64,000 bases of DNA. Origin: Maricaulis sp. (GTDB taxonomy: Bacteria > Pseudomonadota > Alphaproteobacteria > Caulobacterales > Maricaulaceae). Position numbers and translations under genes: made by a program. Shown piece by piece: positions 1 to 64,000 of the stretch. Within the stretch, counting starts at the first letter, position 1; each line of letters starts with the position of its first letter. The stretch is taken from positions 62,001 to 126,000 of the forward strand of contig NZ_JAEPOL010000009.1 in NCBI RefSeq assembly GCF_017642925.1, given 5' to 3'. The notes under the pieces were generated by a model that made no database searches, was not told where the DNA came from, and was given only the letters and a program-made list of their open reading frames with translations.

Positions 1-437
1 AGCGCGTGCATGTGCCGGTCGACATGCCGGCGATACGCGAGCACCGCCTCCAGCGTGGGCCGGGTCAGCAGGCCGCGATGCGGCCGGGCATGCCGCTCGC
101 CCACCGCGTCGTAATAGGAATTGAACAGGAAGGCATAGTCCGCGTCGAACCGCGCGGCCTCGCCGAGCTCCGGGGCGATCACAAACGCCTCGAAGAACCA
201 GCTTGTATGCGCCAGATGCCATTTCGCCGGACTGGCATCGGGCATCGACTGGACCGTCGCATCGGCATCGCTCAGCGGTGCGGCAAGCGCCATCGTCCGC
301 TCGCGCACGCGGGCAAACAGGTCGATCACGCCACCGGCCTCCGGCGTCCTGGCCAAGGCCGGTTCACCGGTCTCGCCGACAACCGGCCGGAGGGCCTGGA
401 TACGGTCTTCGATCGTCTCGGAGATGTCGTGTGCCAT
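1..437 (-). CDS. egtB: Ergothioneine biosynthesis protein EgtB, N-terminal part (runs off the window start)
   Basis: The minus-strand reading frame from the ATG at 437 stays open to base 1, giving about 145 residues; the rest lies outside the window. It contains the EgtB signatures [31 protein letters not shown] and [19 protein letters not shown], followed by HVDRHM. In the EgtB family this is the DinB-like half of the non-haem iron sulfoxide synthase that joins a thiol to hercynine. The His in KWHLAH and the HxxxH of HVDRHM match the expected three iron-ligand histidines. An in-frame GTG 19 codons upstream (at 494, preceded by AAGGGG) is an alternative start, so the N-terminus is uncertain. 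The C-terminal formylglycine-enzyme-like half cannot be checked. Confidence 0.88.
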
Positions 438-680
438 CGCCTGCTCCGTCGCGCTCGTTGCGTCCGCATAGCGGAGCGCCGGAGGGATATCCACCCCCTT
501 GCAGGCCGCGATGCCGGGATCGGTCTACACAAACAGGTGAAGTCGCGGCGTGCAACCGCAACCTCCCGCAAAGCGGGCCTTGTCCGGACTGTCCCGTCAC
601 AACGGTGTCAGGAGGTTCCGGTTCCGCGTCCACCGCACGGCAGCGTCGCGCCCGCCCATGAACGCCGCTAAACAGATAGC

Positions 681-1805
681 ATGAGCACGGACGAGACTTT
701 CGAGATATTTCTGGCGACCGCCCCCGGTCTGGAAACCGCCCTCGCGGCCGAGCTGGACGCTGGCGGCTTTGCCGGGGCCACGGCCTCACCGGGCGGCGTC
801 ACCCTGCAGGGCGGTTGGCCGGATGTCTGGCGGGCCAATCTCGTCGTGCGCGGTGCCAGCCGTATCCTGGCCCGCATCGGGGCTTTTCGCGTCGTCCACC
901 TGGCGCAGCTGGACAAGCTGTCGCGCAAGTTCGACTGGGGCCGGGTCCTGCGCAAGGACGTACCGGTGCGTGTCGAGGCCAGCTGCCGCCGCTCGAAAAT
1001 CTATCATGCAGGCGCGGCGGCCCAGCGGGTCGAGACCGCGCTGCGCGAAAGCTTCGGCGTGACGGTCGAGGACACGGCGCCGGTCTGCGTGCGGGTGCGC
1101 ATCGAGGACAATGTCTGCACGCTCAGCGTCGACACGTCCGGCGAACTCCTGCACCGCCGCGGTCAGAAGGAAGCCGTCGCCAAGGCACCGATGCGCGAGA
1201 CACTGGCCGCCCTCTTCCTGCGCGAGTGCGGCTATGACGGACAGGAAGCGGTACTCGATCCGATGTGCGGCTCGGGCACGTTCGTGATCGAGGCCGCCGA
1301 GATCGCGGCCGGTCTGCCGGCCGGGCGTTCACGTGAGTTTGCCTTCGAACGATTGGCCACGTTCGATCCTGCTGCGTGGGACGCAATGAAATCGCAGGCC
1401 GTGGCCGCAGCATCCCCGCCCGGCAGCCTGCGCTTTACCGGCTCCGACCGCGATGCCGGTGCGATCCGCATGGCCACGGCCAACGCCGCCCGCGCCGGGG
1501 TTGATGGCTGGACGGCCTTCTCTCAATGCCCGGTCGCCGACCTGCAACGCCCGGACGGCCCACCCGGTCTGGTGATCGTCAATCCGCCCTATGGCGGCCG
1601 CATCGGCAAGAAGGCGGCGCTCGTGACCCTGCACGGCACGCTCGGCCAGGTCCTGCGCAGCCGGTTTTCCGGTTGGCGGGTCGGCCTGATCACGACCGAT
1701 CCTGCGCTGGCGCGCGCCACACGCCTGCCCTTCGGGCCGCCCAGGCGGCCGGTGGATCATGGCGGACTGAAAGTGCGTCTCTACACGACCGGCACGCTTA
1801 AATAG
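681..1805 (+). CDS. THUMP-domain class I SAM-dependent RNA methyltransferase (RlmL/Trm14-like)
   Basis: This 374-residue protein has an N-terminal THUMP-type RNA-binding region (about residues 5-160) followed by a Rossmann methyltransferase domain. Motif I is DPMCGSGTF at about residues 193-201, and the NPPYGGR motif near residue 300 is the N6-adenine/N2-guanine amino-methyltransferase catalytic signature (NPPY). Known relatives methylate an exocyclic base nitrogen in rRNA or tRNA; the exact target cannot be told from sequence. It lacks the second methyltransferase domain of the enterobacterial RlmKL fusion. No strong ribosome-binding site precedes the ATG. It is divergent from egtB across a 243-base gap in which no other gene was seen. 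Confidence 0.85.
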   Translation: MSTDETFEIFLATAPGLETALAAELDAGGFAGATASPGGVTLQGGWPDVWRANLVVRGASRILARIGAFRVVHLAQLDKLSRKFDWGRVLRKDVPVRVEASCRRSKIYHAGAAAQRVETALRESFGVTVEDTAPVCVRVRIEDNVCTLSVDTSGELLHRRGQKEAVAKAPMRETLAALFLRECGYDGQEAVLDPMCGSGTFVIEAAEIAAGLPAGRSREFAFERLATFDPAAWDAMKSQAVAAASPPGSLRFTGSDRDAGAIRMATANAARAGVDGWTAFSQCPVADLQRPDGPPGLVIVNPPYGGRIGKKAALVTLHGTLGQVLRSRFSGWRVGLITTDPALARATRLPFGPPRRPVDHGGLKVRLYTTGTLK

Positions 1806-1869
1806 TCGCGACCATCTTCCCTGCCCCCGGCCTTGGCGGATAATCTGCCCTGCAAAACGGGAGGGGCGC

Positions 1870-2925
1870 ATGCGCTTTGCCATCATCATCGCAGTCATAC
1901 TGGCTGCCATCACCGGTCTGGCCGCCTGGGGTCCGGGCTCGCTCAATGCGATGCATTTCGAGCCGCCACAGCCCGACCCAGCCCTGGAAGCCCGGTTCGA
2001 GACCGAGACAGCACCGCTGCGCCAGGAACGCAACGACCTGCATGGCGCCGAAGATCTGGAGCCCGGTCCTGACGGCCGTCTCTATGCCAGCCTCGCCGAC
2101 GGGCGGATCATGGCGCGCGGCCCTTCCGGCGACTGGGAAATGGTAGCCGAGACCGGCGGACGCCCGCTCGGTCTGGCCTTCGCCCCTGACGGCACGCTGT
2201 TTGTCGCGGATGCGCGGCTGGGCCTGCTGCGTCAGACCGAGGGCGGCTGGCAGACCTGGCTGGCACCGGCGCCGGATGGCCCGCTGGTCTTTCCCGACGA
2301 CCTCACCGTGCTGGAAGACGGGCGTATCGTGATGACCGACGCCTCGCTGCGTCACGGTTATGGCGACCACATGGCGTCCTTCTTCGAGGGCGACCAGACC
2401 GGCCGCGTCCTGCTGGTCACCGGTTCCGGCGCCTATGAGGAACTGGCCGCCGGCCTCGGCTTCATCAATGGTGTCGATCATGACCCCGAGACGGGCCTGG
2501 TCTATCTCAACGAGACCTGGACCGGCCGCATCTGGCAGCTCGATCCGGATACCGCAGAGATGTCGGTCCTGATCGAGGGCCTGCCGGGCTATCCGGACAA
2601 TCTGGAATTCGATCGCGAGAGCGGGCTGGTCTGGGCCGCCATGCCCTCGCCGCGCGCCATGGATCTGGAAGCCCTGCATCCGCGCCCCTTCGTCAAACGC
2701 CTGGCCTGGCGCTGGATCCAGCTGGCGGGTCCGCCACCCCTGCCCGCGCGTCCGCCCATGGCCATCGCCGTCGACACCGATGGCCGCCCGGCGCTCGCCC
2801 TGCGCGGCCCGGACGACGGCGCCGACGGCATCACGACGGCGCTCGTCTGGAATGGCGAACTCTGGACAGCCGGTCTCGCACGCGACGGGATCACGGTGTT
2901 TCCGGTGCCGGGCGATCACGAGTAA
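1870..2925 (+). CDS. SMP-30/strictosidine-synthase-like beta-propeller protein, membrane-anchored or secreted
   Basis: This 351-residue protein starts at an ATG preceded by GGGAGGGG. It has an N-terminal hydrophobic segment (residues 2-20) that is a signal anchor or signal peptide. The body shows the repeated propeller phrases of SMP-30/gluconolactonase and strictosidine-synthase-like proteins: DLEPGPDGRLYASLADGRI, GLAFAPDGTLFVADARLGL, FPDDLTVLEDGRIVMTD, and NLEFDRESGLVWAAM. Relatives hydrolyse lactones or esters using a bound divalent cation; the substrate here is unknown. It follows the RNA methyltransferase by 64 bases on the same strand and ends 8 bases before the stop of the convergent regulator. 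Confidence 0.75.
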   Translation: MRFAIIIAVILAAITGLAAWGPGSLNAMHFEPPQPDPALEARFETETAPLRQERNDLHGAEDLEPGPDGRLYASLADGRIMARGPSGDWEMVAETGGRPLGLAFAPDGTLFVADARLGLLRQTEGGWQTWLAPAPDGPLVFPDDLTVLEDGRIVMTDASLRHGYGDHMASFFEGDQTGRVLLVTGSGAYEELAAGLGFINGVDHDPETGLVYLNETWTGRIWQLDPDTAEMSVLIEGLPGYPDNLEFDRESGLVWAAMPSPRAMDLEALHPRPFVKRLAWRWIQLAGPPPLPARPPMAIAVDTDGRPALALRGPDDGADGITTALVWNGELWTAGLARDGITVFPVPGDHE

Positions 2926-2933
2926 CAGCGGGA

Positions 2934-4784
2934 TCAGTGGGCGATGCGGGAGACGATCTCGCGTTCGCAGACCGCGACCATGTTGGGCCGCCGGCACACA
3001 TCCGGGCGCGTGCCGGTTGCCTGCCAGAAATCGACCAGGCCGAACGCATCCGCCCGCTCCCACATCGCGGCTTCGGCCCACAGCGGATCGAACTCGGGAT
3101 AGTGCAGGACGACGGCGAGCTGGGACGCGCGCGCATCGAACAGCGCGATATTCTCCAGTGCCTGCGCCCAGTCCTGCGTCACGGCATGCATGCGCGCGAC
3201 CTGTGTGGTGTCGATATTGTCGCATCCGTCCAGATCGACGCGCTCGGAGACGGGAACACCGTCCCGCCGGGCTGACAGATAGGCCAGGGCACACGGGTGA
3301 GCCTCCGGCGGCAGCACGGTCTGAACGATCTCTATCGCAGCGTCCGGATCGCCGTAGTGCAGCTGGGCGACCATGGCGAGTCCCTGCAGCCGGCGGGCGT
3401 CGGGAAACAGGCGGCTTTTCTGCTCGATGAAGGCAACCGCCTCGGACGCCAGCCCGCGCTGGACAAGGGCCAGCGCCATAAAGGCGGAGGTCTGGAAATG
3501 CACCGGCCAGATCGCTTCAAGATCCTCGGCCAGCCTGAAGGCCTCGAGTTCCTGCCCGGTCTGCCGCAGGATGTCGAAATAGCGGTTCTGCACCTGCAGA
3601 CCGAGCCAGCTGGAACGGGGCAGTGTCGCGAACACCGCGACCTGCTGTGCCCGGCTGCTGCCATACATCGATGAGAGTGCTTCAGCATAGGCCAGAACAG
3701 GGGCATCGGGATCAAGCCTGCGCGCGGTATCGATCAACCCGTTCGCCGCCTCTGCGACCTGCCCGGCGCGCGAATCCGCCTGGGCAAAGAAATGCTGCTC
3801 GGGACGCGACATCAGCGCCACGGCATGCAGACCATGCATGAAGGCGCTGTCCGGGTATTGTTCCAGCAGGTCCGCCGTCAGCGTTTGCGGCTGGACAATC
3901 TGTCCGCCCGTTCGCACCAAAGCACACAGGGCAAGGAACTGGCTGACAACGCCTGTATCCGCCCCAACTCCGGGTTCGGCAAGGCTGCGCAATTCGCCCA
4001 GACAGCGCAGATCAGCGGTCAGCACCATGGCGATATGACGAACCAGATCGGCGGCCGCCCGGCCATCCCGCTCGAACGGCTGGGTCAGCAGCACAGTGCC
4101 GCTCTGCCGGTCCGTCAGATTTACGCTCAGCGGCCCGTCCTGACCGGCATTCGCGGCCTCGCCTGCAGGCACGACCGACGCCACGAATTCCGACCGGGAC
4201 GGCGTGACTGCGAATACGGCGCGATCGACATTCAGCGCCCGGAAGGCCCGGTCGAGCTCATGCCCCGTTTCGCCCGGCAGGTCGAACCGCAGTGCGACGG
4301 CACCCTCGATCAGCCCCGGCCTCGGCCAGGCGAGGAAAAGGGCAGCGAGTACGGTCAGGCCCGCGCCCCATACCCAGGCCCGGCCAAAGCGTGACGGTCC
4401 GGAGCCAGACTGGCCAGGGCGGGCGGGCTGCGGCGTCTCGCCCGTCGCCTCCAGTTCCACCACTGCGCAGGTCAGGCGATAGCCGCGCTTGGGCAGGGTC
4501 TCGACCAGGGCATCGCTGCCGAAAGCCCGCAACTCCGAGCGCAGGCGCGAGACCGCTCGCGTCAGGGCTTCGTCATTACCGATGATATCGCCCCAGACGG
4601 TGTCGAGCAGGGCCTCGCGGCGAACCCCTTCACCGGCGCGCGCGGCCAGTGTGCACAACACGTCCATCACGCGGGGTTCCATCCGGCGGTTCATCTCGCC
4701 GCGGGTCAGTGTGCCACGACCGGGATCCACCAGAATCCCGCCCAGCCGGAATGGCACTTGTATCGGCGCAGGCCGCTCGGTCAT
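2934..4784 (-). CDS. CadC-like transcriptional regulator: winged helix, one membrane span, large C-terminal TPR-like region
   Basis: Start chosen at the ATG at 4784 because GGAAGG lies just upstream; longer in-frame starts lack a ribosome-binding site. The 616-residue product has an OmpR/PhoB-type winged helix at about residues 12-105 (ending in the typical ETLPKRGYRL), a proline/glycine-rich linker, and one transmembrane helix at about 137-154. The remaining 450 residues are rich in Ala/Leu helices resembling TPR repeats. This is the layout of ToxR/CadC one-component regulators, which bind DNA from the membrane without phosphorylation; the periplasmic half presumably senses or docks something. 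It is divergent from the UrcA gene, with a 259-base shared upstream region, so it may control that gene. Confidence 0.8.
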   Translation of the reverse strand: MTERPAPIQVPFRLGGILVDPGRGTLTRGEMNRRMEPRVMDVLCTLAARAGEGVRREALLDTVWGDIIGNDEALTRAVSRLRSELRAFGSDALVETLPKRGYRLTCAVVELEATGETPQPARPGQSGSGPSRFGRAWVWGAGLTVLAALFLAWPRPGLIEGAVALRFDLPGETGHELDRAFRALNVDRAVFAVTPSRSEFVASVVPAGEAANAGQDGPLSVNLTDRQSGTVLLTQPFERDGRAAADLVRHIAMVLTADLRCLGELRSLAEPGVGADTGVVSQFLALCALVRTGGQIVQPQTLTADLLEQYPDSAFMHGLHAVALMSRPEQHFFAQADSRAGQVAEAANGLIDTARRLDPDAPVLAYAEALSSMYGSSRAQQVAVFATLPRSSWLGLQVQNRYFDILRQTGQELEAFRLAEDLEAIWPVHFQTSAFMALALVQRGLASEAVAFIEQKSRLFPDARRLQGLAMVAQLHYGDPDAAIEIVQTVLPPEAHPCALAYLSARRDGVPVSERVDLDGCDNIDTTQVARMHAVTQDWAQALENIALFDARASQLAVVLHYPEFDPLWAEAAMWERADAFGLVDFWQATGTRPDVCRRPNMVAVCEREIVSRIAH

Positions 4785-5043
4785 CCCCCACCTTCCGAAT
4801 TCTCGTATCGGGCCGACAGATTTGTCCAGGAACGGCGCAAGAGCTAGGGCCGATCGGATCAAAAAACCTGACGAAAACCTCCCGAACCGCCGATCGGTCC
4901 AATTTTTTCTGCCCCCAAATCCTTTCAGGAACGAAGTTTTCTCCAACCGTGATCGCAAAGGTTGTTTCCGTCGGGAAAGCGTCAGGACCCGACAGCCGCA
5001 ATCCGGCGAGATGTCCCGGCATCACCAGCAACGGGAGATCGTG

Positions 5044-5385
5044 ATGATCCGCACAACCAGCCTCGCCCTCGCCGCCATCCTGCTCTCCGGCACGGCGGTA
5101 CAGGCCCAACAGTCCGAGCGCGGCCAGGCCGGCCGGGACTATGTCGTCCAGAGCTACGAGCTGAGCACGGATGCCGGCCGCCGCGCGGTCCTGCGCCGTC
5201 TTGAGCGTGAAGTCGCCGCTGCCTGCGACTCGACACGCCGCATGTCGCTGCCGCGCGTCCGCGCTGCTGACAATTGTCACCAGGCCGAGCTCGATCGCGT
5301 CGTCTCCGCCCTTGGCGACCCCCGCCTTCTGGCCCTGCACCGCAATGATCGCGCGGTGCAACTCGCGAGCGCGGATCGTCACTGA
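5044..5385 (+). CDS. UrcA family exported protein
   Basis: This 113-residue protein begins at an ATG preceded by GGGAG (spacing about 7). The first 20 residues form a signal peptide ending near AVQA. The mature part has the UrcA pattern: V.SYELST.AGRRAVLRRLEREVAAAC, a second cysteine about 25 residues later, then a C-terminal helix. UrcA proteins are small periplasmic proteins common in Caulobacterales and sphingomonads with no defined biochemical role. The two cysteines probably form a disulfide (family expectation). It lies opposite the CadC-like regulator. The 171 bases after it up to the next gene show no recognised element. Confidence 0.75.
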   Translation: MIRTTSLALAAILLSGTAVQAQQSERGQAGRDYVVQSYELSTDAGRRAVLRRLEREVAAACDSTRRMSLPRVRAADNCHQAELDRVVSALGDPRLLALHRNDRAVQLASADRH

Positions 5386-5556
5386 CCGCGCGGGCCAGCC
5401 GGACGCCGCGCGGAATCCCTCCACGGCGGCGTCCCGACCGCCTGTGCTGCGGGCCATGGCCGCGCACAGGCGGTTCTTCATTGTCCACAAGCCGGTAGCA
5501 GACAGGCTCGGCTTTCGGTGCTAACCCGGATGGGAAAGAGACATTCGGGGAAAGCC

Positions 5557-7638
5557 ATGACACTGACACTTCGGCCGGCGCTGCCGGTCCTGTTCGCTGC
5601 AGCGCTGTTTGCCTGCAGCCCGGCATCGGACACAGAGACCGCGACGACAGAGACAGCCGGAACGGCCGCGCAGACCGCCGAAGCCACCCGCTTCACCGTC
5701 ATGGTCGGCGGAACGGCGATCGGCGCGCTGGAGGTTACCCCGTCCGGCGACAGCTATTCGCTGGACTACGAGTACCGCAATAATGGCCGCGGACCGACGC
5801 TGGCCGAAGAGATCACGCTGGACGGCGCCGGCATGCCGCTGAACTGGACGATCGAAGGCGCCACGACCTTCGGCAATCCGGTCGATGAAAGCTTCGAATA
5901 CGCCGACAGCGAGGCCCGCTGGACCGACACGACCGGCTCCGACCAGGCGATCCCGGCGGAGCCGGCTTTCTACGTGCCCCAGAATGCCAGCCCCTACTGG
6001 CTCGCCATCGCTGCCCGCGCCCTGATGGACAGCGAGGACATGTCGCTGCCGGCCATCCCCGGCGGCACGCTGCGCCTGGCCGAAATGGAAACGCTGGACG
6101 TCTCCGACGGCACGGATACGCGCACGGTGACCAGCTATGCCCTGTCCGGCACCTCGCTCGACCCGACCTATTTCCTGATGGACGGCCGGGCCTTCTTCGG
6201 CGTCATCAGCCCGCGCTTCTCGGTGCTGGCCGAAGGGTTCGAGGGCGAGGACGAACGCCTGCGCCAGCGCGCGACGGACTACGGTGCCCAGCGCTATGAA
6301 GACATGCAGTCGCGCTTTGCCCACAATTACGGCGCGCCGGTGCGGATCCGCAATGTGCGGGTCTTCGATTCGGTGAACGCGACTCTCGGCGAGCCGGTCT
6401 CCGTCGTAGTGGTCGACGACACGATTGCCGCCATCGAGGCGATCGATGCCGAACCTGTCGACGGCGAGGTGATCATCGACGGCAATGGCGGCACGCTGGT
6501 GCCAGGCCTGTTCGAGATGCACGGCCATGTCGGCGAGGACGACGCGATTCTCAATATCGCTGCCGGCGTCACCTCGATCCGCGACATGGGCAATGACAAT
6601 GAAGTCCTGGGCGAACTGATCGAGCGCATCCGGGCCGGCGAGATCGCGGGTCCGCGCATCTTCCGTTCCGGCTTCATCGAAGGCCGCAGCCAGTACAATT
6701 CCAATAATGGCATCATCGTCGAGAGCGAGGCGGAAGCCGTCGCCGCCGTCGAGACCTATGCCGAGGCCGGCGACTTCATCCAGATCAAGATCTACAACTC
6801 CATCAATCCGGACTGGGTGCCGGCGATGATCGAGACGGCCCACGCCAACGGGCTGCGCGTCTCCGGCCATGTCCCGGCCTTCACCAATGCCGACGCCATG
6901 ATCGCGGCCGGTTATGACGAGCTGACCCATATCAACCAGCTCATGCTGGGCTGGGTGCTGGAGGACGGCGAGGACACCCGCACCCTGCTGCGCCTGACGG
7001 CCCTGCGCCGCCTGCCCGCCCTCGACCTGCAGAGCGCGCCGGTGCAGTCGACGCTGGATGCGATGGCGGAGCGCGGTGTGGCGATCGATCCCACCTTGGC
7101 CATCCACGAAGCCCTGCTGCTGTCGCGCAATGGCCAGGTCTCGCCGGGCACGGTGGACTATATCGACCATATGCCGGTGGGCGTGCAGCGCTCGGCCCGC
7201 AGTGCCTGGGCCGATATCGCGACGCCCGAGGACGACGCCAATTACGCCGGCGCCTTCGACCAGGTCCAGGAAACCATCCGCATGATGCACGAGCGCGGCA
7301 TCTTCATGGTGCCCGGCACCGATCTGGGCGGCGCCTTCGCCTATCATCGCGAGCTGGAACTCTACCAGTCAGCCGGCATGACCCCGGCCGAGATCCTCGC
7401 CTGGGCCAGCCATGGCATGGCCGATTATCTGGGCGTTGCCGGCCGGCTCGGCTCGATCGCGCCGGGCATGCGGGCCGACTTCTTCCTGGTGCCCGGAAAT
7501 CCGGTCGAGGACCTCGCCGACATCAAGACGATCTCGCTTGTCTCGTCCGATGGCACATTCTACTACCCGACCGAAATCTATCCGGAATTCGGCATCGAAC
7601 CCTTTACCGAACTGCCCGGCGTGGCCGTTCCGAACTGA
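5557..7638 (+). CDS. Amidohydrolase-family lipoprotein
   Basis: The 693-residue product starts at ATG 5557 (GGGGAAAG upstream). Its signal peptide ends in LFAC, a lipobox, so it is likely a lipoprotein. Residues 45-280 are a beta-rich N-terminal region of unknown role. The C-terminal 420 residues form an amidohydrolase barrel: the metal pair HGH in LFEMHGHVGEDD, then AGVTSIRDMG, the ligand His of SGHVPAF, the His of ELTHINQ, and the catalytic Asp in PGTDLGGAF. The end has the usual GSIAPGMRADFFLVPGNP closing sheet. Relatives hydrolyse cyclic amides or X-Pro dipeptides; the substrate is not predictable. All metal ligands look present, so it should be active. Confidence 0.85.
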   Translation: MTLTLRPALPVLFAAALFACSPASDTETATTETAGTAAQTAEATRFTVMVGGTAIGALEVTPSGDSYSLDYEYRNNGRGPTLAEEITLDGAGMPLNWTIEGATTFGNPVDESFEYADSEARWTDTTGSDQAIPAEPAFYVPQNASPYWLAIAARALMDSEDMSLPAIPGGTLRLAEMETLDVSDGTDTRTVTSYALSGTSLDPTYFLMDGRAFFGVISPRFSVLAEGFEGEDERLRQRATDYGAQRYEDMQSRFAHNYGAPVRIRNVRVFDSVNATLGEPVSVVVVDDTIAAIEAIDAEPVDGEVIIDGNGGTLVPGLFEMHGHVGEDDAILNIAAGVTSIRDMGNDNEVLGELIERIRAGEIAGPRIFRSGFIEGRSQYNSNNGIIVESEAEAVAAVETYAEAGDFIQIKIYNSINPDWVPAMIETAHANGLRVSGHVPAFTNADAMIAAGYDELTHINQLMLGWVLEDGEDTRTLLRLTALRRLPALDLQSAPVQSTLDAMAERGVAIDPTLAIHEALLLSRNGQVSPGTVDYIDHMPVGVQRSARSAWADIATPEDDANYAGAFDQVQETIRMMHERGIFMVPGTDLGGAFAYHRELELYQSAGMTPAEILAWASHGMADYLGVAGRLGSIAPGMRADFFLVPGNPVEDLADIKTISLVSSDGTFYYPTEIYPEFGIEPFTELPGVAVPN

Positions 7639-7769
7639 CCGGGCAGCCGGGACCTCTGTCCGCCTTGGGGAGAGGTCTGCACGGTCATCCCATCGCCAGT
7701 AACGCCTGCAACCTGCAGTGTGCGGGAACGCTCGCCCTATATCTGCGTTACCTGTTCAGGAGGACGTAG

Positions 7770-8621
7770 ATGGCGAAGCTGGCACTGGTGATCAACCGGA
7801 CCTCGGGGCGTTTCGTACGCGGCGATACCGATGCGTTGGCCGAAGAACTGACAGCGCACCCGGCGATCGACACGGTCTGGGAGTTCGGCGAGGACGATGT
7901 GGAGGCCCGTATCCGCGATGCGGATTCGCAGGGGTTCGACGGGATCGCCATCGCCGGCGGTGACGGCACCATCCAGGCGGTCGCCTGCATGGCGCACCGC
8001 AATGGCGCGAAATGCCCGCTGCTGCCGCTGCCGCTGGGCACGGCCAACATGCTGGTCCACCGGCTCTACGGCCACCGCAGCGCAAGCGAAATGCTCGACA
8101 CGGTCGACGACACGCAGGTCAAGCCGTTCCGGCCCGGACTGGCCGGAGAGGAGATTTTCCTGGTCGCCGCCGCACTGGGTTTCCCGTCAACGGTTGCCCG
8201 GGCCCGCGAAATGGTGCGCGAGGCAGACGGCGTTCCGCCCCTGCCCTCCCTGTCGCGCCGCATAGCGGCGGCAGCCCGCCACGCGTTCAAACCCCGTATC
8301 CATTACTGGCTGGACGGGGACGACCGCGACCGCAAGCGCGCCAGCGGCATCTATGTCGACCTCGACGGTGAAGCCGAGGACATGGCCTATGTGGCCGTTC
8401 ACTGGCGCCATATCGGCGATGTCGCCTGGGCCGGCCTGACCCTGCTGACCGACATTCATGACGGCGAACGCCCCGGGGTGGCCGGCCGGACAGGGTGCAT
8501 CGAGGCCCGGTCCCGCAAGCCGCTGGCCCTGATGCTGGACGGGGAACCCGTCTTCATGCCGCGCAACCTCACTATCTCGCGCTCCGACACCCCTATCCGC
8601 TTCCTGAACTGGACAGAATGA
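7770..8621 (+). CDS. Diacylglycerol kinase family lipid kinase
   Basis: This 283-residue protein starts at an ATG preceded by AGGAGG. It carries the diacylglycerol/sphingosine-kinase catalytic fold: the nucleotide-binding GGDGT at residues 63-67, and PLGTANML around 88-95, with the usual Asn of the family (G-T-A-N). The C-terminal half is the beta-sandwich domain, ending with LMLDGEPVF and a final nucleic-acid-like strand. Family members phosphorylate a lipid hydroxyl at the inner membrane face (YegS/DgkB-like). The next gene starts inside its stop codon (ATGA), so the two are translationally coupled, which suggests a shared phospholipid-linked function. Confidence 0.85.
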   Translation: MAKLALVINRTSGRFVRGDTDALAEELTAHPAIDTVWEFGEDDVEARIRDADSQGFDGIAIAGGDGTIQAVACMAHRNGAKCPLLPLPLGTANMLVHRLYGHRSASEMLDTVDDTQVKPFRPGLAGEEIFLVAAALGFPSTVARAREMVREADGVPPLPSLSRRIAAAARHAFKPRIHYWLDGDDRDRKRASGIYVDLDGEAEDMAYVAVHWRHIGDVAWAGLTLLTDIHDGERPGVAGRTGCIEARSRKPLALMLDGEPVFMPRNLTISRSDTPIRFLNWTE

Positions 8622-9412
8622 CCAAGCTTTTCCAAATCGCCGACCTTCATTTCGGTGCCGAGGACAGAGATCTGGTCGACGCCTTCGTCGACCTGTGCAA
8701 TGCATCCCGGCCCGATGCCGTTATCGCGGCCGGGGACTTCACCCAGAGCGGCCGCAAGAGCGAGTTCGACGCTGCCGCCCGCTTCCTTGGCCGTCTCGAC
8801 CCGCCGGTTGTCGGCATTCCCGGCAATCACGATGTGCCCTCGCGCGCCCTGCACAGGCGTTTCACGACGCCCTGGCGGCGCTATGAACGCTCGGTGGGCC
8901 GGCACATGACATCCAGCCTGGAAGACGGGCCACTGCATATCGAGGGCCTGCGCACGGCCCGGCGGGCGCAATGGCAGCCGGACTGGTCGCTGGGCCGCAT
9001 CGGGCAGCCCAGCCTGGGACGGGCGCTCGACCTGCTGGCAGAGCGGGATGCCGATCTCCGCGTCCTCACCTGCCATCACCCCATCCTGGCGCCCGGCGGC
9101 AATCGCGGCCGGGCCCGCACCGCGCGGGCCGGCACGTCGGTCACCACGATTGCCGAACATTGCGACCTGGTTCTGACCGGCCATCTGCACGAGACCTTTG
9201 CCCTGCCTGCCGAGGGGCCGTCACACACCTGCTGGTTCGTCGGCGCGGGCACGACATTTTCGCGCCGCACGCGCGGCGAGCCGGCCGGCTTCAACGTGCT
9301 CGACATTTCTGCAGACACGATCCGCGTCACGCATCACATCGCGGACGAAGACCGGCCCGCCTTTATCGTCCGGGACAGCCGGGTCCTGCCCCGGCGTGAG
9401 GGTCAGTACTGA
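8618..9412 (+). CDS. Calcineurin-like metallophosphoesterase
   Basis: The ATG at 8618 overlaps the stop codon of the lipid kinase. The 264-residue product has the full metallophosphoesterase set: DLHFG (D9, H11), GDFT (D40), GNHD (N70, H71), CHHP, and GHLH near the C-terminus. These bind a dinuclear metal centre that cleaves phosphomono- or diesters. There is no signal peptide, so it is cytosolic. Pairing with a lipid kinase hints at phospholipid or UDP-sugar-lipid turnover, but the substrate is open. Its last 10 bases overlap the 3' end of the convergent response-regulator gene. Confidence 0.87.
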   Translation: MTKLFQIADLHFGAEDRDLVDAFVDLCNASRPDAVIAAGDFTQSGRKSEFDAAARFLGRLDPPVVGIPGNHDVPSRALHRRFTTPWRRYERSVGRHMTSSLEDGPLHIEGLRTARRAQWQPDWSLGRIGQPSLGRALDLLAERDADLRVLTCHHPILAPGGNRGRARTARAGTSVTTIAEHCDLVLTGHLHETFALPAEGPSHTCWFVGAGTTFSRRTRGEPAGFNVLDISADTIRVTHHIADEDRPAFIVRDSRVLPRREGQY

Positions 9413-10041
9413 CCGATCTGCATCGCGGCGCGCACCAGCTGGGCCGTGGAATTGAGCCCGAGCTTGGCCATGATGTTCTCGCGGTGCTTGCGGACGGTGG
9501 AGACACGGACCGCCAGATTGTCCGCAATCGTGTCGACGGAATGTCCCCGCGCGATCTCGCGCAGGACGTCCCGTTCGCGCACGGTGAGGCTTCCGGCCCT
9601 GAGCACGCCGCCCTCCTCCTCGTCAGCATCAGGCTGACGTTTCAGGGGCCGGTGCGGCGGCGTTTCGGCCACGGCGTCGATCGCGGCCAGCAGGCTGTCC
9701 CGCCCCGCTTCCTTGTGCATGAAACCGTCCGCGACGGCGGCCAGGGCCGCGCGCTCGCGCTCGTCCATGTGAGAGCCCGTCAGCAACAGGAATCGCGTGT
9801 CCGAGCCGGCGTCGCGCACACGTTCGATCACTTCCAGCCCCGTCATGTCCGGCAGGGCGAAATCCACGACGGCGACATCGGGCTGTTGTTCCAGGAGAAG
9901 GGCAATGGCGCTCTCGCCGTCCTCGGCAGAGCCGGCGAGCTCATAGCCCGCCTGCATGGCGATCGTGCCGCCGACCGCCTCGCGCACGATGGCGTGGTCG
10001 TCGACCACCACGACGCGCCTGGAATTTTCCACCTTGCTCAT
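9403..10041 (-). CDS. LuxR/NarL-family response regulator
   Basis: Taken from the ATG at 10041; 212 residues. A receiver domain occupies residues 8-125, with acidic pocket D14/D15, phosphoacceptor D60 (VVDFALPD), and a late Lys in MHKE. After an acidic linker comes a LuxR-type helix-turn-helix at about 145-205 (LTVRERDVLREIARG, VSTVRKHRENIMAKL). A longer form starting at a GTG at 10116 is possible but would run into the promoter of the divergent kinase. The divergent histidine kinase 95 bases away is its probable partner. Confidence 0.9.
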   Translation of the reverse strand: MSKVENSRRVVVVDDHAIVREAVGGTIAMQAGYELAGSAEDGESAIALLLEQQPDVAVVDFALPDMTGLEVIERVRDAGSDTRFLLLTGSHMDERERAALAAVADGFMHKEAGRDSLLAAIDAVAETPPHRPLKRQPDADEEEGGVLRAGSLTVRERDVLREIARGHSVDTIADNLAVRVSTVRKHRENIMAKLGLNSTAQLVRAAMQIGQY

Positions 10042-10135
10042 GGTGTTGGCCTGTATCCCCGCTTGCCAGCCCGCGTCATCGACCGGTACACATTCACGCA
10101 GGGGATCACTGTACACCGTTAGCGTCTGGAAAAGT

Positions 10136-11506
10136 ATGGATTATCCGCAGATTCGCCGGATCGACGGACGTTTTTCCGACGCCGCGCTCGAACAGGCCTT
10201 CCTGGCCGAAAGCTGGAGCGGAATCCGGCTGCAGGCCGGCATCACCCTGCTCGCCTTCTCGCTCGCCTGGCTGATCTCGACCAGTATCGACCTGTCCTAC
10301 CTGCAGGGCACGGACCGTTTCGCGACGACGATCACCAGCCGGATCGTGGCCGGCATTCTCGGTGTCACCGTTGGCGGCTGGATGCTGATCGCAGCGCCGC
10401 AAAACCCGCAGGGCTGGGCCGGCCGGCTTGTCTTTGCCTGGATCATTACCTCGACGATTGCCGCAGCCCTGGTCGCCTGCGCCTACCCTGCCGTAGAAAC
10501 CACACCGGACGGTATTTCCGACGTGCTGGTCTTCACCAGTTTCTGGATGTCGCTGCACATCATCATACTGGGCGTCGCGCTCGCCTATTTCCCATGGGCG
10601 ATCATGATCTCGGCCACCGGCTATGCCGTGAGCTATCTCACCCTGACCGTGATGTGGTGGGACGCCGCCGAACATCCGATGATCGGCCAGTCGGTGATGA
10701 TGGTGTCGTGCTGTGCCTTCGGCTGGGTGATGGCGATCATGCTGTCGATCCGAGCGCGGCGGCGCTACTTCATCATGCGGCGCTATGAAGAGGCCAAGGA
10801 GGCCGCCGAACGGGCGCACGAATTCACCACCTTCCTGCTGGCCGCCACGGGGCATGACATCCGTCAGCCGGTCTTCGCCCTCGACCTCAATGCGGCCCGC
10901 CTGACGGAACTCCTCGAGCGTGGCGACACAGGCGCGGCCCTCGATGTCAGCCGCAGCCAGCAGATGGTCACGCGCAATGTCTCGCGCATGATCTCCTCAA
11001 TCCTGGAAGTGGCGCACCTGGATGCACGCAAGCGTACGGTCAGCCCGGATCGCCTGCCGGTCTCCCGGCTGGCCGGCACGCTGGTCTCGGCCTTCGGCGA
11101 GATTGCCTCGAACAAGGCGATTGCGCTGACCGCCGCCCGCTCGAGCGCCCATATCCACGCCGATCCGGGCATTGTCGAACACATCCTGGCCAATCTGGTG
11201 TCCAACGCCATCGCCCATTCCGGCGGCGACCGGATCGTGATCGGTGCGCGGCGCCGGGGCGAGACCGTCGACCTCATTATCGCCGACAATGGCAAGGGCC
11301 TGCCCGCCGGGGACACCGAACTGACCGCGCGCGGTGCGCCGCCAGAAGCCGGTGAAAAGAGCAGCGGAAAGCGCTCCGGCCTGGGGCTGGAAATCGTTTT
11401 CCGCCTGGCCGAGCATGGCGGTCTGAAGCTGCGTGTCGCATCGCGGGCGGGGCATGGCGTGATGGCTGTCCTGACCTGTCCGGCACGCCGGACAGCCCGG
11501 TCATAG
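10136..11506 (+). CDS. Membrane sensor histidine kinase with six-helix N-terminal domain
   Basis: Start taken at ATG 10136 (456 residues) because the upstream frame lies over the divergent regulator. Six predicted transmembrane helices (about 33-50, 66-86, 98-118, 130-151, 153-173, 186-205) form a sensor region without a large periplasmic loop. The dimerisation domain has H240 in TGHDIRQPVFAL, a variant H-box. The ATPase domain has N-box NLVSNAIAH, G1 DNGKGLP and G2 GLGLEIVFRL. The GHDIRQP type of H-box is typical of kinases paired with LuxR-type regulators, matching its divergent neighbour. The input signal is unknown. Confidence 0.88.
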   Translation: MDYPQIRRIDGRFSDAALEQAFLAESWSGIRLQAGITLLAFSLAWLISTSIDLSYLQGTDRFATTITSRIVAGILGVTVGGWMLIAAPQNPQGWAGRLVFAWIITSTIAAALVACAYPAVETTPDGISDVLVFTSFWMSLHIIILGVALAYFPWAIMISATGYAVSYLTLTVMWWDAAEHPMIGQSVMMVSCCAFGWVMAIMLSIRARRRYFIMRRYEEAKEAAERAHEFTTFLLAATGHDIRQPVFALDLNAARLTELLERGDTGAALDVSRSQQMVTRNVSRMISSILEVAHLDARKRTVSPDRLPVSRLAGTLVSAFGEIASNKAIALTAARSSAHIHADPGIVEHILANLVSNAIAHSGGDRIVIGARRRGETVDLIIADNGKGLPAGDTELTARGAPPEAGEKSSGKRSGLGLEIVFRLAEHGGLKLRVASRAGHGVMAVLTCPARRTARS

Positions 11507-11608
11507 CGACCGGCCGGGACAGGAAATCCGGCCGTCTACGATAATCGTCGAATTCTACCGGTCCGGTGCACCGGCTAAGCATCCTCCCGCCTGACGCAGG
11601 GGGAAATC

Positions 11609-14600
11609 ATGCCGCGCAACACACGCCTTTGGACCGCCAGCCGGTCGCTGACCGACACATTCCGCAACACGCTTCTGGCTACCTGTGCCGGTCTGGCCTT
11701 CATGGCGCCGGCCCTGGCCGACACAGACGGCGATCCGGGCGATGACGGCCCCATCGCCCGGGGAACGCTGCCGGAAGGCGGTACCATCGTCTACACCACC
11801 TGGCAGCCCGAGCGCCGGATCTGGATGGAATTCTACTGGGTGGTGCCGGAGGGCTATGGCGACGCCCATGGCGTGTGCCTGTCACAAAGCTATTCCACCT
11901 TTTCCTCGGCCGAGCCGGAAGCGCGAGGCAGCCTGCGCAACCAGCCGCTCAGCTTCTGCAACCGCAATGAATACGGCGAGCTGACGCCCGGCCGCGCGCC
12001 CTGGGATCGCGCCAACCGCCAGAGCGCCGAGAGCGAGCAGACAGGGTCACGCTTCATGCTGGATGATGGCGGCCGCGGCGGCAACCTCCCTCCGGCCTGC
12101 CTTCTGCCCTGGAACTGGTTCAAATGCGTGGCCGATCCCGATGCAGCGTCGGCGGCCAGCGGGGCCGGCGCCGGCACAGAGGCCCGCAGCCCCCTCGCCT
12201 TCGCCCGCGACATGCCCGTCGCGCCGCACATCATTGCCGGACCGGACACCACGATCGACGGCATTGTCGACACGGAAAACCAGTTCTCCAACGTGGTGCT
12301 GATCACCGTCGAGACGACGACCGGTGCCTCGGTGTGCACCGGCACGCTGATCAATCGCCGCCAGGTCCTGGCCGCCGCCCACTGCTTCGCCAGCGGCGAT
12401 GTCACGCGGGTCGAAGTCTCCTTCGATCCGGAGGGACAGACCGGCTATTTCGGCGCGATGAGCGTCACGGTGCACGAGAGCTATGATCCCGACACGTTCG
12501 GCGCCGATGTCGCCGTGATCACGCTGGATACCGCCTCGCTGGCCGCCGATCCGGTCACGCTGGAGGGCTCGGACGGTGCCAACACCACGGCCGGCAGCCG
12601 TATCGTGCTCGCAGGCTATGGTAGTTTCGGCACAGGCGAGACCGGTCAGCTCTCGATCGACGGGCGCCGGCGCTATGGCGTCAACACGCTCGACTTGATC
12701 GGCACCTGGGGCGATTTCTTCAACGAGATCGGCGAGCCCCTGCCGCCCATCCTGTCCGGCGAGCCCGGCAATTTCCTGTTCGTCGATTTCGACGGTCCCG
12801 GCGGGATCAACCTGCTGGGCGGCGGTGCGATCGATGGCGAGGTCTCCTCGGCCCAGGGCGACAGCGGCGGCCCGCTCTTTGCCGACACGGCCAACGGCCT
12901 GATCCAGATCGGTATCGTTTCCAACGGCAATAACCCTTATGGACCGCTGGGCGGGTATGGCACCTGGGTCGCCTATATCCCGGTCGCCGATTATATCGAC
13001 TGGATCGAGGGGCTGGATCCCTTCATCGAACGCCATGCCCTGGCCGGCGACGGCTACTGGCACGACGCCGCGCACTGGGAGTATGGCGATATACCGGAGA
13101 ACGACCGCGCCGAGCCGGGTACGACCGTCGTCACTGACGAATACATCGTGCCGGAAATCTACGAGGTCTATCTGGACGCGCCCGGCACGACTCGGGTCGC
13201 CCAGGACGAATATGTCGATGCGGTCTATGTCTTCGAGGGCGCAACCCTGATCGTCGAGGATGGCGGCCAGCTGGCGCTGGATACCGGGATCGGCATGACC
13301 GGCGGTGAAGTCCGTATCGAGGGCGATGTCATCGGCCAGGCGCTGGAACTGCATGGCGGTCTGTTCGATATCGCCGAGACCGGCAGCTATACCGACTTCT
13401 CGCCCTATTATTCCGGCGGCATGAACCTGACCGGCGCAGCGGTACGCATCGCCGGCGAGCTCGCCACCGACTGGCTGCACCAGACCGGCGGATCGCTCTG
13501 GGTGACCGAGACCGGCCTCTTCTTCGACTATCTCGGCACCATGGTCGAGGGCGGCTCGATCGGCATTGACGGGATTTTCGACACCGCCTCCTTCAACCAG
13601 TTCGGCGGCTATACCTCGATCTTCTCGAACGGCGTGCTCTACGACGCCTCCGGCTCGACCTTCATTGCCGACAGCGAGCTCTATGTCGGCGGCATCCTGG
13701 ACACGCTGGAACTGCTGATCGCCGACAGCACGGTGATGGGCGACGGCATCATCTATGCGCCCTTCGGGGTCTACCAGCTCGGCGGCACGCTGCTGCCCGG
13801 CTACAGCCTCGACGAGGAAACGCCCGGCGGATCCCTGATCATCGAGGGCGATTACCTGGCAGACGATGTCCTCTTCGTTGTCTCCACCGACGGCACGGCG
13901 ACCGATTATCTCCATGTGCTCGGCTCTGCGAATGTCGCCGGCGAGGTCTCGCTCTTCCTGCGCGGCAACGCCCCGCTCGCCCGCAACAGCCGCTTCACCT
14001 TCCTGGAGGCGGAAGGCGGTCTGACACTCGGCGATCTCACCGTTGCCGACCCGCAGATATCCCCGATGCTGTCGCTGTCACTCGGCCAGACCGCAAACTC
14101 GGCCTACCTCCAGGTCGACGCCCGCGCCTATGCCGAGTTCGCCCAGACCGACCAGCAGCGCTCGCTGGCCACGGCGCTCGACGCCGCCGCCGGCGACGAT
14201 GCGCCGAGCGGAGACTTCGCCGATCTCGTCAACACGCTGGACTACATGCCCAGCGAGGACGCGCTGCGCACCGCGCTGCAGACCGCCAATCCGGGCGACA
14301 CTTTCGCCATGAACCGGATGGGTGAAGGCCTGTCGCGGGCCATGGGTGACGTGATCGCCAGCCGCATGGCGCTGTTCGCCGAAGGCCGTCATGGCGGCGG
14401 AATGGACATGGCCGGCACCGGCAGCAGCCCGGTCCAGCTCGCCTCGGCCAATGCCGGCAGCATCGAAGTGCTCTCGGCCCTGCAGGCGGCCACCCGGGCA
14501 GCAAGTTCCGGCCGGATGGACCGGATCAATGACCGCACCGGCGTTTATGTCTCCGTCGAAGGCGGCTGGGGCGAGACCGACCTGCCCAATGGCACCACGG

Positions 14601-15340
14601 ATCTGGAAAGCCATCACATCGTCGCCGGGATCGATTTCGAACCGGCCGAAAACTGGCTGATCGGCGCCAATGCCGGTTTCTCGGACTATTCCGCCCACAG
14701 CGCGACGACCCATGTGCAGGGCGAGTCCGTGTCGCTGGCCGCCTATGCCGGCTATGCCGGATCGCGGCTCTATGGCAGCGCCTATATCGGTGCCAGCCGG
14801 CTCGACTACGATCTCACCCGCTCGATCCTGCTGGGCGCGGCCGAGATGCGGGCCACCGCCTCGACGGACGCGAACCAGTTCGATGCCGGCTTCGACATCG
14901 GTGCCGACCTGATCGAGGGCGCGGCCGTCTTCGGCCCGGTCCTGCGCCTGCGTCACGGCAATACCGATATCGACGGCTACAGCGAGACCGGTGCGGGCGT
15001 GTTCAACGCCACGCTGGCGGCGCGTGAAAACGGCCGGACCCTGCTGGGCGCCGGCGGCCGTTTCGCCAGCGGCGGCAAGACCCGGCTCTTCGGCCAGCTG
15101 ACCTGGGAACAGGATCTCTCCGAAGGCGACGGCCAGACGAGTGCCAGCCTCGCCGGCGCGCCCTCGGCCGGCTTTGCCGTGCTGGACGGCCATCATGATG
15201 ACGGCTTCGCCTCGCTGGCCCTGGGGGTCGATATCGACGCCTCCGACCGGGTCGCGATCTCGGCCCGCGCGCGCAGCGATTTCGGCCGCGACACGGATGA
15301 GGACACAGCCCTCAGCCTGGCGATCAACTGGCGTTTCTGA
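11609..15340 (+). CDS. Trypsin-like (S1) serine protease autotransporter
   Basis: This 1243-residue protein has an N-terminal signal peptide (cleavage near ALADTDG). A chymotrypsin-fold protease domain spans roughly residues 200-465, with an intact triad: H258 in AAAHCF, D300 in ADVAVITLD, S419 in GDSGGPLF. After it comes a passenger region (about 480-830) of repeated beta-strand phrases such as GATLIVEDGGQLALD and GGEVRIEGDVIG, typical of a beta-helix. The last 270 residues or so form an autotransporter beta-barrel ending in LSLAINWRF, with a terminal Phe as usual for outer-membrane proteins. It should reach the cell surface by type V secretion. A strong terminator follows. Confidence 0.9.
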   Translation: MPRNTRLWTASRSLTDTFRNTLLATCAGLAFMAPALADTDGDPGDDGPIARGTLPEGGTIVYTTWQPERRIWMEFYWVVPEGYGDAHGVCLSQSYSTFSSAEPEARGSLRNQPLSFCNRNEYGELTPGRAPWDRANRQSAESEQTGSRFMLDDGGRGGNLPPACLLPWNWFKCVADPDAASAASGAGAGTEARSPLAFARDMPVAPHIIAGPDTTIDGIVDTENQFSNVVLITVETTTGASVCTGTLINRRQVLAAAHCFASGDVTRVEVSFDPEGQTGYFGAMSVTVHESYDPDTFGADVAVITLDTASLAADPVTLEGSDGANTTAGSRIVLAGYGSFGTGETGQLSIDGRRRYGVNTLDLIGTWGDFFNEIGEPLPPILSGEPGNFLFVDFDGPGGINLLGGGAIDGEVSSAQGDSGGPLFADTANGLIQIGIVSNGNNPYGPLGGYGTWVAYIPVADYIDWIEGLDPFIERHALAGDGYWHDAAHWEYGDIPENDRAEPGTTVVTDEYIVPEIYEVYLDAPGTTRVAQDEYVDAVYVFEGATLIVEDGGQLALDTGIGMTGGEVRIEGDVIGQALELHGGLFDIAETGSYTDFSPYYSGGMNLTGAAVRIAGELATDWLHQTGGSLWVTETGLFFDYLGTMVEGGSIGIDGIFDTASFNQFGGYTSIFSNGVLYDASGSTFIADSELYVGGILDTLELLIADSTVMGDGIIYAPFGVYQLGGTLLPGYSLDEETPGGSLIIEGDYLADDVLFVVSTDGTATDYLHVLGSANVAGEVSLFLRGNAPLARNSRFTFLEAEGGLTLGDLTVADPQISPMLSLSLGQTANSAYLQVDARAYAEFAQTDQQRSLATALDAAAGDDAPSGDFADLVNTLDYMPSEDALRTALQTANPGDTFAMNRMGEGLSRAMGDVIASRMALFAEGRHGGGMDMAGTGSSPVQLASANAGSIEVLSALQAATRAASSGRMDRINDRTGVYVSVEGGWGETDLPNGTTDLESHHIVAGIDFEPAENWLIGANAGFSDYSAHSATTHVQGESVSLAAYAGYAGSRLYGSAYIGASRLDYDLTRSILLGAAEMRATASTDANQFDAGFDIGADLIEGAAVFGPVLRLRHGNTDIDGYSETGAGVFNATLAARENGRTLLGAGGRFASGGKTRLFGQLTWEQDLSEGDGQTSASLAGAPSAGFAVLDGHHDDGFASLALGVDIDASDRVAISARARSDFGRDTDEDTALSLAINWRF

Positions 15341-15366
15341 CCGCGACGCCCTCGCGGACAGACGGA

Positions 15367-15398
15367 GCACGGTCCGGCATTGCCGGGCCGTGCTTTTT
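15367..15398 (+). terminator. Intrinsic terminator after the autotransporter gene
   Basis: A 12-bp stem (GCACGGTCCGGC / GCCGGGCCGTGC, one G-T pair) with a 3-base loop is followed by five T residues. It lies 26 bases after the autotransporter stop codon. Confidence 0.9.
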
Positions 15399-15505
15399 CG
15401 TGGGCGGCGGGATTATCGCCCTGGACGCGGGACATTTGTTCCGATTATCCCCCTAATCGGCCTGCCCGGCTCTGCCTATATCGGCGCCACGAACAGGAGG
15501 GCGCC

Positions 15506-15658
15506 ATGCGCTGGACGGGATTAGTCTTGTCACTTGCCATTCTCGGGCTGACGATCAGCCTGCTTTTTGCCACGAGCGCGACCTCGTCCGGGCAGCTGAC
15601 CGTGCGGTCGGCGCCGGACATGCAGGAAACGGCCCTGGCGAAACCGGTTATGAGCTGA
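15506..15658 (+). CDS. Small single-span membrane or exported protein, unknown function
   Basis: This is a 50-residue open frame with an excellent AGGAGG five bases before the ATG. Residues 4-24 are a hydrophobic helix (LVLSLAILGLTISLLFAT), followed by a short polar tail. It ends 16 bases before the acetyltransferase-like gene on the same strand, so the two may be cotranscribed. I do not recognise a family. The good ribosome-binding site and clear hydrophobic segment support it being a real gene despite its size. Confidence 0.6.
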   Translation: MRWTGLVLSLAILGLTISLLFATSATSSGQLTVRSAPDMQETALAKPVMS

Positions 15659-15674
15659 CACGGGAGACGTGCAG

Positions 15675-15977
15675 ATGGATATCGAAATCACGCTTGAGGA
15701 AGACGGCTCAAAGGGCCGCTATGTCGCCCATGTCGCCGGACAGGCGGATACCGGCGAGATGACCTTCAGCCGCATCAGCCCGAAGCGGATCATCGTCGAT
15801 CATACCGGCGTGCCGGACAGTCTGAAGGGCATGGGTGTCGGCTCGGCGCTGGCCCGCCATATCGTGGCGCAAGCGCGCGAAAAGGGCTTCACCATCGTGC
15901 CGCTCTGCCCCTTCCTGAAAGCCCAGGCTGAACGCCATCCCGACTGGGACGACGTGATCGAGGGCATGAAGCGCTAA
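15675..15977 (+). CDS. GNAT-type N-acetyltransferase (YidJ/Gtn10-like)
   Basis: The ATG at 15675 has GGGAG at suitable spacing; a GTG six bases upstream is too close to it. The 100-residue protein matches the short single-domain GNAT-like family: GRYVAHVAG, then a beta-strand with HTGVPDSLKGMGVGSALARHIV, and the terminal block GFTIVPLCPFLKAQAERHPDW. In this family the GxGxG/A loop binds acetyl-CoA and the conserved Cys in PLCPF is near the active site. The acceptor is unknown. A stem-loop-rich repeat follows. Confidence 0.8.
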   Translation: MDIEITLEEDGSKGRYVAHVAGQADTGEMTFSRISPKRIIVDHTGVPDSLKGMGVGSALARHIVAQAREKGFTIVPLCPFLKAQAERHPDWDDVIEGMKR

Positions 15978-15984
15978 CGCTTGC

Positions 15985-16112
15985 ACCTCCTCTCCCTCGG
16001 GAGAGGGATCGAGGGAGAGGGGGACGACACCGTCTTCTCCCAAAGGCCCTGACCGGGGTTTCCCCCTCATCCGCTCTCCAGGCCCCTTCTCCCCGGGGAG
16101 AAGGGGGTCACG
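15985..16112. repeat. Intergenic palindromic repeat (stem-loop mosaic, family 2)
   Basis: The gap between two convergent genes consists of nested inverted repeats: CCTCTCCCTCGGGAGAGGG followed by GAGGGAGAGGG, and later CCCCTTCTCCCCGGGGAGAAGGGGG. There is no T-tract, but such structures may act as bidirectional 3' ends. The composition and layout resemble the other stem-loop mosaics at 57.4, 58.6 and 59.7 kb. Confidence 0.7.
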
Positions 16113-16124
16113 AAGCCTCCGCCT

Positions 16125-16784
16125 CTAATCCTCCGCCCACTGGCGCAGGAGGTTGGCCTTGCTCTTCAGCAGGAGGTCGAGTTCGGCAGTCTTGCCGTCA
16201 CGTTCGAACAGGGCCCGGCAGGCGCGGTCGAGATCGAACAGGATTTCGCGCTGGTCGGGACGGCGCACCAGGCTGCGCACCCAGCCGACTACGGCGATCC
16301 GCTCGCCGCTTGTCACCGGCGCCACCCGGTGCAGCGCCGCGGTCGGGTAGACCACCACCTCGCCCGGCGCCAGCTTGATCTCGGTCTCGCCATCGACGCT
16401 TTCCATCACCAGCTCGCCGCCTTCATAACTGTCCGGCTCGGACAGGAAGAGCGTGAAGGAGAGGTCGGCACGGCGGCCGCCCATCAGCGCATCGTCGACA
16501 TGCAGCCCGTATTCCATGCCTTGCGTATAGCGCGAGACCAGCATGCGCGTGATCGATTTGGGCTGGGCGAAGGAGACGAAAAGCGGGTGTGCCATCAACG
16601 CCTTGCGCACCAGATTGCGGATCGTGTCGATGCGCGGGCCGGCCTCGACCTGCTCATTGCGCTTCACTTCGCGCGCCGCCCAGCCGGCCGTCTTGCGGCC
16701 ATCGGCGTAATCGCTTTCTCCCGCCAGCTGACGGAGCTGATCGACGGTCTCGGCGGGGCACACATTCTGCAGACACAAGAGCAT
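16125..16784 (-). CDS. PKHD-type Fe(II)/2-oxoglutarate dioxygenase (PiuC/YbiX-like)
   Basis: At 219 residues this is close to the usual length of the PKHD-type hydroxylase family. The iron-binding facial triad is HVDD (HxD) in GLHVDDALMGG and the distal His in TAALHRVAPV, with an Arg about ten residues later (GERIAVVGWVRS) to hold 2-oxoglutarate. The N-terminal strand pattern (AGWAAREVKRNEQV) and C-terminal helical tail also match. Family members are often found with TonB-dependent iron-siderophore receptors, but no such receptor is within view here. An AGG lies 9 bases upstream of the ATG. Confidence 0.88.
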   Translation of the reverse strand: MLLCLQNVCPAETVDQLRQLAGESDYADGRKTAGWAAREVKRNEQVEAGPRIDTIRNLVRKALMAHPLFVSFAQPKSITRMLVSRYTQGMEYGLHVDDALMGGRRADLSFTLFLSEPDSYEGGELVMESVDGETEIKLAPGEVVVYPTAALHRVAPVTSGERIAVVGWVRSLVRRPDQREILFDLDRACRALFERDGKTAELDLLLKSKANLLRQWAED

Positions 16785-16882
16785 GAAATTACCTGCGACT
16801 AATTGTCATTTACCGAAAATGGGTTTAGGCGGTCTATCAGGGTCGGGCAAGACGTCCCGACAACAAGGCAAGGGGAATGCTT

Positions 16883-17779
16883 ATGGGTATCAAGCGCCGT
16901 ACGCGAATCTGGACCACGGTCGGCACGGCCGCCCTGCTGGGCGGTCTGGCCGGGTGTAGCGAGCCGGCCAGCGACACACCAGCGGACGAAGTGCCGCAGA
17001 GCCAGGCCGAGCAGCACGACACCAGTGCCGCAGCCGATCATGCGGCCGAGCCGGCGGCGCCGGCCGGCGGCTGGTCGGAAGGCGAAGGCGAAGGTGAAGG
17101 CGGTTCCGGCGGCGGCGAGTTCGGCATCGATCCGGCGGCTGCGGAAAGCGACCCCGTCGTCTACATGATCGCGCTGGAAGTCATGCGGGCCCACTATCTG
17201 GCCGGCATCGACGCCTACCGGGCCGGCGACCGCACGGCGGGCGCGGAAATGTTCGCCCACCCGATCAACGAGATCTATATCGACTTCGAACCCGTTCTCG
17301 AAAATCTCGGCGCGCCGATGTTCGGCGACACGATGACCGACGCTTCGGTGGCCCCCTATTCCGGCGCCGGCGAAGACGAGATTGTCGCCCGCGTCAACGA
17401 CGTGCTGGTCGCCATCGACAATGCCGCCGAGTTCGCACCGGAAAGCGATGCGTCCGAAGCCGAGGTCCATGCCCGCGTGCTGGCCGACCTGCTCGAGCGC
17501 GGCGCGCTGCAATACCGCGTTGCCGCCAGCGATGCGGCGGCAGGTGAAGCCTATCTGGACGGCTATGGCTTTGCGAAGGGCGCCGAGCGCTATGCGGCCA
17601 GCCATATCGACGTGATTGCCACCGCCAATCCGGCGCTGGCGGGCGCCTTTGCCGGCCTTGTCGACCAGCTGAACGCCGCCTTCCCGACAGCCCTGCGCCC
17701 CGACACGCTCGAGGGCGATGCCGGCGCACTCGTCAGCGCTGTTGCTGCAGCGAAGGAAACGGTTAACACCCTGCCCTGA
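16883..17779 (+). CDS. Putative lipoprotein, unknown function
   Basis: I chose the ATG at 16883 rather than 16877 because AAGGGGA abuts the first and is properly spaced for the second; the product is 298 residues. A signal peptide ends in the lipobox GGLAGC. A Thr/Ala/Glu-rich linker follows, with a run EGEGEGEGGSGGG. The folded part (about residue 75 onward) is helical: YMIALEVMRAHYLAGIDAYRAGD, AEMFAHPINEIYIDFEPVLE, RVLADLLERGALQYRVA. I do not recognise the domain. The conserved-looking His-Pro and Tyr residues recall helical periplasmic metal- or haem-binding proteins, but that is only a guess. A strong terminator follows. Confidence 0.6.
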   Translation: MGIKRRTRIWTTVGTAALLGGLAGCSEPASDTPADEVPQSQAEQHDTSAAADHAAEPAAPAGGWSEGEGEGEGGSGGGEFGIDPAAAESDPVVYMIALEVMRAHYLAGIDAYRAGDRTAGAEMFAHPINEIYIDFEPVLENLGAPMFGDTMTDASVAPYSGAGEDEIVARVNDVLVAIDNAAEFAPESDASEAEVHARVLADLLERGALQYRVAASDAAAGEAYLDGYGFAKGAERYAASHIDVIATANPALAGAFAGLVDQLNAAFPTALRPDTLEGDAGALVSAVAAAKETVNTLP

Positions 17780-17851
17780 TTGGATATATCGCAAGAGCGT
17801 GATCCAAATCACGCTTTGCCGGCGCGACGCGCCGTAAAGTCGATCCGAGCG

Positions 17852-17883
17852 AAGGCCCGGCAGCCCGTGCTGCCGGGCCTTTT
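17852..17883 (+). terminator. Intrinsic terminator after the lipoprotein gene
   Basis: A perfect 12-bp stem (AAGGCCCGGCAG / CTGCCGGGCCTT) with a 6-base loop, continuing into TTT, lies 72 bases after the stop codon. Confidence 0.88.
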
Positions 17884-17939
17884 CGTTGAATTCCGGCAAA
17901 TAGTTTGAGGGTATTCATTTATTATTCGCCGCTTAAGTT

Positions 17940-17962
17940 GCGGAAACGGAACATAATTCCGC
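17940..17962. promoter_or_regulatory. Short inverted repeat upstream of the ethylene-receptor-like operon
   Basis: GCGGAA and TTCCGC are separated by 11 bases in an AT-richer stretch (17885-17960) just upstream of the sensor operon. This is where its promoter should lie, because a terminator closes the previous gene at 17883. Binding by a regulator is only an inference from the symmetry. Confidence 0.3.
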
Positions 17963-18005
17963 GTGGTGGCGTTCCACATGCCAGCATGTTGGGGGCTGAA
18001 CGATC

Positions 18006-18401
18006 ATGGACTATTTCGACGTCAACAATTTCATGCCCCATGGCATGTGCTACCTGTGGCGGCCGGAACTGGTGGGCATGCATGTGATTGCCGACCTGGC
18101 GATCGCCTTGGCCTATTTCTCCATTCCGATCGTCATCGTGCTGTTCCTGCGGCGGCTGAACCGGCCCATCCCCTTCCGCTGGGCCTTCGTGATGTTCGGG
18201 ATCTTCATCCTGTTCTGCGGCATCAATCACCTCATGAACATCGTCGTGCTGTGGCATCCGCTCTACTATGTCGAAGGCGCCCTGAAACTGCTCACGGCAG
18301 CAGCCTCGGTCGCCACCGCCGTGCTGATGCTGCCCCTGCTGCCGGTCCTTATCGACCGCTTCACCCGTCTGGCTGCTGAAGACGATATGGACAGCGCATG
18401 A
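18006..18401 (+). CDS. Stand-alone ethylene-binding-domain protein (ETR1-like membrane sensor)
   Basis: This 131-residue membrane protein is the ETR1-type ethylene-binding domain and almost nothing else. Three helices are visible: about 24-48, 58-82 and 90-115. The key residues known from the plant receptor are all present: the Asp of helix 1 (D30), the Tyr in LAYFSIP (Y37), the Ile one turn before the Cys (I68), and the Cu(I) ligands C71 and H75 in FCGINHLMN. Flanking residues IALAYFSIP, FRW and FG.FI..CG..HL also match the plant proteins as I remember them. Its stop codon overlaps the start of the histidine kinase (ATGA), so the pair is probably one split receptor. Signal-binding itself is inferred from residue conservation. 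Confidence 0.85.
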   Translation: MDYFDVNNFMPHGMCYLWRPELVGMHVIADLAIALAYFSIPIVIVLFLRRLNRPIPFRWAFVMFGIFILFCGINHLMNIVVLWHPLYYVEGALKLLTAAASVATAVLMLPLLPVLIDRFTRLAAEDDMDSA

Positions 18402-20074
18402 ACCTCACCCGGCCCGATACAGCCAGCAGCACTCAGCCAGACGGAGCGCGCTATGAAACGCTCAGCGGCCTGCTGGAAGCCTATCGCACGCCGGTTGCTA
18501 TCATCCTGTTCGGGGTCATCGTCTCCCTCGCGCTCTTCTTTGCCACCCTTCTGGGGCACAGCCGGGCCAAGGAGCGCGAATTCCGCAATCACGCCGCGGC
18601 GCGCATTGCAGAAATCGAGACAGGCTTCACCGCGATCGAGGCCGAGCTGACCGAGCTGGCCAACGCTGTCGATGCCGGGCTGGCACCGCAGACCGTGATC
18701 GAGATATTCGGAGTCGCCGATGGCGAAGTGGCAACACCGCCCGTGCGCGATCTCGGACTGGTCTCCCGGGACGCGGCCCTTCATGCCATCGACGCCGGCA
18801 CGGCGCGTCAGGTCCAGCGCGCCATCGCCTATATGCTGGAACGCGGCCCGGCACCGCAGACCCTCGTCCTCCTGCCCCTGCCCGCCGCCGCGCCCGGCGA
18901 GGTGCCTTTCGTGCTTGTCGCCCCGCTTTCGTCCGGGCCCTATGCCTACGCCTATGTCACCTCGGATTTCGACGCCTTGGTGCAGCCGACCGAATTGCGA
19001 TCCGATCCGGCCTGGGTGATTTCCAGCCTCCATGACGGCAGTCCGCAATTTGCCCTCGCCCGCAATGTCGACCTGCGGGCCCGGACCACGCCGGCCATGA
19101 TGGGCGTCATCTCCGTGCTCGACACGGCGCCCTACGCCCTGCACTGGACGGGCGACGCGCCGTTCGATGTGGTCGATATCGCCATCGTGCCGCGGCGCAC
19201 CTACCTGCTCCAGTTCGGTCCCCTGCCCTGGCTGGTGCTGGCCTTCTGCCTGTTCGCCACAGCGGCAATCGGCACGCTGTCGCTCAAGGATGCGCGGCGG
19301 ACCGCCGAGATCCGCCGGCAGGTCGATCTGAAAACCGCCGAACTGCGCCGCAGCCAGGCCGTCATCGAAGCCAAGAACGAGGAGCTGGCGCGCTTTGCCG
19401 CCCATGCCTCGCACGACCTGCAGGCGCCCCTGCGCGCGATGAAGGGCATGTCCTCCCTGCTCGTCGAACGCCAGATCGACCTGGACGACCGCAGCCAGCA
19501 GATGCTGCAGCGGATAAATCGCGGTGCCGACCGGGCCCAGCGCCTGGTCCAGGACCTGCTGTCCTACACCAAGGCCGACATGGCGCAGGTCAATGCCGAA
19601 CCGATCCCGCCGGAGACCCTGCGCAGCGAGATCGACGAATTGCTCGCCGCGACGGTCGAGGAGTGCGGCGGCCAGCTGCGCTGGCAGGTCGATGCGCCGG
19701 TCGAGGCCGACCGTTTCCTGCTGACGCGGGCGCTGCAGAATCTCGTCTCGAATGCCATCAAGTATCGCGCCGACCGGCCGCTGCGGATCGATGTCACGGC
19801 GCGCACCGATCAGTACGGGACCACCCTCTGCGTGTCGGACAATGGCATGGGGATCGAACCGAAATATTTCGAGCGCATCTTCCGCGTCTTCGAACGCCTG
19901 CACGGTGCCGACGAAATCGAGGGTTCCGGGATCGGCCTGGCGCTGTGCAAACGTGTCGCCGACCTGCATGGCGGCCGGATCTGGGTGGAATCGGAGCCCG
20001 GCGTGGGCAGTCATTTCTTCCTGCACATTCCCAGCGCCGAAGCGCCGCGCGCCGCCATCTCCAACGATCGCTGA
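18398..20074 (+). CDS. Sensor histidine kinase coupled to the ethylene-binding-domain protein
   Basis: At 558 residues, it has a transmembrane helix at about 33-53, an extracytoplasmic region of about 220 residues (CHASE-like by position, not identified), and a second helix at about 270-290. A coiled linker follows (EIRRQVDLKTAELRRSQ), then HisKA with the H-box ASHDLQAPLRAMKG. The ATPase domain has N-box LQNLVSNAIKY, G1 DNGMGIE, F-box FERIFRVFERLHG, and G2 GSGIGLALCKRV. This is the phytochrome-like kinase class (ASHDLQAPL). Its ATG lies within the stop of the ethylene-binding gene, implying coupled translation and complex formation. No response regulator follows directly. Confidence 0.9.
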   Translation: MNLTRPDTASSTQPDGARYETLSGLLEAYRTPVAIILFGVIVSLALFFATLLGHSRAKEREFRNHAAARIAEIETGFTAIEAELTELANAVDAGLAPQTVIEIFGVADGEVATPPVRDLGLVSRDAALHAIDAGTARQVQRAIAYMLERGPAPQTLVLLPLPAAAPGEVPFVLVAPLSSGPYAYAYVTSDFDALVQPTELRSDPAWVISSLHDGSPQFALARNVDLRARTTPAMMGVISVLDTAPYALHWTGDAPFDVVDIAIVPRRTYLLQFGPLPWLVLAFCLFATAAIGTLSLKDARRTAEIRRQVDLKTAELRRSQAVIEAKNEELARFAAHASHDLQAPLRAMKGMSSLLVERQIDLDDRSQQMLQRINRGADRAQRLVQDLLSYTKADMAQVNAEPIPPETLRSEIDELLAATVEECGGQLRWQVDAPVEADRFLLTRALQNLVSNAIKYRADRPLRIDVTARTDQYGTTLCVSDNGMGIEPKYFERIFRVFERLHGADEIEGSGIGLALCKRVADLHGGRIWVESEPGVGSHFFLHIPSAEAPRAAISNDR

Positions 20075-20165
20075 ACCGGCCGGCGCCCGGCATGTGCAGC
20101 CACGCCGCTGACGCGGAGGCCTGCAGACTGATATAGAGCGGGCGAAACCCGGATACCGAAACGCC

Positions 20166-21089
20166 ATGTCCCGCTACCTGATCGCTGCGCTCTACAAATT
20201 TGTCCCGCTGCACGCCGGCCCCGCCCTGCAGGCCCGCCTGAAGTCGCTGTGCGCCGAAAACGGTGTCACCGGCACGCTGCTGCTGGCGCGCGAAGGCATC
20301 AATGGCACGATTGCCGGGCCGGAAGCCGGACTGCGCACCGTGCTGGACGGGCTGCGCGCGCTGCCGGGCTGCGCCGGTCTCGAGCACAAGGAGAGCTGGG
20401 CCGACGAACAGCCCTTCCTGCGTCTCAAAGTGCGGCTGAAGCGCGAGATCGTCACCATGGGCGTGCCCGACATCGACCCGGTGGATGGTGTGGGCACATA
20501 TGTCGAGCCGGAAGACTGGAATGATCTCATCCGCGCGCCCGACGTCGTCACCATCGATACCCGCAATGATTACGAGGTGCGGATCGGCCAGTTCGACGGT
20601 GCCGTGAACCCGCACACGGCCAGCTTCCGTGACTTTCCCGACTGGTTCCGCCAGTTCCGGGCCGAGCGCCCGAATACCCGTATCGCCATGTATTGCACCG
20701 GCGGTATCCGCTGCGAGAAGGCGACCGCCTTCGTCAAGGCGCAGGGCATTGACGAAGTCTTCCACCTCAAGGGCGGTATCCTGAAATATCTCGAGACCGT
20801 CGATCCCGCCGACAGCCTGTGGCAGGGCGAGTGTTTCGTCTTCGACCGCCGTATCGCTGTCGGTCACGGTCTTGCGCAGGGCACGCACGATACCTGCCAT
20901 GGCTGCCGCGAACCGCTGGCGCCGGAGGATCTCAAATCGCCGCTCTATGTCGACGGTGTGAGCTGTCCGCACTGCCATGATGCGCGGTCGCAGGACCAGC
21001 AGGCGCGCTATGCCGAACGTCATCGCCAGGAGCAGATTGCCGAAACCCGCGGCGAGCGCCATGTCGGGCGCCGCACGGACGCGGAATGA
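20166..21089 (+). CDS. trhO: tRNA uridine(34) hydroxylase TrhO (YceA-type, rhodanese-related)
   Basis: This 307-residue protein has the YceA/UPF0176 layout. An N-terminal ferredoxin-like domain ([14 protein letters not shown]) precedes a rhodanese domain ([18 protein letters not shown]) with the active-site Cys in [12 protein letters not shown] cysteine-rich C-terminal segment follows ([14 protein letters not shown]). The family hydroxylates uridine 34 of certain tRNAs using O2, giving 5-hydroxyuridine. The four C-terminal cysteines suggest a metal-binding knuckle. The next gene overlaps its stop by 4 bases. The ATG has no strong ribosome-binding site. Confidence 0.92.
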
Positions 21090-21712
21090 GCGCCGGCGCG
21101 CCCATCCTCTATTCCTTCCGCCGCTGCCCCTATGCGATGCGGGCGCGGCTCGCCCTGCACGCGGCCGATATCGCCGTCGAGCATCGCGAGATCCTGCTGC
21201 GCGACAAGCCGCAGGCCATGCTGGACGCCTCCCCGAAGGGCACTGTGCCGGTACTTGTCCTGCCGGACGGGCGCGTGCTGGAGGAAAGTCTCGACGTCGC
21301 ACACTGGGCGCTGGCGCAGCACGATCCGGAAGACTGGCTCGCCCCCGGCGACGCCATGACACCGCTGATCGCGCGCTGCGATGGCGATTTCAAACACCAT
21401 CTCGACCGCTACAAATACGCCACCCGCCACGACACCGACCCGGCCGAGCATTTCCAGGCCGGCAGTGCCTTCCTGGCAGAGCTGGACGTGCGGCTGTCTG
21501 ATGACGGGCAGCTGTTCGGTGCGCGCATGTCGCTGGCCGATGCCGCGATCTTCCCCTTCGTGCGCCAGTTCGCCCATACGGACCGCGAGGCCTTTGACGG
21601 GCTGGGCCTGTCCGGCGTGTCGCGCTGGCTGGACGATCACCTCGCCTCGCCCCGCTTTGCCGCCGTGATGATCAAGCACCCGCTCTGGACACCGGACGAT
21701 CCGGCGGCGTGA
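21086..21712 (+). CDS. Glutathione S-transferase family protein
   Basis: The 208-residue product begins in the stop codon region of trhO (ATGA overlap). The thioredoxin-like N-terminal domain has [14 protein letters not shown], where the Cys of CPYAxR is the likely active residue (omega/glutaredoxin-like GST), then [19 protein letters not shown], the cis-Pro glutathione-binding block. The C-terminal half is helical ([14 protein letters not shown]). The CPYxxR signature favours a thiol-transferase activity over classical conjugation. Coupling with trhO is common to the two reading frames here, but the functional link is unclear. Confidence 0.88.
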
Positions 21713-21882
21713 CCGGAAAAGCCGAATTGCGGATTCCGCGCAACACAAATCGTTAAAACGGGTTTGGGGCTAGCGAATCGCTGTCATCGAACCGAAATAT
21801 TCTGTATCGGTCCTGACGGATTGTGCAGGCGCAGCATTCTGCGCCCCTCCACCCCCCAGCCGCACGCCATGGCGACTGAAAG

Positions 21883-21915
21883 ATCCCCGGAAGCCCGCGC
21901 TTCCGGGGATTTTTT
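21883..21915 (+). terminator. Intrinsic terminator in the 308-base gap before the carbonic anhydrase gene
   Basis: A perfect 12-bp stem (ATCCCCGGAAGC / GCTTCCGGGGAT) with a 4-base loop runs into six T residues. It closes the trhO-GST transcript 170 bases after the stop, or could attenuate a leader RNA ahead of the carbonic anhydrase gene. The rest of the gap (21713-22020) shows no gene. Confidence 0.88.
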
Positions 21916-22020
21916 ATGATCGGGCGGAGGGGTGTTCTTAACCGCCGCACGCGAAGGATGCCGGCATCTGCACCGCGCCCCGCGCGGCCGCACCCCTGTC
22001 GTCTTTCCCGGGAGTTTCCC

Positions 22021-22755
22021 TTGCGCAAAACACTTCTGGCAGCCGGTTTCGGCCTTGCAATCCTTCCTTCCGCCCAGGCCCAGCACTGGGCCTATGAGGG
22101 GCATGAAGGTCCCGATCACTGGGGCGAACTGTCCGAGAGCTGGGGCGCCTGTTCCGCCGGCCAGCAGCAATCGCCCATCGATCTGGGCACGTCCAGCGGG
22201 CTGAGCCTGCAATCCATGGCGATCGACTGGCCGGAAACCATTCCGGGTACGGTGGTCGATAATGGCCATACCATCCAGGTGAATGTCGAGCCGGGCGCCA
22301 GCCTGACCATTGCCGGTCATGAATACGCCCTCGTCCAGTTCCACTTCCACGCCGCCAGCGAACACACGATCAATGGCCGCCATGCGCCGATGGAAGTCCA
22401 CTTCGTCCATGCCGACAGCGCGGGCGGTCTCGCCGTGATCGGCGTGATGATCGAGGCCGGCGCGCCGCTGGCGAGCCTCGGCTCGGTCTGGGCCGTCAAT
22501 CCGCAGGCCGGTGGTTCGGGCGGTGTCGCCGCCTCGATCCATCTCGGTGAATTCCTGCCCGTCGACCGCAGCGCCTGGCGCTATGCCGGATCGCTGACCA
22601 CGCCGCCGTGCAGCGAGGTCGTCACCTGGACGGTCTTCCGTCATGCCGTCACCGCAAGTGCTGCCCAGATCGCCTGGTTCGAAGGCCGGCACCCGCACTC
22701 CTACCGTCCCGCCCTGCCGCTCAACCGCCGCCACGTCCTCCAGGTCGGCGGTTAG
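22021..22755 (+). CDS. Alpha-type carbonic anhydrase, periplasmic
   Basis: I take the TTG at 22021 as start because GGGAG is correctly placed upstream and it begins a good signal peptide (MRKTLLAAGFGLAILPSAQAQ). The mature protein (224 residues) has all alpha-carbonic-anhydrase marks: QSPIDL, the zinc ligands in QFHFHAASEH and EVHFVH, and the substrate-pocket YAGSLTTPPCSEVVTW. It hydrates CO2 to bicarbonate in the periplasm. The cysteines in GACSAG and PPCSE probably pair in a disulfide as in other exported members. The in-frame upstream extension lies over a terminator and is not believable. Confidence 0.93.
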   Translation: MRKTLLAAGFGLAILPSAQAQHWAYEGHEGPDHWGELSESWGACSAGQQQSPIDLGTSSGLSLQSMAIDWPETIPGTVVDNGHTIQVNVEPGASLTIAGHEYALVQFHFHAASEHTINGRHAPMEVHFVHADSAGGLAVIGVMIEAGAPLASLGSVWAVNPQAGGSGGVAASIHLGEFLPVDRSAWRYAGSLTTPPCSEVVTWTVFRHAVTASAAQIAWFEGRHPHSYRPALPLNRRHVLQVGG

Positions 22756-22758
22756 CAA

Positions 22759-22792
22759 AAAGCCCCGGACCTTGAAGGTCCGGGGCTTTCTC
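22759..22792. terminator. Bidirectional intrinsic terminator
   Basis: AGCCCCGGACCT and AGGTCCGGGGCT form a perfect 12-bp stem with a 3-base loop. It has A residues before and TTTCTCTTTT after, so it can end both the carbonic anhydrase gene and the convergent amidohydrolase gene. Confidence 0.88.
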
Positions 22793-22812
22793 TTTTCAGG
22801 GCCGGAAGGTGC

Positions 22813-25800
22813 CTATTCCCAGAAATAGGGCTGGCGCTGGCGATCGCCCGTGACCAGCTCGTTCATCGTCTCCGCCTCGTAGAGACGGCCATTGAGCATC
22901 ACGTATTCGATCTCGTCGGTATTGCCGATATCCTCCAGCGGGTTTGCCCGCAGGAAGACGAGGTCGGCCAGCTTGCCTTCCTCGATCGTGCCGAGATCAT
23001 TGTCGAAGCCGAGATGGCGGGCCGGCATGACCGTCGCCGTCATCAGCGCCTCGAGCGGGCTGAAACCGCCGCGGGCGAAGGACCACATCTCCCAGTGAGC
23101 TGCCAGGCCTTCCTGCTGACCATGGGCACCGATGGACACATCGACGCCACGCTCGAACAGCATGTGGGCCGTGCGGGCATTGTCGTCATCGACGAAGTCC
23201 TCTTCCGGGGCCGTCGTGCGGCGTACCGAGGAGGCCTGCAGCTGGCGCGGCGGCGCATGCCGCGACAGGATCGGGTGCTCCCAGACATTCATCGCCTGGC
23301 GCCAGTAGGGATCGCCGGCCAGACCGCCATAGGTCACCGTCAGCGTCGGCGTGTAGGCGACCTCGGTCTGGGAATACATCTGCAGCACGTCCTCATAGAT
23401 CATCGAGAGCGGCAGATTGTGTTCGATCGAGGTATTGCCGTCCGCCACCATGGCCATGTCCATGTGGTAGTTGGAACCGCCCTCGGCGACCACTTCCAGC
23501 CCGGCCTCGATGGCTGCAGCGACGACCTGCTGGCGCTGGTCACGCCGCGGCTGGTTGTAGTTCTTGATCGAGTGGGCCCCCTGGGATGCCAGGCGGAAGA
23601 CGTGCTCGCGCGCATCCCCGATCGAATTGATCTCCGCATAGACCGACGGCGCACGGGCACCGTAGACGATCTCGCCGGTGGAATAGATGCGCGGGGCAAG
23701 ATAGGTGCCGGTGCGCTGGTATTCCGAGGCGGTGAAGATATGGCTCGCCCGGCTGGACGGGTCGTGGATCGTGGTCACGCCCAGCGCCAGGTGTGCAATG
23801 GCCGACCAGTTCTGCTCCGGCACCAGATCGCCCGTGCCCTGCGGCCCGTGCGCGTGGGCGTCGATGAAGCCCGGCGTGATCGTCATGCCGTTGGCATTCA
23901 CCACGCGGGCGCCTTCGGGCACCTCGACATCGGCGCCGACAGCGACGATCCGGTTGCCTTCGATGATGATATTGCCCGCTTCGATGACACCGCCATCCTC
24001 ACCGGCCATGGTGATGATGCGGGCGCCGGCGATCGCCGTCACACCCGAGGGCCGGTCGGCCGTGGCCGTCATGGCCAGGCTCACACCGCTTTCCGGCGGC
24101 GTGTATTCGGTCTCGCGTGCCGGATCCGGGCGGAAATCCGCCAGCGGCACGGAGAAGAATTCCGGTCCCATCGACCAGTTGAGATGCGTGCCGCCCTCGC
24201 TCCAGTGGAAATAGGTCGCGCCATTGCCCGACACTTCCACCGTCGGCAGGGCCGAACCGTTCGACCCGCCCGACACGGATTGCGGTCCCGGCGGCAGCGG
24301 CATCACGAACACATCGTAATTCTGGCGGAAGGCCACATGGGCACCATCGGGGGCGACCTGGTATTCGGTGATCATCTCGCCGGTGATGTGGGTGCGTTCC
24401 TCATGGCCGTTGAGATCGACCGAGACGAGGCTGGCGCCATCGCCGCCGCGGGTGAAGTAGATGCGCTCGTTCGAAGCACCGAAGTGCGGCAGGGAACCGC
24501 CATCGGTCACTTCGCTCATCTCGCCGCCAGCGGCCGGCACGCGGTAGATACCCGTCGTTTCCGACCATTCCGGCGCGGTCAGATAACCGCCGCCATTCTT
24601 TTCGAACACCAGGGTCGAGCCGTCCGGCGAGAAGCGCGGATTGGCGTAATGTCCCGGCTCGGAAGTCACCGTGCGCTCGCGGCCGCCGCGGGCGGACACG
24701 GTGCGGATCGAACCAAGCTCCGCGTCGTCCCAGGCGACAAAGGCGATGGTGCGCCCGTCCGGCGACCAGGTCGGTGTGATCTCGCGGCGCTCGCCGGCAT
24801 CGGCGCGGGTCAGGCGGCGCGGTTCGCCGCCGGCCGCATCGCGCACCCACAAGACGCCCAGGCTCTCGAACACGATCTGGCTGCCATCCGGCGAGGCCGT
24901 GGCAAAGCGCGGCATGCGCGTGGTGAAGGTGTCGGGCGCCACCTCGACCTGCGGCCGCGGCGGATCGATCACATCGCGCGTGTCAGAGACTTCAAAGGCA
25001 ATGTCCGTCACCGCGCCGGACGCCACATCCACCGAATGGAACGTGCCGTCAGCCCAGTACACGATGGCGCTGCTGTCCGGCATCCAGTCCATGTTCGGAT
25101 ACATGCCGGTCACGCCCCAGGTTTCCTGCATGTCCTGGTCGACCGTCTCGACCAGACGGCGTTCCTCGCCCGAGCGCAGATCCTTGATATAGAGGCCGGA
25201 CTGGATGCGGTCGCGGCGGATGAAGGCCATGTAGCGGCCATCCGGCGACGGCGCCGGACGCACGGCACCGCCGGCGCCCTCGACAATCGTGTCGATCTCG
25301 CCCGTCTCCAGGTCGTAGCGGCGGATATTGAACAATTCGGTGTTGGAATCCTGGGCGTAGATGAAGGTATTACCCGGGGTCACATTCTGCGTGTAATAGA
25401 CGTAGCGGCCATCGGGCGAGAAGATCGGTTCGCCCAGCTCCTTCTGGAAATTCTCGTTGGGACGCTCGACCAGCTGCACGCCGTTTCCGCCCAGCACGTG
25501 ATACATCCAGATCTCGCCCGTACCGGCCGAACGCTGGGTCGTGAAGTGCTTGCGCGCCGCGATATAGCGGCCCGACGGGTGCCAGGTCGGATTGTTCAAG
25601 AGGCGGAAGCTCTCATCCGTCAGCTGGCGGGCATCGGACCCGTCCGCATTCATGATCCAGATATTGTCGCCGCCGCCGCGGTCCGAGGTGAAGGCGATCC
25701 GGCTGCCGTCCGGCGAAAAGCGCGGCTGGTACTCCCAGGGCAGGCCGGAAGAGATATTCGTCGCGACGCCGCCGGTGACCGGCATGGTGTAGATATCGCC

Positions 25801-26004
25801 CAGCATGTCGAAGGCGATGGTCTGCCCGTCCGGGCTGACGTCCAGCGACATCCAGCTGCCCTCGCTCACCTCGATGGGAATCGAGCGTGTCGGCAGCGGC
25901 GGATTGGCAACATCCCATTCCGCGTCGTCGCTATCCTGGAAAGCCAGGCCCGGCGCGCTTGCCAGAATGGTCGATGCAGCCAGTACTGCAATAAATCGGG
26001 TCAT
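22813..26004 (-). CDS. Exported beta-propeller (PD40/TolB-like)-amidohydrolase fusion protein
   Basis: This 1063-residue protein has a signal peptide (cleaving after GLAF). Residues 40-650 carry many PD40/TolB-like propeller units: SPDGQTIAFDMLGDIY, FSPDGSRIAFTSDRGG, PTWHPSGRYIAARKH, FSPDGRYVYYTQN. The last 400 residues form an amidohydrolase: the metal pair in PGFIDAHAHGPQG, then LGVTTIHDPS, NTSIEHNLP, VDVSIGAHGQQEG, and the closing EEGKLADLVFLRANPLEDI. Similar fusions are known as exported WD40-like amidohydrolases of unknown substrate; the propeller may gate peptide access as in S9 peptidases. The HAH pair is intact; the usual catalytic Asp position reads GAHGQ, so activity deserves caution. 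Confidence 0.87.
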   Translation of the reverse strand: MTRFIAVLAASTILASAPGLAFQDSDDAEWDVANPPLPTRSIPIEVSEGSWMSLDVSPDGQTIAFDMLGDIYTMPVTGGVATNISSGLPWEYQPRFSPDGSRIAFTSDRGGGDNIWIMNADGSDARQLTDESFRLLNNPTWHPSGRYIAARKHFTTQRSAGTGEIWMYHVLGGNGVQLVERPNENFQKELGEPIFSPDGRYVYYTQNVTPGNTFIYAQDSNTELFNIRRYDLETGEIDTIVEGAGGAVRPAPSPDGRYMAFIRRDRIQSGLYIKDLRSGEERRLVETVDQDMQETWGVTGMYPNMDWMPDSSAIVYWADGTFHSVDVASGAVTDIAFEVSDTRDVIDPPRPQVEVAPDTFTTRMPRFATASPDGSQIVFESLGVLWVRDAAGGEPRRLTRADAGERREITPTWSPDGRTIAFVAWDDAELGSIRTVSARGGRERTVTSEPGHYANPRFSPDGSTLVFEKNGGGYLTAPEWSETTGIYRVPAAGGEMSEVTDGGSLPHFGASNERIYFTRGGDGASLVSVDLNGHEERTHITGEMITEYQVAPDGAHVAFRQNYDVFVMPLPPGPQSVSGGSNGSALPTVEVSGNGATYFHWSEGGTHLNWSMGPEFFSVPLADFRPDPARETEYTPPESGVSLAMTATADRPSGVTAIAGARIITMAGEDGGVIEAGNIIIEGNRIVAVGADVEVPEGARVVNANGMTITPGFIDAHAHGPQGTGDLVPEQNWSAIAHLALGVTTIHDPSSRASHIFTASEYQRTGTYLAPRIYSTGEIVYGARAPSVYAEINSIGDAREHVFRLASQGAHSIKNYNQPRRDQRQQVVAAAIEAGLEVVAEGGSNYHMDMAMVADGNTSIEHNLPLSMIYEDVLQMYSQTEVAYTPTLTVTYGGLAGDPYWRQAMNVWEHPILSRHAPPRQLQASSVRRTTAPEEDFVDDDNARTAHMLFERGVDVSIGAHGQQEGLAAHWEMWSFARGGFSPLEALMTATVMPARHLGFDNDLGTIEEGKLADLVFLRANPLEDIGNTDEIEYVMLNGRLYEAETMNELVTGDRQRQPYFWE

Positions 26005-26116
26005 ATACCCCTCCCCAATATGTGTCTCCGGGGCGGAGCATAGGTCGCCCCCAACGTGGCGACAAACTTACCGTTCTGTGAGGTTGGGGATTGGGGGGGA
26101 CTTCCTGCTGTTCTTG

Positions 26117-26255
26117 TTTCCCCGGACCTGTTCCGGGGCCTGGCATGCGATGGGTGATTTGCACGGTGAAAAGCCCCGTCACGAAGCCAAACCGCCAGCG
26201 TTCCAGGGATCACCTTCACCAGACCCCGGAATTCGCTCCGCTCCTCCGGGGAAAG
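26117..26255 (-). repeat. Family-1 intergenic repeat, copy A (minus orientation)
   Basis: Read on the minus strand it begins CTTTCCCCGGAGGAGCGGAG and ends in the palindromic right end GCCAGGCCCCGGAACAGGTC followed by CGGGG. It matches the copies at 26765, 35922 and 37782 in order of elements. It lies in the 350-base gap between the amidohydrolase start and the GIY-YIG gene; no gene was seen in that gap. Confidence 0.75.
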
Positions 26256-26282
26256 TGATGGAGCTAATCCAGGTTCCACTTT

Positions 26283-26301
26283 CCCCGGCCTTGTGCCGGG
26301 G
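26283..26301. repeat. Isolated right-end palindrome of family 1, left of the GIY-YIG gene
   Basis: CCCCGGCCTTGTGCCGGGG is the reverse complement of the 19-base core found at 26691-26709 on the other side of the GIY-YIG gene. The two therefore bracket that gene as inverted copies. Confidence 0.8.
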
Positions 26302-26354
26302 CCTAGCATACGTCAAAATACTACTTAAAATAGCATTTACACAACAGAGCCACC

Positions 26355-26681
26355 ATGACATTCAACCACCCCGAAGCGGTCTACATCATGGCCAGCCGGC
26401 CGCGCGGCGCACTCTATGTCGGCCGCACCACATGCTTGGTGGGACGTGTCGAACAGCATCGCACGGGAGCCATGGCGGGCCATACGCGCAAGTACAAGAT
26501 CCGCAATCTGGTCTACTACGAATGGCATGAGGGCTGGCAGGCCGCCTGGGCGCGCGAGCGACAACTCAAACGCTACCGGCGCGAGTGGAAATTCAACCTG
26601 ATCGAAGCCGGCAATCCGGGCTGGAAGGATCTCTGGTTCGAACTCGTCGAGGATGATGTCATCCCGTTTTCGCCGCGCTGA
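26355..26681 (+). CDS. Small GIY-YIG nuclease-family protein
   Basis: This 108-residue protein consists of one GIY-YIG domain. The first motif reads VYIMASRPRGALYVG with a following RTTCLVGRVEQH, the Arg and His/Tyr pattern fits, and the later block RNLVYYEWHEGWQAAWARERQLKRYRR holds the Glu expected to bind the metal. It ends FNLIEAGNPGWKDLW, which is typical of the YhbQ/UPF0213 subgroup. Members of this subgroup nick or cut DNA weakly or have unknown roles. It sits alone between two family-1 repeat clusters with inverted 19-base copies on each side, which may reflect how it spreads. Confidence 0.85.
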   Translation: MTFNHPEAVYIMASRPRGALYVGRTTCLVGRVEQHRTGAMAGHTRKYKIRNLVYYEWHEGWQAAWARERQLKRYRREWKFNLIEAGNPGWKDLWFELVEDDVIPFSPR

Positions 26682-26690
26682 AATGTCAGA

Positions 26691-26873
26691 CCCCGGCACA
26701 AGGCCGGGGGAAGTGATGTGTGGTTTTCACTCAAACTCCCCTCCCCGGAGGAGCCACCTCTCCGCTTTCCCCGGAGGAGCGAAGCGAATTCCGGGGCCCG
26801 GTTGAGTTTCCGGGTTTAGCTCCAAGCCAGGCACGCCTCTTTATGCCAGGCCCCGGCACAGGGCCGGGGAAAG
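26691..26873 (+). repeat. Family-1 intergenic repeat, copy B with an extra right-end palindrome
   Basis: An isolated right-end core (CCCCGGCACAAGGCCGGGG, 26691-26709) is followed by a partial left end (CTCCCCGGAGGAGC, near 26741). A full copy runs from CTTTCCCCGGAGGAGCGAAG at 26765 to the palindrome ending at 26873. It fills the gap between the GIY-YIG gene and the end of the SulP gene. Confidence 0.8.
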
Positions 26874-26918
26874 TGGTGTGTGTGCTGGGGAAGAAAGCAG
26901 CAGCGCGCCCTCTCGCCC

Positions 26919-28529
26919 TCAGTGCGAACCGCCAAGGCGGCCCAGCTTCACCTGGTAATCGACGGCCAGCCCGTAGGCGGGGTCGTCGTCGCTGTCGACC
27001 ATCAGCTGGCCGGCGCGGGAGAGGAGACGGTGGCAGTCGCGGCTGAGATGGCGCAGTTCCAGCTGTTTGCCGGCAGCCTCGTATTTCGCCGCCAGGTCTT
27101 CCAGCGCCTGCAGGGCCGACTGGTCGACCACCCGGCTGTCGGCAAAGTCGACCACCACGCGGTCGGGATCATTCTCGATGTCGAACAATTCCATGAAGCT
27201 GGCTGTCGAGCCGAAGAAGAGCGGTCCTTCCACCTGGTAGACCATCTGGCCCTCCTCACCCGCCACCTGGCGCGCGTGAATATGCGAAGCGGCCTTCCAG
27301 GCATAGACCAGGGCCGACACGATCACGCCGACGATCACGGCCACGGCGAGGTCGGCATAGACCGTCACGCCGGTGACCAGGATGATGACGAAAGCGTCCG
27401 AGCGCGGGATGCGGGTCAGGATGCTCAGGCTCTGCCAGGCGAAAGTGCCGATCACCACCATGAACATCACGCCCACCAGCGCGGCCAGCGGGATCTGCTC
27501 GATCAGGCTGGAGCCGACGAGGATGAAGGCCAGCAGGAACAGAGCGGCCGACACGCCGGCCAGGCGCAGCCGGCCGCCGGATTTCACATTGATCATCGAC
27601 TGGCCGATCATGGCGCAGCCGCCCATGCCGCCGAAGAAGCCGGTCACCAGATTGGCGACGCCCTGGGCGACGCATTCCTGGGACGCCCCGCCGCGGCGGC
27701 CGGTGATCTCACCGACCAGGTTGAGGGTCAGGAGGCTCTCGATCAGGCCGATCGCCGACAGGATGAAGGCGTAGGGCAGGATGATCTGCAGCGTCTCCAG
27801 GCTCAGCGGCACCATGGGGATGTGGAATTGCGGCAGGCCGCCCTCGATCGAGGCGAGATCGCCGACGCGCGGCACCGGCAGGCCGAAACCGATCACCAGC
27901 GCTGCGACCACACCGATAGCCACCAGCGGCGCCGGAACCACTTTCGTCACCTTCGGGACCACCCAGATCAGCGCCATGGTCAGGGCCACCAGGCCCAGGG
28001 TCAGGAGCAGCGGCCAGCCAGTCATCCAGACATGCTCGCCGGCCTCATTGACCACTTTGGACTGTTCCAGCTGGGCGAGGAAGATCACGATGGCCAAGCC
28101 ATTGACGAAGCCCAGCATCACCGGGTGCGGCACCATTCGGATGAACTTGCCCAGCTTCAGCACGCCGGCCGTGATCTGGATGACCCCCATCAGCACCACG
28201 GTGGCGAACAGGTATTCGATCCCGTGTTCGGCCACGAGATGCACCATCACCACCGCCAGCGCGCCGGTGGCGCCGGAGATCATGCCGCGGCGGCCACCGA
28301 ACAGGGCCGTGATCAGGCCGACGATGAAGGCGGCATAAAGCCCGGCCAGCGGCGGCACACCGGCCACGAAGGCAAAGGCCACCGCTTCGGGCACCAGAGC
28401 CAGCGCCACGGTCAGGCCCGCCAGCAGCTCGATCCGGATGCGCGACGGGGTCAGCGGCGGCAGGGTGCCCCGGTCGCCGACAGACGCGGCCAGACGTTCC
28501 GTGAAGGCGGCAAGAGAGGTGCGGATCAT
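26919..28529 (-). CDS. SulP-family inorganic anion transporter with STAS domain
   Basis: Taken from the ATG at 28529 (536 residues); in-frame ATGs up to 33 codons upstream are possible, and none has a clear ribosome-binding site. The N-terminal 400 residues hold the SulP membrane core: [35 protein letters not shown], and [15 protein letters not shown], with about 10-12 helices. A cytoplasmic STAS domain occupies the last 110 residues ([35 protein letters not shown]). SulP proteins carry sulfate, bicarbonate or dicarboxylates; the substrate cannot be fixed here. An exported carbonic anhydrase nearby makes bicarbonate conceivable, but that is weak. Confidence 0.88.
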
Positions 28530-28737
28530 GGCTGGGTCCGTTGTTCGGCGAAACCGCATCATGCAGGTCCCGCGGCAGGATGTCGCGATGCCGCCTCTTA
28601 TGCTGCAACGCAGCAGATGGCCACCCTTGCAACGCATCGACGATGAAAAATGATCGTCAAGGTCGCATTAACCACGCTCCTCAACGAAATATTTGTCCCG
28701 ATCTGCGCATCCTGATCCGGAACGAAGGGGATTTGAC

Positions 28738-30270
28738 GTGGATTATTCGAGCGTTGCCAAGCCGTCCGGCACCGGCCCTGCCAATGATACGTCCGAGCCG
28801 ATCCGGCCCGCCATCGCCGACACGGCGTCGCTGACCCGTGCCCAGCTGAAGGCCCAGGCCCGCGCGCCGCAGCACCGCGTGAACCGCAAGGCGCTGAGCC
28901 ATATCCTGCAATCCCTCGACATTTTCGTCACCGTGATCGTCGCCGCGGCTGGCGCCTACGCCATGTCCGGCGGACGCGTGACCGAAGTCGCCGCCGGCGA
29001 ACTCCTGCCGGTCGTCGCCTTTACCGTGCTGGCTCCGGCGCTCCTGATGCTCAGCGGCGTCTACCGGATCGAACCGCGCGAGGTCGGCCTCTACCGCGTC
29101 GCCCGCGCCTTTATCGCGACGGGCCTGGCCGGATCGGCCATCACCGCGCTCGCCCTCGTCACCGCACCGCGCGCGACCGAACTGGTGGCCCTGTTCGCCA
29201 TGACCGGTGTCGGCGCACTGACCGTCCTGCACATCATCTATGCCGTCTTCATCGGTCACTGGGCTCGCGCCGGCCGCCTGGCGCGCAATGTCGTGCTGGT
29301 CGGCGCCACGCCGAATGCCCGCAAGCTGATCGCCGCCAATGCCGGGTCCGGCACGGTGAATGTCGTCGGCGTGTTCGACGACCGCAAGTCGCGCAGCCCG
29401 GCCGCCCTCGCCGGCGCGCCCTATCTCGGCTCGACCGACGACCTGTTCTCCTGGCCGCTGCTGCACGAGGTCGACCGCATCATCCTGACCGTGTCGCCCA
29501 AGGCCGAACAGCGCGTGCAGATGCTGCTCGCCAAGCTGCGCGCCCTGCCGCATTCGGTCTGCCTGCTGCTGGACCTGGACAGTTTCGATCCGGCCGAAAC
29601 CTCGCTCGACGATATCGTCGGCGTGCAGGCTGCCCGCATGAACGGTGTCGAGGAGCGCCTCGGCCACCTTGTGCTCAAGCGCATCACCGACCTCGCCTTC
29701 AGCCTCGTCATGTCGCTGTTTGCCCTGCCCGTGATGGCGCTGATCGCGCTGGCGGTGAAGCTGGACAGCCCCGGCCCCATCCTGTTCCGCCAGACCCGCG
29801 AGGGCTTCAATGGCCGTCCGATCGAAGTGCTGAAATTCCGCACCATGCGTCACGATCCCCGCAGCCAGGACGGCCCGGTGCGTCAGGTCGAATTCGACGA
29901 TCCGCGTGTCACCCGTATTGGCGGTTTCCTGCGCAAGACCTCGCTCGACGAGCTGCCGCAGCTGTGGAATGTCGTCGCCGGTTCGATGTCGCTGGTCGGT
30001 CCGCGTCCGCACGCGCCGGGCATGCGCACCGGCGGGACGGAAACCTCCAAACTGGTGGCCGAATACGCCCACCGCCACCGCGTGAAGCCGGGCATTACCG
30101 GCTGGGCCCAGATCAACGGCTCGCGCGGTCCGCTGCATTCCCCCGAAGCCGCCCGCGAACGCGTCCGCCTGGACCTGGAATACATCGCCCGCGCCAACTT
30201 CTGGTTCGACCTCTGGATCATGCTCCGCACCCTGCCGGCGCTCCTGGGCGACAAGGTGAATATCCGGTAG
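28738..30270 (+). CDS. Exopolysaccharide-initiating polyprenyl-phosphate sugar phosphotransferase
   Basis: I take GTG 28738 as start because AAGGGG lies 7 bases upstream; the product is 510 residues. The N-terminal half has four or five transmembrane helices and a nucleotide-binding-like CoA/Rossmann segment ([14 protein letters not shown]). The C-terminal domain is the bacterial sugar transferase: [82 protein letters not shown]. This family (WcaJ/PssY-like) places the first sugar-1-phosphate on undecaprenyl phosphate at the inner membrane. It heads the exopolysaccharide locus that follows. Confidence 0.92.
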
Positions 30271-30303
30271 CGCAGCGCCGCTTTCCCCGGATCCTCCCCT
30301 CTG

Positions 30304-30345
30304 CTTTCCCCGGAGGAGCGAAGCGAATTCCGGGGCCGGGGGAAA
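30304..30345 (+). repeat. Truncated family-1 repeat, copy C
   Basis: CTTTCCCCGGAGGAGCGAAG followed by CGAATTCCGGGGCCGGGGG matches the left end of family 1 and stops short of the usual right end. It lies in the 357-base gap downstream of the initiating transferase; the rest of that gap holds the inverted repeat listed next and no gene. Confidence 0.75.
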
Positions 30346-30394
30346 TACTGTCGAGCGTGCAGGACGACTAGGGGCACAACGCCACAACCGTCTC

Positions 30395-30542
30395 CGTCAC
30401 CCTGACGAAAGTCAGGGCCCAGTTCACAAGGCTGGGCGGTCGCGAACGTGCGTTCGTCGTGCTTGCCTGCTGGCCCGTTTCTGAGCTTCAAACGCCCGAA
30501 TTCCGCTACGCGGTCTGGGTCCTGACTTTCGTCAGGATGACG
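30395..30542. repeat. Inverted repeat with 22-base arms (CCTGACGAAAGTCAGG type)
   Basis: The arms CGTCACCCTGACGAAAGTCAGG (30395-30416) and its near-perfect reverse complement (30521-30542, one mismatch) enclose about 100 bases. Each arm also contains its own small palindrome, CCTGACGAAAGTCAGG. The element has no reading frame of note and looks like a non-autonomous intergenic repeat. Confidence 0.7.
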
Positions 30543-30627
30543 GCGTGGGGAGACGAACAATCTTGCCCCACTTGCCAAGACTGTTGTTCAACCTGAGGAA
30601 AGTGGTGTGATTGGGAAAATGCGGGGA

Positions 30628-31707
30628 TCAAACCCCGTAAAACCCGGTCAACCGGTTCAGCTTGCGCATGGCCTTCCCCGTCAGGCGGGCCACCTGTCCG
30701 GTGCGTTCCGGGTGGGCCCAGTCGGAGGTGTCGAGTACGGTCTTGCGGGCGGCGGCGGCCCAGCCGGCCGGTGCGCAATAGCCGCCGGCGAGACCGACCT
30801 GGCAGGTCGCCAGATCCTTCTTGAAGGCAAACTGGCCGGGGCCGAGATCGACGCCTTTCTGGCCGGCTTCGGCAGCGCGGCGGGCGCTTTCCACCATCAG
30901 CACGAGGCCAGGGCTGATCGCACCGAGATCGCGGTCATAGGCGGGGAACCAGTATTGCACCAGCCGCTCGCTCGCCATGCCGACATGGACGGCGGCGAAC
31001 CTGCCGTCGATTTCCAGGCTGGAGCAAACGCCCCAGAATGTATCGCTGCGCCGGCGCAGCACCGCTTCGAGCAGTTTGCGGGTCCAGGCGACCGAGAAGA
31101 CGTCGAACACGCCGCTCTCGGAGTATTGCGCGCGCTTCCAGGCCAGCATCTGCGCCATGGCTTCAGGACGCGTGTCGTGCATGGTGAAGCGATGGCCGCC
31201 CTCGGCCTCTTCCAGACGGCGGAACCGCGTGCGGATATTGCGCACGATCTTGGAATTGATCGAGCGGCGGTTCTCGTGCCAGGCGTCGAACCCGTCCGAG
31301 ACATCGATGATCCAGCCGCCATCATAGCCCAGCGCGTGCGGCCGGAAGGCCGGCTGGCTGGCAAGCGCGCTGTGGAACAGGAAGATCGGGATGCCCGCGC
31401 CCTTCAGCCAGGCCATCAGATCGACCGGGCGGCCCGGCTCGCCGATCACGCCATGCACATCGCCCAGCGGTCCGGCGAGCGGACGGGCAAAGCCGAACCT
31501 GCCCGTGTGCAGCGGCAGGAAGCCCACCGGCACGCCGTTTTCGCGCACCGTGACCACCCGCGTATCCGCGCGCACTTCCTCGCAGCATTCGGCAAAGTCG
31601 AGCGCGAAATACGGGCTGGCCAGCGCCGCGTCATTTGCAACGAATTCGGCCCAGGCCTCGCGCTCGTCGGCAGCGAGATCACTGGGTTTTTTCAGTGCCA
31701 CATCCAT
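30628..31707 (-). CDS. GNAT-fold (FemAB/CelD-like) acyltransferase of the exopolysaccharide locus
   Basis: The 359-residue product fits the BioF2/CelD-like double-GNAT family: ASPYFALDFAECCEEV at the front, VPVGFLPLHTGRFGF, and GWIIDVSDGFDAWHENRRSINSK in the middle. FTMHDTRPEAMAQMLAWKRAQY precedes the second GNAT core (FAAVHVGMAS, YDRDLGAISPGLVLMVES, VDLGPGQFAFKKDLA). Relatives in polysaccharide clusters are thought to acylate sugars or transfer amino acids. Here it points the other way from its neighbours, opposite the flippase gene, and is likely a polymer-decorating enzyme. Donor and acceptor are unknown. Confidence 0.75.
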   Translation of the reverse strand: MDVALKKPSDLAADEREAWAEFVANDAALASPYFALDFAECCEEVRADTRVVTVRENGVPVGFLPLHTGRFGFARPLAGPLGDVHGVIGEPGRPVDLMAWLKGAGIPIFLFHSALASQPAFRPHALGYDGGWIIDVSDGFDAWHENRRSINSKIVRNIRTRFRRLEEAEGGHRFTMHDTRPEAMAQMLAWKRAQYSESGVFDVFSVAWTRKLLEAVLRRRSDTFWGVCSSLEIDGRFAAVHVGMASERLVQYWFPAYDRDLGAISPGLVLMVESARRAAEAGQKGVDLGPGQFAFKKDLATCQVGLAGGYCAPAGWAAAARKTVLDTSDWAHPERTGQVARLTGKAMRKLNRLTGFYGV

Positions 31708-31845
31708 GGTGATGAGCCTGCGTCATTGTCCCCGCTGCAACACTAGGTCGAACCCCTTATCAGGACATGAAGATTCCTGATGCCGGTCGCCTCCCGCGCG
31801 GCATCGCGCTTGCATGGTTCGCCTCAAGGGCGAGTGGAGCGTTTC

Positions 31846-33303
31846 ATGCTTGGACGGTATCTTCTGGGTTATCTGCCGGTACAGGCCGCACAGGGTCTTG
31901 TGGGCTTTGGCAGCGTCGCCGTCTTCACGCGGCTGATGGCGCCGGAAGATTATGGCAGCTACGCCCTGGCACTGGCCGCCATGTCCTTGACCCACATCCT
32001 GATTTTCACCTGGCTGGAAGCCGCTGTCGCACGCTTTCATGCGCGCGCCGAACGCCGCGGCCGGATGCGCGAACACCTGATGACGGCCTATGCCGTCTAT
32101 GCCCTGATCGCGCTGGTCGCGGGCACGGTGCTGATCGGCCTGGTCCAGATCCTGCCGCTGGACGCGCGGCTCAAAACGGCACTCGCCTTCGCGGTCGTCG
32201 CTCTCCTTCTGCGTGCCGCGATGCAGATCGGCATGGAGACCCATCGCGCCCAGGGCGATGTGCGCCGCTTCTCCGCCCTGGAAGCGAGCTATCTCATGCT
32301 CGGCTTCATGATCGGTGTCGGCCTGATCCTGACGACGGATCTGGGCGCTGCCGGCATTTTCATCGGCCTGGCCGTGGCCGCCGGCGTGATGCTGGTCTTC
32401 GACCTGCCGGTGATGCTGAACCGTGCCCGCGGCGGCAAGCGCCAGAATGTGCGCGTTGCGGCCTATGCCGCCTACGGCCTGCCGGTGACGCTGTCCCTGA
32501 TCTTCGAACACCTGCTCTCGGTGGGCGACCGTTTCCTGATCGCCGGCTTTCTCGGCCAGGGCGCGGTCGGCATGTATGCCGCCGGCTACGGCCTCGCCGA
32601 CCGCCTGCTGGACATCATCTTCATCTGGTTCGGCGCGGCCGTGTGGCCGATGACGATCCGCGCCCTGGAACAGGACGGCAAGGCCGCCGCCCAGGCCGTC
32701 GCGGGACAGGCCGCCGGACTGATGGGCCTGATCGCCTTCCCTGCCGCCGCCGGGCTCGCCCTGGTCGCACAGCCGCTGACCGGCGTGCTGGTCGGCGAGG
32801 CGCTGCGCGAGGAAGCCGCCCGCATCCTGCCCTGGATCGCCCTGTCGGGTCTGATGAACGGCATGATGACCTATTATTTCCACGAGGCCTTCACCCTCAC
32901 CCGCCGCACCGGCGTGATGGCGGCGATCATGAGCGCCTCGGCCATTCTCAATCTGGGTCTCAACCTCGTCTTCATCCCGGCGTTCGGCCTGACCGGCGCC
33001 GCGCTGGCGACGGTTCTGGTCTATGCGCTGGCACTGGTGGTGTGCGTGGTGACGGGCCGCAGGCATTTCGCCCTGCCCCTGCCCTGGGCCGAATGGATCA
33101 AGGCCGGCAGCGCCACCGCGATCATGGCTGCCGCCGTGCTGGCCGTGCCCGGCCTGCCCGAGGCCTGGCAGACACTGGCCGTAAAAGCAGCAATTGGCGC
33201 AGTCGTTTACGCGATCTCAGCCTATGTGTTCGATATTGCCGGATGCCGGCAATGGCTGCGCGATGCCCGCGCACTGATCAAGCCGGCGGGGGCGACGACA
33301 TGA
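31846..33303 (+). CDS. Polysaccharide flippase (Wzx/MATE-like, MOP superfamily)
   Basis: The ATG at 31846 has GGAG 9 bases upstream; longer frames lack a site. The 485-residue protein is almost wholly membrane-embedded, with about 12-14 helices beginning YLPVQAAQGLVGFGSVAVFTRLMAPEDYGSYALALA. That opening, with the PEDYG motif, is characteristic of polysaccharide-biosynthesis flippases. It should move the lipid-linked repeat unit made by the neighbouring glycosyltransferases across the inner membrane. The stop overlaps the next start (ATGA), so it opens a four-gene coupled run. Confidence 0.9.
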   Translation: MLGRYLLGYLPVQAAQGLVGFGSVAVFTRLMAPEDYGSYALALAAMSLTHILIFTWLEAAVARFHARAERRGRMREHLMTAYAVYALIALVAGTVLIGLVQILPLDARLKTALAFAVVALLLRAAMQIGMETHRAQGDVRRFSALEASYLMLGFMIGVGLILTTDLGAAGIFIGLAVAAGVMLVFDLPVMLNRARGGKRQNVRVAAYAAYGLPVTLSLIFEHLLSVGDRFLIAGFLGQGAVGMYAAGYGLADRLLDIIFIWFGAAVWPMTIRALEQDGKAAAQAVAGQAAGLMGLIAFPAAAGLALVAQPLTGVLVGEALREEAARILPWIALSGLMNGMMTYYFHEAFTLTRRTGVMAAIMSASAILNLGLNLVFIPAFGLTGAALATVLVYALALVVCVVTGRRHFALPLPWAEWIKAGSATAIMAAAVLAVPGLPEAWQTLAVKAAIGAVVYAISAYVFDIAGCRQWLRDARALIKPAGATT

Positions 33304-34241
33304 CCATGATGGCCGACACTTCCCTGCGCGAATATGCCAATGCGGCCAGCCAGGCCGCCGACCGGATTTCCATGTCGGTTCTGGTGCCCTTCTATGGCGA
33401 CAATCCGGGCGGTCTGGTGCGGGCGCTGGAAGGCCAGGCGGCCGGCGATGTCGAGATCGTGCTCTATGATGATGGCGAGCCCGACCGCGAACTCAATGCC
33501 GCGCTGTCCCTGCTGCTCGCCAGCCTGGAAACCCCGGCGCGCCTTTTGACCTCGACCCGCAATCGCGGCCGCTCGGAAGGCCGCAACCTGCTGGCAGAAC
33601 AGGCCCGCGGCGAGTGGCTGGTCTTTCTGGACGCCGACATGCGTCCGGGCGGTCCCGCCTTCCTGCAGACCTATCGCGCCCTGGCCGCCCGCGGCGGGTT
33701 CGACGCCGCCTATGGCGGTCACGCCACCGACTGGCCGTCCGAGCGCGAACTGGAACTGCACGCCGCACTCACCCGTTCGTGCGAGGAGCATGGTGCCGAG
33801 GAGCGCAATGTCACCGGTCCGACTGCCTTCTGCTCGTCCAACATCCTGGTGCGAGCCGATGTGATGAAAGCCGTCCCCTTCGATACGGGCTTTACCGGCT
33901 GGGGATTCGAGGATGTCGACTGGGCGGTCATGGCCGCCCGCGAGTTCACCCTGGTACATGTCGACAATCCGGCTTGGCATGGCGGTCTGCAATCGCCGGC
34001 GGCCCTGCTGGCGAAATTCCGGGCCGGCGCCGTGAACTACCGCCGCCTGCTCGACCGTCATCCCGAACTGGCCGGACTGCCCGGCGCCCGTGCGGCGCGC
34101 ACGCTGGCCCGTATTCCCGGCCAGGCGGCCCTGCGCGGCATCTGGTCGATGATCACCCGCAGCCCTGTCCTGCCGATGAAGCTGCGCACGACGGCCCTCA
34201 AACTGTGGCGCGCCAGCTGGACCGCGGAGGCCCTGTCATGA
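33300..34241 (+). CDS. Family 2 glycosyltransferase
   Basis: The ATG at 33300 overlaps the flippase stop. The 313-residue protein has the GT-A fold: MSVLVPFYGDNPGGLVRALEGQ, NRGRSEGRNLLAEQARGEWLVFLDADM with the DxD-type metal-binding motif (DAD), and the later GWGFEDVDWAVMA, the ED(V) D catalytic block found in galactosyltransferase-like C-terminal domains. It probably adds a sugar to the polyprenyl-linked repeat unit in the cytoplasm. Donor sugar is not predictable. The next gene starts inside its stop codon. Confidence 0.88.
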   Translation: MTMMADTSLREYANAASQAADRISMSVLVPFYGDNPGGLVRALEGQAAGDVEIVLYDDGEPDRELNAALSLLLASLETPARLLTSTRNRGRSEGRNLLAEQARGEWLVFLDADMRPGGPAFLQTYRALAARGGFDAAYGGHATDWPSERELELHAALTRSCEEHGAEERNVTGPTAFCSSNILVRADVMKAVPFDTGFTGWGFEDVDWAVMAAREFTLVHVDNPAWHGGLQSPAALLAKFRAGAVNYRRLLDRHPELAGLPGARAARTLARIPGQAALRGIWSMITRSPVLPMKLRTTALKLWRASWTAEALS

Positions 34242-35005
34242 ACGCGCCCTACACACCCGGCTCCGGCCTCGGTGCCGCCCTGAACCGCCGCTGGGTCCGC
34301 TTTGCGGCCCGCCAGCCGATGCGGATCGATCTCGACCACGCCATCGTCACCTTCACCTTCGACGATTTCCCCAAATCGGCCGCCACGACCGGCGCGGCCG
34401 TGCTGGAACGTCATGGCTGGCGCGGCACCTATTACGCCTCGGCCGGCTATGCCGGCGGCGAGACCCATCACGGCGCCATGTTCGATGCCGGCGATCTCGC
34501 CCGGCTGACGGCAGACGGTCACGAGATCGCCTGCCACACCTATGGCCATCTCGACGCCTCCGCCGTTTCCGACCGCGCACTGGTCGCCGATGTCGAGCGC
34601 AATGCCCGCGCCCTGGCCGCGATGGGCCACGAAGCCGAGATCACATCCTTTGCCTTCGCCTATGGCGAGGCGACACCGGCTGCCAAACTGGCGCTGGGCG
34701 ACCGTTTCACCACGCTGCGCGGCATCCGCGCCGGCATCAATCGCGGCACGGTGGATCGCGGCCTGCTCGCCTCCGTACCGCTGGACGGCGGCGAGGCCGG
34801 CATTGCCCGCGCCATCGAGGCCGCCGGCACGCTGCCGGATCATCCCGGCTGGCTGATCTACTACGCCCACGACATCCAGGACGCGCCGACGCAGTGGGGC
34901 TGCACCCCGGCCCAGTTCGAACGGGTGTGCGAGGCGGTTGAGGCGTCCGGCGCACAGGTCATGACCATGGCCGAAGCGGCGCGCCTTATGGGGAGAGAAG
35001 AATGA
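34238..35005 (+). CDS. Polysaccharide deacetylase (carbohydrate esterase 4-like)
   Basis: The 255-residue protein begins in an ATGA overlap with the preceding glycosyltransferase. The NodB-type motifs are visible: TFTFDDFP (D42, D43; one is the catalytic base, the other a metal ligand), HTYGH (H100, H104; metal ligands), FAFAYGE in place of the usual RxPxG, and LIYYAHDI with the late His. No signal peptide is present, so it may act on the lipid-linked precursor in the cytoplasm or be translocated in another way. It should remove N- or O-acetyl groups from sugars. Confidence 0.87.
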   Translation: MNAPYTPGSGLGAALNRRWVRFAARQPMRIDLDHAIVTFTFDDFPKSAATTGAAVLERHGWRGTYYASAGYAGGETHHGAMFDAGDLARLTADGHEIACHTYGHLDASAVSDRALVADVERNARALAAMGHEAEITSFAFAYGEATPAAKLALGDRFTTLRGIRAGINRGTVDRGLLASVPLDGGEAGIARAIEAAGTLPDHPGWLIYYAHDIQDAPTQWGCTPAQFERVCEAVEASGAQVMTMAEAARLMGREE

Positions 35006-35913
35006 GTGTATCCGTCATCATCCCGACCTTCCGCCGGCCCGAAGGCCTGCGGCATGCCGTGGAAAGCGTTCTGGCCCAGTCGCACCAGCCCGACCAGCTG
35101 GTGATCGTCGACAATGACCCGGCCGGCAGCGCCGCGCGGGTCGCCGCGACCGCGAAAGCCATCGCACGCTGCGAGGTGGTCTATATCCACGAGCCGCAAC
35201 CGGGTGTGTCGAATGCCCGCAATGCCGGTTTTGCCGCCGCGACCGGCCGCTATATCGCCTTCCTCGACGATGACGAGATCGCCTCGGTCGGCTGGCTGGA
35301 AGCCCTGCTCGACACCGCCCGCACGCTCGACGCCAGCGTCGTGTTCGGACCGCTGCGCGGCGAAGCGCTCGACGTCTCCGGCATCCGCGCCGATCTGGCA
35401 CACCGGCTCTATTCCCGCGTCGGCCCGGCGCAGGACTGCCGCCTGGACAAGCCGTTCGGCTGCGGCAATTCCCTCATTGACCGTGACGCGTTCGAGATTG
35501 CCGACCGGCCCTTCGATCCGCGCATGAATGCCTCGGGCGGCGAGGATGATGTCTTCTTCGCCCTGCTGGCCCGCCAGGGTGCCCGCTTCGCCTGGTCGGC
35601 GAAGGCGGTCGGTATCGAAACTGTCGATGCCACGCGCACCGGCTGGCGCTACCTCCTGGCGCGCTCCTTCGCCTTCGGACAGGGCGCGACCCAGTCGTGC
35701 AGCCGCGGCGAGCGCATGAACTGGCCGGGCATCGTGTTCTGGATGGGTGTGGGCCTCGCCCAGACACTGGTCTACGGCTCGCTCGCCGGCCTCACCAGCC
35801 TCGCCATGCCCCGCCGCGCCGCCGAATTCCTCGACCGCTGTGTCCAGGGCGCCGGAAAATTCCTCTGGATCGAAGCCTTCGAACCGCGGTTTTACGGCCA
35901 GATTGAGGGGTAG
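35002..35913 (+). CDS. Family 2 glycosyltransferase
   Basis: This 303-residue protein is coupled to the deacetylase by an ATGA overlap. GT-A motifs: VSVIIPTFRRPEGLRHAVES, QLVIVDNDP, GVSNARNAGFAAATGRYIAFLDDDE (the DDD metal site), then GCGNSLIDRDAF and a terminal membrane-adjacent helix. It is the last gene of the flippase-GT-deacetylase-GT run and is presumably involved in repeat-unit assembly. A family-1 repeat begins 8 bases after the stop. Confidence 0.9.
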   Translation: MSVSVIIPTFRRPEGLRHAVESVLAQSHQPDQLVIVDNDPAGSAARVAATAKAIARCEVVYIHEPQPGVSNARNAGFAAATGRYIAFLDDDEIASVGWLEALLDTARTLDASVVFGPLRGEALDVSGIRADLAHRLYSRVGPAQDCRLDKPFGCGNSLIDRDAFEIADRPFDPRMNASGGEDDVFFALLARQGARFAWSAKAVGIETVDATRTGWRYLLARSFAFGQGATQSCSRGERMNWPGIVFWMGVGLAQTLVYGSLAGLTSLAMPRRAAEFLDRCVQGAGKFLWIEAFEPRFYGQIEG

Positions 35914-35921
35914 GCGCCCCA

Positions 35922-36029
35922 TTTTCCCCGGAGGAGCGAAGCGAATTCCGGGGTCTGGTTGAGTTTCCGCTGAAAACCCGGGACAAGCCCGTCTTCTGAT
36001 GCCAGGCCCCGGCACAAGGCCGGGGAAAG
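35922..36029 (+). repeat. Family-1 intergenic repeat, copy D
   Basis: A full copy: TTTTCCCCGGAGGAGCGAAG at the left, then TCTGGTTGAGTTTCCGC in the middle, and the palindrome CCCCGGCACAAGGCCGGGG at the right. It sits between the last glycosyltransferase and the hipA stop, followed by three short direct repeats ending in GGAAAGCGGCGCTTG (36040-36080). Confidence 0.85.
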
Positions 36030-36112
36030 CGGTGTGTGTGATGGGAAAGCGGCGCTTGTGATGAGAAAGCGGCGCTTGCGACGGGGGCGGCACACGCAAC
36101 CAACTTTCCCGC

Positions 36113-37357
36113 CTAGACCCGCACGGCCGCCAGCCCGTCTGCAATCCGCGCGAGCGATGCCCGCGAAACACCGGCATCCGCCGCAAAACGCGCCCAGTCT
36201 GCGACCGCTGCGCTGACCGTATCGATCACCTCACATGCGCCGGCAGCGTCCAGATCGGCTTCGGCCCCGAGGCGCACAAGTGTCTCCCGGCCGATATCGC
36301 GGCCATGTCCGAGAACACTGGTCGAATGCTCGCCACCCGGCCCGTCCGTGAACACCAGGTCATAGGCCGGGGCGAGGCTCCAGCGCCCGTCGCGGTCCAT
36401 CAGGAAGCTGAACTGTTTGGCGTGATCGTCACGATTGCGGGCCAGCACATTGAATACGGCCAGCCGGTACATGGCGATCGCCTCGCGCCGGTCGCGGGTG
36501 ACGGCGCGCGCCAGGCGGATCAGCTCGCGATAATCCAGCGCCGGCAGGCGAAAATCGGAATACAGAAGACCACAGGCCGAATGCACGTGCAGACGCGCAT
36601 CGCCCTCCCGGTCGAAGCGCCGCGTGGCAAAATAGCGGACCTCGCCCGGGCCTTCGATCAGGCGGACATCGGGCATGATCACGCCGGCCGCCCGGGCCAT
36701 AAGTGCATAGGCATATTCGATGGCGGCAATATCGGCCGGATCGTCGCGGCCGGGAAACTTCACCAGATAGCCGTCATACCCTTCGGGGATCGCGTCGGAC
36801 CCGTGCCGGGCCTCGCCTGCCGCATTGAGCGCGATCAGGGCCTTGGGCCGCGCGCCCGCCGGTGAACCGCCGGCCTGGCCGAGCGCGGCAATCACCGCCC
36901 CCGCCTCGCCAGCCAGAACCCGCGCTGCATCCGCCGCCAGACGATCCAGGTCGAGCGCTCCTTCCGCGCCATCCCACACATCCATGGCCGGGGCATAGGT
37001 CAGCGCACCGACCCCGCGGCGCCCGACACAGGCCAGACGGTCCAGCGGTGTCAGCTGCGACGGCTCGAAACCCAGCTGCCGTGCGCGCCGGTCGACCAGG
37101 AGCCGCCCCCACCCGTCCGGCAGGCTGTCGGCAAACATGCCGTGAAGCCCCTCGAAGACGTCCCGCTTCCAGGCGGTTTCCAGCCCAAGGCCGGCCTGGT
37201 GATGCAGCGGCGATAATTGCAGGCCGGATGCGAGAAAATCCGGCGTATATTCCAGCCAGGCCTGGCCGTCGCGATAGGCCAGCCGTCCGACCGGCATGGC
37301 TGTGCGGTCATCCCATTGCAGCGTGACTTCAAGCGGCGTGCCCGGCGCGATCTTCAC
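36113..37357 (-). CDS. hipA: HipA-family serine/threonine kinase toxin
   Basis: This 414-residue protein has HipA order: an N-terminal couple domain (VGRLAYRDGQAWLEYTPDFLA), FEGLHGMFADSLPDGWGRLL, and ATP-binding GGSPAGARPKAL. YLVKFPGRDDP, RLIEGPGEVRYFATRRFDR, catalytic NRDDHAKQFSFL, and metal-binding LAPAYDLVF follow. In the family it phosphorylates a target such as an aminoacyl-tRNA synthetase and causes dormancy. The catalytic loop reads HAKQ where many members have HxKN, so the usual Asn is a Gln. The start overlaps the hipB stop by 4 bases. Confidence 0.9.
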   Translation of the reverse strand: MKIAPGTPLEVTLQWDDRTAMPVGRLAYRDGQAWLEYTPDFLASGLQLSPLHHQAGLGLETAWKRDVFEGLHGMFADSLPDGWGRLLVDRRARQLGFEPSQLTPLDRLACVGRRGVGALTYAPAMDVWDGAEGALDLDRLAADAARVLAGEAGAVIAALGQAGGSPAGARPKALIALNAAGEARHGSDAIPEGYDGYLVKFPGRDDPADIAAIEYAYALMARAAGVIMPDVRLIEGPGEVRYFATRRFDREGDARLHVHSACGLLYSDFRLPALDYRELIRLARAVTRDRREAIAMYRLAVFNVLARNRDDHAKQFSFLMDRDGRWSLAPAYDLVFTDGPGGEHSTSVLGHGRDIGRETLVRLGAEADLDAAGACEVIDTVSAAVADWARFAADAGVSRASLARIADGLAAVRV

Positions 37358-37656
37358 GTGCGCCGTCCCCGCTGCGGCCGCCGCGGCGGCTCCAGCACAT
37401 CGTGCAACGATCCATAGCGCTGACGCCCGGCCAGCAGCCCGTCCAGCGCGGCTTCATCGCCCAGCGCCATGGCGAGCCGGATAAAGGAGACGAAGGCGAT
37501 CTCGCCCGTGCGTTCGAACTTGCGCAGGGTGGCCACCGGAACCCCGCTGCGCGCCGCCAGACCGTCCTGCGTCAGATCCGCATCAAGCCGCCGCGCCCGA
37601 AGCCGCTGCCCAAGCGTTGCCGACACTTCCTGCGGCGTTGAGAGTTTAAATGACAT
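37354..37656 (-). CDS. hipB: HipB-like XRE antitoxin
   Basis: This 100-residue protein has a helix-turn-helix of the Cro/CI type (LGQRLRARRLDADLTQDGLAARSGVPVATLRKFERTG). It is translationally coupled to hipA (ATGA). As the antitoxin it should bind HipA and repress the pair. A 12-base inverted repeat overlapping its start codon is a likely operator. Confidence 0.87.
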   Translation of the reverse strand: MSFKLSTPQEVSATLGQRLRARRLDADLTQDGLAARSGVPVATLRKFERTGEIAFVSFIRLAMALGDEAALDGLLAGRQRYGSLHDVLEPPRRPQRGRRT

Positions 37657-37703
37657 TATGATATCAGTTACTGAGATAATTCCGGAATATTTGATACCAT
37701 AAT
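37655..37703. promoter_or_regulatory. Candidate HipB operator/promoter of hipBA
   Basis: ATTATGATATCA (37655-37666) and TGATACCATAAT (37692-37703) are inverted copies with one mismatch, 25 bases apart, in an AT-rich island unlike the surrounding DNA. The first half overlaps the hipB start codon. Autorepression through such a site is the norm for HipB proteins. Confidence 0.6.
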
Positions 37704-37781
37704 ATCACTTGATTTGCGAGTGTTTCTCCCGGTTTGCTTTCCCCTGCTCCCCCTACTTTCCCCGGAGGAGCCCCACTCCCA

Positions 37782-37896
37782 CTTTCCCCGGAGGAGCGAA
37801 GCGAATTCCGGGGCCTGGTTGAGTTTCCCGGAAACGCCGAAAACCCGGAGCAAACCTGTCTCCTGATGCCAGGCCCCGGCACAGGGCCGGGGAAAG
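37782..37896 (+). repeat. Family-1 intergenic repeat, copy E
   Basis: A full copy from CTTTCCCCGGAGGAGCGAAG to the palindrome CCCCGGCACAGGGCCGGGG. An extra partial left end (CTTTCCCCGGAGGAG) lies just before it at 37756-37770. The 315-base gap between hipB and the ligase gene is filled by the hipBA control region and this repeat. Confidence 0.85.
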
Positions 37897-37971
37897 TGGC
37901 GCTTGTGAGGGGAAAGCGGCGCTTGCGATGGAAATCAAAGCCTCGCCGGGGAAATCCAAGCCGCGAGACCC

Positions 37972-39246
37972 CTATCGCGAGCCCTGCGCCAGTTTCGCGG
38001 CGCCCGCCGTGAACAGGATCCAGCTGAGCGAATTCTGGTTCATCAGATTGCTTTCCGAGATCGAGGCCAGGCCCATGATGGCGAACTGGGCGAGCACCCA
38101 GTAGGTCTCGGGGCGTTGCGAAAAGATCGTGCCGGCGGCGCGGATCAGCGAGCGCAGATAGACGGTCAGCATCAGAACGACACCGGGAATGCCCAGCGCC
38201 AGCGCAATTTCCAGGAGGCCGTTATGGGCCGTCGGCACCGGCCAGCTCGTGCCGGCGCGGACCCAGTAGACCGGCCCGTTCTCCACCGTCCAGAAGGCAC
38301 GATAGCCATAGCCCGTCCAGGGACGGCGCCAGACCTCCTCGATCAGGATGGCCCAGATATCGGTCCGGCCGGTCAGCGTGGCGTCGCGGCCCAGCATTTC
38401 CAGGAATTCCACCGGCGCGATCAGCAGGATCATGCCCAGCATGATGCCGCCCGTCAGTCCCAGGAAGAGCACCAGGGTGGCAAAGCCGAAACCCTGGCGG
38501 CAGGCCATGATGCCGATCGCCCCGCCCGTGCCGAGCGTCCAGGACAGGAGCGCCGTTTTCGAGGTCGAGAGGAGGACCAGCGCCGTGCACAGCAAGGCCA
38601 TGCCGGCCCAGATCCAGCGGCGGTCCGGATCGGCGCGCAGCGCCGCATAGGCACTCACCGCACCCAGCGCCATCATGCCGCCCAGCGTGTTCTTCTCCCA
38701 GAACACGCCCTTCCAGGCGCCGGCATGCACCGCATGATCGATCCCGATCGAAGGGACGGCGACGGCCATGACGGCACTCGACACGGCGATCAGGCCGAAG
38801 GCCGAGGCGATCAGCAGGATCATTTCGCGCCAGGTCCAGCGCGAGGCCATCCAGAAGCCGAACAGGGTCGACATGATCAGGGCGAAGGAGCGGCGCAGCG
38901 TGGTGTCCGGGTCGATCGACCAGATCACCGAGACGGCGGTCAGCGAGACCAGGCCTAAAAGCAGGACATTATTGGCCAGCGTGCCCAGCACGGCACCGGG
39001 CCGCAGGGCGCACAGCGCCAGGGTGAGCGCATAGACCGGCAGCCAGATCAGCCGCAGGATGGCCGAGCTTTCCGGATCGGCCGGATCGGCAAACACCGGC
39101 CCGATCAGCGCGGTCGAGAAAAGATAGAGGCAGACAACCGTCGCCGAGCCTTCGAGGGCCCGTAAAAAGGAAAAGCCCGGCGCATTGCGCCAGGCCGTGA
39201 TCAGCGCCGGTTCCGGTGCGATATCGCGGGCCGGTGCCAAGCTCAT
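37972..39246 (-). CDS. O-antigen ligase/polymerase-like membrane protein
   Basis: This 424-residue protein has about 11-12 transmembrane helices. A large periplasmic loop contains the Wzy_C/WaaL signature: GRTDIWAILIEEVWRRPWTGYGYRAFW, then PTAHNGLLEIALALGIPG with the conserved His of the family. LSTSKTALLSWTLG and GVFWEKNTLGGMMALG are also typical. It is probably the polymerase or ligase acting on flipped repeat units in the periplasm. It overlaps the following CpsD-like gene by 4 bases, so the two are cotranslated on the minus strand. Confidence 0.9.
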   Translation of the reverse strand: MSLAPARDIAPEPALITAWRNAPGFSFLRALEGSATVVCLYLFSTALIGPVFADPADPESSAILRLIWLPVYALTLALCALRPGAVLGTLANNVLLLGLVSLTAVSVIWSIDPDTTLRRSFALIMSTLFGFWMASRWTWREMILLIASAFGLIAVSSAVMAVAVPSIGIDHAVHAGAWKGVFWEKNTLGGMMALGAVSAYAALRADPDRRWIWAGMALLCTALVLLSTSKTALLSWTLGTGGAIGIMACRQGFGFATLVLFLGLTGGIMLGMILLIAPVEFLEMLGRDATLTGRTDIWAILIEEVWRRPWTGYGYRAFWTVENGPVYWVRAGTSWPVPTAHNGLLEIALALGIPGVVLMLTVYLRSLIRAAGTIFSQRPETYWVLAQFAIMGLASISESNLMNQNSLSWILFTAGAAKLAQGSR

Positions 39247-39875
39247 GCCGCGCTCCGGGCCTGCCCGTCCGCGCGGTTGACGATGATGCCGGCGACCACG
39301 CCGCCGCGAGCCTCGATCGCCTGGCGCCGGGCCATGATGCCGTCCGTGCGCGACAGGCGTGCGTCGGCCACCAGGATCACCCCGTCCAGATCGCCCACCA
39401 GCGAGAGCGGCGCGCGGCTGTTTCCCGGCGCATCGACGATCGCCAGATCGATCGAGCGGCGCACGGCTTTCCAGTAGTCCGGCGCCGGTCCGAGAAGGAC
39501 CTGTTTCACCGTGTCGCGGCGGGCCTGCATCTGGGTGACGAAAAGATTGGGGGCCACCGACTCGCGGGCGACAATCCGGGCCTGAGCCTCGCCGGCCTCG
39601 ATCCGCCAGAAGGGCTCCCGTCCGAAACGGGCATCGAAGACCGGTCCCTGCACCCGCGCTGCCTCGGCCTGGGTATTGCCGGCAAAATCGAGATCATACA
39701 GCCAGACACCGCGATGCGAGCGCCGCGCGGCCAGGCGGGCCAGCTCGCGCGCCACCGTCGAGGCACCGGCGCCGCGGCTGGCGCCCATCACCATGAGAAC
39801 ACGCCCTTCCCCGCCGGGCCGGGCAATCGGCTCGAGCTGGTCGATCAGGGTTGAGAGGTCCTGGGTGAGATTCAT
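39243..39875 (-). CDS. CpsD/CapB-like P-loop ATPase of exopolysaccharide assembly
   Basis: This 210-residue protein has the P-loop GASRGAGAST at residues 31-40, a ParA/BY-kinase-like WLYDLDFAGNTQAEAAR, and the Walker-B-like LAIVDAPGNS. It resembles the cytoplasmic half of bacterial tyrosine kinases that partner GumC/Wzc-type membrane proteins (such a gene is next). No C-terminal tyrosine cluster is visible, so autophosphorylation is doubtful and it may work as a regulatory ATPase. It is encoded between the ligase-like and GumC-like genes. Confidence 0.8.
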   Translation of the reverse strand: MNLTQDLSTLIDQLEPIARPGGEGRVLMVMGASRGAGASTVARELARLAARRSHRGVWLYDLDFAGNTQAEAARVQGPVFDARFGREPFWRIEAGEAQARIVARESVAPNLFVTQMQARRDTVKQVLLGPAPDYWKAVRRSIDLAIVDAPGNSRAPLSLVGDLDGVILVADARLSRTDGIMARRQAIEARGGVVAGIIVNRADGQARSAA

Positions 39876-39934
39876 GACGGGCCTGGAATCATTCGTGTCG
39901 CGCCAGATTGCCCGCCGCGTGGTTAACGTCCCGC

Positions 39935-41440
39935 TTACGCAGAGCGATCGGCGATGCGCGCCAGCACCGGCAGGCCGCCATAGGGATCGTTCGCCGGCTC
40001 GGGCACATCCTGCGGCCGGCGCGTTTCGCGCGGACGGCGCAGCGCACCGGCGGCGACATAGGTGCGCCAGTAACCGCGCAGCAGGCCCAGGAAGAGCGCC
40101 ACGCCCATGGCCAGCACGGCCGAGGCGACCAGTGCCAGCTTCTTCATCGACGAGCCTTCCAGCGGCGGCGAGGCCCGGTCGATCACGCGCACCGCATCGG
40201 CCGCACCGACAGCCGGAGCCCGGCGCGCTTCGGCCGTCGCTTCCAGCGCGGCAATCGCGGCGGCCGCCTCTTCGGCGGCAGAGACGTTCTGGGCCAGGCG
40301 CGTATATTCGGTTTCCAGACCGCGCAGGCGTTCCACATCGCTGCGCACATCGCGCAATTGCGTTTCCAGCGATCCGGCCAGAACGGCCTGGGAGCGGGCA
40401 TCCGCCTCGCGCCGGGCTAGTTCCGATTCCAGTTCCTGGCGCACCGGATTGGCCCCGGAGCGGCGCTGGCCTTCGCTGGCTGCGGCACCACTGGCGACAA
40501 AGGCTTCCAGCGCGGCAATCTCGCGCTCCACCGCGCTCACCGCCGGCGCACCCGGCTGGTAGCGCGACAGCAGGCTGGCGCGTTCGGCGCGCAGGTCGAG
40601 CAGGCGTCCGGAAACACCGTTCTCGACATAAAGCTCGATCTGCTCGGGGATCTGGTCGAGCCGCTGGCGCAGCGCCGCGGCACCGGCCTGCGCCGCATCG
40701 CGGTCGGCCCGGGCACCGTTCAGGCGTTCGGCCAGATTGCCGACAAGGGTCTGCGAAGTCTGTTGTTCGGTGTCGAAATTCGACAGGCCGTGCTCGTCCA
40801 GGAAAGCATCCAGCGCGGCGCGCGTTTCCAGCACTGCCACATCGGCCTGCTGGCGGCGCACGCCCAGACCGGTCACACCGGTCTCGATCAGCACTTCCTC
40901 GCGATAGGCCAGATAGGCGTCGACAATCGCATTGAGGATCAGCGCGGCGCGTTCCGGATCATGGCTTTCGAAACTGGCATTGAGGGCCGAGGAGTTCGGT
41001 TCGCGCGACACGCCGAAACCGCCGCGCAGCACTTTCATCGCCGCGCCGCTGGCATCGCCGTCGACCGCTTCGCCCAGTACCGTTTCCGCACCCAGGCTGT
41101 CCAGCGCGATCCGGCGCACCGCTTCGGAACTCAACAGCTCGCTTTCCGACTGCATGACCTGGTTCAGCATGAAACCGTCACCCCAGCCGGCCGCGGCCGG
41201 TGTCGGGTCTTCGTTCAGCAGGACGAGAAAGCGCGATTCCGCGACATAGCTGGTCTTCAGCGTCAGCATCGCACCCGCGACGCCGAGGGTGAAAATCACC
41301 GCAAAAACGATGGCAATGAAGCCGCGCTCGGCCCAGGCCAGGGCCACCACGTCGAACAGGTCCAGCTCCCGGCGGCCGGAAGCCGCCGGACCGCCGGCCG
41401 GAGCCGGCTGGGGACCGGAAAAGTGGGACGCGCGAGTCAT
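39935..41440 (-). CDS. GumC/Wzz-type polysaccharide chain-length or export protein
   Basis: At 501 residues, it has a transmembrane helix near residues 38-60, a Wzz-like N-terminal fold (SYVAESRFLVLLNEDPTP), a long Ala/Glu/Arg-rich coiled coil (about 190-400), and a second helix close to the C-terminus (LALVASAVLAMGVALFLGLLRG). A cytoplasmic tail with no kinase domain follows, which fits a separate CpsD-like partner on the same strand 59 bases downstream. The product should set polymer length and bridge the periplasm to the Wza-like outer-membrane protein encoded divergently. Confidence 0.88.
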   Translation of the reverse strand: MTRASHFSGPQPAPAGGPAASGRRELDLFDVVALAWAERGFIAIVFAVIFTLGVAGAMLTLKTSYVAESRFLVLLNEDPTPAAAGWGDGFMLNQVMQSESELLSSEAVRRIALDSLGAETVLGEAVDGDASGAAMKVLRGGFGVSREPNSSALNASFESHDPERAALILNAIVDAYLAYREEVLIETGVTGLGVRRQQADVAVLETRAALDAFLDEHGLSNFDTEQQTSQTLVGNLAERLNGARADRDAAQAGAAALRQRLDQIPEQIELYVENGVSGRLLDLRAERASLLSRYQPGAPAVSAVEREIAALEAFVASGAAASEGQRRSGANPVRQELESELARREADARSQAVLAGSLETQLRDVRSDVERLRGLETEYTRLAQNVSAAEEAAAAIAALEATAEARRAPAVGAADAVRVIDRASPPLEGSSMKKLALVASAVLAMGVALFLGLLRGYWRTYVAAGALRRPRETRRPQDVPEPANDPYGGLPVLARIADRSA

Positions 41441-41527
41441 GCGTGCATATGAGCCGGATTGCGCTTAAAAATTTGTTATCCAACGCGGCCGACTATCCGC
41501 TCCGGACACGCTTGCGGAGAGTATTTC

Positions 41528-42265
41528 ATGCGCGCGATCAAGACCGGCCTCTGCCTGGCGGCCCTGATGACCCTGCCCGGGCTCACCGGCTGCGCCAGCC
41601 ATGGCGCCGATACCGCGCCTGCCGCAGCCTGGGGCGAACCGCGCTTTGCGGCCTGGCAGGAGACCGATCCGGCCTACCGTTTCTATCCCGGCGACAGTTT
41701 CGAAGTGATCGTACATTCCGCACCGGAACTCTCCCGCACGGTCGAGATCGGTCCGGACGGTCGCGTCGCCCTGCCCCTGATTTCCGACCTCATGGTCGCC
41801 GGACGCACCGATCGCGAGATCGGCGACACGATCGCCCGCGCCTATGCGCAGAACGTGCTCGTCAATCCGATGGTGGAAGTGCGCCGTGCCGGCCTGGGTC
41901 CGCAGAACATCATCGTCGGCGGCGAAGTGAATGCACCGGGCCTGGTCGAGATGACCGGTCCGATCGGCGCGCTGGAAGCGGTGATGCTGGCGGGCGGTTT
42001 CCAGAACACGGCCGCGCGCGGCGATGTCGTGGTGCTGCGGCGCGCGCCCGGCGGCGACATGATGATGCGCACGGTGAACCTGCACGACGCGCTGCGTGCG
42101 CGCCAGGGCGCCGACACTATTCAGATCCGGCGTCACGACATCATCTTCGTGCCGCGCTCGACCGTCGCCGAGGTCAATCTCTTCGTCGAACAATATGTGA
42201 TGGGGATTGTCCCGCTCGACCAGGCGATGAGCTTCGCGATCGCCGACGCGATCACAAACAACTGA
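41528..42265 (+). CDS. Wza-like polysaccharide export lipoprotein
   Basis: ATG 41528 follows a GGAGAG. The 245-residue protein has a signal peptide with lipobox GLTGC, a polysaccharide-export domain (YRFYPGDSFEVIVHSAPELSRTVEIGPDGRVALPLISDLMVAGRT) and SLBB-type repeats (IIVGGEVNAPGLVEMTG, FVPRSTVAEVN). It should form the outer-membrane export channel for the polymer. It is divergent from the GumC-like gene across 87 bases. The 316 bases following it (42266-42581) hold no gene or clear terminator that I can support. Confidence 0.9.
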   Translation: MRAIKTGLCLAALMTLPGLTGCASHGADTAPAAAWGEPRFAAWQETDPAYRFYPGDSFEVIVHSAPELSRTVEIGPDGRVALPLISDLMVAGRTDREIGDTIARAYAQNVLVNPMVEVRRAGLGPQNIIVGGEVNAPGLVEMTGPIGALEAVMLAGGFQNTAARGDVVVLRRAPGGDMMMRTVNLHDALRARQGADTIQIRRHDIIFVPRSTVAEVNLFVEQYVMGIVPLDQAMSFAIADAITNN

Positions 42266-42581
42266 TCCGCGGCTATCACGCTGCCTGAATGTCGGGAAAA
42301 CGGGGCCCTCGAGACACCGGGACGGCACCGTTATGTGCATCGCGCAATCACCCGCGATAGCGCCTGCGGCAAACACCGCACAGGCCCGCGAATGCCACTT
42401 TGCGTTACGCCAATGTTGCGCTTATGAGGCCGTTACGGGTGAGCAAAGTCACCGCTACGCACCGCCTTCGCAGCACGTTGGACGGAGACACACGCTCCGC
42501 CGGGCACAGGACTGCGATCACCCTGCCGGCGAGTATATCATACCCGCCGGCGGCGTGGACAGTCTGGTGCGGATTATCGGC

Positions 42582-42854
42582 CTAGTGGCGGGTCGAGAGC
42601 CACTCGCGCGCAGCGCGCTGGGCCGCGGCGACTTCGATGGTCGACATCTGGTCGGAGATTTCCTGGCGATAATACTTCGCCGGCTCCGAACCCATCAGGG
42701 CTGCCAGATTGAACCATTTGTGAGCTTCGACATAATCGATCTCGCCGCCCTGTCCCGTGGAATACAGGATGCCGAGCTTGCAGAGATCCTCGCCGGTCGG
42801 GTCGGCGAAAGCTGCCTGGTGGGCCTGGGCCGTTTCTACGTCCGTGAAAGCCAT
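42582..42854 (-). CDS. Sel1/TPR-repeat small protein
   Basis: ATG 42854 with GGGAAG upstream gives 90 residues. One Sel1-like repeat is visible: LCKLGILYSTGQGGEIDYVEAHKWFNLAALMGSEPAKYYRQEI. Such repeats mediate protein binding. The C-terminal helix ends EWLSTRH. Small Sel1 proteins of this type, ending with a KWFNLAA core, are common in alphaproteobacteria with unknown partners. No signal peptide, so it is cytoplasmic. Confidence 0.78.
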   Translation of the reverse strand: MAFTDVETAQAHQAAFADPTGEDLCKLGILYSTGQGGEIDYVEAHKWFNLAALMGSEPAKYYRQEISDQMSTIEVAAAQRAAREWLSTRH

Positions 42855-43019
42855 GGGTCTTCTTCCCTTTTTACAACACGCGGGCGCGGCCTTTCTTGGC
42901 GTGTCACCCGCTTCACCATCCTGTCCGAATGCCTTCGAACATGAGGCGACTTTGCGCAAAGAGGATTGCTTTAAGGTTAAGGGAAATCAGGAAAAATACG
43001 CCTTAAATACTTACGCGCG

Positions 43020-44618
43020 TTAGGTTTTCCTACCAAGCGTTAAACGCGACATCCACGCATCGGCAAGGTTTGTACGCGCCCCCAGGCGGATTCTGCGGGG
43101 GGTCGCCAGCCGCACCAGGGTTAACAGCACCACGACAGCTGCGGAGATCAGGGCAAGCATGGCGTTGCGTTTCAGACGGTCCTGGTCCGCACTCTCGACA
43201 ACCGGTGCCGGTATCGCCGGCTCCGCCGCTTCCAGTGCCCTGGGACCCAGTAATTCCCGCACGGCAAGCGACCGGTCTCCCGCCACATCCACCAGCCCGC
43301 GCAAGCGCCGGACATCGTCCGGCCCCGCCAGCCCGTCCAGCAGCCGGATCGCGACCGCCGGCGAGGTCTGCGCCCGGATCGCTGCGATATCCCTCAGCAT
43401 TTCCGACAGGCCCCCGGCCCCCTCACGCGTACGGGCATCGATCCCGCCGCGCAGCAGCAGGGCCGTCTGGTCCGGCGCCGCAAAGGCGATATCCGCCCGC
43501 AGGCCTGTCGCGCTCAATGCCACCAGCGCCTCGCCGGACGAAAGCACCGCAGCCAGATCGGCCTCGAGCGCTGTCCGGAAACCTTCCGTCAGCCGCCCGG
43601 CCCGGCTGGCCGCCTGCAGGACTTCCGCACCCGGCATCGCAACGCTCGGCGAGATCTGCAGCTGGACCAGTCCCGCCTCGATCGCCGCAAGCGAGAATGC
43701 GAGCATATCGGCCGGCGCATCCGGAATAATGGCCGCATCACAGCCCTCGAAGGCCGCCGCACGATGCGCGCAGGCCTGAATGACAAAGTGGCGCACACCG
43801 CCGTAAAGCCGCGTGTCTCCCGCCACGTCGTCCGAAACCAGGCCCGGCAGGCTGCGCATTTCGAACTCGCCGCGGGCACGGCCCTGGAAAAAGGCCCGGG
43901 CGCTGGTATCGGCAATCGACCAGAGGAAGAGTGCCCGCTCATGACGCTGACGCAGGCGCTCGGGGGCCAGGATCAGCTCCGGCGGTTCCAGCCCGGCCGC
44001 ACGCCCCGCAGCCAGCCTGTCGGCAAGGGCGCGGTCCATCAGGGCCTGGCGCTCCCAGGGCGGGCCGGCGCGCAATTGCGCGTCCAGTGCAGTGGTATTG
44101 CCATCGCCGGCAAGATGCTCGAGCGCCAGACGATCGCGGCCTATCAGATCGGGCCCGAGCGCAGCCCAGGCGCGGAAACGGTCGATATCCGCCCGCCGGC
44201 GCCGGTCGCCGTCAAGCGCCGCATCGAGACGCTCTTCCCAGAACGCCCGCGCATCCATGCCCGGCGGAACTGCGGACGCGATCGCAACAGGCAGGCGGCC
44301 GGATACGCTCTCATCCGCCGGCGCCGGGTCGAGATCGCCACGGGCGATCAGCCACTGCCCGCCGAACCAGCCCGCGGCCAGAAGAGAGAGGATCAGCCAG
44401 ACCGGCTGGAAACCCTTGTAGAGCGCCCGCCACACCAGCCACACGACCAGTCCCGGCGGCGAGGCCTCCCAGGGCGAGCGGGTTTCCTCGCGCCAGGTTT
44501 CCGCGCGTTCGCGGCGGGTGGCTTCGGCATGGGTCAAGCCGCTGCGCCAATAGGCTTCGGCGTCCGGCCGCCGGCGCGGCTCCGCACGATCCGTATCCGC
44601 ATGGACGGTCTCCGCCAT
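43020..44618 (-). CDS. Membrane protein with large soluble domain, unknown function
   Basis: This 532-residue protein is not recognised. A polar Arg/Glu-rich N-terminus (EAYWRSGLTHAEATRRERAETWREE) precedes a transmembrane helix near residues 72-92, a loop of about 380 residues rich in Ala and Leu helices (with cysteines in QACAHRAAAFEGCDAA), and a second helix near 490-510 (AMLALISAAVVVLLTLVRLA), with a short Arg-rich tail. The central region probably lies in the periplasm, with both ends in the cytoplasm. It is flanked by the Sel1 gene downstream and a GST upstream and is not obviously cotranscribed. Codon use matches its neighbours. Confidence 0.6.
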   Translation of the reverse strand: MAETVHADTDRAEPRRRPDAEAYWRSGLTHAEATRRERAETWREETRSPWEASPPGLVVWLVWRALYKGFQPVWLILSLLAAGWFGGQWLIARGDLDPAPADESVSGRLPVAIASAVPPGMDARAFWEERLDAALDGDRRRRADIDRFRAWAALGPDLIGRDRLALEHLAGDGNTTALDAQLRAGPPWERQALMDRALADRLAAGRAAGLEPPELILAPERLRQRHERALFLWSIADTSARAFFQGRARGEFEMRSLPGLVSDDVAGDTRLYGGVRHFVIQACAHRAAAFEGCDAAIIPDAPADMLAFSLAAIEAGLVQLQISPSVAMPGAEVLQAASRAGRLTEGFRTALEADLAAVLSSGEALVALSATGLRADIAFAAPDQTALLLRGGIDARTREGAGGLSEMLRDIAAIRAQTSPAVAIRLLDGLAGPDDVRRLRGLVDVAGDRSLAVRELLGPRALEAAEPAIPAPVVESADQDRLKRNAMLALISAAVVVLLTLVRLATPRRIRLGARTNLADAWMSRLTLGRKT

Positions 44619-44722
44619 GACGCCCCCTTGATCCCGGCCGCAATCTTCCGGTTCGGGGCGCGCCTGGCAAGGCCTTGCACGTCAGACGCGAGAAATCGCG
44701 GCAACAGCGGAGCAGGATGCGG

Positions 44723-45448
44723 TCAGGTCTTCGCCGTCTGCCCGAACAGCACGGCGCGCGCCTTCTTCATCTGTTCGCTGTCATCGGCCAGATTGCTGCG
44801 CAGATCATTGCCGACGGCCCGGCCTGCTTTCACCGCCGGACGCGCGCCGACGCGCTCGACCCAGGCTTTCAGCTTCGGGAAGTCGTCGAGATTCTGGCCC
44901 TGCCCTTCCGGCAGGATCCACGGCCAGATCGCCATGTCGGCAATCGAATACTCGCCGGCGATATAGTCGCGCCCGTCGGAGAGGGCCCGTTCCAGAACGC
45001 CGTAGAGCCGGTTCACCTCATTGGTATAACGCTGCTTGCCGTATTCCAGCTTGCTCTCGTCCGGCTCGATCTTCTGCGCATAGGAGCGGAAATGGTGCGC
45101 CTGGCCGGCCATCGGACCGAGACCGCCCATCTGCCAGAACAGCCATTGCTCGACCTCGACGCGGGCGCGTTCGTCGGCAGGATAGAACTGGCCGGTCTTG
45201 CGGCCGAGATATTGCAGGATGGCCGCACTCTCGAAGACGGAGATCGGCTGGCCGCCTGGTCCGTCCGGGTCGACGATCGCCGGCATGCGGTTATTGGGGC
45301 TGATCTTCAGGAAGGCCGGCTCGAACTGCTCGCCCACACCGATATTCACCGGCTTGAGTTCGTAGGGCAGGCCCATCTCCTCGAGCGCGATGGACACTTT
45401 CCACCCGTTCGGCGTGGGCCAGTAATAGAGTTCGATCGGGGCCGTCAT
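44723..45448 (-). CDS. Glutathione S-transferase (Ure2p/YfcG-like)
   Basis: ATG 45448 is preceded by GAGGAG. The 241-residue protein has IELYYWPTPNGWKVSIALEEMGLPYE, then KISPNNRMPAIVDPDGPGGQPISVFESAAILQYLG, the glutathione-binding half with the Asn-Gly motif (TPNGWK) of the nu/Ure2p-like class. The C-terminal half has LFWQMGGLGPMAGQAHHF, characteristic of YfcG/YghU-type disulfide-bond reductases. That class mostly has disulfide reductase rather than conjugating activity. It is divergent from the oxygenase gene. Confidence 0.92.
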   Translation of the reverse strand: MTAPIELYYWPTPNGWKVSIALEEMGLPYELKPVNIGVGEQFEPAFLKISPNNRMPAIVDPDGPGGQPISVFESAAILQYLGRKTGQFYPADERARVEVEQWLFWQMGGLGPMAGQAHHFRSYAQKIEPDESKLEYGKQRYTNEVNRLYGVLERALSDGRDYIAGEYSIADMAIWPWILPEGQGQNLDDFPKLKAWVERVGARPAVKAGRAVGNDLRSNLADDSEQMKKARAVLFGQTAKT

Positions 45449-45606
45449 GGCGCTCTCCTCAAAAAATCCGGTCCCTGCCAGATTGGCCCCCGACGTCACC
45501 CGTTCAAGGGGATGCTGCAATCACGGCCGCGTGTGCGACCTTCGGGCGCTTGGCAGGACACGGCCAAAGCCGTATCTGTCGGCGCGAACAGACAACAGGC
45601 CGAACC

Positions 45607-46563
45607 ATGCCCGATCAAGATATCCTGTCCCGCTTCCCGCCGGTCTCGATGACCCTGCTGGAGACCGACAAGGCACGCTTTGCCCGCGAACTGGGCCGCA
45701 GCTTCCGGGAATACGGTTTCGCCGCCATTTCCGACCACGGTTTGGACGAGGCCCTGATCGCCGGCGCCTACGCCAAGGCCGCCGAATTCTTTGCCCTGCC
45801 GGAAGCGACCAAGATGAAATACTTCGTCGAGGGCGGTGGCGGTGCACGCGGCTATACGCCCTTCGGCAAGGAGATCGCCAAGGACGCCAAGCATGTCGAC
45901 CTGAAGGAATTCTGGCATGTCGGCCGCGACCTGCCTGCCGGTCACCCCTATGAAGCCGACATGGCGCCGAACCTCGTCCCCGGCGAGATTGCCGGCTGGC
46001 AGGAGACCGTGCACGGTCTCTATGCCGCCTTCGACGCGATGGGTGTGAAAGTGCTGCGCGCCATCGCACTCGATCTGGGCCTGGAAGAAACCTTCTTCGA
46101 CGACACGGTGAAGGACGGCAATTCGGTGATGCGTCTGCTTCACTATCCGCCGGTGACCGGCGATCCGGGCGGTTCGATCCGCGCGGAAGCCCATGGCGAT
46201 ATCAACACGATCACCCTGCTGCTGGGCGCCGAGGAACCGGGCCTGCAGGTAAAGACGCGCTCGGGCGAATGGGTCGACATGAACCCGCCGCCGGGCTGTC
46301 TCGTTGTGAATATGGGCGACATGCTGGCCCGCTCGACCAATGACATCCTGCCCTCGACCCAGCACCGCGTGATCAATCCGGCCGGTGCGCGCACGGAATT
46401 CTCGCGCTATTCCTTGCCCTTCTTCCTGCACTACCGGCCGGACTACATGATCGAGACCCTGCCCGGCTGTGCCGGACCGGACAATCCGGACAAGTATCTC
46501 GAACCGATCCGCGCCAACGATTATCTCAACCAGCGCCTGCGCGAGATCGGTCTTTTGAAATAG
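45607..46563 (+). CDS. Isopenicillin-N-synthase-like 2-oxoglutarate/Fe(II) oxygenase
   Basis: The 318-residue product shows the double-stranded beta-helix oxygenase family: N-terminal FREYGFAAISDHGL, then AEAHGDINTITLLLG (HxD), and the distal His and Arg in TQHRVINPAGARTEFSRYSLPFFLH. The RxS that holds 2-oxoglutarate is present (RYS). The iron triad is therefore complete. In bacteria these oxidise small molecules such as amino acids or amines, and the substrate cannot be deduced. It stands alone between a divergent GST and a convergent operon, ending 7 bases before the yceI-like stop. Confidence 0.9.
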   Translation: MPDQDILSRFPPVSMTLLETDKARFARELGRSFREYGFAAISDHGLDEALIAGAYAKAAEFFALPEATKMKYFVEGGGGARGYTPFGKEIAKDAKHVDLKEFWHVGRDLPAGHPYEADMAPNLVPGEIAGWQETVHGLYAAFDAMGVKVLRAIALDLGLEETFFDDTVKDGNSVMRLLHYPPVTGDPGGSIRAEAHGDINTITLLLGAEEPGLQVKTRSGEWVDMNPPPGCLVVNMGDMLARSTNDILPSTQHRVINPAGARTEFSRYSLPFFLHYRPDYMIETLPGCAGPDNPDKYLEPIRANDYLNQRLREIGLLK

Positions 46564-46570
46564 GACGCTT

Positions 46571-47230
46571 CTAATCTGCCGCCTCGAGCGGCGGACCCAG
46601 AAGTTCGGCCTCGATATTCACCGTCACCCGGTCGGCCACGCCGAACGAGGAGCCTTCGGCCGGGATGCCGTAGACAAGGCCGAAAGCGGAACGGTCGAAT
46701 GCAGCTGTCGCCGAAAACCCGATCCGGGCCTGCGGGTCGTAGGGCACCATGCCGGCATAGCCGCCATTATAGGTGACATCGAGTGTCAGCGGCTGCTCGA
46801 TGCCCATCAGGGTGAGCGTGCCGGCCACCTGCGCCGTATTCTCCCCGGTCAGCGTCACATCGCTCGACACGAAGCGGATAACCGGATGGTTCTCGACATC
46901 GAGCCATTGCGCACCGGTCAGTTCGGCGTCGAAATCCACATCGTCGAGCGGATAATGGGTTTCCAGCGAAGCCGGGTCGATCTCGGCCGTCACGGACATC
47001 GTCTCCGGCGCCTGCGGATCGAACTCCATCTCGACATCGAAGCGCGTGAAGCGGACCGGGTAGCGCGAGAAGCCCATATGGTCGACATGGACGATGAGGC
47101 TGCCATGGGCCGTGTCGAGCCGGTAGGCACCGGCCGGCGGCGGATCCATCGGCGGCGGCGCGATATCCTGGGCCAGGACCGGGGCGGTCATCAGGGCGGC
47201 TGCGCCAAGGGCTTTGAAAAGAGACTTCAT
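46571..47230 (-). CDS. YceI-family periplasmic lipid-binding protein
   Basis: This 219-residue protein has a signal peptide ending near APVLAQ. The mature part is a YceI barrel: YRLDTAHGSLIVHVDHMGFSRY, RFDVEMEFDPQAPETMSVTAEID, VTLTGENTAQVAGTLTLMGI, and the closing FGVADRVTVNIEAELLG. YceI proteins bind isoprenoid-type lipids in the periplasm. It starts two bases after the last SRPBCC stop codon, so it is the last gene of the arsR-led operon. Confidence 0.9.
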   Translation of the reverse strand: MKSLFKALGAAALMTAPVLAQDIAPPPMDPPPAGAYRLDTAHGSLIVHVDHMGFSRYPVRFTRFDVEMEFDPQAPETMSVTAEIDPASLETHYPLDDVDFDAELTGAQWLDVENHPVIRFVSSDVTLTGENTAQVAGTLTLMGIEQPLTLDVTYNGGYAGMVPYDPQARIGFSATAAFDRSAFGLVYGIPAEGSSFGVADRVTVNIEAELLGPPLEAAD

Positions 47231-47232
47231 GG

Positions 47233-47709
47233 TCAGTGTACCCCTTCGCGGGTTTCGGCGAGTTCCAGCGCCAATTGTTCCAGCTGCCAGGCGACACCCT
47301 CACGGCGCGGACCGGCATTGTCGAGACCGTCGAGGAAGGCGTCCTGCTCGACATAGGTCAGCCTGGTGCCGTCCTTGTCCGCCTCGAACGTGACCGTCGC
47401 CAGCGAGACCGAGATCGGTGTGCCGTCCATCGTCATGCGATAGGCCAGGATGATCCGCGCACCCTCTTCGATGTCATGGATCACGGCATCATAGGTGAAG
47501 CGTCCACCGTCAGGCGCGCGCCCGGAGGCGCTCTCCAGACCGCCGACGCGGAAGTCGAGCGCGTGCTCGATTTCGGTGAAGCCTTCGGTCTCGGCGAACC
47601 AGCGGCGTTTGGCGGCCGGCTCTGCCCAGGCGGCAAAGACCGTGCGCGGCGGAAACTCATAGCGCCGGCTGAGCGTGAACGTGTCGTGGTCGACGCGGCG
47701 GTCGGTCAT
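47233..47709 (-). CDS. SRPBCC/AHSA1-domain protein 4
   Basis: This 158-residue single-domain START-like (AHSA1/CalC) protein has the family opening FTLSRRYEFPPRTVFAAWAEPAAKRRWF, the central FRVGGLESASGRAPDGGRF, and a C-terminal helix. These helix-grip folds bind hydrophobic ligands; the function is undefined. It overlaps the upstream SRPBCC gene by 4 bases and is followed by yceI after 2 bases. I start at ATG 47709 because the longer frame runs into the preceding gene. Confidence 0.87.
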   Translation of the reverse strand: MTDRRVDHDTFTLSRRYEFPPRTVFAAWAEPAAKRRWFAETEGFTEIEHALDFRVGGLESASGRAPDGGRFTYDAVIHDIEEGARIILAYRMTMDGTPISVSLATVTFEADKDGTRLTYVEQDAFLDGLDNAGPRREGVAWQLEQLALELAETREGVH

Positions 47710-48197
47710 GCAATATCTCCCCTGAAGGGTTTGGTGTCGGGCTTCTCCACCCACACACCCAGATGCGAGGCCAGAGCGGCGAGCAGGGTCTTCCAGCCGT
47801 CGCGCATCCGGTCGGCGTATTCGGCATAGGCAGGCGGTATGTCCTGGACGAGGGTCAGGCTGGCGCCGGTCTTTTCCGGCACGACGGTCACCGTCACACG
47901 GCCACCCTCGGCCGGGTCGATGTCCGCGCTGCGCCCGGTTGCGAAACGGAAGATCAGACGGTGCGGCGGATCGATCTCTTCATAAATGCCGACAAAATAG
48001 GCATCGCCGTCATCGCGCCGGTCGAGGATCACAAAGCGTCCGCCGTCACGGGCATCGATCTCGCACCGTTCGGCCGGACGGCCCGAGCGGACGAAGAGCC
48101 AGAGGCGGGCCAGTTCCGGATCGAGCCAGGCGCGGAATACGTCCTCCGGATCGGCTTCCAGATGTCGCGTTTCCGTGATGCTCGGTTGGTCTGTCAT
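47706..48197 (-). CDS. SRPBCC/AHSA1-domain protein 3
   Basis: This 163-residue AHSA1-type protein has the opening SITETRHLEADPEDVFRAWLD, a central GRFVILDRRDDGDAYFVGIYEEIDPPHRLIFRF, and a C-terminal helix MRDGWKTLLAALASHL. It has the same helix-grip fold as its three neighbours but is clearly diverged from them, so the array is not a recent duplication. It is coupled to the flanking genes by 4-base ATGA overlaps. Confidence 0.86.
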   Translation of the reverse strand: MTDQPSITETRHLEADPEDVFRAWLDPELARLWLFVRSGRPAERCEIDARDGGRFVILDRRDDGDAYFVGIYEEIDPPHRLIFRFATGRSADIDPAEGGRVTVTVVPEKTGASLTLVQDIPPAYAEYADRMRDGWKTLLAALASHLGVWVEKPDTKPFRGDIA

Positions 48198-48664
48198 GGG
48201 ATGGTCTCCCGCGTCAGGTGTGAAACGAGGTTTTCCAGCAGGGCGCCCCAGCCCTCGCGATAGCCCGCGAAGATGTCCGAACCGGTCTCCGCCGCGATCT
48301 GCAGCGTCAGGCGCATGCGGGCGCCGGCCCCGTCCGGATCGATCTCGACCGTCGCCAGCGCGGAGGACAGGTTGCGCCCTGCAAGGCTGACGGTCTCGGA
48401 CATGATGATGCGGCGGTCCGGCACAATGTCCTGGTAGACGACCACCGCCTCATAGGCGTTGGCATCGCCATCGGCCCAGCAGCGGCTGATGTCGCAGCCG
48501 CCAACCCGGAAATCATCCGCGTCATAGACGAGATGAAGATGGTCCGCCGGCTTTTGCCACTGTGTCCGCCCCTCCACGTCCTTCCAGGCCGCGAATATCT
48601 GCGCCGGCGTGGCGTCGTAGCGCCGCTCCAGCGTGAAGCGTTCATGGGTGATCCGGTCAGTCAT
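48194..48664 (-). CDS. SRPBCC/AHSA1-domain protein 2
   Basis: The 156-residue protein has an opening FTLERRYDATPAQIFAAWKDVEGRTQWQ closely resembling protein 4 of the array, and a central FRVGGCDISRC, then YREGWGALLENLVSHL. Both flanks show ATGA overlaps. Its likeness to protein 4 (FTLxRRYxxxPxxxFAAW) suggests those two share a more recent common origin than the others. Confidence 0.86.
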   Translation of the reverse strand: MTDRITHERFTLERRYDATPAQIFAAWKDVEGRTQWQKPADHLHLVYDADDFRVGGCDISRCWADGDANAYEAVVVYQDIVPDRRIIMSETVSLAGRNLSSALATVEIDPDGAGARMRLTLQIAAETGSDIFAGYREGWGALLENLVSHLTRETIP

Positions 48665-49179
48665 CTGGCATCTGCCTTCATCGCCGTCACGATCTCGACG
48701 AGCTGCTCGATCACGGTGCCCCAGCCATCATGGAAGCCCATGGCTTCATGGCGTTCGCGGGACGCCCTGTCCGGGTGCAACACCGTGGCGATGTAATGCG
48801 TTCCCGCACCGTCCGGCCTGAATTCAATCCCGGCGGTCATGTGAATGCCGCCGCAATGCTCGGCATCGCCCGCCGGCCGGTAGCCCGGCAGCAGCGCGCT
48901 GGTCCAGGCAATCCAGGCTTTCGGCTCGACCGCGACGAAGATGCCGGCATTGTCGAAGCGCTCGCTTTCGGGCGATTGCATCACGGTGCGGAACATGCCG
49001 CCCGGACGCAGGTCCATCTCGACCTCCGGCGTCGTCCAGGGGCGCGGCACCCACCATTGCTTCAGGCGTTCCGGATCGGTCCAGGCCGACCAGACCAGAT
49101 CGACGGGCGCATCGATACGGCGATCGATGGCCAGGTCGGTTTCGGGGTTGAAGCGGGCCCAGTCACGTTTGCGGGTCAT
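48661..49179 (-). CDS. SRPBCC/AHSA1-domain protein 1
   Basis: This 172-residue protein is the classical activator-of-Hsp90-homologue-1-like type: LAIDRRIDAPVDLVWSAWTDPERLKQWWVPRPWTT, MDLRPGGMFRTVM, WTSALLPGYRPA, HEAMGFHDGWGTVIEQL. In many bacteria this subtype is encoded beside an ArsR-type repressor, as here: its start lies 17 bases inside the arsR coding end. The family is thought to bind hydrophobic small molecules. Confidence 0.88.
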   Translation of the reverse strand: MTRKRDWARFNPETDLAIDRRIDAPVDLVWSAWTDPERLKQWWVPRPWTTPEVEMDLRPGGMFRTVMQSPESERFDNAGIFVAVEPKAWIAWTSALLPGYRPAGDAEHCGGIHMTAGIEFRPDGAGTHYIATVLHPDRASRERHEAMGFHDGWGTVIEQLVEIVTAMKADAR

Positions 49180-49519
49180 CGGGGGTTTCCTTTGCAGCCA
49201 TGTCCCTGAGATAGGCGTCGAGCCGGTCGAGCCGGGTCTCCCACAGCGCTTTCTGCTTCGACAGCCAGTCCTGTGCCTCGCCCAGACGCGCGGTTTCCAG
49301 CCGGCAGGTCCTCACCCGTCCGGTCTTCTGCGTGCGGATCAGCCCGCCCGTCTCCAGCACTTTGAGGTGCTGCATCAGGGACGGCAGAGCCATTTCGAAC
49401 GGTTCGGCAAGCTCGGACACCGAGGCCGGCCCCTCGATAAGACGGGCGATAACGGCCCGGCGGGTCGGGTCCGCCAGGGCATGAAAGGTGGAATCGAGAT
49501 GCGTCTGATAGTTAGGCAT
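49163..49519 (-). CDS. ArsR-family transcriptional repressor
   Basis: The 118-residue protein has a winged helix: FHALADPTRRAVIARLIEGPASVSELAEPFEMALPSLMQHLKVLETGGLI, followed by RVRTCRLET and a C-terminal helix (DWLSKQKALWETRLDRLDAYL). It lacks the CxC metal site of metal sensors, so it probably answers to an organic ligand or stress. It is first in a six-gene operon with four SRPBCC genes and yceI. A perfect 14-base palindrome overlaps its start codon, consistent with autorepression. Confidence 0.9.
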   Translation of the reverse strand: MPNYQTHLDSTFHALADPTRRAVIARLIEGPASVSELAEPFEMALPSLMQHLKVLETGGLIRTQKTGRVRTCRLETARLGEAQDWLSKQKALWETRLDRLDAYLRDMAAKETPDDPQT

Positions 49520-49526
49520 ATGCCTA
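49513..49526. promoter_or_regulatory. Palindromic operator candidate of the arsR-SRPBCC operon
   Basis: TAGGCATATGCCTA is a perfect palindrome across the arsR start codon. A matching half-site, GCCTAAC (reverse complement of GTTAGGC, which extends the palindrome at 49511), recurs at 49573-49579 in the AT-rich promoter region. This two-site layout suits a dimeric ArsR repressor. Confidence 0.6.
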
Positions 49527-49796
49527 GGTTTTCAGCGACAAGCCGCGCCGTCAACCCAAAACTTATATATTCGCCTAACTTTCCCCCAACCGACTGATCC
49601 AAAACGAAAACAGCCTGTGATCTCGCGGGTGCGATATTACTCGCCTCGATAATTTCCATAGTTTCAATTGATTATCTTTCGCGCGCAGGCGGACGTAGTC
49701 TGGAATCAGCGACAAGACGCGACGGATCTGACCGGTTTTGCGCCGGCGGCGAGCCATTTCGGACTGACCCGGCCCGCCGCCACTCAGCAAACTGAA

Positions 49797-49828
49797 GGAC
49801 GCGGACTCTCGTCCGCGTCCTCTTTTTG
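49797..49828 (+). terminator. Orphan plus-strand intrinsic terminator, end of a possible small RNA
   Basis: A perfect 10-bp stem (GGACGCGGAC / GTCCGCGTCC) with a 4-base loop is followed by TCTTTTTG. The nearest upstream plus-strand gene ends 3.2 kb away. It lies in the 398-base gap between arsR and the lipase gene, so it would end an unannotated transcript from about 49600-49800 or attenuate the lipase leader. No gene is supported in the gap. Confidence 0.8.
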
Positions 49829-49917
49829 TCCGGCCAGACAAAGTGTGATGACGCGCACACTCGCCCTCCCTCTCCCCATGGATACTGACGGCCCATTCGA
49901 CTGCCAGGGAGGACGTC

Positions 49918-50826
49918 ATGGCCACGCTCGAATGCCGGCTGATCAATGCCTCGATCGCCTGTTATGCGATCAAGAGCGGGGCGCTCGATCCCGCCAATCC
50001 CAACCTCGCAAAGCTCGGCCTGAAGCCGGGCACCAAGCCCACCGTCTTCGTGAACGGGCCCGAGCACATCAATGCCGGCTTCGTCGCGGAAACCTCGGAT
50101 GACTGGGTTGTGCTCGCGCTGCGCGGCACGCTGCCACCCTTCAAGGGCGATCTGTGGGCGTGGATCCGAGACTGGTTGCAGGATTTCGAAGCCGGCCCGA
50201 CCGACTGGACAATTGGCGGACGTGTCTTCGGGCGCGTGGAGACTGGTTTTGCCACCGGCATGCTCAGCATCTGGCCCATGGCCAAGGCCGCGATCGACGC
50301 CATCGACCTGACCGGCAAGCGCGGCATTCTGGTTACCGGTCACTCCAAGGGCGCCGCGATGACCTTCCTGGCGACCTCGCTGATCAAGTCCGAACACCCG
50401 CACATGCTGGTGCAGAACTGCTGCTTCGCCGCGCCGATGACCTGCGATGCGACCTTCCAGAGCAATTATGATGCGCTGGGCCTGCGTCCCTTCACCGTGC
50501 GCTACCAGAATGAGTACGACATCGTCCCCTTCCTGCCCTGGTGGCCGGCCCTGACGCTGGCCGCCAGCGCCGAGCGGCGCGAGCGTGGCGAAGCGGTGCA
50601 GATGGCGCCGGAAGCCTGGCCGGAGCCCGGCAATAGTGCGTCAGACAATCTCTACAAGCCGGTCGGCATCCTGCGCTATATCGGTCCCGATTGTCTGATC
50701 GAGTATGGCACGAAGGCCGAGAACGACGCCTGGGCCGCGCTCTGGCAGGCGATCGATGCGGGCGACTTCCGCGAGATCGCGGAGGCCCATTCCGCGTCCG
50801 GCCGCTATTGCACCTGCATCTGCTGA
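49918..50826 (+). CDS. Class 3 (alpha/beta-hydrolase) lipase-like protein
   Basis: The 302-residue protein starts at an ATG preceded by GGGAGGACGTC. It has the lipase nucleophile elbow GHSKG (S143), the oxyanion strand WVVLALRGTL, and the later NEYDIVPFLPW with the likely catalytic Asp. A C-terminal GRYCTCIC tail has two cysteines. No signal peptide is visible, so it is cytoplasmic. It probably acts on acylglycerols or other esters. Confidence 0.82.
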   Translation: MATLECRLINASIACYAIKSGALDPANPNLAKLGLKPGTKPTVFVNGPEHINAGFVAETSDDWVVLALRGTLPPFKGDLWAWIRDWLQDFEAGPTDWTIGGRVFGRVETGFATGMLSIWPMAKAAIDAIDLTGKRGILVTGHSKGAAMTFLATSLIKSEHPHMLVQNCCFAAPMTCDATFQSNYDALGLRPFTVRYQNEYDIVPFLPWWPALTLAASAERRERGEAVQMAPEAWPEPGNSASDNLYKPVGILRYIGPDCLIEYGTKAENDAWAALWQAIDAGDFREIAEAHSASGRYCTCIC

Positions 50827-50832
50827 GGCGGA

Positions 50833-52176
50833 TCAGGTGTCGGACGGGCCGGGCATTTCCTTCACGTGGACATCCATCTGCGGGAAGGGGAATTCGATGC
50901 CGTGCTCGTGGAAGCTCTTCCAGATCGCCATGTAGACATCGCTGCGGACATTGGAGAGCCCGTTCTGCGGGTCGGAGATCCAGAAGCGCAGGTCGAAATT
51001 GACCGAGCTGTCGCCGAACTCCATCAGATTGCAGACCGGCGTCTTGTCCGGCACGACACGGTCAACGGTCTGGGCGGCGGCGATGGCAAGCTGCTGCACC
51101 TTCTCCATGTCCACAGTCCCGTAGGACACGCCGAAGGGGGCGTGCTGGCGCACCACCCGGTCGGATTTGGACCAGTTGATCACGCCATTGGCGATGAAGT
51201 GCTCGTTCGGGATGAGGTGCTCGGTGCCGTCGCGCGTGCGCATGGAGACATAGCGCGACTGCATGCCCGTCACCCAGCCGAACTGGCCATCGACTTCCAG
51301 CGCATCGCCCGGCTTGATCGACTTGTCGGCCAGGAGCGTGAAGCCGGCGGCGAAGTTCGCCACGGTCTTCTGCAAGCCCAGCCCGACCCCGATACCGACA
51401 GCACCGGAAAAGATCGCCAGCGTGGCCAGGTTGAAGCCGGTCAGCTGCAGCGCGATCAAGAGCGCCACGATCGGCAGGACAAAGCCGAGCACCTTGGAGA
51501 TCAGCGCCCGCAAGGCCGGCGAAATCTCGTCGGCACGTTCCAGCTGGGTGTTGATCGCGCGGCCGGCAAAGGAGGCCGCCCAGAACAGCACGCCGAAATA
51601 GATCAGCGTGCGCAGCACGTCGAACAGGGAGAGATCGACCGGATCGCCCTCCTCCGTCTCGCCCAGCGGGATGGCCAGCGCCTGCAGCTGCATGACGACA
51701 TCGTCGAGCAGGCCGAACACATCGAGCGCCGCCACCGGCCAGGCGATGTAGAAAGCGACCTGCGACCAGAAGCGCGAGCGGATAATCAGCGTCACGGCGC
51801 GGATCACCAGCCAGGCCGTCATCAGGCTCATCGCCGCGTTGATGAGATGGAAGGGCCGATCGACCGCGCCCAGCACCACACGCTCGATCGCCAGCACAGC
51901 CAGCAGCGCCAGCGGTGTGGCCAGGGCAATCGCCGCGGTCAGCAGCCGCCGTGCCAGACCCGTGCGGATCAGCTCGCGCGTGTGCGCCTCGACCAGATGA
52001 CGCAGGCGCGGCCCGAAGATCAGCGCCGGGATGAAAGCCGCCGCCACCAGTCCGATCTGGATCGCGACATTGATGTCCAGCAGGGTTTCCTGGAGCCAGG
52101 TCAGGATCTCGCCGAAACGGCCCTGAAACGCTTCGAGCGGCAGGAGCTCGTCGAGAGCGGAATCATCCTGTGTCAT
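50833..52176 (-). CDS. MscS-family mechanosensitive ion channel
   Basis: ATG 52176 gives 447 residues. Four or five N-terminal helices precede the pore helix (VGIGVGLGLQKTVANFAAGFTLLADKSIKPGD), followed by the MscS beta domain (VTGMQSRYVSMRTRDGTEHLIPNEHFIANGVINWS) and the C-terminal alpha/beta domain (FDLRFWISDP...). The pore Gly/Ala packing pattern is present. It relieves osmotic downshock by opening on membrane tension. Confidence 0.92.
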   Translation of the reverse strand: MTQDDSALDELLPLEAFQGRFGEILTWLQETLLDINVAIQIGLVAAAFIPALIFGPRLRHLVEAHTRELIRTGLARRLLTAAIALATPLALLAVLAIERVVLGAVDRPFHLINAAMSLMTAWLVIRAVTLIIRSRFWSQVAFYIAWPVAALDVFGLLDDVVMQLQALAIPLGETEEGDPVDLSLFDVLRTLIYFGVLFWAASFAGRAINTQLERADEISPALRALISKVLGFVLPIVALLIALQLTGFNLATLAIFSGAVGIGVGLGLQKTVANFAAGFTLLADKSIKPGDALEVDGQFGWVTGMQSRYVSMRTRDGTEHLIPNEHFIANGVINWSKSDRVVRQHAPFGVSYGTVDMEKVQQLAIAAAQTVDRVVPDKTPVCNLMEFGDSSVNFDLRFWISDPQNGLSNVRSDVYMAIWKSFHEHGIEFPFPQMDVHVKEMPGPSDT

Positions 52177-52307
52177 GGGCCTTGGCACTCCGGCTCGTGC
52201 GGTGAGATCAAAGGGTTAGCACGAGATGCGCGCGCAGGACCAGAGGCGGAAAGGAACGGGCGGCGGTTTCAGCCGTTACAACCCGTATAGCCACAAGGGA
52301 GGTCATC

Positions 52308-52559
52308 ATGGCCACTCTCCATGCGCGCGAATTGCGCACCGTGTGGCGGCGCCGGCTTTTCACCTTCGCGGTCGCCACCTTTATCGTTCTCGCCCTGCTT
52401 CTCGCCGTCGGCAGCCCGCTGATGGCCGAATTCGTGCAGCCCGGCCTCATCGGCCCTGTCGTCTTTGCCGTCGAGTGGGTGGTGATTGCCGCGGGCCTGA
52501 CCTGGCTGGCACTGTTCGCCCTGTCGAAGCGGCGCCGGGACCTGCCCGGAGCCGAATAG
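52308..52559 (+). CDS. Small two-span membrane protein, unknown function
   Basis: This 83-residue protein has GGGAGG just upstream of its ATG. Two hydrophobic helices (about 17-38 and 48-70) lie between basic ends (MATLHARELRTVWRRR and SKRRRDLPGAE). I recognise no family. The positive-inside rule places both ends in the cytoplasm. It lies alone on the plus strand between the MscS start and a convergent membrane-protein gene. Confidence 0.65.
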   Translation: MATLHARELRTVWRRRLFTFAVATFIVLALLLAVGSPLMAEFVQPGLIGPVVFAVEWVVIAAGLTWLALFALSKRRRDLPGAE

Positions 52560-52568
52560 TCCGGGCCG

Positions 52569-53009
52569 CTATCGCCCTCGGTAGTAGCGGCGGGCAACGC
52601 CGACAAAGATCGGGCTGGCCAGGAAAGCGTACCACGCCCCGGCGATACCCGTGGCGAACAACGAGAAAAAGACAATGCTGGCCGCACTGTCATAGGCGCC
52701 GTTGGCGGCGCTTGCCGACAGGAGTGCGCCACTCAGCCCGCACAGCGTGGCCAGCCCGATCGCCGGTCCGCCGACGAGAAAGCGCTGCCATTTGAACGCC
52801 ATGCCCGGTGGCTGGTCCAGCCTTCGCGCCCACCAGGTCGAGAGGGCAAAGTCCGCCATCCAGATCACGGCAAAGCCGGCCGACAATCCAAGCAGGATGG
52901 CTGCTGGCACGCCCCCGGGTCCGGACAGTGCTGTGACGGCCCGAAGGAGCGCGACGCAGGCAGCCACGCCCCCGGCGAGCACGACAGTCCGGTTGGGGCG
53001 GCGTACCAC
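52569..53009 (-). CDS. Small polytopic membrane protein, unknown function
   Basis: This 146-residue product starts at a GTG one base after the gatB stop codon. Four hydrophobic segments (about 10-28, 35-57, 83-102, 112-135) suggest a four-helix membrane protein. No family recognised. Its position immediately behind gatB suggests it is the last gene of the gat operon. No ribosome-binding site other than the gatB end is visible. Confidence 0.55.
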   Translation of the reverse strand: MVRRPNRTVVLAGGVAACVALLRAVTALSGPGGVPAAILLGLSAGFAVIWMADFALSTWWARRLDQPPGMAFKWQRFLVGGPAIGLATLCGLSGALLSASAANGAYDSAASIVFFSLFATGIAGAWYAFLASPIFVGVARRYYRGR

Positions 53010-53010
53010 C

Positions 53011-54490
<1,480 letters not shown>

Positions 54491-54504
<14 letters not shown>

Positions 54505-54766
54505 CTTGCTCATCCTCGTCGTCCCAGGTCGGACGCTCTTCTTCCGGCGTATTCATCGCCGCGACCAGTACCCGGCCCGCCATCATCACGGTCAGACCGA
54601 AAAACAGGAAACCGACGCCGGGTGTCACCAGCAGTACGGTCCAGAGATTGCGCGGCTCCAGCGGGGCGATGCCGCGGAACACGACCACGCCGGCCAGCAC
54701 CAGCAGCGCGCCGACCAGGAAGGCCGGCCGCGACAGCTTCATCGCCGGGTGCGCGGGTTCAGTCAT
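54491..54766 (-). CDS. Small two-span membrane protein between gatA and gatB
   Basis: This 91-residue product starts at ATG 54766. Two hydrophobic helices ([17 protein letters not shown] and [24 protein letters not shown]) are joined by a short loop, with an acidic tail ([15 protein letters not shown]). I do not recognise a family. It overlaps the neighbouring small membrane-protein gene by 8 bases and the gatB start by 14, so it is translated as part of the gat operon. Confidence 0.6.
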
Positions 54767-55061
54767 TGCCCGCATCCCCGCCATCCGTGCGCTTGCGGCT
54801 GCCCGGCGCCGGGACGAAGGCCCGCCAGGCCGTGCCCAGACCGATGACGCACAGGGCCAGCCCGATCAGCAGCACCACGATCACCCACAGCGAGGGCAGC
54901 GTGCCCGCCCCCAGCGTGGCGATCAGCCCGTCGACACCGCTGAGCACCAGCGGCACAGCGAACATCAGGCACATCAGCGCGATGGCCAGGACGATGATCC
55001 GCGTCGTCCAGACATTGGCAGCGCCGGTTTCGCGCGTATCGGGTCCGGGAGCGTCGCTCAT
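54759..55061 (-). CDS. Small two-span membrane protein between gatA and gatB
   Basis: This 100-residue product starts at ATG 55061, four bases after the gatA stop codon. Two hydrophobic helices (TTRIIVLAIALMCLMFAVPLVLSG and LWVIVVLLIGLALCVIGLG) are flanked by polar ends. Family unknown. Together with the next gene it forms a pair of similar two-helix proteins inserted inside the gat operon, possibly a paired complex. Confidence 0.6.
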   Translation of the reverse strand: MSDAPGPDTRETGAANVWTTRIIVLAIALMCLMFAVPLVLSGVDGLIATLGAGTLPSLWVIVVLLIGLALCVIGLGTAWRAFVPAPGSRKRTDGGDAGND

Positions 55062-55065
55062 CGGC

Positions 55066-56541
55066 CTACCACCACTTCTCCGCCTTGAAGCCGAAGCCGG
55101 CACTGTCCTCGATCGCCGCACCGACCTTGAACATGGTCTCTTCGTCCAGCGCGCGCGTGATCACCTGCAGCCCCAGCGGCAGGCCCGACTTGTCCAGCCC
55201 CGCCGGCACCGACATGGCCGGCACGCCGGCCAGGTTCGCCGTCACGGTGAAGACGTCGTTGAGATACATCGCGATCGGATCGTCCGACTTGGTGCCCAGA
55301 CCGAAGGCGGCCGACGGTGCGGCCGGCGTCAGGATGGCGTCGACCTTCTCGAAGGCCTGGTCGAAGTCCTGCAGGATGCGCGTCCGCACTTTCTGGGCCC
55401 GCAGGTAATACGCGTCGTAATAACCGGCCGAGAGCACATAGGTGCCGATCATGATGCGGCGCTGCACCTCGTGGCCGAAGCCTGCGGCGCGCGTCTTCTC
55501 ATAGGTGTCGTTGAGATCCTTGCCCTCGACGCGGTTGCCATAGCGCATGCCGTCATAGCGCGCGAGATTGGACGAGGCTTCCGCCGGCGCAACGATGTAA
55601 TAGGCCGGCAGGGCGTATTTCGTGTGCGGCAGGGAGATGTCGACAATCTCGCAACCGGCGGCCTTGAGCCAGTCGATACCCTTCTGCCAGACCTCGTCGA
55701 TCTCAGCCGGCATGCCGTCGACGCGGTATTCCTTCGGAACGCCGATCTTCAGACCCTTCACCGATTGACCGACCGCGGCGGCAAAATCCGGCACATCATT
55801 CGGCAGCGAGGTGGAGTCCTTGGGGTCGTGCCCCGACATCGCCTGCAACAGCAGCGCCGAGTCCTTCACCGTCTTGGCGAACGGGCCCGGGTGGTCGAGC
55901 GAAGAGGCGAAGGCCACGACGCCCCAGCGCGAGGTGCGGCCATAGGTGCCCTTCACGCCGACCGTCCCCGTAAAAGAGGCCGGCTGGCGGATCGAGCCGC
56001 CCGTATCGGTGCCTGTGGCACCGAAGCACAGATCGGCGGCCACGGCCGCAGCCGAACCGCCGGACGAACCGCCCGGTGTCAGGCTCTCATTGCTGTCCTT
56101 GGCCTTCCAGGGATTGACCACCGGACCGGTATTCGACGTCTCGTTCGACGAGCCCATGGCGAATTCGTCCATCGAGGTCTTGGCCACGAAGACAGCGCCG
56201 GCATCCCACAGCTTCGACGTCACCGTCGACTCATAGGTCGGCTTGAAACCCTTGAGGATGTTCGAGGACGCAGACGTATCCACGCCTTCCACGGCGAACA
56301 GGTCCTTGATGGCCAGCGGCACGCCTTCCAGCAGACCGCCCTCGCCCCTGGCCAGGCGCGCATCGGCAGCCTTGGCCATGGCCATGGTCTTTTCCTCGTC
56401 GAAGGCCGTGAAGGCATTCAGCGCCGGCTGGGCCGCCTGGCAGGCCGCAAAGGCCGCCTGCGCAAGCTCGGTCGCGGAGACCTCCTTGCCCTTCAGCTTG
56501 GCGGAAACCTCGTCGAGGGAGAGTTTGAGAAGATCGCTCAT
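55066..56541 (-). CDS. gatA: Aspartyl/glutamyl-tRNA(Asn/Gln) amidotransferase subunit A
   Basis: The 491-residue product has the amidase-signature catalytic set: the Lys in VPLAIKDLF, the Ser-rich [18 protein letters not shown], and the nucleophile Ser in [57 protein letters not shown] and [10 protein letters not shown] also match GatA. It hydrolyses glutamine to ammonia, which is channelled to subunit B. AGGGG sits upstream of the ATG. It begins 6 bases after the gatC stop codon. Confidence 0.97.
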
Positions 56542-56547
56542 ATGCCC

Positions 56548-56835
56548 CTACTCCACCGATTTCGGCACGACGAAAAAGCCCTCATCGGACTTCGGTGCAT
56601 TGGCGAGAACCTTGTCGCGGATCCCGCCATCGGTGATCTCGTCCTTGCGCATCGGCAGCGGGAAGGCGACGGGCGTCGTCATGGCCTGCACGCCCTCGAC
56701 ATCGACCTCGTCGAGCTGCTCGATCCATTTCAGGATGCCATTGAGCTCACCCACCAGGGTGTCGATACGGTCTTCCGGCTCGGCGAGGCGCGCGAGGCGC
56801 GCAATACGCCGGACGTCGTCAGCGGTCACGGACAT
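56548..56835 (-). CDS. gatC: Aspartyl/glutamyl-tRNA(Asn/Gln) amidotransferase subunit C
   Basis: This 95-residue protein has the normal GatC length and form: VTADDVRRIARLARLAEPEDR, a helix ILKWIEQLDEVDVEGVQ, and the end DKVLANAPKSDEGFFVVPKSVE. It clamps GatA and GatB together. It is first of gatC-gatA-small membrane genes-gatB and is divergent from ruvX, with about 100 bases between the two starts, where the promoters must lie. Confidence 0.96.
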   Translation of the reverse strand: MSVTADDVRRIARLARLAEPEDRIDTLVGELNGILKWIEQLDEVDVEGVQAMTTPVAFPLPMRKDEITDGGIRDKVLANAPKSDEGFFVVPKSVE

Positions 56836-56935
56836 TGGAAATCACTCCGGATAGTCGAAGCCGATTGAGTACCAACCCGGTTTCGCAGGTGCAAGAAAGC
56901 TTGACGGCTGCGCCTGCACGGCGCATTGGCGGCGC

Positions 56936-57388
56936 ATGCCCGTTATCGCCCTGGAAGACCTGCCCCACGGCCCCCTGATCGCGCTCGATCCGGGCACAAA
57001 GACGATCGGCGTGGCGTCCTGCGGCGCCTCGCGCGGGCTGGCCACACCGGTGGAAACCATTGTACGCACCAAGTTCACCGCCGATGCCGAGCGCATCTTC
57101 GCCCTCTATGACGAGCGCAATGCCGTGGCGATCGTGATGGGCCTGCCGGTCAATATGGACGGGTCCGAAGGTCCGCGCGTCCAGTCCGTCCGCGCCCTGG
57201 CCCGCAATCTGTTGCGCCTGCGCGATATTCCCGTCGTCTTTCAGGATGAGCGCCTGTCGACCTTCGAGGCCGAGGAAAAGCTGATTGCCGCCGGGGTGCG
57301 CCGCGACAGGCGCAAGGCCGTGATCGATGCCCACGCCGCCGCCAACATCCTGCAAAGCGCCCTCGACCGTCTGGCGCAGCTGGGTTGA
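56936..57388 (+). CDS. ruvX: Putative pre-16S rRNA nuclease / Holliday-junction resolvase RuvX (YqgF)
   Basis: The 150-residue protein has the RNase H-like YqgF fold: LIALDPGTKTIGVA with the first catalytic Asp, VMGLPVNMDGSEGPR, FQDERLSTFEAE with the second acidic residue, and the final DAHAAANIL with the third. In bacteria this protein trims the 5' end of 16S rRNA and has been described as a resolvase. It is divergent from gatC. Confidence 0.94.
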   Translation: MPVIALEDLPHGPLIALDPGTKTIGVASCGASRGLATPVETIVRTKFTADAERIFALYDERNAVAIVMGLPVNMDGSEGPRVQSVRALARNLLRLRDIPVVFQDERLSTFEAEEKLIAAGVRRDRRKAVIDAHAAANILQSALDRLAQLG

Positions 57389-57403
57389 TAGCCCGAACCT
57401 CTT

Positions 57404-57590
57404 TCTTCCCCACGGAAGTGGGGAAGTGGGCCGAGGCAAGGCCTCGGGTCGCCACGTTTTTTTGGGGGGCGCGGCCACAGGCCGCGAACGACCGTCGAGC
57501 GAGGCACCACCATTCCGCCGCGTATCGCGGCGGCCCCTCCCCCGTTTCACGGGTCCCCCTCCCCACGTCGTGGGGAGGAAAGGCAAAGCG
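57404..57590. repeat. Family-2 stem-loop repeat mosaic
   Basis: Palindromes CTTCCCCACGGAAGTGGGGAAG, GCGGCCACAGGCCGC and CCTCCCCACGTCGTGGGGAGG are joined by GACCGTCGAGCGAGG, which recurs (ACCGTCGAGCG) in the repeat at 59.7 kb. It lies between ruvX and the AEC transporter gene; a TTTTTTT run near 57459 may serve as terminator for ruvX. Confidence 0.7.
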
Positions 57591-57631
57591 GTGGATGACC
57601 TTGCGGGCAAAGCGCAATAAAGAGACTCACC

Positions 57632-58549
57632 ATGCAGGCTTCGATCGTCTCCGCTCTCGTCCCCGTATTCGGTGTCATCTTCATCGGATGGCTGTTGCGC
57701 CGGTCCAGCCTTCTGCCGGATGACAGCTGGGCGCCGATCTCCCGCCTCGCCTATCTGGGCCTGTCGCCCGCCCTGCTGTTTTCCTCGATCAGCCATGCCG
57801 ACCTCAGCAATATCCAGCTGGGCAGCTTCATCCTGGCAGCCATGCTGGGCTTTCTGGGCATGGCGGCGATCACGCTGGCGCTGAAGCCCTTCCTGCGCAT
57901 TCCCGACCCCACCTATACCAGCCTCTTCCAGGCCACCTGCCGCTGGAACGGCCTCCTCATCCTGGCCCTGGGCATCGCCCTGTTCGGCGATGAGGGCGAG
58001 ATCCTGGTGGCGCTGATCATGGTCGTCTCCATCCCGCTGGTGAACATGGAGTGCGTGGCGGCCCTGTCGGTCTGGGGCGATGGCGCCAAGCCGAAATGGG
58101 ATTCGATCCTCTATCGCATCCTCACCAATCCGCTGATCCTCGGCTCGGCCGCGGGCGGTATCGTCAATCTGGGCAATATTCCCCTGCCCGGCATGGTGAC
58201 GGACACGGTCGACCTCCTCGGCCAGGCCGCCCTGCCGCTGATCCTTCTGGCCGTCGGTGCCGGTCTCAACTTCACCGCCATGAAGGCCCGGCCGCGCCTG
58301 CTGGCGCTTTCGGTCTTCATCAAGCTGATGATCGGGCCGCTGGTCTTCTATGGCGTCGGCCGGGCGCTCGGCATTGAGGGCGTGCCGCTGACCATCCTCC
58401 TGCTCACCGGCGCTTCACCCGGCGCGGCCTCGGCCTATGTGCTGGCCAAGCAGATGGGCGGGGATGCCCCTTATTCGGCCGGAGACATCACGGCATCAGC
58501 GCTCTTCTGCTTCGTAACCATCCCGTTCTGGCTGTGGGCGTTGGGATAG
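57632..58549 (+). CDS. AEC-family (auxin efflux carrier-like) transporter
   Basis: This 305-residue protein has ten hydrophobic helices in the AEC pattern: VSALVPVFGVIFIGWLLRR, LAYLGLSPALLFSSIS, FQATCRWNGLLILALGIALFG, and the terminal TGASPGAASAYVLAKQMGGD...ITASALFCFVTIPFW. Bacterial members export or import malate, malonate or other small organic anions; the substrate is unknown. Only a weak AGAG ribosome-binding site is seen. Confidence 0.88.
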   Translation: MQASIVSALVPVFGVIFIGWLLRRSSLLPDDSWAPISRLAYLGLSPALLFSSISHADLSNIQLGSFILAAMLGFLGMAAITLALKPFLRIPDPTYTSLFQATCRWNGLLILALGIALFGDEGEILVALIMVVSIPLVNMECVAALSVWGDGAKPKWDSILYRILTNPLILGSAAGGIVNLGNIPLPGMVTDTVDLLGQAALPLILLAVGAGLNFTAMKARPRLLALSVFIKLMIGPLVFYGVGRALGIEGVPLTILLLTGASPGAASAYVLAKQMGGDAPYSAGDITASALFCFVTIPFWLWALG

Positions 58550-58559
58550 CGACTGCCCA

Positions 58560-58703
58560 TCCTTCCCCTTGACGGGGAAGCTGCCCGGCGAAGCCGGGCG
58601 GAAGGGGTGGGAGCGAGGTCTCGGCGATTCTGCCACCACCGGGGTTCACCCCCTCCACCACCGCTTCGCGGCGGTCCTCCTCCCCCATCAAGGGGGAGGA
58701 TGG
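58560..58703. repeat. Family-2 stem-loop repeat mosaic between convergent genes
   Basis: CCTTCCCCTTGACGGGGAAG, the hairpin GCCCGGCGAAGCCGGGC, and CCTCCCCCATCAAGGGGGAGG form several nested stems. The element fills the gap between the AEC transporter stop and the PqqB-like stop and may act as a two-way 3' end. Confidence 0.7.
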
Positions 58704-58707
58704 AGAT

Positions 58708-59679
58708 CTAATCCCCCAGACAATACCGCTCACCCTCATCCGCCAGACCGAAACCGGCCTCGAAAACCTGCTGGCGTTCCGGGGCGTCCGGGAAGCGCAC
58801 CGGATTGGTGTGGTTGAAATGAATGAAGCGGATTTTGGCTTTCTCTTCATCCGGCAAGTCCGCAAAACGCGTCATGGAATGTGTGATGAAGGGATGCGGA
58901 AAGCCGGACATGTCGCGGCCGGGGATCTCGCCATTGGCGAAGAAGGTGGCGTCGATATAGGCGACATCCACCGAGGCCAGCGCCTGTTCGATCATACCGG
59001 GCGCGCCGTCCTCGACGTCACCCCAGACATCCCACTCCTCCCAGCTGTCGATATCCGGCAGGAAGAGCGCCGAGCGGTCCGGCCCGTCGATGCGGAAGCC
59101 GACGACCTCGGTGTATTCCTGACGATGGGGCACTTCAAAGGGTGTCACGGTGAGCGAGCCCACGACGGACGGTTCGTCGGCCTGCAGGTCCTCCAGCACG
59201 ATATTGCCCAGACGCACCAGCTGGTCCCAGGGCCCGTTGGAGAAGAGAAAGGCCGCCATGGAGGGCATGGCGTAGACCGGCACCCCCTGGGCGCCCATGC
59301 TCTCGAAACCCAGATACATCAGCCCGGTATAGTGGCCGATATGGCCGTGGGTGAGGAAAATCCCATCCAGCCCCGGCCCCTCGCCTGTTGACGGCGCAAA
59401 TTCGTCCAGACGCTGCAGCTGCTCACGCATATCCGGTGTTGCCTCGAACAGGTAGCGCGCATCGTGCGGGCGGTCGACAACGGCAAGCGAGGTCGCCAGC
59501 CGCCGCAGGGAGGGATCGGCCCAAGCCGGATCGTCCGGATTGCCCATCTGCGGCGCCCCGCCATCCTGGGCCACGCCCAGCACCAGAAGTTCGACCGCGC
59601 AGCGAGGCGGAGGCGGAGCTTCGGACTGGACAGTCGATGCAAGAAGCGCGAGCGCAAGCGCGCCTGTGAGAGTCGTCAT
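58708..59679 (-). CDS. Exported PqqB-like metallo-beta-lactamase-fold hydrolase
   Basis: ATG 59679 gives 323 residues (a TTG two codons upstream is possible). A signal peptide covers about residues 1-20. The PqqB-type beginning LLVLGVAQDGGAPQM and the metal motif LTHGHIGHYTGL (HxHxxH-like, here HGHIGH) are visible, then FEVPHRQEY, FLPDIDSW with the bridging Asp, and RFIHFNHTNPV at the end. PQQ biosynthesis PqqB is cytosolic; the signal peptide and the lack of pqq genes nearby argue for another role. Its substrate is unknown. Confidence 0.82.
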   Translation of the reverse strand: MTTLTGALALALLASTVQSEAPPPPRCAVELLVLGVAQDGGAPQMGNPDDPAWADPSLRRLATSLAVVDRPHDARYLFEATPDMREQLQRLDEFAPSTGEGPGLDGIFLTHGHIGHYTGLMYLGFESMGAQGVPVYAMPSMAAFLFSNGPWDQLVRLGNIVLEDLQADEPSVVGSLTVTPFEVPHRQEYTEVVGFRIDGPDRSALFLPDIDSWEEWDVWGDVEDGAPGMIEQALASVDVAYIDATFFANGEIPGRDMSGFPHPFITHSMTRFADLPDEEKAKIRFIHFNHTNPVRFPDAPERQQVFEAGFGLADEGERYCLGD

Positions 59680-59724
59680 GTGCAAACGAGAAGCGAAGCC
59701 GTGCGGCGGGTCAAGCCTCGCGAT

Positions 59725-59872
59725 TACCAGGGCTCACCCCGTTTACGGGGGAGCTGTCCGCATAGCGGACTGAGGGGGCGGTGCGAAAGCACCGTCGAGC
59801 GCGCCAGCGCGCATGACTCTCCCCCATCGCCTCACTGCGCTCGGCACTTCCCCCGCTCACGCAGGGGAAGCC
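59725..59872. repeat. Family-2 stem-loop repeat mosaic upstream of pyrB
   Basis: Stems CACCCCGTTTACGGGGGAGC, GTCCGCATAGCGGAC, GGTGCGAAAGCACC and a terminal CTTCCCCCGCTCACGCAGGGGAAG. It shares ACCGTCGAGCG with the copy at 57.5 kb. It occupies most of the 277-base gap between the PqqB-like gene and pyrB, leaving about 80 bases for a pyrB promoter. Confidence 0.7.
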
Positions 59873-59956
59873 TTCGTGTCGCGTCTTGCCCGTTGCCGCG
59901 ACTGCCCCTATACCGCCGCAGACATCTTTCCGGGGCCTGACGAAACGGGAGGCGGG

Positions 59957-60934
59957 ATGACCCGCGCCGCATTTTCCTACGACTTCCCCCATCGCCACCT
60001 GATTTCGGTGGCCGATCTCAATCCCGTCGACATCCGCATCATCTTCGAGCGCGCTGCCCACTGGCTGGCGGTGAACCGCACGCCGGACAAGTCAAGCGAT
60101 GTGCTCAAGGGGCTGACGGTGCTGAACCTCTTCTTCGAGGCGTCGACCCGCACCCAGGGCTCGTTCGAGATGGCCGGCAAGCGGCTGGGCGCCGATGTGG
60201 TGAATTTCGCCGTGGCGCACTCCTCCGCATCGAAGGGCGAGAGCCTGTCGGATACGGCGCGCACGCTGGCCGCCATGCGGCCGGATATCATGGTGGTACG
60301 CCATTCGGCCACCGGCGCGCCGCGCTTCCTCGCCGAACGCACCGGACTGGCCGTGGTCAATGCGGGCGACGGCATGCACGAACACCCCACCCAGGCCCTG
60401 CTCGACAGTTTCACCCTGGCCCAGCACTGGGGCGAGGTCGGCGGCAAGCGCATCCTGATTGTCGGCGACATCCTCCACTCGCGCGTTGCCCGCTCGAACA
60501 TCGGCCTGCTGAACATTCTCGGCGCAGAGATCCGTCTGTGCGCCCCGCCCACTCTGCTGCCGTCAGATGTCGACCAGTGGGGCTGCGACGTCTTCCACGA
60601 TCTCGACGACGCCCTTCAGGACTGCGACGCCGTCATGGCGCTGCGCCAGCAGAAGGAGCGCATGTCCGGCGGTTTCGTGCCTTCGGCTCGCGAATTCTTC
60701 CACCTGTTCGGCCTGACGCATGAACGGCTGGAAGTCTGCTCGCCCGACGTGCTGGTCATGCATCCCGGCCCGATGAACCGCGGCACCGAGATCCACACCA
60801 AGCTGGCCGACGACCCAGAGAAGAGCGTGATCCTGGAACAGGTCGAAAGCGGCGTGGCCGTGCGCATGGCGGTGCTCGAACTGATCGGCGAGACCATCCG
60901 CCGCGACTTCCATAGCCGGGAGGCGGGACAATGA
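59957..60934 (+). CDS. pyrB: Aspartate carbamoyltransferase catalytic subunit
   Basis: ATG 59957 follows GGGAGGCGGG. The 325-residue product has NLFFEASTRTQGSFE (the STRT carbamoyl-phosphate loop), the SSASKGESLSDTARTL loop, MHEHPTQALLDSFTL, VGDILHSRVARSN, MALRQQKER, and MHPGPMNRG. It joins carbamoyl phosphate and aspartate in pyrimidine synthesis. No regulatory pyrI gene is present; the next gene is a DHOase-like subunit, overlapping by 4 bases, as in the class that forms a PyrB-PyrC' complex. Confidence 0.96.
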   Translation: MTRAAFSYDFPHRHLISVADLNPVDIRIIFERAAHWLAVNRTPDKSSDVLKGLTVLNLFFEASTRTQGSFEMAGKRLGADVVNFAVAHSSASKGESLSDTARTLAAMRPDIMVVRHSATGAPRFLAERTGLAVVNAGDGMHEHPTQALLDSFTLAQHWGEVGGKRILIVGDILHSRVARSNIGLLNILGAEIRLCAPPTLLPSDVDQWGCDVFHDLDDALQDCDAVMALRQQKERMSGGFVPSAREFFHLFGLTHERLEVCSPDVLVMHPGPMNRGTEIHTKLADDPEKSVILEQVESGVAVRMAVLELIGETIRRDFHSREAGQ

Positions 60935-62217
60935 GCGAGACCAGCCTGGCCATCATCAATGCCCGCCTTGTCGACCCGGCCTCCGGCCATGACGGTCCTG
61001 GCGGCGTGCTGATCGAGGATGGTGTCATCGTCCAGACCGGCGGCGAGATCGATGTCGATGCCGCCGACGCGGTGATCGACGCGAAGGGCTGCATCCTCGC
61101 GCCCGCGCTGATCGACCTGCGCTGCGCCAAGGAAGCGGCCCTCACACCGGACGGCGAAACACTGGACACGCTGACGGCAGGCGCGGCGGCCGGCGGCTTC
61201 GGCACCATCGTGCTTGCTCCGAATGCTCGCGCCCCGCTGGACAAGGCCGACGGGTTTGCCGGCATGAATCGCGGCCTCGCAAAGCGCGGCGTCAATGTGC
61301 TCTCCGCCTGCGGCGCGACCCAGGGCCTGGCCGGCGAGCAAATGGCCGAGATCGGGCTGATGGTGCGCGGCGGTGCGGTCTATGCCGGCCAGGGTGACCG
61401 GCCCATCAGCGACACCCGCACGATGCGCCGCCTTCTGGCCTATACCAGCCAGTTCGATATCTGGCTCTCGGTGCGCCCGGCCGACTGGGCGCTGTCCGCG
61501 GGCACCGTGGCGCTGGAGAGCGACTGGTCGGCCCGCATGGGCCTGCCGGCGGAACCCGCGCTCTCCGAACGCATCGCCATCGAACGCGATGCCGCTTTGG
61601 CCGAGCTGTCCGGCGGCAAGCTGATGATCGACCGCCTGTCGACGGCTGACGGTCTGGCCGCCCTGCGGCGCGCCCGTACGCGCGACCAGGAAATCGCCGC
61701 AACCGTGGCCGTCGCCCACCTCACCCTGAACGAGGTCGATGCCGGCGGGCTGGACAGCGCTTTCCGCATGGATCCGCCGCTGCGCAGCGAGGCTGACAGG
61801 CGCGCTCTGGTCGAGGCGGTCACAAGCGGCGAGATCGATGCCGTGGTCACCGATCACCGTCCCACCCCGTTTGACGACAAGGGCGAGCCCTTTGCTCTCG
61901 CCATCGCCGGCACGATGAGCCTGGAAACCGCGCTCGGCGCGATGCTGGGCCTCGTCCATGACGGCCAGCTGGAACTGGTCGACGCCCTGCGGGTGATGAC
62001 CTGCGGCCCGGCCGATCTTCTGGGTCTGCCGCAGGGCCGGATCACCGACGGCGCTCCCGCCGATCTGATCCTGATCGACGGCGACAAGCCCTGGGTCTGC
62101 GATCCGGACCGTTTCCACTCCGCCCGCGGCAATTGCGCCTGGGCCGGACGCCGTTTCCAGGGACAGGTCTTGCAAACTCTCGTCGGCGGAGTCACGATAT
62201 ACAACCAAAAGGCGTAA
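60931..62217 (+). CDS. Non-catalytic dihydroorotase-like subunit (PyrC')
   Basis: The 428-residue protein has the dihydroorotase fold throughout (ending TDGAPADLILIDGDKPW), but the metal pair is gone. Where active enzymes have D-x-H-x-H it reads APALIDLRCAKE (R64 and A66). In addition, the HxSTA segment reads MIDRLSTADGL, without the metal-binding His. TDHRPTPFDDK keeps the Asp-His near the end. In known cases (Pseudomonas-type aspartate transcarbamoylase) such an inactive partner is needed to assemble PyrB. Start overlaps the pyrB stop. An active dihydroorotase must be encoded elsewhere (inference). Often annotated pyrC. Confidence 0.88.
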   Translation: MSETSLAIINARLVDPASGHDGPGGVLIEDGVIVQTGGEIDVDAADAVIDAKGCILAPALIDLRCAKEAALTPDGETLDTLTAGAAAGGFGTIVLAPNARAPLDKADGFAGMNRGLAKRGVNVLSACGATQGLAGEQMAEIGLMVRGGAVYAGQGDRPISDTRTMRRLLAYTSQFDIWLSVRPADWALSAGTVALESDWSARMGLPAEPALSERIAIERDAALAELSGGKLMIDRLSTADGLAALRRARTRDQEIAATVAVAHLTLNEVDAGGLDSAFRMDPPLRSEADRRALVEAVTSGEIDAVVTDHRPTPFDDKGEPFALAIAGTMSLETALGAMLGLVHDGQLELVDALRVMTCGPADLLGLPQGRITDGAPADLILIDGDKPWVCDPDRFHSARGNCAWAGRRFQGQVLQTLVGGVTIYNQKA

Positions 62218-62224
62218 ACCGGTC

Positions 62225-62860
62225 ATGCAACCTCTCTATCTGGCAATCGCGGCCATCGGTGGCTATCTGTTCGGCTCCATTCCCTTCGGCCTTGTGCTGG
62301 TACGGCTGGCCGGGCTGGGCGATATCCGTGCGATCGGATCGGGGAATATCGGCGCCACGAACGTGCTGCGCACCGGACGCAAGGACCTCGCCGCCGCCAC
62401 GCTTATCCTCGACGCCGGCAAGGCGGGCATCGCCGCTGCCGTCTTCGGCCTGCTGCTGGGCACGACGGCCGGCCTGGTGGCCGGTGCGGCCGCCTTCATC
62501 GGCCACAGCTTCCCGGTCTGGCTGAAATTCAAGGGCGGCAAGGGCGTCGCGACCTTTGTCGGCACCATGCTGGTCGTGTTCTGGCCGGTCGGCCTCGTGG
62601 TGATCGGTACCTGGCTGTTGATGGCCGCGATCTTCCGGATTTCCTCGCTGGCTGCCCTCACCGCCGCACTCGCCGCTCCGGCGGCGGCCTGGTTCCTGGG
62701 CCGGCCGGACGTGGCGATCATGGCCGGTGTGCTCACCGTGCTGATCTATGTCCTGCACCGCGCCAACATTGCCCGCCTTCTCAAGGGCGAGGAACCGCGC
62801 ATCGGCGGCAAGAAGGATGCGGCCCCGGCGACGGACGGTCCCGGAGACACGGCCGCATGA
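62225..62860 (+). CDS. plsY: Glycerol-3-phosphate acyltransferase PlsY
   Basis: The 211-residue inner-membrane protein has the three PlsY motifs: GSIPFGLVLVRL with SGNIGATNVLRTGRK, then GHSFPVWLKFKGGKGVATFVG, and a third near HRANIARLLKGEEPR. It moves the acyl group from acyl-phosphate to glycerol-3-phosphate, the first step of phospholipid synthesis, with PlsX. Five hydrophobic helices. It starts 7 bases after the pyrC' stop and overlaps dprA by 4 bases. Confidence 0.96.
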   Translation: MQPLYLAIAAIGGYLFGSIPFGLVLVRLAGLGDIRAIGSGNIGATNVLRTGRKDLAAATLILDAGKAGIAAAVFGLLLGTTAGLVAGAAAFIGHSFPVWLKFKGGKGVATFVGTMLVVFWPVGLVVIGTWLLMAAIFRISSLAALTAALAAPAAAWFLGRPDVAIMAGVLTVLIYVLHRANIARLLKGEEPRIGGKKDAAPATDGPGDTAA

Positions 62861-64000
62861 GCGAAGCCGGGCCCGGCCACACCGAAAGGGTGATGTGGCT
62901 GCGCCTGGCGCGCACAGAAGGCTTGGGCGCCGTCGGCTTTGCCCGGCTGATCGCCCGCTACGTCACGGCCGAGGCCGCGCTCGACGCCCTGCCCGAACGC
63001 TGCCGCAAGGCCGGCAAGCCGGCTCCCGTCATTCCGTCTCGCGAGACGATCGAAGCCGAACTGGACGCAGTGGACCGGGTCGGCGGCGTTATACTCACCG
63101 GGATCGATCCCGGTTTCCCGCCATTCCTCACCGCCATCCCCGCGCCACCGCCGGCCCTGGTCGTCAAAGGCGACCTTGGTCTGCTCGACCGCCCGGCCTG
63201 TGCCATGGTCGGTGCCCGCAATGCCTCGGCAGCCGGCCTGCGCTTTGCGCGCGAACTGGCGCACGGGCTGGGCAGCGAAGGCATTGTCGTGGTCTCGGGT
63301 CTGGCCCGCGGGATCGATGGCGCCGCCCATTCCGGCGCGCTGGATACCGGCACGATTGCCGTCGTCGCCGGCGGGATCGATCACATCTACCCGCCCGAGC
63401 ACGCCGATCTGCACAATGCCATCGCCGAGCGCGGTCTTGTCGTCTCCGAACGCCCTCTGGGCCGCATCCCGACAGCCCGCGACTTTCCCCGCCGCAACCG
63501 GCTGATCTCCGGCCTGTCCTGCGGCACGGTCGTGGTCGAGGCGGCACTGCGTTCCGGCTCGCTGATCACGGCACGCTTTGCCGCCGAACAGGGCCGCGAA
63601 GTGATGGCGGTGCCAGGCTCACCGATCGATCCGCGCGCCCGCGGTTCCAACCAGCTTTTGCGGGATGGCGCTCACCTTGTCGAAACCGCCGAGGATGTAA
63701 CCGGGATCCTCGCCGGCCTGCAGAGCCTGCCGCAGGTCCGGGAAACGCACGCTCAGTCCGGCAGCGATCTCTTTGATGAAGACTGGCCGGACACACCTGC
63801 ATACGAGAACCCAGAAACGCCGGATACCGGCGATGGCGACATCAGCGACACCAGCCGTGTCCGCGGCCTGGTATCGCCAACCCCGGTCTCGATCGACGAG
63901 ATCGCCCGGCAAAGTGGCCTGCCGGCCGGAACGGTGTCGGCCATGCTGATGGAATTGGAGCTGACGGGTGAAGTCGCGCGCCTGCCGGGCGGGCTGGTCC
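62857..64000 (+). CDS. dprA: DNA-processing protein DprA (truncated by window end)
   Basis: The frame is open to the last base (381 residues visible). A SAM-like N-terminal helical region precedes the Rossmann core: MVGARNASAAGLRFARELA, VVSGLARGIDGAAHSGAL, PRRNRLISGLS, SGSLITARFAAEQGR, MAVPGSP. A C-terminal winged helix follows (SIDEIARQSGLPAGTVSAMLMELELTG), as in longer DprA proteins. DprA loads RecA on incoming single-stranded DNA during transformation. The ATG overlaps the plsY stop (ATGA). Confidence 0.94.
   Translation, partial: MSEAGPGHTERVMWLRLARTEGLGAVGFARLIARYVTAEAALDALPERCRKAGKPAPVIPSRETIEAELDAVDRVGGVILTGIDPGFPPFLTAIPAPPPALVVKGDLGLLDRPACAMVGARNASAAGLRFARELAHGLGSEGIVVVSGLARGIDGAAHSGALDTGTIAVVAGGIDHIYPPEHADLHNAIAERGLVVSERPLGRIPTARDFPRRNRLISGLSCGTVVVEAALRSGSLITARFAAEQGREVMAVPGSPIDPRARGSNQLLRDGAHLVETAEDVTGILAGLQSLPQVRETHAQSGSDLFDEDWPDTPAYENPETPDTGDGDISDTSRVRGLVSPTPVSIDEIARQSGLPAGTVSAMLMELELTGEVARLPGGLV

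Follow-up and report, generated by a model that had tools for sequence, protein, structure and literature searches.

A stand-alone ethylene-binding domain is encoded ahead of a membrane histidine kinase

The stretch of Maricaulis DNA analyzed here, 64,000 nucleotides long and referred to below as the window, carries two overlapping genes on its + strand. The first (18006..18401) encodes a 131-aa protein with three transmembrane (TM) helices, and the second (18398..20074) encodes a 558-aa transmembrane sensor histidine kinase that is its presumptive partner subunit. The two open reading frames share a four-base ATGA overlap (18398..18401, + strand), an arrangement that likely couples their translation and that differs from the single polypeptide of characterized ethylene receptors.

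By sequence, the 131-aa protein qualifies as a complete ethylene-binding domain (EBD) of the ETR1 type, with all seven ethylene-site residues present. It matches Pfam ETR1_N (PF25487) over positions 2-95 of 97 with 118.6 bits (E 1.4e-34, cut-off 27), and it is the sole ETR1_N match in its own genome at E 0.001. Residues D30, Y37, I40, P41, I68, C71 and H75 (DYIPICH) occupy the seven ethylene-site positions, where the equivalence was set without an ETR1 sequence in the alignment and where we take Y32 of ETR1 to be the seventh site residue. The remaining ETR1 site residues are given in the accessible text of their source as D25, I35, P36, I62, C65 and H69 (PMC6586836). Alignment to the EBD of Azospirillum brasilense, a characterized domain since ethylene binding is reported for AzoEtr1(1-130) in the available part of that study (PMC11819568), reveals that all seven site residues are common to both proteins. 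AlphaFold2 modeling places long helices at residues 20-50, 58-83 and 87-130 (mean pLDDT 85.2), and the model and a hydropathy scan together indicate three membrane helices. The N-terminal Cys15 is conserved in at least 90% of 73 EBDs. No PDB match to the EBD was found by sequence at E 1, and a fold search with its model returned nothing at E 0.001.

The partner kinase has a membrane-spanning sensor half of its own

Five segments of the kinase, all on the + strand, precede or form its catalytic core. Residues 22-60 (18461..18577) comprise TM1 and a conserved AYRxPTxIxxxGLIxS block, which is proposed as the docking face for the EBD. An extracytoplasmic domain follows (18578..19207), then TM2 with a linker (19208..19372), the HisKA dimerization and phospho-acceptor domain containing H339 (19385..19579) and the HATPase_c ATP-binding domain (19709..20035). 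Pfam scores for HisKA (52.4 bits) and HATPase_c (88.5 bits) both exceed their cut-offs, and H339, N448, N452, D481, G483, G485, G509, G511 and G513 are invariant among 17 homologues. The hydropathy scan locates TM helices near residues 33-51 and 278-296; a third segment, at 156-174, lies inside the outside domain and was taken as false. The AlphaFold2 model (mean pLDDT 78.7, pTM 0.46) presents a long TM1 helix, an alpha/beta domain, TM2 and a kinase core. An earlier note, drawn from the DNA letters and their translations, had described a 131-residue three-helix protein with the key EBD residues, followed by a kinase with two helices, an extracytoplasmic domain and a complete HisKA/ATPase core; profile scores, site residues, predicted helices and invariant motifs bear out both descriptions.

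The sensor halves of 17 of the 18 partner kinases collected below can be aligned and share a common TM1 block. Within this block of the resulting sensor profile (A3), Y8, G18, F26, L30 and F41 are invariant and P11 is nearly so; a tryptophan preceding TM2 is also invariant in the aligned sensor halves. Profile comparison by hhalign links the Maricaulis sensors to those from the order of genome G275 (probability 96.4, E 1.3e-9); with G828 and G172 the comparison gives a probability of 87.5 (E 3.6e-6).

The outside domain is Cache/CHASE-like at best. That of the window kinase matches no Pfam family at E 0.5. Among the 17 members, a weak match to CHASE (PF03924) appears in one (E 0.0052) and weak matches to dCache_1 (PF02743) in three (best E 6e-6), the window kinase giving neither; the G275 domain reaches 27 bits against dCache_1, below the cut-off of 45. 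The best PDB profile match is the AHK4 sensor, itself weak at E 0.07, and the best 50 rows of a fold search were dominated by kinase cores.

Split receptors form a recurrent subfamily

To follow the domain beyond the window, PF25487 was surveyed in several overlapping genome samples. Nine of 41 relatives exceed the cut-off, namely eight Maricaulis and G022, which carries a fused frame. The larger samples gave 27 of 385 genomes for the class, 28 of 398 for the phylum, 13 of 142 for the order of G275 and 35 of 398 for the window's own order. Eighteen stand-alone EBDs emerge: those of the eight Maricaulis, that of G172 (the single genome of its order in the data), those of eight genomes in the order of G275, where 13 in all have an EBD, and a divergent one in G044. 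The earlier note had judged a split design to be unusual, and the surveys agree. The remaining 27 of the 35 EBD genomes in the window's own order have the domain in frames of at least 358 aa, every phylum-sample match except the window's sits in a frame of at least 401 aa, and the other matches across all surveys lie in frames of at least 358 aa, bar two that seem broken. Six Maricaulis loci have EBDs 79-87% identical to that of the window, and they belong to M. parjimensis DSM 16078, M. alexandrii, M. maris DSM 4734 and three MAGs. Four further weak Maricaulis matches (L010-L013, 20-23 bits) were dropped as other proteins: three fall within or close to long frames with many helices that do not resemble an EBD, and the fourth falls in a 107-aa frame with the same ending, DUF2306-like by eye.

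Inspection of the 18 loci reveals that a kinase adjoins the stand-alone EBD in every case, beginning between -20 and +13 nt relative to the EBD stop and in varying frames, where kinase starts were selected by hand from ATG, GTG or TTG near that stop and four Maricaulis starts are TTG. Each of these kinases has its own two membrane segments. Fused receptors are built otherwise. In 55 of 56 fused frames no hydrophobic segment follows the EBD, and the segment in the remaining frame is borderline (1.62). Of the 56, 23 extend beyond the 1500 bases examined, so that their ends lie outside this comparison. Of these frames 47 match HisKA and 29 match PAS, and none matches CHASE or dCache at E 0.001.

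A tree of the EBDs places all 18 stand-alone domains on one side of a single branch (support 99/98, recovered in all of 200 bootstrap trees), with the caveats that the bootstrap had not fully settled, that the alignment has 118 columns and that some branches are long. When 21 fused domains from the window's own order were added and G044 was left out, a quick method again grouped the 17 stand-alone domains (SH-aLRT 96). The small gene is under purifying selection, as dN/dS ranges from 0.03 to 0.15 over the 28 pairs of the eight Maricaulis copies, although these ratios are rough because silent sites approach saturation (pS 0.53-0.65).

These observations bear on whether the pair is simply what remains of a fused receptor after a frameshift or a sequencing error. 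A gene of that description does occur in the class survey, where G100 looks like a broken fused gene. For the window pair we regard the idea as barely credible, given that 18 genomes each carry such a pair, with spacings that fall in all three frames, that the kinases have a TM1, an outside domain and a TM2 of their own where 55 of 56 fused frames lack any membrane segment after the EBD, that dN/dS is low, and that the split EBDs keep to a single side of one branch. On sequence grounds, a frameshift artifact is refuted for the 18-pair set. Because pairs recur in other orders, stand-alone EBDs fall on one side of a branch and fused frames lack the membrane segment, the EBD/kinase pair, as read from its genes, is a split-receptor subfamily, neither a frameshift nor a one-off. 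At least three orders share the layout, the window's own and two others of its class, with 17 pairs of a related kinase type together with the divergent G044.

Several loci at the margins of this set merit description. G100 itself was dropped from the stand-alone set, with its 195-aa frame and a kinase in the next frame without TM1; its locus (L080, about 4468-6297, - strand) reads as a fused EBD-kinase seemingly frameshifted twice, either a sequencing error or a pseudogene. G233:C31 was likewise dropped for an internal stop and a contig end. G044 (L078:5332-7172) encodes a divergent EBD-like protein, with Asn replacing Asp, that overlaps a kinase which by eye is CHASE3-like, and it is possibly an independent split. 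The single genome G828 (L102 and L109) combines both forms, a fused EBD frame and a pair whose EBD stands alone. Nineteen named plasmid records also carry an EBD; in the eight of these 19 that were inspected, the frame is at least 298 aa long and continues past the EBD, and no split EBD was seen. The sensor half of the window kinase has no plasmid match at E 0.001. On an Acaryochloris plasmid (L187, about 3462-5180) the EBD frame breaks off where an IS1 transposase is annotated; an ATP-binding protein lies past the transposase, and the arrangement looks like an interrupted fused receptor.

The two genes are present and absent together

Among 19 Maricaulis genomes, the EBD is present in eight, and the kinase sensor half is present in exactly the same eight, where a 355-aa sensor query matched over at least residues 16-354; G016 gave one further match of 42 residues near HisKA. 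The downstream gene, trhO, is present in all 19. In G013, G015 and G006 the upstream and downstream neighbors adjoin and both genes of the pair are absent. On a trhO tree of 18 genomes, which leaves out G008 since its contig ends inside trhO and its absence is uninformative, the presence of the pair requires at least four changes. Full-length matches to A3 occur in three of 385 class genomes, the very three that carry a clear stand-alone EBD (G044 excepted), and in eight of 142 genomes in the order of G275, again exactly those with a stand-alone EBD. The matching kinases are themselves rows of the profile, and the informative part of this result is the absence of full-strength matches elsewhere. 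The earlier note had staked its reading on the two genes being kept together in related genomes, and they are, both in adjacency (18/18) and in the matched eight of 19 Maricaulis.

Partial sensor matches extend further. Two class-sample genomes that lack a stand-alone EBD match A3 in part (G415, 30.6 bits; G388, 26.6 bits), and in the order of G275 weaker or part matches occur in 24 genomes that gave no EBD match, led by G788 (75 and 41 bits) with the rest up to 51 bits. Loci of six of these 24 were fetched for ORF reading, and upstream of the G788 kinase there is no EBD-like ORF among same-strand ORFs of at least 85 aa. Such weaker sensor matches without an EBD indicate that the kinase type does not need one.

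The genes could also be co-transcribed neighbors rather than parts of one receptor, with the EBD acting alone or on another kinase. We consider this very improbable, since the genes appear and disappear jointly at one site with at least four changes on the trhO tree, since the same pairing is found in three orders whose other neighbors differ, and since EBD and sensor distances are correlated (Mantel r 0.72, permutation p 1e-4, 17 pairs), a correlation to which shared species descent contributes.

The ethylene site is retained in most stand-alone domains

All seven site residues are kept in 15 of the 18 stand-alone EBDs, including all eight from Maricaulis, and in 39 of 55 fused EBDs. The fused set excludes hits below 60 bits with the custom HMM, frames shorter than 300 aa, duplicates, one partial EBD, hits lacking a locus and fused hits from the later own-order survey. 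Variation of these residues in close homologues, which the earlier note named as fatal to its proposal, was thus not encountered. The three stand-alone exceptions read EYVPIGH in G891, GIMALSE in G863 and NYIPICH in G044. The EBDs of G863 (L108:1948-2391) and G891 (L107:7731-8249) have lost the copper cysteine, that of G863 additionally lacks the histidine, and the operon position of both is unchanged.

G863 and G891, having lost the copper cysteine, show that an EBD subunit can outlive its binding site. They raise the possibility that the EBD chiefly supports the structure or folding of the kinase, as a pseudo-receptor in which ligand binding is secondary and dispensable; this would suit two genomes that retain the subunit in the same operon position. 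We find this quite unlikely, as the site is invariant in the eight Maricaulis proteins and the gene evolves under the low dN/dS noted above. Alternatively, the small protein might sense Cu(I) or redox conditions, or be an accessory subunit for that purpose, with copper at the Cys/His site signaling metal or redox status and ethylene not serving as the physiological ligand. In ETR1, Cu(I) is bound by the equivalent Cys and His according to the accessible account (PMC6586836), and a Pfam scan of four neighboring proteins yielded none related to ethylene; equally, none of those four is a recognizable copper gene, and the Asp, Tyr, Ile, Pro and Ile that accompany the copper ligands are kept in 15 of 18 proteins, as expected if ethylene binding matters. 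A copper or redox role of this kind is unlikely in our estimation, if less so than the pseudo-receptor. The ligand of the EBD is probably ethylene held on Cu(I), with copper or another small ligand as alternatives.

Segments of the pair evolve at different rates. Within Maricaulis, mean pN comes to 0.090 in the EBD and 0.147 in trhO; across the kinase it is 0.148 in TM1, 0.456 in the outside domain, 0.223 in TM2 with the linker and 0.228 in the core. TM1 has the lowest value of the four kinase segments compared, at a level of conservation no higher than that of the ordinary neighbor trhO. A well-conserved EBD beside a drifting outside domain suggests that the EBD is the main input of the Maricaulis receptor. 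The earlier note had also envisaged a periplasmic signal entering through the kinase itself; that part is weakly supported in Maricaulis, where the outside domain is the fastest-changing part of the pair.

Comparison with known receptors

In the portions of the literature available to us, characterized ethylene receptors are single fused proteins, in contrast to the two separate proteins of the window. AzoEtr1 of A. brasilense shares with the window pair the seven EBD residues, a histidine kinase output and an alphaproteobacterial host, yet its EBD is described as fused to PAS and kinase domains in one 525-aa chain with no separate EBD subunit (PMC11819568, accessible text). SynEtr1 (slr1212) of Synechocystis likewise combines an EBD with a kinase and has a second input, light, but it is fused and, in the available descriptions, that input is a cyanobacteriochrome rather than an outside domain (PMC6682694, PMC7700396). 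Plant ETR1 resembles the window EBD in its three helices, forming a Cu(I) EBD dimer built on Cys65/His69, whereas its sensor is joined to GAF and further domains in a single chain, with no split gene pair in the text available (PMC6586836).

The window kinase has the TM1, alpha/beta outside domain, TM2, HisKA and HATPase order of Cache/CHASE-type sensor kinases and differs from them by its separate EBD subunit. Control of a membrane sensor kinase by a separate protein is also known from QseG-QseE, SpdC and ScrA-SaeS; among the matches listed, the abstracts describe none of these accessory partners as an EBD. An open-literature search of titles and abstract openings found no stand-alone or split EBD among the matches listed, which does not establish absence in print.

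A model for control of the kinase in trans

We think it rather probable that the pair encodes a two-subunit receptor, in which a free ETR1-type Cu(I)/ethylene sensor would act through TM1 on the downstream kinase dimer. The 131-aa EBD protein, with its nearly invariant N-terminal Cys15, would probably dimerize; Cys71 and His75 would bind Cu(I), and ethylene or a similar small ligand would be held on that copper. The EBD would then rest against TM1 of the kinase dimer, TM1 being the likely contact because its block is conserved, and would shift the TM1/TM2 helices such that autophosphorylation at His339 goes up or down. The signal would pass to a response regulator, which in Maricaulis must be encoded elsewhere, as none was found beside the pair. 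In eight genomes of the order of G275, two genes that by eye are of receiver type follow the pair, and Pfam identifies those in G275 as a single-domain receiver and a receiver-kinase. The two-subunit receptor was first put forward in the earlier note. What the sequences show is a conserved pair of genes that occur or are missing jointly, with an intact site and with the catalytic motifs of a kinase; copper and ethylene binding, the complex, the TM1 contact and the direction of control are inferred.

A broader scenario is possible but doubtful. The pairs may represent an old, separate alphaproteobacterial ethylene-sensing lineage, in which the EBD came to exist as an independent subunit that can be transferred and that docks on TM1 of Cache/CHASE-like kinases and places them under copper/ethylene control in trans. 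One kinase could then read both a membrane-dissolved gas and a periplasmic ligand, and some descendants (G863, G891) would be ligand-free pseudo-receptors.

How ethylene binding is transferred from membrane helices to a kinase is still modeled rather than solved in the ethylene-receptor literature available to us. A natural two-piece receptor would allow sensor and kinase to be made apart, mixed, mutated and reconstituted, and a stand-alone EBD offers a small target for determining an EBD structure. The pair further hints that marine bacteria, among them named strains like M. maris DSM 4734, may sense ethylene.

Other genes near the pair

Upstream of the pair, the window encodes a 300-aa lipoprotein-like protein (16877-17779) with a variable SEGEGEGEG tract and no Pfam family at E 0.001; in three Maricaulis without the pair, this gene stands directly before trhO. 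Further upstream, a 1243-aa ORF (11609-15340) appears by eye to encode a secreted trypsin-like protease with an autotransporter-type C-terminus.
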